DNA from: a virus
DNA: 23,068 nucleotides
Reading direction: 5' to 3' (one strand)
IMG/VR virus record: IMGVR_UViG_3300009104_000128
Coordinates: 1 to 23,068 of that record
Below the pieces are notes generated by a model. That model worked only from the letters and a program-made list of their open reading frames with translations, was not told the DNA's origin and made no database searches. Within the stretch, counting starts at the first letter, position 1, and each line of letters begins with the position of its first letter. This document shows, in pieces, positions 1 to 23,068 of this stretch. Made by a program: the position numbers and the translations under genes.

Positions 1-334
1 CTTTTTTCTTAGCCTTCTTTACTACCTTTTTCTTAGGTGCGGGTTTATTTTTTACTACCTTTTTTACAGGTTTAGGCTCTTCCTCTTCTTCCTCTTCTTC
101 CTCTTCTTCCTCTTCAACTACTTCTTCTACCATTTCTTCGACTACCCCTTCTTCAACCTCTTCTGCTTCATATTCATCTTCAACTGGTTCTTCTACCACT
201 TCATCTTCCACAGGGATATGACCGACTTCGTTTGTAATAAGAGCAATTGCAAGTATACGAACCTTTTCTTCTAACTCGGAAACCCTATAGGTTAACGCGT
301 CTATTTTTTTATCATGTTCTAATGCTATTCCCAT
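1..334 (-). CDS. Acidic protein with Glu-rich centre and Lys-rich tail (partial)
   Basis: The reading frame starts at the ATG at 334-332, which has a strong SD (AAGGAGT) just upstream, and runs off the left edge of the window, so the C-terminus is missing. About 111 residues are visible. Residues 1-30 have a heptad-like pattern suggesting a short coiled coil. Residues 40-80 are mostly Glu, Val and Asp, ending in a run of about 13 consecutive Glu. The visible end switches sharply to Pro/Lys-rich sequence (KPVKKVV, PKKKVVKKAKK) resembling the basic tails of linker-histone-like proteins. The homopolymer-like GAA/GAG stretch at 78-115 is a simple repeat and may vary in length between isolates. 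No enzymatic motif is seen and the function is unknown. A DNA-mimic, scaffold or nucleoid-binding role would be inference only. Confidence 0.75.
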   Translation of the reverse strand, partial: MGIALEHDKKIDALTYRVSELEEKVRILAIALITNEVGHIPVEDEVVEEPVEDEYEAEEVEEGVVEEMVEEVVEEEEEEEEEEEEEPKPVKKVVKNKPAPKKKVVKKAKKK

Positions 335-336
335 TG

Positions 337-765
337 TTACTCCTTATTGTAATTACTTTTTATATCGTTTATTTTATCTACAGATGCGGTAAGATTACTT
401 TGTGTTATCTTACCATCATCCAATGCATCCAAGACTTTATTCAAGTCTGAATCTTTTAGTCCGCGTGCTTCTAAATGTATTACGGCACGTGTATGTTGTT
501 CAGCGGATATTTTTTTACCAGAATCACCAACTATTATAGACTCACATTCCTTTTTAGGCATCAACCGCGCTGATATACTCTCGTCTTTTTCATCGTCACC
601 ATTCATTACATAGTCAACAAACATTTCTATTATTCCTTTTTCTGAAGGTCTTAGAGAAACCTTTTCATTGTGTTTTAGTTTGTGCTTATATAATTCCAGT
701 GCAAAAAAGTGTCTAACTTTTCCTCTGTTTATATTATCCCAATCGGGTTCACTATTTTGACTCAT
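337..765 (-). CDS. Hypothetical protein, 142 aa
   Basis: This soluble, charged protein has no recognised family. Its start overlaps the end of the upstream nuclease gene by 4 nt (ATGA-type overlap at 762-765), and its stop lies 2 nt before the next start, so it belongs to the same leftward transcript. The N-terminal part is basic and aromatic. The C-terminal half (residues about 85-140) is predicted helical, with ISAEQHTRAVIHLEARGL followed by LNKVLDALDDGKIT. No cysteine cluster, signal peptide or membrane segment is visible. Its position next to a Cas4-like nuclease makes a DNA-metabolism accessory role possible, but nothing in the protein shows it. Confidence 0.8.
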   Translation of the reverse strand: MSQNSEPDWDNINRGKVRHFFALELYKHKLKHNEKVSLRPSEKGIIEMFVDYVMNGDDEKDESISARLMPKKECESIIVGDSGKKISAEQHTRAVIHLEARGLKDSDLNKVLDALDDGKITQSNLTASVDKINDIKSNYNKE

Positions 766-1502
766 AGTTCAGTTCCTTTTTTATTTTTCTCTCTACCACT
801 TATTCCACCACCGCAAGGCTCAAAGAATGAGCAATACTTTGCATTACATTCCCACTCCTCTACTGGTGAGGTTCCGAAATCAACAGGCGGTGCTCCTTCT
901 TTTATATATTCAGCTAACATATTCCAATATTGTTCAGCACTGTCTATATATTCCAAAGGCACTTCCACCTCTTTCATTCGAGAATTATTTTTATTATAGA
1001 ATAGCAATGCCATACTATCTACATCTTGACCTATCTCTCTAAAATATAGTCCATATGTTCCCATCTGGTAACAGTAATTTTCCTTTGGTTTACCGCTACC
1101 ATATTTACCAAACATGCTTTTCCACGACCAGTCATTACATGTTTTTATATCATATAATCTATTGTCATCAATCATCATCAGGTCAATCCAACTGCGAACA
1201 TTTAGTCTAGGTATTTCTATTTCTTTTTCAACATAAATAGCGGTACCATTTTTGCGGGCGTATTCTTGACAGGCGAATTGTATGTCCTCATGCACGAGGT
1301 CACCAAGACGAAATAAACGCATAGTACCGCTATCTTTTTCAGTGGGTTCTAACTTTTCTACACTTTGAAAGTAGTGTTTTCTCATGCATAATCCCGCACC
1401 AGATGCATGATACCAACTCTCTTTACCTTCATATCTTTTACCAAAGTGTTTATCGCGTAAATCTAATATGTAATTATCGTATAAGTCTGCTACATCAATC
1501 AT
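762..1502 (-). CDS. Cas4/RecB-like PD-(D/E)XK nuclease with Fe-S cysteines
   Basis: This 246-aa protein has the full motif set of the Cas4/AddB-type branch of PD-(D/E)XK nucleases. It has an N-terminal Cys (C39 in GLCMRKHYF), His71 in GDLVHEDIQ, Asp107 in SWIDLM, the D118-I119-K120 core, and the QxxxY motif (Q146, Y150). A C-terminal cysteine trio (C219, C224, C230), together with C39, matches the four ligands of a 4Fe-4S cluster. Proteins of this family are metal-dependent DNA exonucleases or end-processing enzymes. In phages they usually sit in replication or recombination modules. No cas1, cas2 or CRISPR array is present, so this is a stand-alone phage exonuclease rather than part of an adaptation complex. 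It overlaps the 78-aa gene upstream by 8 nt and the 142-aa gene downstream by 4 nt. All key residues appear intact. Confidence 0.88.
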   Translation of the reverse strand: MIDVADLYDNYILDLRDKHFGKRYEGKESWYHASGAGLCMRKHYFQSVEKLEPTEKDSGTMRLFRLGDLVHEDIQFACQEYARKNGTAIYVEKEIEIPRLNVRSWIDLMMIDDNRLYDIKTCNDWSWKSMFGKYGSGKPKENYCYQMGTYGLYFREIGQDVDSMALLFYNKNNSRMKEVEVPLEYIDSAEQYWNMLAEYIKEGAPPVDFGTSPVEEWECNAKYCSFFEPCGGGISGREKNKKGTEL

Positions 1503-1731
1503 TGTTTTTTAGGTCTGTGGAATTAAAATCTATTATTTGATCTATGTTTTTTAAAACGATGAGGTCTTGAAGGTTGTTTATAGTGACGCGTTTGATCCCT
1601 CTGTTAGCCGCGTTATCTGCGGCGAACTCTATCAATTTCCGAGCATAGGGTTCAATAGCTTTTGTAGTATCTGAACTAATTTGGATACCACGATTATGAA
1701 ATGCTTTTCTTGCTTTACTTTTATTTAACAT
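1495..1731 (-). CDS. Small basic protein, candidate single histone fold, 78 aa
   Basis: The start at 1731 is set by an SD (GGAGAG). The protein reads as a short helix (residues 4-13), a loop with I18-S19-S20-D21, a long amphipathic helix (about 21-44) ending in Gly45, a basic loop IKRVT (46-50) and a third helix containing NNLQDL. This order resembles the histone fold (helix, S-D loop, long helix, G-(R)-K-T loop, D-I/L helix), with a central helix about as short as in bacterial single histones. This is my reading of pattern and spacing, not a database match. Pro28 inside the long helix is a point against it. The end overlaps the Cas4-like gene by 8 nt. Other small helical DNA-binding folds remain possible. 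Confidence 0.75.
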   Translation of the reverse strand: MLNKSKARKAFHNRGIQISSDTTKAIEPYARKLIEFAADNAANRGIKRVTINNLQDLIVLKNIDQIIDFNSTDLKNND

Positions 1732-1762
1732 TGTCTCTCCAGTTTATTTAGTTTTAAAGCGC

Positions 1763-1842
1763 AGGGTAGGAAACCATAAAACCTACCCTACACTTGACCG
1801 ATAACAGAAAGGAAGGTGTACTTTTTCTTGTACATTACGGTC
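1763..1842 (-). promoter_or_regulatory. Two adjacent hairpins in the leader of the histone-fold-like gene
   Basis: The 150-nt gap between the 72-aa and 78-aa genes contains a perfect 8-bp inverted repeat AGGGTAGG/CCTACCCT (1763-1770, 1782-1789; 11-nt loop). Next to it is a nested hairpin with outer GACCG/CGGTC (1796-1800, 1838-1842; continued by TAA/TTA past a bulged A) and inner TGTAC/GTACA (1817-1821, 1830-1834). In the leftward transcript both fall upstream of the ATG at 1731. No U-tract follows either hairpin, so this looks like a structured leader or processing site rather than a terminator. Confidence 0.45.
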
Positions 1843-1881
1843 TATATTTTTCAATCTTATTATTAATGTTTCTAACCATAT

Positions 1882-2100
1882 TTAGTTAGAAACTAACTCT
1901 TTCTGTTTATTATTCCAATCTATTAATTTTTCCATTTCTCGATCTCTTAGCTCCTGTACGATCTCAATGGCTCTTAATAGACCCACCATCACCATTGTAT
2001 TCTCCGCATAGGGATGGTTCTTTAGTTTCCTATTTTTATTTCGTATCTTTTGAACTTCTTTACGAATGTTCTTCAACACTACTTCTGCTTTTATATCCAT
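1882..2100 (-). CDS. Small coiled-coil protein, 72 aa
   Basis: The start at 2100 has a good SD (AGAGAGGAAT), although it lies 41 nt inside the end of the upstream zinc-ribbon gene. The protein is almost entirely helical and highly charged: KNIRKEVQKIRNKNRKLKN, then MVGLLRAIEIVQELRDREMEKL. This fits a helical hairpin or coiled-coil dimer. No family is recognised. No cysteine, signal or membrane segment is present. Confidence 0.75.
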   Translation of the reverse strand: MDIKAEVVLKNIRKEVQKIRNKNRKLKNHPYAENTMVMVGLLRAIEIVQELRDREMEKLIDWNNKQKELVSN

Positions 2101-2314
2101 TATTCCTCTCTACATAAAGATCACCACCGTCAAACAATTGTTCACACCTCGGACATTTCATAAACCAATCCATTTTAACGGTGGATGACATTATTTCTTT
2201 ATATTCTTCCCCATATGTTTTTAGATAGATAGGGTCGTCTTTATCTGTGGTACATGTTGGACAATAGTCTATGTACACATCAAACTCCACTATCTCTTTT
2301 TTGTCGTTTAACAT
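2060..2314 (-). CDS. Zinc-ribbon miniprotein, 84 aa
   Basis: Two CxxC pairs (C18/C21 in CPTC and C54/C57 in CPRC), 33 residues apart, form a likely single zinc ribbon. The rest is acidic with a short, polar C-terminal tail. The start at 2314 has only a weak SD (AAGTAAG) and lies 35 nt inside the preceding 65-aa gene, so translation may depend on coupling. Function is unknown. Such phage miniproteins often bind host proteins or nucleic acid, which is inference here. Confidence 0.75.
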   Translation of the reverse strand: MLNDKKEIVEFDVYIDYCPTCTTDKDDPIYLKTYGEEYKEIMSSTVKMDWFMKCPRCEQLFDGGDLYVERNNGYKSRSSVEEHS

Positions 2315-2477
2315 AATTCTTACTTAATAACATGCGATGTAACTCGCGTGCTATTTCCTTCCTTGCTGACGGCGACGAAAGATTTCCACCTTCATACCTA
2401 GATAGAACCAGTATTATTTCCACTTCTATCTCAGGAATATCTTCTGTTTGCTCTTTATAATATACATCCATTGACAT
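2280..2477 (-). CDS. Hypothetical protein, 65 aa
   Basis: The ATG at 2477 follows a clear SD (AAGGAAT). The N-terminal half is acidic (EQTEDIPEIEVEIILVLSRYEGG) and the C-terminal half is basic and helical (ARKEIARELHRMLLSKNYVKRQKRD). No family is recognised. The stop falls 35 nt inside the following zinc-ribbon gene. A structured 87-nt inverted-repeat element ends 18 nt upstream of the start and would be in its leader. Confidence 0.7.
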   Translation of the reverse strand: MSMDVYYKEQTEDIPEIEVEIILVLSRYEGGNLSSPSARKEIARELHRMLLSKNYVKRQKRDSGV

Positions 2478-2494
2478 ATTCGATTCCTTAAATT

Positions 2495-2581
2495 TATGCG
2501 GGAATATCCCTGTTATCAGCTAAGGAGGTACATCCATGATAGTTGTAGGCATGGAGGTTGGATGCTAGGTATTCCCGCATA
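2495..2581 (-). other. Element D: 87-nt intergenic element bounded by a 12-bp inverted repeat
   Basis: TATGCGGGAATA at 2495-2506 is perfectly complementary to 2570-2581. Inside, CATCC (2531-2535) can pair with GGATG (2560-2564), and CCATG/CATGG gives a hairpin with an 11-nt loop. In the leftward transcript it falls between the stop of the 54-aa gene and the SD of the 65-aa gene. The - strand carries GGATGTACCTCCTTAG, which closely resembles the anti-SD 3' end of 16S rRNA. The acceptor-like stem looks like that of a tRNA-Gly, but no T-arm or normal anticodon arm follows. A structured RNA is the best guess. Confidence 0.55.
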
Positions 2582-2582
2582 T

Positions 2583-2747
2583 TTATAACTCTTCTGGCAA
2601 TAGTTCGTAGCCATCGCACTCTTCATTGTTTTCGCACAATAGACCAAGTTCAACAATATCATCTTTTCCATACTCTTGCCATACTAATTGTTCTTCGCAA
2701 TTAGGACATTGTTTTTCTGATGGTTCTCCACCAATTATAAAATTCAT
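2583..2747 (-). CDS. Zinc-ribbon miniprotein, 54 aa
   Basis: The ATG at 2747-2745 has an SD (AGGAGA), and the start overlaps the stop of the upstream membrane protein as ATGA, which supports both genes. Cysteines C14/C17 (CPNC) and C38/C44 (CENNEEC) would form a compact zinc site. The protein is strongly acidic, with nearly no Lys or Arg. The stop lies directly beside the inverted-repeat element D. No family is recognised. Confidence 0.75.
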   Translation of the reverse strand: MNFIIGGEPSEKQCPNCEEQLVWQEYGKDDIVELGLLCENNEECDGYELLPEEL

Positions 2748-2926
2748 TTCTTCTTCTCCTGTACTCTAAATTTATCACCAACATGATAGTACGTTACATA
2801 CCCACTAAAGTTTGGTTCTCCAGATATTACTGTTACCCAAACCTCGTCATGGTAATAACATAAATACATACCAAGTGGATACACAGTAATAAAACTAGCC
2901 ATTAATATTAATATAAAAATAATCAT
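2744..2926 (-). CDS. Small membrane protein, 60 aa
   Basis: The N-terminus is a hydrophobic helix (MIIFILILMASFITVYPLGM) with no preceding charge, typical of a membrane anchor or uncleaved signal. A polar domain of about 35 residues follows and ends in Lys-rich EKKK. The start overlaps the stop of the upstream 101-aa ORF as ATGA and the stop overlaps the next start the same way. It has no recognised family. An envelope-directed accessory role is inference. Confidence 0.7.
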   Translation of the reverse strand: MIIFILILMASFITVYPLGMYLCYYHDEVWVTVISGEPNFSGYVTYYHVGDKFRVQEKKK

Positions 2927-3228
2927 ATGAGCCTCGGGTTTTGCATTAGGGTGGAGTCTAGAATCTCGCCCACGTCTCGGTTCTCTCCGAGAAGAGGCTC
3001 ATATATATTATGGGGCGGTCTACAGATTTTCACTGCTCTTGCGTTTATACTTTGAGGTTTTGTTTTATGTCGACTCCCTCTGGCATTAACCGCCCCATAT
3101 TTTAAAGGACTCGGCATAGGTGTTAATTCACTGTCTACTTTAAGGATACAAAATGAACATAAAACAAAAAAACAGTAGATCAACCGAGTCCCTTTATTAA
3201 TTTTCTTCATGTAGTCTTTAATGCACAT
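2923..3228 (-). CDS. Putative membrane-anchored protein, 101 aa, overlapped by three inverted-repeat elements
   Basis: The ORF starts directly after the upstream stop (TAG-ATG) and ends in an ATGA overlap, which argues that it is translated. An alternative start is Met7. Neither start has a clear SD. Residues about 15-31 are a hydrophobic, Cys-containing segment (LIYCFFVLCSFCILKV), a possible signal anchor. The remaining 65 residues are Arg/Asn/Pro-rich with a loose internal repeat (NARGS, NARAV). Nearly the whole gene (2925-3196) is made of three back-to-back long inverted repeats, an unusual constraint on a coding sequence. It may be a genuine gene carrying structured elements, or an RNA locus that happens to be open in this frame. 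Confidence 0.5.
   Translation of the reverse strand: MCIKDYMKKINKGTRLIYCFFVLCSFCILKVDSELTPMPSPLKYGAVNARGSRHKTKPQSINARAVKICRPPHNIYEPLLGENRDVGEILDSTLMQNPRLI
2925..3004 (-). other. Element A: 80-nt element closed by a perfect 11-bp inverted repeat
   Basis: ATATGAGCCTC (2925-2935) pairs perfectly with GAGGCTCATAT (2994-3004). Internal pairing includes a 6-bp hairpin TCTCGG/CCGAGA (2975-2980, 2987-2992; 6-nt loop) and an arm with GGG(x)GAG opposite CTC(x)CCC around 2950-2970. This gives a multi-arm fold like a D-armless cloverleaf, but without a standard T-loop or anticodon loop. It is the last of three abutting elements in the transcript direction. Confidence 0.6.
3009..3099 (-). other. Element B: 91-nt element closed by a perfect 11-bp inverted repeat
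   Basis: TATGGGGCGGT (3009-3019) pairs perfectly with ACCGCCCCATA (3089-3099). Weak internal stems exist (CAG/CTG near 3023-3035, GAGG/CCTC near 3054-3080). It lies 4 nt from element A and 3 nt from element C. Its interior contains TTTTGTTTTATGT (3058-3070), which recurs inverted in element C. Confidence 0.6.
3103..3196 (-). other. Element C: 94-nt element closed by a 12-bp inverted repeat with one bulge
   Basis: TAAAGGACTCGG (3103-3114) pairs with 3184-3196 with a single bulged C, giving 12 pairs of which GGACTCGG/CCGAGTCC is contiguous. An inner 6-bp stem TCTACT/AGTAGA lies inside the loop (around 3134 and 3174). It codes for the hydrophobic N-terminal segment of the 101-aa ORF. It is the first of the three elements to be transcribed. 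Confidence 0.55.
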
Positions 3229-3744
3229 CTAGCTAGAAAGTTCCACACTTTTTCTTCTTTTTAATATTTCTGCTTTGCAACACCTAGAATCTTCTTTAAT
3301 CTCCCACTTATTATATGACTGTAAACTCCCGCAAGCACCACAGTATCCTAAAAAGAATCCCGAAGTGTCCATTTTCCATTGTAATTCCTGCTCCGCTTTT
3401 TCATCTGAAGATTTAAAATCCCAGTTCTTAACACACATCCGCCAGTTCTTAATTTTTGACCGACCTCTAAACCATCCCACTGATTCATAGTGAGCATAGA
3501 ATAATTCTGCGTTTGCTTTTGGGTCAACAATCTTCTTTTCTTTAAAATAATCCTCTACCATCTTAATATCTTTAGGTTTTGCTCTGTATTTCCTTATATT
3601 CTTAGGTTTTTTCCCAAAGTATTCTGGCAACACTCTATATAATTCCGCTTCTTCTTCTTCAGATTTTATAAACCAAGTTGTCCACTGTGATTCATTTATA
3701 TCTGGAAAACTAATCATATAAGGATATTTAATTATTTTCTGCAT
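3229..3744 (-). CDS. DnaD/DnaT-like motif protein with C-terminal zinc ribbon, 171 aa
   Basis: Residues 82-108 (FYAHYESVGW...IKNWRMCVKNW) match the motif found at the C-terminus of phage and bacterial DnaD/DnaT-like replication proteins, where it takes part in ssDNA or helicase-loader contacts: aromatic-rich Y-E-S-x-G-W, then K-x-W-x(5)-W. A zinc-ribbon-like set follows (C135, C138, C155, C156). The N-terminal 70 residues hold no recognised replication-initiator domain, so this looks like an orphan module rather than a full initiator. The start overlaps the upstream 73-aa gene by 13 nt. A role in phage DNA replication is likely but inferred from this motif only. Confidence 0.72.
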   Translation of the reverse strand: MQKIIKYPYMISFPDINESQWTTWFIKSEEEEAELYRVLPEYFGKKPKNIRKYRAKPKDIKMVEDYFKEKKIVDPKANAELFYAHYESVGWFRGRSKIKNWRMCVKNWDFKSSDEKAEQELQWKMDTSGFFLGYCGACGSLQSYNKWEIKEDSRCCKAEILKRRKSVELSS

Positions 3745-3953
3745 TTATTTTTATTTCTTGGTTTTGGTTCAAATGTTTTACCTCGCCATAGATCAATTGG
3801 TCTTTTACTTGGCGGTACTAGATGCCAACCCCACCACCAACCATTACCATTTTCCTTAAATAGTTTATCTCTATCTTTTATATATTCTGGATCAGTTATT
3901 CCTTTATACTGCCATTCTTTTTTGTGTTGCCAATCGTATATATTACTCGACAT
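3732..3953 (-). CDS. Trp-rich basic protein, 73 aa
   Basis: The start at 3953 has an SD (AGGAGA). The protein is unusually rich in Trp, with nine in 73 residues including the run WWWGW, plus a basic C-terminus (KPRNKNKCRK). There is no transmembrane segment. No family is recognised. It overlaps the following replication-motif gene by 13 nt and follows the 52-aa gene by 11 nt. Confidence 0.72.
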   Translation of the reverse strand: MSSNIYDWQHKKEWQYKGITDPEYIKDRDKLFKENGNGWWWGWHLVPPSKRPIDLWRGKTFEPKPRNKNKCRK

Positions 3954-3964
3954 TCGTTTTTCTC

Positions 3965-4123
3965 CTAATCCTCATTATTAATTATATCTTCCAATATTTC
4001 ATCTGCTTTTTTTAAATGTTTCCTTACCACTGCTAACATTTTTCTATCTAATGATCTGTCATTATTAATTGCCAGTATCTTATCTGCTAACGCTACCAAT
4101 ACATCCTTTTTATCTTTTTTCAT
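3965..4123 (-). CDS. Small helical protein, 52 aa
   Basis: The ATG at 4123-4121 overlaps the stop of the upstream 38-aa membrane protein (ATGA), and the stop is TAG at 3967-3965. The sequence is charged and helical throughout (KKDVLVALADKILAINN, then KMLAVVRKHLKKADEIL). It has no SD of its own, so translation is probably coupled to the upstream gene. No family is recognised. Confidence 0.65.
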   Translation of the reverse strand: MKKDKKDVLVALADKILAINNDRSLDRKMLAVVRKHLKKADEILEDIINNED

Positions 4124-4236
4124 TTGCGAAACATCGTACTAATTACAAGATATATTATGAATAGTGCTATTGCTAAAAATAGCAATGAAACAGAAAGAAT
4201 CATTAGATTGCTGATCCAGTTAGCTATGGTAATCAT
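4120..4236 (-). CDS. Tiny single-pass membrane protein, 38 aa
   Basis: The frame from the ATG at 4236 to the TGA at 4122-4120 encodes 38 residues, of which about 11-31 are continuously hydrophobic (LMILSVSLLFLAIALFIIYL). A basic C-terminus (FRK) suggests the C-terminus is cytoplasmic. Both ends are ATGA overlaps with neighbours, which is the main evidence that it is real. It is too small for a classical holin with several helices, though a one-helix holin or envelope regulator is conceivable. Confidence 0.6.
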   Translation of the reverse strand: MITIANWISNLMILSVSLLFLAIALFIIYLVISTMFRK

Positions 4237-4514
4237 GAGATTGCGTACTCTCTTCCATTCATTTTGATATACTTCAGAGTCTCTAGATTTACCATTCTGT
4301 ATTCTCTTTTTTGCATATCAAATACCAGTACATAACTGTTGTCTAATTTATGGGCAAAGCTCTTTCTATTGGTTGTTTTCCTATGGGAATATACACCCAA
4401 ACGAGCCACCATTTCACGAAAAGACCTATCTTTCTTATAGAACCCAACGGAAAATATTTTTCCATTCGTATCCTTTATAAGTTCAATCGCTTTTGTTCTG
4501 TTTACTTTTATCAT
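4233..4514 (-). CDS. Conserved small phage protein, SH3-like, 93 aa
   Basis: The pattern AIELIKDTNGKIFSVGFYKK, then RxMxARLGV, then VFDMQKREYRMVNLETL is one I recognise from a small protein widespread in phages of unrelated hosts. It is predicted as a compact beta barrel and has no assigned function. The start at 4514 lies 32 nt inside the upstream 62-aa gene. The stop overlaps the next start (ATGA). It is well conserved and full length. Confidence 0.82.
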   Translation of the reverse strand: MIKVNRTKAIELIKDTNGKIFSVGFYKKDRSFREMVARLGVYSHRKTTNRKSFAHKLDNSYVLVFDMQKREYRMVNLETLKYIKMNGREYAIS

Positions 4515-4671
4515 TATCTCTCTCCCTTTTTTTCTCTTTATAATACTTCTCTACCTGCCCATCTTCATAATGTCTATCTGCATCATCCCAGTTATTCAAC
4601 TCTCTAAGTTCTTCGTAGTGTTCCCCAGTTTTACTCATATCTACTATCTCCTTTAATATGTTTATATCCAT
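4483..4671 (-). CDS. Hypothetical charged protein, 62 aa
   Basis: The start codon overlaps the upstream stop as TAATG (4669-4673). The protein is strongly charged (WDDADRHYEDGQVEKYYKEKKRERDNDKSK), probably disordered in its C-terminal half, with no motif. It overlaps the SH3-like gene by 32 nt. Confidence 0.65.
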   Translation of the reverse strand: MDINILKEIVDMSKTGEHYEELRELNNWDDADRHYEDGQVEKYYKEKKRERDNDKSKQNKSD

Positions 4672-4955
4672 TATCTAGCACCCCCATTAAAAGCATCAAC
4701 TGCATACATAATTGTATTTCTATCAATACTGTTATTACGTTCCAGTTCTTCATTTACATAACTAGCTATATATCTTGCTAATTCTCTATCCATTTCTTCT
4801 CCTTCTCTTAGTTGTTCTGCTAAGTCTGTTACTCCGCTTAGACAGAATGGACAGAAAGCAACTGGTAGCATACCTAGATCGCCAGTGATACCACCTTCTC
4901 CATCTAAGTCGAAGTCACCTTCACATATACTACAAATTTCTTTCTGCTCTTTCAT
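4671..4955 (-). CDS. Zinc-finger protein, 94 aa
   Basis: C8/C11 (CSIC) and C35/C38 (CPFC) make a zinc ribbon with an acidic, Gly-rich connecting loop. The C-terminal 50 residues are helical (VTDLAEQLREGEEMDRELARYIASYVNEELE). The gene begins 1 nt after the upstream stop and ends with a TAATG overlap. Function is unknown. Confidence 0.75.
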   Translation of the reverse strand: MKEQKEICSICEGDFDLDGEGGITGDLGMLPVAFCPFCLSGVTDLAEQLREGEEMDRELARYIASYVNEELERNNSIDRNTIMYAVDAFNGGAR

Positions 4956-4956
4956 T

Positions 4957-5247
4957 TTACTTTCCCATAAAATGTTTCTTGTATTGTCTTTTAGCGTGTG
5001 CTAATAATATCTTTAGTGGTTTCTGTTGCTCTTTAGCGTTTTCATCTTCCGCCCAAGTCCAACCCGAACCTTCATTATATCTATCGTGCATTTCTTTTAC
5101 TGCATCGATAACTTGAAGTGGTGTTTTTTCTTCCCACCAGTGCATTTCACCATCAGATTCACAGTCTTCAAGATCACTCTCAAAGTCTCTACAATAAGGT
5201 GCGTTCTTACCTAATAATAAAACTTCATATGGATATTTATCTTTCAT
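4957..5247 (-). CDS. Hypothetical protein, 96 aa, first gene of a leftward unit
   Basis: I start it at the ATG at 5247 because a strong SD (AAAGGAGT) lies directly upstream. An in-frame ATG 14 codons earlier (5289) lacks an SD and sits on the predicted transcription start. The protein is acidic and aromatic in the middle (ESDGEMHWWEEKTPLQVIDAVKEMHDRY) with a basic C-terminus. No family is recognised. A good -10 box and the leader lie immediately upstream, so this gene probably opens the 5247-to-1 transcript. Confidence 0.75.
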   Translation of the reverse strand: MKDKYPYEVLLLGKNAPYCRDFESDLEDCESDGEMHWWEEKTPLQVIDAVKEMHDRYNEGSGWTWAEDENAKEQQKPLKILLAHAKRQYKKHFMGK

Positions 5248-5293
5248 TTTATTTACTCCTTTTTTTTCGTTTTTATTTTTGTGAGTCATATCT

Positions 5294-5324
5294 ATTATAC
5301 AATTAAAAAACGATTTGGTTTCAA
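5294..5324 (-). promoter_or_regulatory. Leftward sigma70-like promoter
   Basis: Reading leftward, TTGAAA (5324-5319) is followed after 19 nt by a perfect TATAAT (5299-5294), about 45 nt upstream of the start at 5247. The 19-nt spacing is long. The -35 half lies in a 16-bp motif (5318-5333) that recurs at 8722-8737 ahead of another leftward gene. Confidence 0.55.
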
Positions 5325-5333
5325 AATAATTGA
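5318..5333 (-). repeat. 16-bp motif TCAATTATTTTGAAAC, copy 1
   Basis: An exact copy of the 16-mer at 8722-8737, in the same orientation and also in an intergenic leader upstream of a leftward gene. It is likely a regulator or polymerase contact site. Confidence 0.6.
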
Positions 5334-5424
5334 AAATAATTGTTTTGTCGTCAATAAATTATTTTTTATCATTATTTTATATGATCGCAATCCATTTTTG
5401 TTTTTTTGTAATTTGTTCATGCCT

Positions 5425-5453
5425 CTTATACGCACTAGGTTTCAAAAAGTTCC
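5425..5453 (-). promoter_or_regulatory. GGAACTTTTT-type leftward promoter, copy 1
   Basis: GGAACT (5453-5448), followed by a T-run, is separated by 17 nt from TATAAG (5430-5425). The same box with a comparable downstream TATA-like element occurs at 6943-6972 and 10340-10369. All three lie in gaps upstream of leftward genes. This is a second, more distal promoter for the 5247 gene in the 243-nt gap 5248-5490, which has no gene. Confidence 0.45.
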
Positions 5454-5490
5454 AATTTTTTTTCATTACCGACGAGAAATTTATTTTTCA

Positions 5491-5724
5491 TTATTTTTCA
5501 TTATTTATTTTATTTCCATAATTTTCCCAATCTTCATCGTAAGTTTCATTTTCGCGGTCATAAATAGCTTCAAAAGCCAACTCAATATCATACACTGTCG
5601 CTTGTTTTAAAAACTTATTACGAGCCTGTTCTAATAAAGATGTGGGATCAGTGCCAATCGGGGCATCGAGGGTAACAAAACTGTTAACAATGAAGTCATA
5701 CGTCACTTGTTTTATTTTACTCAT
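5491..5724 (-). CDS. Hypothetical protein, 77 aa
   Basis: I chose the ATG at 5724 because AAGGAGAG lies 6-7 nt upstream. The longer frame from 5763 would overlap the previous gene and has no SD. The protein reads SKIKQVTYDFIVNSF, then DPTSLLEQARNKFL, then an acidic helical end (ELAFEAIYDRENETYDEDW). No family is recognised. Confidence 0.75.
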   Translation of the reverse strand: MSKIKQVTYDFIVNSFVTLDAPIGTDPTSLLEQARNKFLKQATVYDIELAFEAIYDRENETYDEDWENYGNKINNEK

Positions 5725-5749
5725 TTTACTCTCCTTATTTTGGTTTTTT

Positions 5750-6265
5750 TTAGAAATGTACATCTGCGGGTACTACAAAAATACTATCATTCTTATGTGG
5801 ATTTACTTCTCCCTTTACTTTGTACATTTCGTCCCATTTACTTAATACATTGTTTAAGTGTTTTCTTCTTTTGATACCTTCTCCATCATCATCATATAAC
5901 CAACAACTTGATCCCCTGTATTCGCCTAATTGACTTAAATGATATTGTAAGTAATTAGATTCTAGAAAATTAATTGGACTTTTTCCTCTAAAATGCTTTT
6001 TTACTGCTTTTACGTGTCTACGCATTTCTTGCAATGTTGATCTCCATCCATCACATACCAGTTTTCTTCCTTCTTTTGATTTAATCGTAGATACTGGCTT
6101 GTATCTGTCTCCCCAGTAGCTATTTGCACCAGTATTAAATGTAGAATAGTAATCAAATGGTGCATTACCATCATCTCCTATCATATAATACATATTACCC
6201 TCTGCTTTGTCTAGTGCTTCCTGTTTTGAAGTAGCATAGACTATATTTCTAATTATCATGTGCAT
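5750..6265 (-). CDS. Conserved hypothetical protein, 171 aa
   Basis: The ATG at 6265 follows AAAGGAGAG. The N-terminus MHMIIRNIVYATSKQEALDKAE is a beta-alpha unit like those of small phage and archaeal proteins I have seen without a function. FDYYSTFNTG and GRKLVCDGW are the other conserved-looking blocks. The middle is basic and helical (MRRHVKAVKKHFRGK) and may touch nucleic acid. No catalytic motif or cysteine pair is clear. It is separated by 12 nt from its upstream neighbour. Confidence 0.75.
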   Translation of the reverse strand: MHMIIRNIVYATSKQEALDKAEGNMYYMIGDDGNAPFDYYSTFNTGANSYWGDRYKPVSTIKSKEGRKLVCDGWRSTLQEMRRHVKAVKKHFRGKSPINFLESNYLQYHLSQLGEYRGSSCWLYDDDGEGIKRRKHLNNVLSKWDEMYKVKGEVNPHKNDSIFVVPADVHF

Positions 6266-6277
6266 TTTATCTCTCCT

Positions 6278-6475
6278 TTATGCTCTCTTTACCCACACAG
6301 AAACTCTTCCGTCTCTATGGTCGCAAATTGCATATTTTTTATTACGTTTCTCCAGTTGTTCTACTGCGAACTCTAACTCCTCTAATGGATCGGGTTTAGT
6401 TATCTGAATCCATCCTGTAGGTATGTCCATTGCACTATTAAACGTTTGATGTTCATTTTTATATAGTTTACTCAT
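6278..6475 (-). CDS. Hypothetical protein, 65 aa
   Basis: The start at 6475 has a strong SD (AAGGAGT) and overlaps the end of the HNH gene by 8 nt. The protein looks like a small alpha/beta domain, with helix DPLEELEFAVEQLEKRNK followed by a strand pair YAICDHRDGRVSVWVKR. No family is recognised. Confidence 0.72.
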   Translation of the reverse strand: MSKLYKNEHQTFNSAMDIPTGWIQITKPDPLEELEFAVEQLEKRNKKYAICDHRDGRVSVWVKRA

Positions 6476-6911
6476 TATTTACTCCTTTTCTTTCTTGCGC
6501 TGTAACAAACCCATGACATAGGATACACAGTACAGTACACTTTGCTATTTCTTCTTTAATTCTTTTTATTGGCATATTCCACATATCAGCTATATTATAC
6601 GATTTATTATCTTCGTGATGGTGGAATTGTAGGTTATCAGTAACAAAATACTCTCCATCACGTTCTTTAGAATATGTACACATTTCACAAGCTAAGTCGT
6701 TTTTGATATCAAATCTTCTCTCGTTAGTTCTTATTCTACGTTGCTCACATTTCTTTTTAGAATAGCAACCTTTAGAACCGCCACAAATATATCTTCTATA
6801 TGGATTACCATTAGAATCTTTATCATTTGGGGTTTTCGCTAGAGGGAATTCCCTAATATTCTTTGTAACCTTGCAATCTTTACACGTTCTAACATTTAAT
6901 ACATTATTCAT
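6468..6911 (-). CDS. HNH endonuclease-like zinc protein, 147 aa
   Basis: The C-terminal half is an HNH module. It has C75/C78 (CEMC), the metal-binding LQFHHHEDN block (H97-H99), and a second pair C129/C132 followed by H133 in VLCILCHG. The residue usually Asn in LCxNCH is Leu here, a change that may affect but need not abolish activity, since the His-rich block is intact. The N-terminal half carries another cysteine cluster (C10, C13, C43, C49, C55), typical of phage HNH proteins with an extra zinc finger. Likely roles are nicking or site-specific cleavage of DNA, either as a free-standing homing enzyme or in phage DNA processing. It has a nearby promoter candidate and a short leader, so it may start its own transcript. 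Confidence 0.82.
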   Translation of the reverse strand: MNNVLNVRTCKDCKVTKNIREFPLAKTPNDKDSNGNPYRRYICGGSKGCYSKKKCEQRRIRTNERRFDIKNDLACEMCTYSKERDGEYFVTDNLQFHHHEDNKSYNIADMWNMPIKRIKEEIAKCTVLCILCHGFVTAQERKGVNNE

Positions 6912-6942
6912 TCTAGTTACCTTTATTTATTTTGTTCATACC

Positions 6943-6972
6943 TATATAACTACGTACATGATAAAAAGTTCC
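6943..6972 (-). promoter_or_regulatory. GGAACTTTTT-type leftward promoter, copy 2
   Basis: GGAACT (6972-6967) is 18 nt from TATATA (6948-6943), giving a predicted start about 25 nt before the HNH gene's ATG. It shares its box with 5425-5453 and 10340-10369. Confidence 0.45.
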
Positions 6973-6982
6973 CAAATATTTT

Positions 6983-7162
6983 TTATAGTACTAAAATAGC
7001 TGAATATATTCCCAGTACAAAACCCACCATTCCACTAAGAAATATAAAAAACCTAGCTCTCATTAATTCACTTTCAAGATCAGTTATTACTTCCTCTATT
7101 AATCTATAATCTTCCTGTAATTGATCGTAATCATCTTTTACTATTCTTGTATAATCTAACAT
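6983..7162 (-). CDS. Small coiled-coil plus transmembrane protein, 59 aa
   Basis: The ATG at 7162 has a strong SD (AAGGAGT, 7-8 nt spacing), and the frame runs to the TAA at 6985-6983. Residues 1-36 are an acidic helix (DDYDQLQEDYRLIEEVITDLESEL). Residues 38-58 are a hydrophobic span (FFIFLSGMVGFVLGIYSAILVL) ending the protein. This topology is common among small phage envelope proteins, including some holin-like and spanin-like proteins. No lysis gene is nearby, so function is open. Confidence 0.72.
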   Translation of the reverse strand: MLDYTRIVKDDYDQLQEDYRLIEEVITDLESELMRARFFIFLSGMVGFVLGIYSAILVL

Positions 7163-7179
7163 TTTATTTACTCCTTATT

Positions 7180-7434
7180 TTAGTTACCTGTAATTACTCT
7201 ACAAGCTGAATTAATTCCGTTTTCATTACCACCAGCTTTAATTAATAATGATCTAGCAATGTCTAATCCTATTTGTGGTTTTAAATTGGTTAGAACATGT
7301 AAATAGTCTCCATAATTATCTTGTGTAGTTTTTGGCTTACTTTCCACATTTAGTACTACTTTTTTAAGATCATTTTTTATTATGTCCCAAACTATTTTTT
7401 TATACTCTTTTTTATTTAGTTTACTTTGTTTCAT
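7180..7434 (-). CDS. Hypothetical protein, 84 aa
   Basis: Start at 7434 with an SD (AAGGAGT). It is a basic N-terminal helix (MKQSKLNKKEYKKIVWDIIKN) followed by a mixed domain. The C-terminal segment LDIARSLLIKAGGNENGINSACRVITGN looks like a helix-turn-helix-sized unit but is not diagnostic. It lies 17 nt before the 59-aa gene. No family is recognised. Confidence 0.7.
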   Translation of the reverse strand: MKQSKLNKKEYKKIVWDIIKNDLKKVVLNVESKPKTTQDNYGDYLHVLTNLKPQIGLDIARSLLIKAGGNENGINSACRVITGN

Positions 7435-7457
7435 TTTAATTACTCCTTATTTGGTTA

Positions 7458-8066
7458 TTAATGATAGATTAGACCGACTTTTTTAGTATCATCATACCAT
7501 TTAGTCGCGTATAAATCATAGTCGCTACAATTAGCATATTTATCTTTTTTAAGACTTTCTAGATTGCTAAATATTTTAGTATGTCTATCTGTTTTCTTGT
7601 TAATTAAATCTCTTTGTTTACCACTATCAGAAAATATAAAATCATAGTTTTTAGGTATGAATTCTAAATTCTTAATCATTCCAACTTCATTGGTATAAGA
7701 ATAAAATCTAACATTTGGCAATAATTCAGCTATTTTAAACCATTTAGCTAAATATCTTTTGTCGTAATAATCTCCGCTATCGTGTACACGTACATAATCA
7801 ACTTTTTTCTTTTTTATTTCCGCTATCATTAAATCTACAAAATTATCTTGCATGGATATTTTTAGACGTTTTTCAAATGCAGGTGCAACATTAGACCATA
7901 TATAAGCACCTTTTTTAGCATAACAAAATTTTATGCATTGGTCTGCCATTCTACAAACTACCTTGCCGGTACTAGATTTATAAGCAGGTAAACCGAAATT
8001 AAATACTCGCTTATTAAAATGTTTAGACGTCTTTTTAAGTTTACTATTTTGTGTTAATAAGTTCAT
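7458..8066 (-). CDS. Gp88-family phage protein, 202 aa
   Basis: The pattern matches the Gp88 family described from mycobacteriophages and widespread in phages. It has an N-terminal LLTQNSKLKKTSK lead, a FGLPAYKSSTGKVVC strand, the cysteine set C38-x5-C44-x3-C48 (CRMADQCIKFCYA), the RVHDSGDYY block (residues 93-101) and the following Y-x(4)-W plus RFYSYTN block. The cysteines suggest a metal or Fe-S site, and the overall layout recalls radical-SAM-like barrels, but the biochemical function of the family is not established. The start overlaps the end of the 123-aa gene by 4 nt (ATGA). It is full length with all motifs intact. Confidence 0.85.
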   Translation of the reverse strand: MNLLTQNSKLKKTSKHFNKRVFNFGLPAYKSSTGKVVCRMADQCIKFCYAKKGAYIWSNVAPAFEKRLKISMQDNFVDLMIAEIKKKKVDYVRVHDSGDYYDKRYLAKWFKIAELLPNVRFYSYTNEVGMIKNLEFIPKNYDFIFSDSGKQRDLINKKTDRHTKIFSNLESLKKDKYANCSDYDLYATKWYDDTKKVGLIYH

Positions 8067-8434
8067 TTTGTTACCTCTTTAATTTCCTCTATATAGTGTA
8101 ATGCTAATTCATTCCAATTTACTTTATTTAGAGAGTCTTCTGGTAAATCATTGACTAATCCATTACTAGTATAAGCATCATCATTTGACTTGCTAAAACG
8201 CTTCAAATTATTAGCAAGTTTATATATATCTAAAACCATATTTTCTAATGCTATTTCGACTTCAGATATGTCAGTATGGATATCTTTTATAGATTCCATA
8301 CGATAATTATAACTATCAAGATCATTATTTAACCATAGATTAACTAACCAAGTTTCTCTATTAGTCCATCCATTATAATTATTTTCTATTGGTATTTCTA
8401 CCATATTTCCTGTTAATGTTATTCGTTTATTCAT
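8063..8434 (-). CDS. Conserved phage protein with GWTNRETW motif, 123 aa
   Basis: The N-terminal block YNGWTNRETWLVNLWLNND is characteristic of a small protein family found in many phages and some prokaryotes, with no known function. The C-terminal block NKVNWNELALHYIEEI is the second conserved piece. It is predicted mainly helical and cytoplasmic, with no metal site. It starts with a weak SD (AAAGGATAAT) and is coupled to the Gp88-family gene by an ATGA overlap, which hints at a shared role. Confidence 0.8.
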   Translation of the reverse strand: MNKRITLTGNMVEIPIENNYNGWTNRETWLVNLWLNNDLDSYNYRMESIKDIHTDISEVEIALENMVLDIYKLANNLKRFSKSNDDAYTSNGLVNDLPEDSLNKVNWNELALHYIEEIKEVTK

Positions 8435-8453
8435 TTTATTATCCTTTATTTTA

Positions 8454-8663
8454 TTATTTATTAATCCAAATTAAGCACCATTCCCACACTTCGCCAATTC
8501 CTTCAACTTCGTACATTCTTTGAGGTTCTCCAGAATTGCTACATATGTCAATATTGCCTGTTAAATAACCTTTGTTCATATTTTGAAATGTAATTGCAAC
8601 TAGATCGCCTTTAACTGTGGGATCGAAGTAAGATTTACCAATATTATTTTTAGTTAATTTCAT
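8454..8663 (-). CDS. Hypothetical protein, 69 aa
   Basis: I place the start at the ATG at 8663, which has an AAAGGA SD. The longer frame from 8708 runs into the promoter region and has none. The sequence is a small beta-rich domain (GKSYFDPTVKGDLVAITFQ, then MYEVEGIGEVWEWCLIWINK). It is the first gene after the repeat region, so it probably opens the 8663-leftward transcript. No family is recognised. Confidence 0.72.
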   Translation of the reverse strand: MKLTKNNIGKSYFDPTVKGDLVAITFQNMNKGYLTGNIDICSNSGEPQRMYEVEGIGEVWEWCLIWINK

Positions 8664-8721
8664 TTTAAAATCCTTTATTTTATTTTGTTTGTTACTCTGT
8701 AAATGCATAAGATTAAAAAAA

Positions 8722-8737
8722 GTTTCAAAATAATTGA
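8722..8737 (-). repeat. 16-bp motif TCAATTATTTTGAAAC, copy 2
   Basis: Identical to 5318-5333. Reading leftward it is followed by a T-run and then by TTATGCAT at about the -10 position, 59 nt upstream of the ATG at 8663. It is a likely promoter-associated element. Confidence 0.55.
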
Positions 8738-8879
8738 TATTTATTTATTTAGGTGCAATAAAAGTATAAAAAACCGCGCCTTGTTTTAATTCTTGTTAGT
8801 GCTTATTTATATATAATATAATTAAATGGTAATTGATACCTTTAAGCGTGTTTTATTGATTTAGGCTAATACAAGCTAG
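8738..8879. other. AT-rich gene-free stretch
   Basis: No credible ORF lies on either strand. It links the leftward leader to the repeat array and contains runs such as TATTTATATATAATATAATTAA. Together with the array it makes a gene-free region of about 450 bp (8664-9112). Confidence 0.6.
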
Positions 8880-9087
8880 TTACGTGAATTATCTCTCCAT
8901 AATAGCCAAATTAGAGCTAATTACGTGAATTTACGTTATTTAAGAGTTAATTACGTGAATTGACCGAATAATATATATACTAGCATCTAGCTACGTGAAT
9001 TGAGCATATAAAATATATATGATGTTAGCTAGTTACGTGAATTGCGCGTATAAAATGGTTTTTAGCGCTGTTCTAATTACGTGAATT
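8880..9087 (+). repeat. Array of six CTARTTACGTGAATT direct repeats
   Basis: The core (T/C)TACGTGAATT occurs at 8880, 8921, 8951, 8991, 9033 and 9077, all in the same orientation, with start-to-start distances of 41, 30, 40, 42 and 44 bp (about 3 or 4 helical turns). Five of the six cores are TTACGTGAATT and the fourth has C first. CTAG or CTAA precedes most copies. The last three are followed after 4-5 nt by TATAAAAT, so the extended unit looks promoter-like. Candidate roles are an iteron origin, a tandem promoter/operator array, or a partition-type site. Confidence 0.85.
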
Positions 9088-9112
9088 CGCGGTATAAAAT
9101 TTGAAAATGGAC

Positions 9113-9143
9113 AAAAAAAAGAGGCGCCCCGAAGGACGCCCCT
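9113..9143 (-). terminator. Strong rho-independent terminator with UUCG loop
   Basis: On the - strand AGGGGCGTCC-TTCG-GGGCGCCTCT forms a 10-bp stem (including two G-U pairs) closed by a C(UUCG)G tetraloop and followed by seven to eight T. It lies 10 nt after the stop of the 55-aa gene and ends the 10161-to-9154 transcript before the repeat array. Confidence 0.93.
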
Positions 9144-9153
9144 ATTTTGGTTA

Positions 9154-9321
9154 TTAAACATCGCTACGATAACAAGCATCCTCAAACCTTACGGCTTGAA
9201 ACCTGCTATTTTGCGATTGTAAGTATCTAGACATAGCTTCGACAATATCTTGCTTATCGATATTATCGCTGAAATCGTCTAAAATACTAGCAATTGATCT
9301 GAAGTGCTTTCTAGTTAGCAT
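9154..9321 (-). CDS. Conserved small phage protein, 55 aa
   Basis: The longest frame begins at 9483, but the ATG at 9321 has a strong SD (AAAGGAGT, 6-nt spacing) and gives the compact sequence MLTRKHFRSIASILDDF, then QDIVEAMSRYLQSQNSRF, then VRFEDAC. I recognise this layout from a small protein common in phages: a helix-rich domain ending in an aromatic/basic F-D-x-x-(R/K)F-x-x-A-C-type tail, of unknown function. It overlaps the upstream 106-aa gene by 11 nt and is the last gene before the terminator. Confidence 0.8.
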   Translation of the reverse strand: MLTRKHFRSIASILDDFSDNIDKQDIVEAMSRYLQSQNSRFQAVRFEDACYRSDV

Positions 9322-9631
9322 TTTGTACTCCTTTATAGTATTTATCATAGCCAGATGATCTCGGCAAGAAACAAAGATCATTTCTACCGAATATATCATG
9401 GCAGATAGTTTCTGATAATACCTTGTCATGGTCTTTGTAGAATTGAACAAAGCCAATAAGGCCTTTTGCACCACAACTACCAAATTTTAAGACAAACTCT
9501 AACCAATGCATATGTGCTAATGGTTTTTGCCTTTTTGGTAGTGTTCCCTCTAAAGTATCTGTTATTACTTTAACTTCTGGGTGGTTTGAATACTCACTAT
9601 CTAATACTTCAAGTAAGTCATTATATTCCAT
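9311..9631 (-). CDS. Hypothetical protein, 106 aa
   Basis: The start at 9631 has a clear SD (AAAGGAGT) located just after an RNA hairpin. It is an alpha/beta protein with an acidic N-terminus (MEYNDLLEVLDSEYSNHPEV) and aromatic middle (MHWLEFVLKFGSCGAKGLIGFVQFYKDHD). No family is recognised and no membrane or metal motif is clear. Confidence 0.75.
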   Translation of the reverse strand: MEYNDLLEVLDSEYSNHPEVKVITDTLEGTLPKRQKPLAHMHWLEFVLKFGSCGAKGLIGFVQFYKDHDKVLSETICHDIFGRNDLCFLPRSSGYDKYYKGVQNAN

Positions 9632-9645
9632 TTTTACTCCTTTAT

Positions 9646-9671
9646 GAGAGCGAGGCTTTCGCCCCGCCCTC
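9646..9671 (-). promoter_or_regulatory. Intercistronic GAAA-tetraloop hairpin
   Basis: On the - strand GAGGGCGGGGC-GAAA-GCCTCGCTCTC forms an 11-bp stem with two G-U pairs and a GNRA loop, 14 nt before the 9631 start. On the + strand those two pairs become A-C mismatches, so the leftward RNA is the selected form. No U-tract follows on the - strand, so it is likely a stability or processing element rather than a terminator. Confidence 0.7.
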
Positions 9672-9685
9672 TTTTTGGTTATTGA

Positions 9686-9958
9686 TTAAGGATGGTTGAT
9701 CTCTTTTGTGATGGCCTCTCTAAAGGCCTTTAGAGTCATGCTGTCCATACTACACATATAAATAACTGGGTTCTTTTGGAACTTCTGCCATTTCTCTCTA
9801 GCATAGACATCTTCCCAATATAACGACCTGTCAAGGCCATTATCAACAGTGGTTGCTCTATCTTTAACATCAGGGAAGCGATTTATAAAGAACTTCTCTA
9901 TAAAATCATAATAGTCCCACGATCTGTAAGCGTTCATTAATCCTGATAATTCATTCAT
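9686..9958 (-). CDS. Hypothetical protein, 90 aa
   Basis: The start overlaps the upstream stop (ATGA at 9955-9958). It is a helical, aromatic-rich protein (AYRSWDYYDFIEKFFINRFPDV), then LYWEDVYAREKWQKF, with a closing helix DSMTLKAFREAITKEI. No family is recognised. It sits second in the leftward unit that starts at 10161. Confidence 0.75.
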   Translation of the reverse strand: MNELSGLMNAYRSWDYYDFIEKFFINRFPDVKDRATTVDNGLDRSLYWEDVYAREKWQKFQKNPVIYMCSMDSMTLKAFREAITKEINHP

Positions 9959-10161
9959 TTTAAACCGCCTTTCTCTTTTATGAAGAGTTCGAACTGATCT
10001 AAGACCTTTTGTTTATTGCCTTTAAATCCGAACTCTTGCTTAATGAGAGAGTAGACCGATTGACCTCTTCTCTGCATCCCTACAAGTTCTAACTTGAGAG
10101 CGCCTCTCATTGCTAAGAGACGGAACATCTCTATCTGTTCTGGTGTGTTTGCTACTATCAT
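9955..10161 (-). CDS. Conserved phage protein with ANTPEQIEMFR motif, 68 aa
   Basis: The start at 10161 has a strong SD (AAGGAGT). The sequence VANTPEQIEMFRLLAMRGA, then LKLELVGMQRRGQSVYSLIK, then a closing helix is a pattern I recognise from a small helical protein shared by cyanophages and other aquatic phages. It has no known function. The predicted fold is a three-helix bundle with basic surface patches, so nucleic-acid binding is possible. It is the first gene of its unit, about 180 nt after the promoter candidate. Confidence 0.82.
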   Translation of the reverse strand: MIVANTPEQIEMFRLLAMRGALKLELVGMQRRGQSVYSLIKQEFGFKGNKQKVLDQFELFIKEKGGLK

Positions 10162-10309
10162 TTTGTACTCCTTGTTTATAAGTTATAACCAACATCTAGA
10201 CACTGTCCCTAAGGATGTCTTATCTCCTCTTCTGCCTCCCGCCTTGCGCCCCTGAGGGAGGTTATTTCAGGTCAGAATTAGAGCCCTATCCGATGCTGTG
10301 CATCATTGC

Positions 10310-10342
10310 GAATAAGTAATTGTCAAATAGCAATTACTATTC
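10310..10342. promoter_or_regulatory. 12-bp hairpin with one bulge overlapping promoter
   Basis: GAATAAGTAATTG (10310-10322) pairs with CAATTACTATTC (10331-10342), with one bulged A and an 8-nt loop. AGTAATTG/CAATTACT is perfect. It overlaps the -10 box of the leftward promoter candidate, so it could be an operator or a leader hairpin. Confidence 0.55.
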
Positions 10343-10369
10343 TTACGCTCGAGAAGTGAAAAAAGTTCC
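10340..10369 (-). promoter_or_regulatory. GGAACTTTTT-type leftward promoter, copy 3
   Basis: GGAACT (10369-10364) is 18 nt from TAAGAA (10345-10340), a weak -10 box. It is upstream of the 10161 gene, leaving a leader of about 170 nt. The box is shared with 5425-5453 and 6943-6972. Confidence 0.42.
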
Positions 10370-10610
10370 ATTTTCTTGTAACTGTTGATATTGTTGCACT
10401 TAGTATTTGATATTTACGTTTTATTATCTGAATTACTACCTTGAAAGGAGTCCTGATCTCAACCAGATATATTTCAATATGGGTTTTTCAATCCCAAAAT
10501 CTCAACCTGAAAAGGGATTGAGGGGGGAGCCCGCCAAAATAAAAGAGACACGCACATAATTATATAATTTTTTTAAAATTTTTGGTAATTTTAGGTGGTA
10601 GAGAAGTATG

Positions 10611-10625
10611 ATGTCATTATGACAT
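10611..10625. promoter_or_regulatory. Perfect 15-bp palindrome, operator candidate
   Basis: ATGTCATTATGACAT is a perfect inverted repeat of 7-bp arms around a single base. Its size and symmetry suit a homodimeric repressor. It stands alone in this region. Confidence 0.5.
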
Positions 10626-10656
10626 TGGGATTACTTACTTCATTTTTCTGGCGGTA

Positions 10657-10799
10657 CTATATAATACTATTTATTACTATAGTAACTATATATAGTTATA
10701 GTGGGGATTAATATTAATTAATATTATAATAGTATTATATTACTATATAGTACTATAATAGTAATATTAATAGTATTAATAGTATTATTACAATAGTAT
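10657..10799. repeat. AT block of degenerate ATAGTATTA-type repeats
   Basis: About 140 bp is built almost entirely of A and T in short overlapping units such as TAATAGTA, AATAGTATTA and ATTAATATTA, with G or C occurring mainly in AGTA/TACT steps. It would melt easily and is what a DNA-unwinding element looks like. It is followed by a small hairpin CGTCC/GGACG (10800-10804, 10811-10815). Confidence 0.6.
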
Positions 10800-10859
10800 C
10801 GTCCTGAAACGGACGGTTGAATTTATTGTTATATAAGCCATTTGTCAAGAAAAAAATTA

Positions 10860-11081
10860 ATGATTGATAAAATAGTTATATGCTATCTATATTCTATCAT
10901 GGATTTATACGATTATGAACGTTCTTTAGAATTAGGGCCTTCCATTGAAATATTAAAGGACTTATCTGATAAATTCAAATCTTCAGGTGATTACAAGTAT
11001 ATTATGCAAATGCTGATTATCATAGATGAAATGGATATTCCGGTACTATTGTATACTTCTGAAACCGAAGCAGAGGCATAA
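10860..11081 (+). CDS. Small acidic protein, first gene of the right arm
   Basis: The frame is open from a TTG at 10842 to the TAA at 11081. No start has a convincing SD. I give the ATG at 10860 (73 aa), and the ATG at 10899 (60 aa, MDLYDYERSLELG) is a reasonable alternative. The sequence is acidic and helical (IEILKDLSDKFKSSGDYKYIMQMLIIIDEMDIPVLL), with a Glu-rich tail. It stops 1 nt before the terminase small-subunit start, so it is probably cotranscribed. No family is recognised. Confidence 0.6.
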   Translation: MIDKIVICYLYSIMDLYDYERSLELGPSIEILKDLSDKFKSSGDYKYIMQMLIIIDEMDIPVLLYTSETEAEA

Positions 11082-11082
11082 C

Positions 11083-11814
11083 TTGCATAAAAAGAAAGTA
11101 AAGGGAGTAGAGTATACACTATACAAAGACGAAGAAGAGTTTCGTAAGTACCACCCTGATGAAAAAATAGTACCCGAGTGGCGGGAAGCACAGATTGGGG
11201 AATGGATTAAATCAGATGATGGAAAGGTAATGAGTATTATTCACAGGTGGAACATGAAAGATACTAGTGTAAGTAATAACAAAACGAATGATTTTGTGCG
11301 AACATTGCTTGGTACTGCTTCTACAGGGAAATATACCAAGTTATTAGGGGAACCCGCGAAAAATGTATACTGCTTTGTTAATTATAAGAAAAAGAAGATT
11401 ACTACAATACGAGAAAAGAATTTTGCAAAAATGGTGGCAATGGGCGCAAAACCTGTAAATGCCTACCTTAATTGCTTTAAAACCAACGATTATGATTATG
11501 CACGTAATAGATCAATGGCATTATTAAGAGAAAAGAGAGTAAGAACTATGGTAGATAAAGAAATAGAATTGTTATTAGATGATTTAGGTATTAGTAAAAC
11601 ATATCTATTAGAAGAAATGAAAAGTGTAGTAGATAGTAGAAAAGCACGTCATGGAGATAAATTAAGAGCATTAGAGACATTAATGAAGATATCAGGCTTA
11701 TTGAATACCGAAAAGAAATCAGAATCGGTAGCATTGATACAAGAGTTTACTGGTTTCTCAAAAGAAAAGCTAAAAGCTTTTGAACAGGGATTATTACCAG
11801 AGGCGAGTGAATAA
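11083..11814 (+). CDS. terS: Terminase small subunit
   Basis: I use the TTG at 11083, which follows AGAGGC and lies 1 nt after the previous stop. The ATG at 11026 would overlap that gene by 56 nt. This gives 243 aa. The N-terminal domain (GVEYTLYKDEEEFRKYHPD, then IVPEWREAQIGEWIKSDDG) is the extension seen in terminase small subunits of aquatic phages. The middle (FAKMVAMGAKPVNAYLNCF, then MALLREKRVRTMVDKEIE) is the helix-turn-helix and helical core of the terminase small subunit family. The C-terminus (LLNTEKKSESVALIQEFTGFSKEKLKAF) is the oligomer/large-subunit contact region by analogy. It recognises phage DNA and regulates packaging with the large subunit encoded 790 nt downstream. Confidence 0.85.
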   Translation: MHKKKVKGVEYTLYKDEEEFRKYHPDEKIVPEWREAQIGEWIKSDDGKVMSIIHRWNMKDTSVSNNKTNDFVRTLLGTASTGKYTKLLGEPAKNVYCFVNYKKKKITTIREKNFAKMVAMGAKPVNAYLNCFKTNDYDYARNRSMALLREKRVRTMVDKEIELLLDDLGISKTYLLEEMKSVVDSRKARHGDKLRALETLMKISGLLNTEKKSESVALIQEFTGFSKEKLKAFEQGLLPEASE

Positions 11815-11921
11815 TGTATTATAATCCAGATACTACCAGTTATGCCTACCCTTTCCACATATCATACCCAAAAACATTAAAAGTGAATTTTTACTATGAA
11901 AGCCCATCACGCAATAAATAA
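11814..11921 (+). CDS. Possible tiny Tyr-rich protein, 35 aa
   Basis: The ATG overlaps the terminase small-subunit stop as TAATG, and the frame runs to 11921, overlapping the next gene by 26 nt. The sequence is Tyr-rich (MYYNPDTTSYAYPFHISYPK). It has no SD of its own and no family, so it may be a fortuitous ORF in the 81-nt gap. Confidence 0.3.
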   Translation: MYYNPDTTSYAYPFHISYPKTLKVNFYYESPSRNK

Positions 11922-12612
11922 ACTAATAGCTAGCGCAAGCTTACAATCGTATCAAGAGGGTGGGGAAGTAAAAGAAACACCTCAGTTGCGAGGGACAAAA
12001 AAGCGTCTTAGAGAAAGGGCCGCTAATTTTTTAAGTATGATAACAGAAAAACACCCTATTTTAGACAAGCTGTATTATTCACCAGAAGAATCTTATGAAG
12101 ATGCTCTTGGCGGTAAATTATTTAGTTTTGGTATAAAACCCGGCTCACCTCATTTACGCGAGGAAAAAAGGGGTGAACTGTCACAAGTTAGCGCAGAAGG
12201 GTTAAAAGAACTTTGGAGACAGTCTGGTTCTCCATTTGTAAGAACTCATGGAGAAAGACATGCCGCATATATACCATCTGGAGCTGAATGGCACTATGCA
12301 AAGAAAACCCCAAAAGCATTGATGGATAAATTGTTTAACTTAGATACTGTATATATTCCAGAACAACCTTGGGGTGGTGGTGATCCAGATATGGCTGTTT
12401 CTGAATTTGCTCATGGGTTACGATTTACCGACCCTCAGCAATATTCTAAATATAAATCTAGAAAAGACTTGCTGTTGGGAAAAGGGGACGAGCACGCAGA
12501 AGATGAATTATATCACACGCCGGGGACAGACGAATATCAAACTCACAGTGTTGTTGAGCCGCAAATAAGAGATTGGTTAATAGAAAATTATCCGGTGAGT
12601 TGGGATGATTAA
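11896..12612 (+). CDS. GGxV-motif protein with degenerate zincin-like motif, 238 aa
   Basis: It lies between the two terminase genes and overlaps the large subunit by 8 nt. Residues 20-25 (QEGGEV) match a Q-x-G-G-x-V motif that recurs three times in the 442-aa protein downstream, so the two may share a processing or anchoring signal. Residues 169-173 (SEFAH) sit where an HExxH metallopeptidase motif would, with Ser in place of the first His. E213-YQT-H217-SVV-E221 could supply further ligands. Protease activity is therefore unproven and, by the missing His, doubtful. It has no SD. It could be a virion or head-assembly protein. Confidence 0.78.
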   Translation: MKAHHAINKLIASASLQSYQEGGEVKETPQLRGTKKRLRERAANFLSMITEKHPILDKLYYSPEESYEDALGGKLFSFGIKPGSPHLREEKRGELSQVSAEGLKELWRQSGSPFVRTHGERHAAYIPSGAEWHYAKKTPKALMDKLFNLDTVYIPEQPWGGGDPDMAVSEFAHGLRFTDPQQYSKYKSRKDLLLGKGDEHAEDELYHTPGTDEYQTHSVVEPQIRDWLIENYPVSWDD

Positions 12613-14239
12613 AACTGTTAAAGACGTAAACGACAATAACGACATAACAAACTTCAATATTAACCCCGCTCCCAGCTTAATGGCAGAGCGGGATGAGATA
12701 TTGGCAAAAGCATATACCGACCTTGTATTCTTTGGTCGTGCATTTTTACCCCGCGATTTCTTAAATAAGTCCGCTTCCCCCAGTTTTCACTTTGACGTTT
12801 CTAAAAAATTAATTAGTACCGCCCCGGGAGGGAGAACTTGTATTATAATGCCGAGAGGTTTTGGCAAGTCTATATTATCTAAAGCGGCAATTATGCATAA
12901 ACTATGCTTTTCAGGGGAAAACCAACAACATTTTGTTGCATGGGTGTCTGAAGAACAAAGTCAGTCTATTGATCACTTAAAGTATTTACGAAACCATTTT
13001 GAAGTAAATAAGAAAATAAAGTACTACTTTGGCAATATGGATGGTGGAAGAGCAGGAAAGAGGTGGACAGAGAAAGATATTGTAACCCCAAAAGGGGATC
13101 GTGTTATTGCAAAGGGTACATCGCAGAGGTTAAGAGGTAGGGCAGAAGTAGATGTGCGTTACACTGGTATTGTATTGGATGACTTTGAATCTGAATTAAA
13201 CACCAAAACCCCAGAACGTAGAGCGGAAATTAAGAAATGGGTAGTATCTACGGTATACCCCGCGCTAGAAGAAACCCCCGGAAATGAAGGGTGGATATGG
13301 TTGGCGGGTACTATTGTTCATTATGACAGCTTTTTACAGATGGTATGTGACGGATATAAGAATGCAATGAAAGACAATCGCAGTTATCCTTGGGATGTGG
13401 TCTTTCATCGGGCAGTAGAGGATGGTAAATCTATTTGGCCAGAACAATTCTCTCTTGAAAAGCTAGATAGAAAGAAACGCGAGTTTATCGAAGCGGGTCT
13501 GGTTAATAAGTTTGCACAGGAGTATATGAACGATGCAAGGGATATATCTAACGCTTCCTTTAAAATTGATAGAATTCAATACTACAATGGTGTATTTAAG
13601 AATGAAGGTGGGTTTAACTACATTATTGAAGGGGAAGACGCAATTCCTATTAATGTATATCTTGGAGTTGACTTAGCCGCTACTGCAACAGCAACCTCAG
13701 ATTTTCAGGTTATACTGGTTATGGGTATTGATGCGAACAATAATAGGTATGTCATTGACTACTTTAGAGAAAGAATACCCACATTTGACGTTCCGCAAAA
13801 AATTATAGACATGGCGAAGAAGTATTCTCCAGTAAGGAGAGTAACTATTGAGACTGTTGCCGCCCAAGAAATGGTGCGAGATATGGTGACACGAATGAGC
13901 GCCAACGAAAAAAGGCTACTTCCCGGTATTTTCAAAGGAGTGAAGCCGCCAGCAAGAATTAAAAAGGAAGATAGACTGGAAACAACACTCGGGCCTATCG
14001 TTAATTCAAAGAAGTTGTACCTACAAAGACATATGACAGAATTGGTTGACGAACTCTTTGAACACCCAAAACCACGTAATGATGACATTATGGATGCTCT
14101 ATACTATGCAGATTACTATGCGAGGGCACCAAAATCTCAGAAGATGTCAAAAGATGAGATTGAAACGAAAGAAGATAAAAAACGCGATTTTACACTTAAA
14201 AAAACTTATAATTGGATAACTGGATCACGTAATTTCTAA
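12605..14239 (+). CDS. terL: Terminase large subunit (packaging ATPase-nuclease)
   Basis: This 544-aa protein has a complete terminase large-subunit motif set. The Walker A-like PRGFGKS is at residues 83-89, and the Walker B IVLDDFE at 189-195 ends with the catalytic Glu. The C-terminal RNase H-like nuclease has Asp356 in LGVDLAATATATSD, Glu416 in RRVTIETVAAQ and Asp493/494 in PRNDDIMDALYYADYYA. It pumps DNA into the prohead and cuts it at the end of packaging. The start overlaps the previous gene by 8 nt (the two frames differ). Its 5' end carries two hairpins (12665-12692 and 12718-12738) of unusually GC-rich sequence for this genome. Confidence 0.97.
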   Translation: MIKTVKDVNDNNDITNFNINPAPSLMAERDEILAKAYTDLVFFGRAFLPRDFLNKSASPSFHFDVSKKLISTAPGGRTCIIMPRGFGKSILSKAAIMHKLCFSGENQQHFVAWVSEEQSQSIDHLKYLRNHFEVNKKIKYYFGNMDGGRAGKRWTEKDIVTPKGDRVIAKGTSQRLRGRAEVDVRYTGIVLDDFESELNTKTPERRAEIKKWVVSTVYPALEETPGNEGWIWLAGTIVHYDSFLQMVCDGYKNAMKDNRSYPWDVVFHRAVEDGKSIWPEQFSLEKLDRKKREFIEAGLVNKFAQEYMNDARDISNASFKIDRIQYYNGVFKNEGGFNYIIEGEDAIPINVYLGVDLAATATATSDFQVILVMGIDANNNRYVIDYFRERIPTFDVPQKIIDMAKKYSPVRRVTIETVAAQEMVRDMVTRMSANEKRLLPGIFKGVKPPARIKKEDRLETTLGPIVNSKKLYLQRHMTELVDELFEHPKPRNDDIMDALYYADYYARAPKSQKMSKDEIETKEDKKRDFTLKKTYNWITGSRNF

Positions 14240-14393
14240 TAATATAAGATTTTTTTAGCTTTTTCCTTAAATTATATTGTAAATATAATTTCCTCTGTAT
14301 AACTTACCCTCAGTATTTTATTATATAAAATACGACCACATACATGAAGGACACGCCACACTACCTGAAGTATTTAAATTTGGCTACGGCTAA
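14240..14393 (+). promoter_or_regulatory. Intergenic region with two AT hairpins
   Basis: The 154-bp gap after the terminase large-subunit gene contains a perfect 10-bp hairpin AAATTATATT/AATATAATTT (14269-14278, 14282-14291; 3-nt loop) and an 8-bp hairpin GTATTTTA/TAAAATAC (14313-14320, 14326-14333; 5-nt loop). No gene or clear SD follows before the ATG at 14394. It may separate the packaging transcript from the head transcript. Confidence 0.5.
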
Positions 14394-15722
14394 ATGAGTA
14401 AATACGTTATAAGAAATAACGATCTCCCCGGAGATACTGTTTCAATAAACGCAGAACCCGGAATGAAACTTCCAAACGGAAAAGAAACTTCCGGAGAGTT
14501 TGTAGTCAATAGTAATGCGACTGCCGCATTTGGGCCTATGTTAGAATATATGAATAACATGGTTCCGCGCCACTATTCAAAAAACAATTTTGCTTTAGGT
14601 CAAGAGGGGAAAGCCCACGAATCAATTAATATGCTTATGGTAAAATCTACCCTAGCTAATATGTTACCTCCAGAAAATGTTCCACAAAAAATAGAAGCAA
14701 ATGAGTTTGCTTCTTTACCCATTTCTGATTCCCCAGTACGACAAAGAGTAGACGCTACCCGCAATATGCAAAATGGTGGAGAAGTTAAAACAATTAGAGG
14801 GTCTAGACCTGTAGAATTAAATTTTGATGATCCTAGTTTAGCGAGAACGATTATGTCTGTTCCTGCAAGTGAAGTTGGTGGAGAAGGTGGAGACAGATAT
14901 TATTTAGGAGAAGGGCGTATGGGTGCTTTACCAGAATTAGCTATTGATAGAGCAAGTTTTGATGCTCGTCAAAAAATGGCGTTTTCTCCAGCAGACTCAA
15001 TACCACAAGCTATGGTAGAAGGATATTTCGATAAACCATCTAAAGTAAGTGGTTTTTTAAAAAGATTAGGAATAAATAAGCAAGAAGGTGGGCAAGTAGG
15101 GAAGTATGAAAAAGCATTACAAAGAGCGGAAATGATGGGCGACGCTGGTTATGCACTACCGGAAAGTTTATCAGCACCAGCGGAGGAAATGAGTAATATG
15201 CGATCCGCAGAAGATTTATACGGCATATATATGAGAATGGGGCCAGAGATGGCAAAGCATAAAATGTCTGGTATGGAGAGCAGAGCATTAGATTCTTTAC
15301 TGTTACAAAAAATGAATAATATGGGTAATTCCGCCGTTCCTCATTATCAGGGTGGTGGACAAGTATCTTCTGGGAATATGCCAACGGTTCAAGTTGACCA
15401 GAGTAATTTTAGAACACCTATAATAAGAGAGTCAGACATTAAAAACCGTAGACAATCACCAGATTATTCGCCGGAAAACGAATCAGTTCCAGAAAAATTG
15501 CAAAACTTACCATCTGATAGTTATGGTGGAAAAGAAGTTCCTAAAAACGCAATGACAATAATACCTTATCTTAAAAGTTTTGGTAGAATGAGAACACCAA
15601 TTGGTGAGCGCGACAGGTTTATGTATCAAAGATTGGGACTAAACCCCGATGCATTACCACCTCAAATGCAAGGTTTAATTGGAAAAGCGTTATTACAACA
15701 AATAGGCGCTGAAGGAATATAA
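14394..15722 (+). CDS. Virion-associated protein with three QxGGxV motifs, 442 aa
   Basis: The function is not recognised. It lies between the terminase large subunit and portal, and its stop overlaps the portal start as TAATG, so it is likely cotranslated. It has three Q-x-G-G-x-V repeats at residues 126-131 (QNGGEV), 230-235 (QEGGQV) and 319-324 (QGGGQV), roughly 90-105 residues apart. Segments between them are Met/Pro/Ser-rich and probably flexible. The N-terminus is a small beta-rich domain (SGEFVVNSNATAAFGPMLEYMNNM). It lacks an SD. Similar Gly-Gly-Val motifs occur in structural proteins of marine phage contigs, and a head or ejection role is inference. Confidence 0.75.
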   Translation: MSKYVIRNNDLPGDTVSINAEPGMKLPNGKETSGEFVVNSNATAAFGPMLEYMNNMVPRHYSKNNFALGQEGKAHESINMLMVKSTLANMLPPENVPQKIEANEFASLPISDSPVRQRVDATRNMQNGGEVKTIRGSRPVELNFDDPSLARTIMSVPASEVGGEGGDRYYLGEGRMGALPELAIDRASFDARQKMAFSPADSIPQAMVEGYFDKPSKVSGFLKRLGINKQEGGQVGKYEKALQRAEMMGDAGYALPESLSAPAEEMSNMRSAEDLYGIYMRMGPEMAKHKMSGMESRALDSLLLQKMNNMGNSAVPHYQGGGQVSSGNMPTVQVDQSNFRTPIIRESDIKNRRQSPDYSPENESVPEKLQNLPSDSYGGKEVPKNAMTIIPYLKSFGRMRTPIGERDRFMYQRLGLNPDALPPQMQGLIGKALLQQIGAEGI

Positions 15723-17740
15723 TGCCTTTAGAATCAGATTATAGGGCAGATTATAATCAAGAATTATACCGCCAATGGCGGGATTCAAGAGCAGACTGGG
15801 ATACAGAAGCTCGTTATGATATTGACTTCTTTCTTGGTAATCACTTTACCAGTGATGAGTCAGATGAACTACAGGCTCGCAATCAGGCAGATGTGCCGAT
15901 GGATAGAATCGGGCCAGCAATTGAAAAATTTAAAGCGGTACTAACTTCAAGACCGCCAGCTTTTACAGTAACCCCACGTGAAGATTCTGATGTAAAGATA
16001 GCAACACTGTGGCGTACTGTAATGAGCTATATTTGGGAAAACTCACAAGGTGATTGGCAATTAAAAGAAGCGATACATGATTATGCAATTACTGGAATGG
16101 GTTATTTATATGCATATATAGACCCTGAGTCAGACTTCGGTAGGGGTGACGTCAAGTTCACTTATGTTAACCCTTTTCGGGTATACGTCTCTCCTTCCAC
16201 CAGAAACAGGTGGTATGACGACGCCGAAGGCGTCATCCTCTCTACCATATTAACTGGTGAGCAGGTCGTCAACCTCTACCCTGAATTAGGGCCTCAAATA
16301 GATGAAGAGTCTGGAGAAGAAGTACCGGGTATTATTTCGCAGTTAGATGCATACAACGAAGAAGATTACCCAAGCGCTCAAAATAAAAATTCAAAAACAG
16401 TATTTACACCAGCTGAGGTAAAAGATAGCGATCTATACCATAGAGAAAAATTTCAAATACTGGAAAGATTTTATAAAGTAAAAGTGGATTACTATCGTGT
16501 AATTGATATGCAATCAGGTGAAGAAGTTATTTTTGATGAAGAAGAGTATATGCAATTTATCGAAGATAATCGTGAACGCGTAGAGAGCAGTCAATACGAA
16601 GTAATACCAGTACAACAATCAAGAATTAAAGTATGTGCTACTATGGGACAGATTGTATTATATGAAGCAATTCTACATACAGATTGTTATCCTATAGTGC
16701 CTTTGCCTAACATTTGGACAGAAACTCCATATCCTAAATCAGACGTATCAAGAGCTAGGCCAATGCAAAGACTGTTAAATAAACTATGGTCATTAGCTTT
16801 GTCTCACGCTCAAGCTTCTGCTGGTTTAAAACTGTTAGTGCCATTAGGTAGTGTGGATGATATTAATCAGTTAGAGCAAGATTGGGCAAATCCAAATGCA
16901 GTTATTGAAGTAGATAGTTCTCAGGGAGAGCCTCATTATCCAGCACCACAAGCATTAGCATCAGAGTTTTACAAGCTAATCCAACAGTGTGAACATTATA
17001 TTGATTTTACATTTGGATTACCAGAGATGATGCACGGCTTTACAGAAAAAGCTCCTGAGACAGTGCGTGGTACAGAGCGTATGATTGCATTAGGGACAGA
17101 AAGACCAAAATCAAAACTGAGAGATATTGAGTTTAGTATTAACAGGTTGGGAAAAGTATTATACAATTTTTGTAAAGGACATTACACATATAAAAAGATT
17201 TTTAGGTTAGTGCAAGCTAACAATGATGTTACAGAAGCAATGGCGAATTTCTATGATAGTACCGAAAACGCTATCTTAGACATGAAGAAAGATAAACACA
17301 ATCTTTCTCAGCATGATATTCGCATAGAGCCCGGGTCTAGTTTACCAACCAGTAAGTGGGCAGAGCTTTCTGTTTATCTGGAAGCATTTCAATTAGGAAT
17401 AGTAGATAAATATGAAGTATTGAAGAAAAATCCAGAAATATTTGATAAAGAAGGTATCTTACGTAGAACTGAAGAACGCCAGCAATTAATGCAACAGGTT
17501 CAGGCTATGGAAGAACAAATAAAGAATTTGGAGGGCGACCTCCAGACTGCCCAGAGGGAGTCTGTGCATGATAGAAAACGTGTCGAGGTTGAAAAGTTTA
17601 AATCTCGACTATCGGAAATTGCATCAGACGCCAAAGCTGATAGAAGGGTTCAATTAAATAAACTACAAAGCGAGGTGAAGCTCGAAGCGGAGAAATTGGT
17701 TGGTTCCATGCAGGAACCCGGTTCTACTCCTAATGCTTAG
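15722..17740 (+). CDS. Portal protein, P22-type
   Basis: The 672-aa protein has the layout of P22-type portals: an N-terminal helical wing (DYNQELYRQWRDSRADWDTEARYDIDFFLG), the aspartate-rich PMDRIGPAIEKFKAVLTSRPPAFTVTP block, the stem region (GYLYAYIDPESDFGRGDVKF) with NPFRVYVSPS, and a C-terminal Glu/Lys-rich coiled coil (about residues 580-660). It forms the dodecameric ring at the head vertex through which DNA enters and exits, and it docks the terminase and the tail. The gene carries two hairpin-dense, GC-richer islands (16147-16291 and 17530-17718) that keep the reading frame while the surrounding codons stay AT-rich. It starts by TAATG coupling and ends 23 nt before the scaffold gene. 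Confidence 0.92.
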   Translation: MPLESDYRADYNQELYRQWRDSRADWDTEARYDIDFFLGNHFTSDESDELQARNQADVPMDRIGPAIEKFKAVLTSRPPAFTVTPREDSDVKIATLWRTVMSYIWENSQGDWQLKEAIHDYAITGMGYLYAYIDPESDFGRGDVKFTYVNPFRVYVSPSTRNRWYDDAEGVILSTILTGEQVVNLYPELGPQIDEESGEEVPGIISQLDAYNEEDYPSAQNKNSKTVFTPAEVKDSDLYHREKFQILERFYKVKVDYYRVIDMQSGEEVIFDEEEYMQFIEDNRERVESSQYEVIPVQQSRIKVCATMGQIVLYEAILHTDCYPIVPLPNIWTETPYPKSDVSRARPMQRLLNKLWSLALSHAQASAGLKLLVPLGSVDDINQLEQDWANPNAVIEVDSSQGEPHYPAPQALASEFYKLIQQCEHYIDFTFGLPEMMHGFTEKAPETVRGTERMIALGTERPKSKLRDIEFSINRLGKVLYNFCKGHYTYKKIFRLVQANNDVTEAMANFYDSTENAILDMKKDKHNLSQHDIRIEPGSSLPTSKWAELSVYLEAFQLGIVDKYEVLKKNPEIFDKEGILRRTEERQQLMQQVQAMEEQIKNLEGDLQTAQRESVHDRKRVEVEKFKSRLSEIASDAKADRRVQLNKLQSEVKLEAEKLVGSMQEPGSTPNA

Positions 17741-17763
17741 AGACATCTAGAAAAGGAGTCGTA

Positions 17764-18528
17764 ATGGACACTACACAGACAGAGGCCACTACCGAATTTG
17801 TCAGTGGTGAAGAAGGACAAACTGAAGTAATAGATCAGGTTGTCAATGAAACAGATAATGAAGCAATGCAGGCTGAAGAAGCTGTTGAGCAAGCAATAGA
17901 TTGGGAAAGTGAGGCTAAAAAGTTTCAATCAATGTATGATCGTGCGTATGCCGATAATGGTAAATTGAAGCAATTAGAGCCCTTGGGACAATTACTAGAA
18001 TCTCGCCCAGACTTAGTTGATCTATTGCAGAGCAACATCAACGGAGCGCCAGCAAAGCAACAGGAATCTAAACCAGCACTGCCAGAAGAGGACTTTAACC
18101 CTTGGGAAGCCTACTACAAGCCGGGTTCACAATCATATGAATTTCGCAAGCAACAGGAATTGGAGCTAACGAATCAAGTTGTGGGTCAGGCATTACAAAG
18201 GCAGGAGCAACAAATGTCGGAACAAATGACCTACAATAACACGGTTAATGAATTGCGTAATACGTACAAATTCTCTGATGATGATGTAAATAATTTTATG
18301 CAGTTTGTTACACAACCGAAAGAACAAGTAGGTTTGCCTAATCTTGTAAAACTATATCGCGACGTCAATAAAGGCGGAGTGGTTAATGATACAGCTCAGG
18401 CGGTTAATGCGGCAAAAAATGCTCCAAGAAGCCCCGGCGCTATACAAGGTGCGCCACCTCAAACAAAATCAGATGATGATAAAATTTGGGATAGCGTAAT
18501 GAGCGTGGGGGATAAAACGGTATTTTAA
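17764..18528 (+). CDS. Scaffold/head-assembly protein, 254 aa
   Basis: The start has a clear SD (AAAAGGAGT) 5 nt upstream. The position between portal and major capsid, the acidic, helix-rich sequence (EEAVEQAIDWESEAKKFQSM, then LELTNQVVGQALQRQEQQMS) and the basic C-terminus identify it as the scaffolding protein that guides capsid assembly and leaves the head. Family-level similarity is low, as is usual for scaffolds. A PSQ-rich hinge (APAKQQESKPALPEEDFNPW) divides N- and C-terminal helices. Confidence 0.82.
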   Translation: MDTTQTEATTEFVSGEEGQTEVIDQVVNETDNEAMQAEEAVEQAIDWESEAKKFQSMYDRAYADNGKLKQLEPLGQLLESRPDLVDLLQSNINGAPAKQQESKPALPEEDFNPWEAYYKPGSQSYEFRKQQELELTNQVVGQALQRQEQQMSEQMTYNNTVNELRNTYKFSDDDVNNFMQFVTQPKEQVGLPNLVKLYRDVNKGGVVNDTAQAVNAAKNAPRSPGAIQGAPPQTKSDDDKIWDSVMSVGDKTVF

Positions 18529-18554
18529 TAATAAAGTAACTCACGGAGATAAAA

Positions 18555-19949
18555 ATGGCTATTACTAGCGGAACATTGAAGAGTAGCGCAATTACTGCGG
18601 CGGCAAGTTCGGCTGATGTGGGGCAAGCCCCAGATCAACGACGATTGTACGACTTCGGGGATCGCGTTGCTGAATTAGCTCCAGAAGAGTCACCGTTCTT
18701 TGTATATCTAAATAAAGTAGCGAAGCGACCAACGAATGATCCTGTATTCCGATTTTTGGAAAACAGATCGCGGATTGATTGGACAAGTAGGACATTCCTA
18801 TTAGCCGCTCACGTTAATAGTGAATCAGCTGTAAGCGCTGGTAGTTCTTACCAGTTTACGGTTGACACCCCTAACGGAAGCAGTGGTTCGGTTGATTACC
18901 TTGTTAAAGGTATGGTTTTTGCTGTGCAGACCCTTGATTCTGCGGCAGGTGTTTCATACGCCTCTGTAAGAATCGATTCTGCCCCAGCTGATCAGGGAAG
19001 TGAAACAGTCTTTACAGGACGTATTGTCGCTTTACCTAATTCCAGTTATGGTACTGGTTATAACGTCATGTCAGACAACGACAAGTGTCAGGTTATTGGT
19101 ACTTCTTTTGAAGAAGGTACTGGTTCTCCTGATGTATGGTCAGACAGTCTTGATGATGATTTTGGTTATACCCAGATTTTCAAAACTGCGGCTGAGTTGA
19201 CAAACACAGCTATTGCTACTAACTATAGAGGATATGCCAATGAATGGCAACGAGTCTGGAATCAAAAACTAAGAGAACACAAGGTAGACATTGAAAGAGC
19301 TATGTTGTTTGGACAAAGAGCGCGTGTAAGCGGTGTCCAATATTCTGAAGGTATCGTAGGGCACATTGTTGCTAACGCGGCACCATCAGCGGCAAGTGGA
19401 GCAATGTCTTATTCTTCTGGCGCCCCTTACAGTAGAACTGTAACAGGTGGAGAATTCACATATGACCTATTTTTAGGTGATATGGAAGTCTTGATGGATC
19501 CCGCTCGTGGCGGAGAATCCCAGAAGCTTGCACTTGCAGGACTTCCTGTAATCACCCTTTTTAATAAAATGGGATCAACAGGATTTCTTGATCAGTCGCT
19601 AAAACTGGCAACAGATGCGGCTGGATATCAATTAGGTATTGCACATAAAGATGTCAATGGTTCCTTTGGACACAGTATTATGAAAGTTGATACGGTTCAT
19701 GGGTCAATTGGTATTGTTAAAGAGCCTTTATTTAGAGGACTCTCTAACAGTCTAATGTGTTTAGTTGATATGAGCAAGGTTGCTTACAGACCTCTAGTTG
19801 GTAATGGGTTAAATCGTGATACTCACATAATTTCAAATGTACAACAAGCTGATGAAGATTTACGTAAAGATATGATCTTGACCGAAGCAGGTCTTGAGAT
19901 TGCATTACCTGAATCTCATATGTTGTATAATTTTGAAGACATTAGTTAA
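18555..19949 (+). CDS. Major capsid protein, SU10-like
   Basis: The start has a good SD (ACGGAGAT). The helical spine (TAAELTNTAIATNYRGYANEW, then LREHKVDIERAMLFGQRARV) and the C-terminal strand block (RDTHIISNVQQADEDLRKDMILTEAGLEIALPESHMLY) match the SU10-type major capsid family, which has the HK97 fold. Residues about 100-180 contain an inserted domain (VDYLVKGMVFAVQTLDSAAG) that may be surface-exposed. It forms the icosahedral head shell. It is full length at 464 aa and follows the scaffold by 26 nt. Expression should be high. Confidence 0.93.
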   Translation: MAITSGTLKSSAITAAASSADVGQAPDQRRLYDFGDRVAELAPEESPFFVYLNKVAKRPTNDPVFRFLENRSRIDWTSRTFLLAAHVNSESAVSAGSSYQFTVDTPNGSSGSVDYLVKGMVFAVQTLDSAAGVSYASVRIDSAPADQGSETVFTGRIVALPNSSYGTGYNVMSDNDKCQVIGTSFEEGTGSPDVWSDSLDDDFGYTQIFKTAAELTNTAIATNYRGYANEWQRVWNQKLREHKVDIERAMLFGQRARVSGVQYSEGIVGHIVANAAPSAASGAMSYSSGAPYSRTVTGGEFTYDLFLGDMEVLMDPARGGESQKLALAGLPVITLFNKMGSTGFLDQSLKLATDAAGYQLGIAHKDVNGSFGHSIMKVDTVHGSIGIVKEPLFRGLSNSLMCLVDMSKVAYRPLVGNGLNRDTHIISNVQQADEDLRKDMILTEAGLEIALPESHMLYNFEDIS

Positions 19950-19960
19950 AGGAGATAGCG

Positions 19961-20395
19961 ATGAGAGCTGATTATTTAAACGAAAACAGTGGTTCTTCTT
20001 TTGCATTAAAGAAGAAAGTTGAATTCATAAGTGCCGCACGAACACTAGACGAAGATGATAGTGGTAAAGTGTTTATGTGCGACTCTGCTGATGGAGCTTA
20101 TTCTATAACACTACCGACAGCCGCTACCGGGCAAGATGGTACATATTACAAATTCATAGTCTGGGAAAAAACCCCGACTGCTGATATTACCATTGCCGCA
20201 GGAAGCGCTATCATAAGTGGTGTGAATAAAGACGCAGGCGGCGACGCCGCGAATTCCACAGCAGGTACTGAAGTCTCAAATGTTATTTTAGACACAACCG
20301 CACAGCGTGGCGATTGGGTTAACTTAATGTTTTGGGGTGGTGAATGGCTTGTAGAAGCATTCAGTAGTATCAATAATGGTATTCAAACTTCATAA
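19961..20395 (+). CDS. Head decoration-type protein, 144 aa
   Basis: Strong SD (AAAGGAGAT) and placement 11 nt after the capsid gene suggest a minor head protein. The sequence is a beta-rich domain (ARTLDEDDSGKVFMCDSADG, then AYSITLPTAATGQDGTYYKF, then WVNLMFWGGEWLVEAFSSI), like small outer-capsid or fibre-base beta sandwiches that end in a surface loop. No catalytic motif. Its exact role is not established. Confidence 0.75.
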   Translation: MRADYLNENSGSSFALKKKVEFISAARTLDEDDSGKVFMCDSADGAYSITLPTAATGQDGTYYKFIVWEKTPTADITIAAGSAIISGVNKDAGGDAANSTAGTEVSNVILDTTAQRGDWVNLMFWGGEWLVEAFSSINNGIQTS

Positions 20396-20531
20396 TCCGA
20401 ATATATAAGGATTAACAGTTTTTGAGAGCTGTGGGGTAGGTCAATAAAAGGCTTACCCCGAATCTCATAAGGTTTTTTAACAATTAACAAGCTCATTCAT
20501 GGACAGCCAGTCCTTAGAGCAGGAGGAAAAT
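20396..20531 (+). terminator. Probable attenuating terminator between head genes
   Basis: A hairpin GGGGTA/TACCCC (20433-20438, 20454-20459) inside a longer GAG/CTC outer pairing is followed within 14 nt by TTTTTT (20473-20478). A weaker AATCC/GGATT hairpin (around 20396-20414) lies just before. It would limit transcription after the abundant capsid transcript. The stem is short and the U-tract distant, so readthrough is likely. Confidence 0.45.
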
Positions 20532-20819
20532 ATGGCACGTAATTTTAAATCATTTACCAACTACACGGTTGCAGAAGGTATGAATGCACAGTTGGGACAA
20601 AATGGAGCAATTATAATAGATGGCACTGCTGAAATAGCGGGGCCTTTTGTAGCTGTAATGGGGTTAGAAGACTCGGTTGTGGATACATCAGAATGTGACG
20701 TGACGTGGTTGTCTGGTACTGTACCAGCTACATTTAAAATCCCAGCAGGTGGAACAATATATGGAAGATTTGCTTCAATAGAATTAGACAGCGGCTCAGT
20801 TATTGCTTATTATGGATAA
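20532..20819 (+). CDS. Small virion-type protein, 95 aa
   Basis: I chose the ATG at 20532, preceded by AGGAGG, rather than the ATG 11 codons earlier. The sequence MARNFKSFTNYTVAEGMNAQ, then GAIIIDGTAEIAGPFVAVMG, then a Gly-rich beta segment is a single beta domain. It is probably a head-tail joining or decoration protein by position. It overlaps the following gene by 8 nt. Confidence 0.75.
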   Translation: MARNFKSFTNYTVAEGMNAQLGQNGAIIIDGTAEIAGPFVAVMGLEDSVVDTSECDVTWLSGTVPATFKIPAGGTIYGRFASIELDSGSVIAYYG

Positions 20820-21021
20820 TAATTGTATTCACTGTTCAAAACCAAACCCAGAACGATGGTTTTATTGTCGGGGTTGTGGTGAAAGGGCTTCTGAAAAGAA
20901 ATTTAGCACAAACATGTGGATGATGTCGGAGGCTGGTAAAAGAACCGACATTGAATTTAGGGGAATGACAATGGATGAACACATTAAAGAAGCTGAGGAG
21001 GTTAGAAATGCCTCAAGGTAA
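20812..21021 (+). CDS. Zinc-ribbon miniprotein, 69 aa
   Basis: It is translated from the ATG at 20812, inside the stop region of the previous gene. C5/C8 (CIHC) and C19/C22 (CRGC) form a classical zinc ribbon (NCIHCSKPNPERWFYCRGCG). The rest is a charged helix (GMTMDEHIKEAEEVRNASR). It has no SD, so coupling is likely. Such ribbons beside head genes occur in other phages without a known job. Confidence 0.72.
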   Translation: MDNNCIHCSKPNPERWFYCRGCGERASEKKFSTNMWMMSEAGKRTDIEFRGMTMDEHIKEAEEVRNASR

Positions 21022-21097
21022 AGGAACATACGGATCAAAAAGGGGTAGGCCACCAAAGAAAAAGAAAAAGAAGTATAGTAAGAAAAGGAAGAAGTAA
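21008..21097 (+). CDS. AT-hook-like basic peptide, 29 aa
   Basis: The ATG at 21008 follows a strong SD (GAGGAGG), and the gene ends with a TAATG overlap onto the next start, so translation is well supported despite its size. It reads MPQGKGTYGSKRGRPPKKKK and onwards to a Lys/Arg-only tail. RGRPP is the AT-hook core that binds the minor groove of AT-rich DNA, and MP-x-GKGTYG plus GRPPKK is a pattern I recognise in tiny proteins of other tailed phages. It may bind packaged DNA or be a virion-associated basic peptide. Confidence 0.78.
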   Translation: MPQGKGTYGSKRGRPPKKKKKKYSKKRKK

Positions 21098-21546
21098 TGG
21101 CGGGCACATTAAAAATTAAAATAGAAGAAGAAATTATATTAAATAATCAAAATTATGGTTCTAAAAGAACTCGGTCTATTGCTAGCGTAGCTGAAATATA
21201 TAAAAGAATTGTAAACGTCCCAGCAAGTGGCGATACAACTATTGCTACATTTGCGGCGGCAGTAAGTACATCAGATGGAGCATTTGATGTAAATGATGTA
21301 CGATATATACGGTTAACAAATTTAGATAGTTCTAATAGTGTTAACGTAGCAATGGTAGGTGCAAGTGATAATGCACAGTTTGTAGTTCCGGCGGGTAGCA
21401 GTTTAATGTTTGGTACTCCAGATGATTTTATGCTTGGTGAAGCAGATACCTCTCCAGCATTTTCAAGTTTTGAAGATTTAGCTAGTATCATAGTTGATTC
21501 TGGCACAAATGCAGTAGATGTTGAATTGTTTATAGCGAGTGTATAA
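21097..21546 (+). CDS. Small structural protein, 149 aa
   Basis: It is coupled at both ends by TAATG overlaps. Sequence is beta-rich with a hydrophobic core (IVNVPASGDTTIATFAAAVS, then VRYIRLTNLDSSNSVNVAMV, then FVVPAGSSLMFGTPDDFML). This looks like a tail or head-surface beta-sandwich domain. No family name is certain. It is followed directly by the long coiled-coil protein. Confidence 0.72.
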   Translation: MAGTLKIKIEEEIILNNQNYGSKRTRSIASVAEIYKRIVNVPASGDTTIATFAAAVSTSDGAFDVNDVRYIRLTNLDSSNSVNVAMVGASDNAQFVVPAGSSLMFGTPDDFMLGEADTSPAFSSFEDLASIIVDSGTNAVDVELFIASV

Positions 21547-23068
21547 TGGCTACTTTTAAAGTACAAATCGAAGATATGGTTGGTTCTGTTGGTGATGACT
21601 CGGCTTTATCTAGCTGGTTAACCGATGGAGCAAAAGAGATTATTAATTTAATGCCTGAACCAGAGTTAAGTCTGGTGTCAGCGCAACAAACTTTTACATC
21701 TGCGGCTGTGGGAAGTGAAGCGGAAACATTAAACACTGGGAAAGTATTACATGTATTTAGAAATGATGGTGATATTGATCAGCCTTGCAGACCAATACAG
21801 GCTTTATATAAAGGTCGCGCATCTGACCCATATGATATGCAATATGCATCTATTACCGATCCTGTGTTTTATATTGAAAATAACAAATTAAACGCATTAC
21901 CAGATGGTGGATCATGTAAATATTCAGAGGTTCAGTATCCATCTGTAGCTCATGGGGATAGTGCTATAAGTGTGTTTCCAGATGAATATGAATATCTGGT
22001 TGTTTTATATGGGTCTATAAAAGGTTTACAAAGAAGAATGAATGATAAGCTTGGTAATTCTGACATAACAACCGCAATGACCGCTATCAATACTGAGCTT
22101 GATGAACTTCAGTCAATTGCAGATAATGTTCATACAGAGGTAGGGATTATTAATTCTTCAGCAGATAGTGCTTTAACAGAAATAGGTTTAGCAAATACAG
22201 AAGTAGATAAAATGGCCGCAGAGGGAGCGTTAGATAACGCAGAGCTTGATAAAGCAACTTCGGAGTTAGCAGAAGCGGCGACTCTTGTGGACTCTAGTAT
22301 AGATACAGCAACTGCCGCAATAGCAACTGCCGCAGGTAGAATAAATACTGCTGTAACCCTTGCTAGTGGACAATTTGATGCGGCGGTCTTAGAGTCGGCT
22401 CAAGCTGAATCTGAGGTTGATGATAGTAAAATAGATACTGCGTTAGATTTAATTAATACGCAAGCTGACAACGCAGTTTCTGGTGTGTCAGACGCAAGAA
22501 CAGCTTTGGGTAATGCAAATACAAGAATAGCCACAGCAAAAGCAGAGATAGATTTAGCTAAAACAGAGGCCGCAGAAATAGCATCTCAGACAGATAACTC
22601 TGGGGACATTGCAACTGCGTTAACCGCTATTAATACAGAGCTAGATAAGGTTGATGATGTTATTGTAGAAGCCAGTACTGAATTTGATAAAGTTGATAAT
22701 GTGATTGTTGAGGGTAGTGTAGAACTTGATAAATCTAGTGCATTGTTAGATTTAGGTGAAACAGACTCAGAGGGAGCTGTTAACACAGCGGCGGCTAAGA
22801 TAATAACAGAAATGGACGAAACACAAGCTGTGTGTGATAAGATAGATGCTGATTTAGTTCTTGCTAAGGCTGAGATTGTTCTCGCAAAAGCAGAGGCGGC
22901 TGAATTAGCGGCATACACAGATAACACAGGAGAGCTTGAAACCGCCTGCGACGCAATGGTTACAGAATTAAATAAAGTGGATGATATTATAGATTTAGCA
23001 AATGAAGAATTTGATGAGGTTGCTACCCAAACAAGTGGTAGTAAAGATTCTCCAATTACAGATGCTTT
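21546..23068 (+). CDS. Long coiled-coil structural protein (partial), tail or adaptor type
   Basis: The frame starts at the TAATG overlap and stays open for over 500 codons to the window edge, so the C-terminus is missing. The first about 170 residues are globular (SALSSWLTDGAKEIINLMP, then VFPDEYEYLVVLYGSIKGLQ) and resemble N-terminal domains of head-tail adaptor or tail-structure proteins. After that it is an Ala/Asp/Glu/Thr-rich coiled coil with internal repeats: LAKTEAAE...TELDKVDD at 22554 and LAKAEAAE...TELNKVDD at 22881 are 109 residues apart. It is likely a long tail fibre, shaft or tape-type protein, with the exact role not visible in the part shown. Confidence 0.75.
   Translation, partial: MATFKVQIEDMVGSVGDDSALSSWLTDGAKEIINLMPEPELSLVSAQQTFTSAAVGSEAETLNTGKVLHVFRNDGDIDQPCRPIQALYKGRASDPYDMQYASITDPVFYIENNKLNALPDGGSCKYSEVQYPSVAHGDSAISVFPDEYEYLVVLYGSIKGLQRRMNDKLGNSDITTAMTAINTELDELQSIADNVHTEVGIINSSADSALTEIGLANTEVDKMAAEGALDNAELDKATSELAEAATLVDSSIDTATAAIATAAGRINTAVTLASGQFDAAVLESAQAESEVDDSKIDTALDLINTQADNAVSGVSDARTALGNANTRIATAKAEIDLAKTEAAEIASQTDNSGDIATALTAINTELDKVDDVIVEASTEFDKVDNVIVEGSVELDKSSALLDLGETDSEGAVNTAAAKIITEMDETQAVCDKIDADLVLAKAEIVLAKAEAAELAAYTDNTGELETACDAMVTELNKVDDIIDLANEEFDEVATQTSGSKDSPITDA

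Follow-up and report, generated by a model that had tools for sequence, protein, structure and literature searches.

Phage tRNA clusters and the small stable RNAs of T4 are small structured RNAs that lie in a row and may be cut from a precursor. Among phage RNAs, the prohead RNA of phi29 is known to dimerize by loop-loop pairing. Functional RNA homodimers are considered rare in nature (PMC7357161). The GOLLD, ROOL and OLE RNAs of phages and bacteria form homo-oligomers, partly through kissing loops (PMC12286853), and the dimerization site (DIS) of HIV-1 commonly presents the hexamers GCGCGC, GUGCAC or GUGCGC (PMC5874298). Here we describe an array of structured RNA elements in a group of uncultured, probably marine phages, the last member of which, element A, is predicted to pair with itself through a palindromic loop.

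The array and its relatives

The window, that is the whole stretch of DNA analysed, comprises 23,068 nucleotides and corresponds to a linear record of an uncultured virus (IMGVR_UViG_3300009104_000128); terminase and portal genes are present, the terminase being only about 22-28% identical to those of known phages. A sequence-only reading had reported three tRNA-sized elements in tandem, each closed by its own terminal inverted repeat and separated by linkers of 4 and 3 nt, and all three were found where it had placed them, with linkers of those lengths. The features of the array are as follows:

2925-3004, minus strand: element A, an RNA family found in 23 virus sequences and always the last module; the arms of its terminal helix, P1, lie at 2925-2935 and 2994-3004 (11 bp, perfect)
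2976-2991, minus strand: hairpin P2 of A, CUCGG-AGAGAA-CCGAG
2949-2971, minus strand: hairpin P3 of A, which bears the palindromic loop
2957-2962, minus strand: UCUAGA, the palindromic hexamer of the P3 loop and proposed contact of a kissing-loop dimer
3009-3099, minus strand: element B, a replaceable module with a 12-bp terminal helix; arms at 3009-3019 and 3089-3099 (11 bp perfect, 12 bp including one G-U on the gene strand)
3103-3196, minus strand: element C, a covarying RNA family with a terminal helix (arms at 3103-3114 and 3184-3196, one bulge), a bulged second helix and a 3-bp hairpin with the loop AAUUAA
3216-3244, minus strand: phage promoter ahead of the array, GGAACTT-N16-TTAAAG (motif match)

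The claim that such a tandem arrangement is not due to chance was borne out. Perfect stems with a minimum of 10 bp and 5 G/C and with arms 40-120 nt apart number only four in the whole window (those of A and B, the one closing a further element, D (2495-2581), and a fourth at 1237-1333) and two of them abut, whereas dinucleotide shuffles of the window contained a mean of 0.35 and a maximum of 1. In the 944 kb of phage loci fetched, stems of 9 bp or more stand in tandem in just two places, each belonging to the array family. Folding of both strands, which had been suggested as a check, showed that A, B and C each surpass shuffled sequences (z -3.3 to -5.6).

More than 80 virus loci were fetched through the neighbouring 171-aa protein and a Cas4-like nuclease, and then through a profile of the nuclease. 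In the closest five loci, once aligned, element A is kept throughout, including loci that are only about 72% identical. A scan for the conserved hairpin of A recovered L014, a more distant phage with a similar array and a nuclease 62% identical. Searches of the phage collection with nucleotide sequences and with the Cas4-like protein matched nothing, and neither a scan for the motif of the second clade nor a search with the downstream MKKNSV-type gene added a new genomic context. No known RNA family had been recognised initially, and Rfam 15 agrees, since nothing in the window and six relatives reached the gathering threshold; a permissive search of 1700-3300 returned a single miRNA match, attributable to chance. 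No account of the feature was found in Rfam or in the literature searched.

Element A and its palindromic loop

Ten sequences of element A aligned without structural guidance (alignment A3) support the helices P1, P2a, P2 and P3, P2a being an extra hairpin of one clade. In this alignment 94% of cells are paired and 13 pairs are changed on both sides, against 8.3 in shuffles; when the helices are slid by 1-3 columns, less than 50% remain paired. The 86 sources searched with a covariance model built for A contain 22 copies (E 2e-8 to 1e-22), on the gene strand throughout, with opposite-strand matches starting only at E 0.06, and L104 provided the 23rd copy (E 3e-19). Members are 74-123 nt long, and across the 23 copies, in an alignment fitted to the model, 17 pairs are changed on both sides. 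The sequence-only reading had suggested that structure rather than sequence is maintained, and had named relatives without stems or compensatory changes as contrary evidence; the relatives retain the stems, and with compensatory changes. The feature is real, conserved and structured, the structured nature of the elements being strongly supported.

P3 of the window is short, with 3 bp and an internal loop, and the outer helix of P3 pairs poorly across the alignment. Its loop in the window has eight bases, two followed by the hexamer. As in the HIV-1 DIS, the loop hexamer stays self-complementary while its sequence changes: it is a palindrome in 23 of 23 copies, in the four versions UCUAGA, GUCGAC, UCCGGA and GUGCAC, whereas at all other alignment positions of A a palindrome occurs in at most 6% of sequences. 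The first version being given, the chance of three further independent palindromes is about (1/64)^3. That relatives have re-formed the palindrome from other bases is evolutionary evidence for selection on self-pairing, of which loop-to-loop pairing of two copies of A would be the simplest cause. Since the hexamer is exposed in a loop, two molecules of A may pair into a homodimer, in much the way that HIV genomes are joined ahead of their packaging; homodimerization through a kissing loop is well supported by sequence, even if the UCUAGA duplex is weak (-5.2 kcal/mol). The predicted homodimer constitutes a strong prediction that is easily tested, as A has only about 80 nt and both the formation of the dimer and its loss by mutation could readily be followed.

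A distant A-like RNA stands alone behind the same type of promoter in L084 (1413-1523), with a terminal helix of 17-18 bp. This candidate (E 0.0026) retains the promoter and most of the fold and has no palindromic loop, so that across the wider A-like RNAs dimerization may not be universal. The L104 copy, for its part, lies with the promoter and a module E on a viral contig (JAOMCQ010000022.1) within an assembly of Candidatus Nitrosopelagicus, an ammonia-oxidising archaeon; this is a weak hint of a host and fits poorly with the bacterial-looking promoter.

Promoter and strand

The motif GGAACTTT-N15/16-TATAAG-N2-GTATG, or a close variant of it, is found upstream of the array in all relatives bearing A except L007, and matches the window twice but none of 100 shuffles. 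For the L024 group, transcription starting where the TATAAG box predicts would begin at the first base of the stem of the first module. The second match in the window lies at 5425-5453 on the minus strand, and the same motif precedes ordinary genes in L001 (12440), L006 (4905), L014 (2550), L062 (2596 and 2985) and L064 (3058). In L007 the place of the promoter just ahead of the array is taken by a tRNA T-arm-like sequence, GGTTCGAATCCCCC (about 1390-1445), in which ARAGORN finds no tRNA.

The array RNA is likely read from the minus strand of the window, which is that of the neighbouring genes, because of the covariance scores, the promoter, the direction of the genes and the G-U pairs, which on the opposite strand would become C-A mismatches. 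Diagnostic G-U pairs are present in P1 of L007, in P3 of L008 and in the terminal stem of the C-like element of L008. Fold energy was rejected as a criterion, the two strands being close in the window's clade, where the opposite strand folds equally well or better. The likely strand, the promoter and the palindromic loop had all escaped the first reading.

Modules preceding element A

The elements had been presented as alike, which holds insofar as each has its own terminal helix; they are not equivalent, however, A and C being conserved families and B having been seen only in the window. L001 has no B, and other elements stand in its place in L002, L007 and L008. For C, 98% of pairs are formed and 6 pairs are changed on both sides; matches to its model are confined to these arrays, with weak scores for L008 and L025 and, in L007, a similarity visible by eye. 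The remaining modules of the relatives are each closed by a terminal helix of their own. The layouts, 5' to 3', are:

window, C-B-A; L001, C-A; L002, C-Y-A
L007 and L008, X-A
L014, L021, L023 and L037, E-C-A
L036 and L104, E-A; L025, E-F-G-A
L024 group, H-A; L084, A alone

A occupies the final position in every array; phages vary both in the modules that precede it and in the genes that follow. A pairing of the CUCUCUCC loop of C with the GGAGAGA loop of A, considered in L021, was dropped because it is absent from L014. A type III toxin-antitoxin RNA was also rejected: the modules are unrelated in sequence rather than tandem repeats, and no ToxN-like neighbour was found with Pfam and PADLOC. 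Among the array neighbours tested against these two resources, only the Cas4-like nuclease and a WYL_2 protein match anything, and no toxin adjoining the array was recognised.

Other structured elements were observed in the window. Element D (2495-2581, minus strand, 87 nt) lies between two genes, just ahead of the start of gene 2280-2477; it is conserved in L001, L002, L007 and L008, its terminal stem shows compensatory changes, and the sequence at its core, ACCUCCUU, is similar to the anti-Shine-Dalgarno end of 16S rRNA. The gap upstream of gene 1495-1731 on the minus strand contains two further hairpins at about 1757-1850, GGGTAGG/CCTACCC and GACCGTAA/TTATCGGTC.

Proposed role and alternative explanations

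Structure, covariation, palindromicity, association with the promoter and modularity are all supported by the sequences; from them we infer dimerization itself, processing into separate RNAs and action in trans. In the proposed mechanism, the phage promoter would drive a minus-strand transcript of interchangeable, structured non-coding modules (C, B and A in the window) followed by small genes. Each module has its own long terminal helix and the linkers are short and A/U-rich, which makes cutting into separate RNAs possible; a host ribonuclease could thus release RNAs of about 50-125 nt whose ends are protected. A would fold into three or four helices exposing the palindromic hexamer in a hairpin loop, two molecules would pair loop to loop, and the dimer would most likely be the active form, acting in trans on a protein or an RNA of the host. 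We consider this model as a whole, with exchangeable structured modules fed by a promoter and an A homodimer likely active in trans, to be rather probable. A more specific version, in which one promoter feeds a row of exchangeable RNA cassettes, each an independent structured RNA, that differ by phage and always end in a homodimeric trans-acting RNA, for example a factor of host takeover or counter-defence, is put forward tentatively, being somewhat doubtful at present.

The best surviving alternative, although unlikely, is that the array acts in cis as a leader, the nascent RNA binding RNA polymerase so that downstream terminators are ignored, as put of phage HK022 does, or stabilising the mRNA. 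The array lies directly behind the promoter just as putL lies directly behind PL, the put RNA is of about 70 nt with two stem-loops (PMC9378689), and no terminator follows A, which may therefore simply be part of an mRNA continuing into the next genes, these having the same direction. A put-like RNA, however, needs no dimer, which would leave the maintained palindrome unexplained; other genes, lacking an array, use the same promoter, several unrelated modules may stand ahead of A, and in L014 a new promoter behind the array separates A from the gene that follows, in favour of an independent RNA. A trans-acting RNA is preferred over a put-like leader acting on RNA polymerase.

Translational or ligand-sensing control by A of the gene that directly follows it appears improbable. 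In the window, L001, L007 and L008 the start codon (2924-2926 in the window) directly adjoins the 3' arm of P1, and the window stem extends into this codon, which opens the 60-aa ORF 2744-2926, and covers GAGG, a possible ribosome site; but in L002, L014 and others the start lies at a distance of 19-74 nt and has a ribosome site of its own. Moreover, relatives have unrelated genes downstream: in the window's clade the ORF that follows the array encodes a small membrane-like protein, most others have a member of the MKKNSV family, and L014, L023 and L084 have unrelated ORFs. These differing ORFs, together with the extra promoter of L014, make gene-specific cis control by the array unlikely.

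It is very improbable that palindromes and stems act as DNA, e.g. as protein-binding or recombination sites. Palindromes are identical on both strands and B resembles a clean insertion between C and A, yet the covariation fits single-strand helices that include G-U pairs, and a DNA site would be conserved in sequence, instead of changing while remaining palindromic. The in-frame palindromic inserts in a coding gene that had been offered as a Rickettsia-like parallel can practically be dismissed, because, although a 101-aa ORF (2923-3228, minus strand) is open across the array in the window, it has no PHROG family match, and in relatives (L008, L014 and L036) each of the three gene-strand frames is interrupted by stops where the array lies.

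Comparison with known systems

The array, with its promoter and a putatively dimerizing A, shares features with several described RNAs. Like A, the put RNA of HK022 is a structured phage RNA of similar size found soon after a promoter (PMC9378689), but put consists of two stem-loops acting in cis; A has three or four helices counting the terminal helix, which encloses two or three hairpins, as well as a palindromic loop and often several modules ahead of it. Phage tRNA clusters and the T4 small stable RNAs differ from the array in their folds, and ARAGORN finds no tRNA in the window or the fetched loci. GOLLD, ROOL and OLE would share with A association through kissing loops, although they are several hundred nt long with many contacts (PMC12286853). 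The phi29 prohead RNA, which also pairs loop to loop as proposed for A, uses two different complementary loops and is part of the packaging motor; no Rfam match links A to it or to GOLLD, ROOL and OLE. Arrays that swap modules behind a fixed promoter suggest a changing phage stock of small structured RNAs, comparable to small early proteins. The loop itself resembles HIV-1 SL1/DIS and other retroviral palindromic kissing loops: in both cases a six-base loop palindrome is preceded by two flanking bases on its 5' side, and A and the HIV-1 DIS have the GUGCAC version in common. A is unrelated to a packaged RNA genome and the overall folds are unrelated; the resemblance between the phage and retroviral loops is a convergent one.
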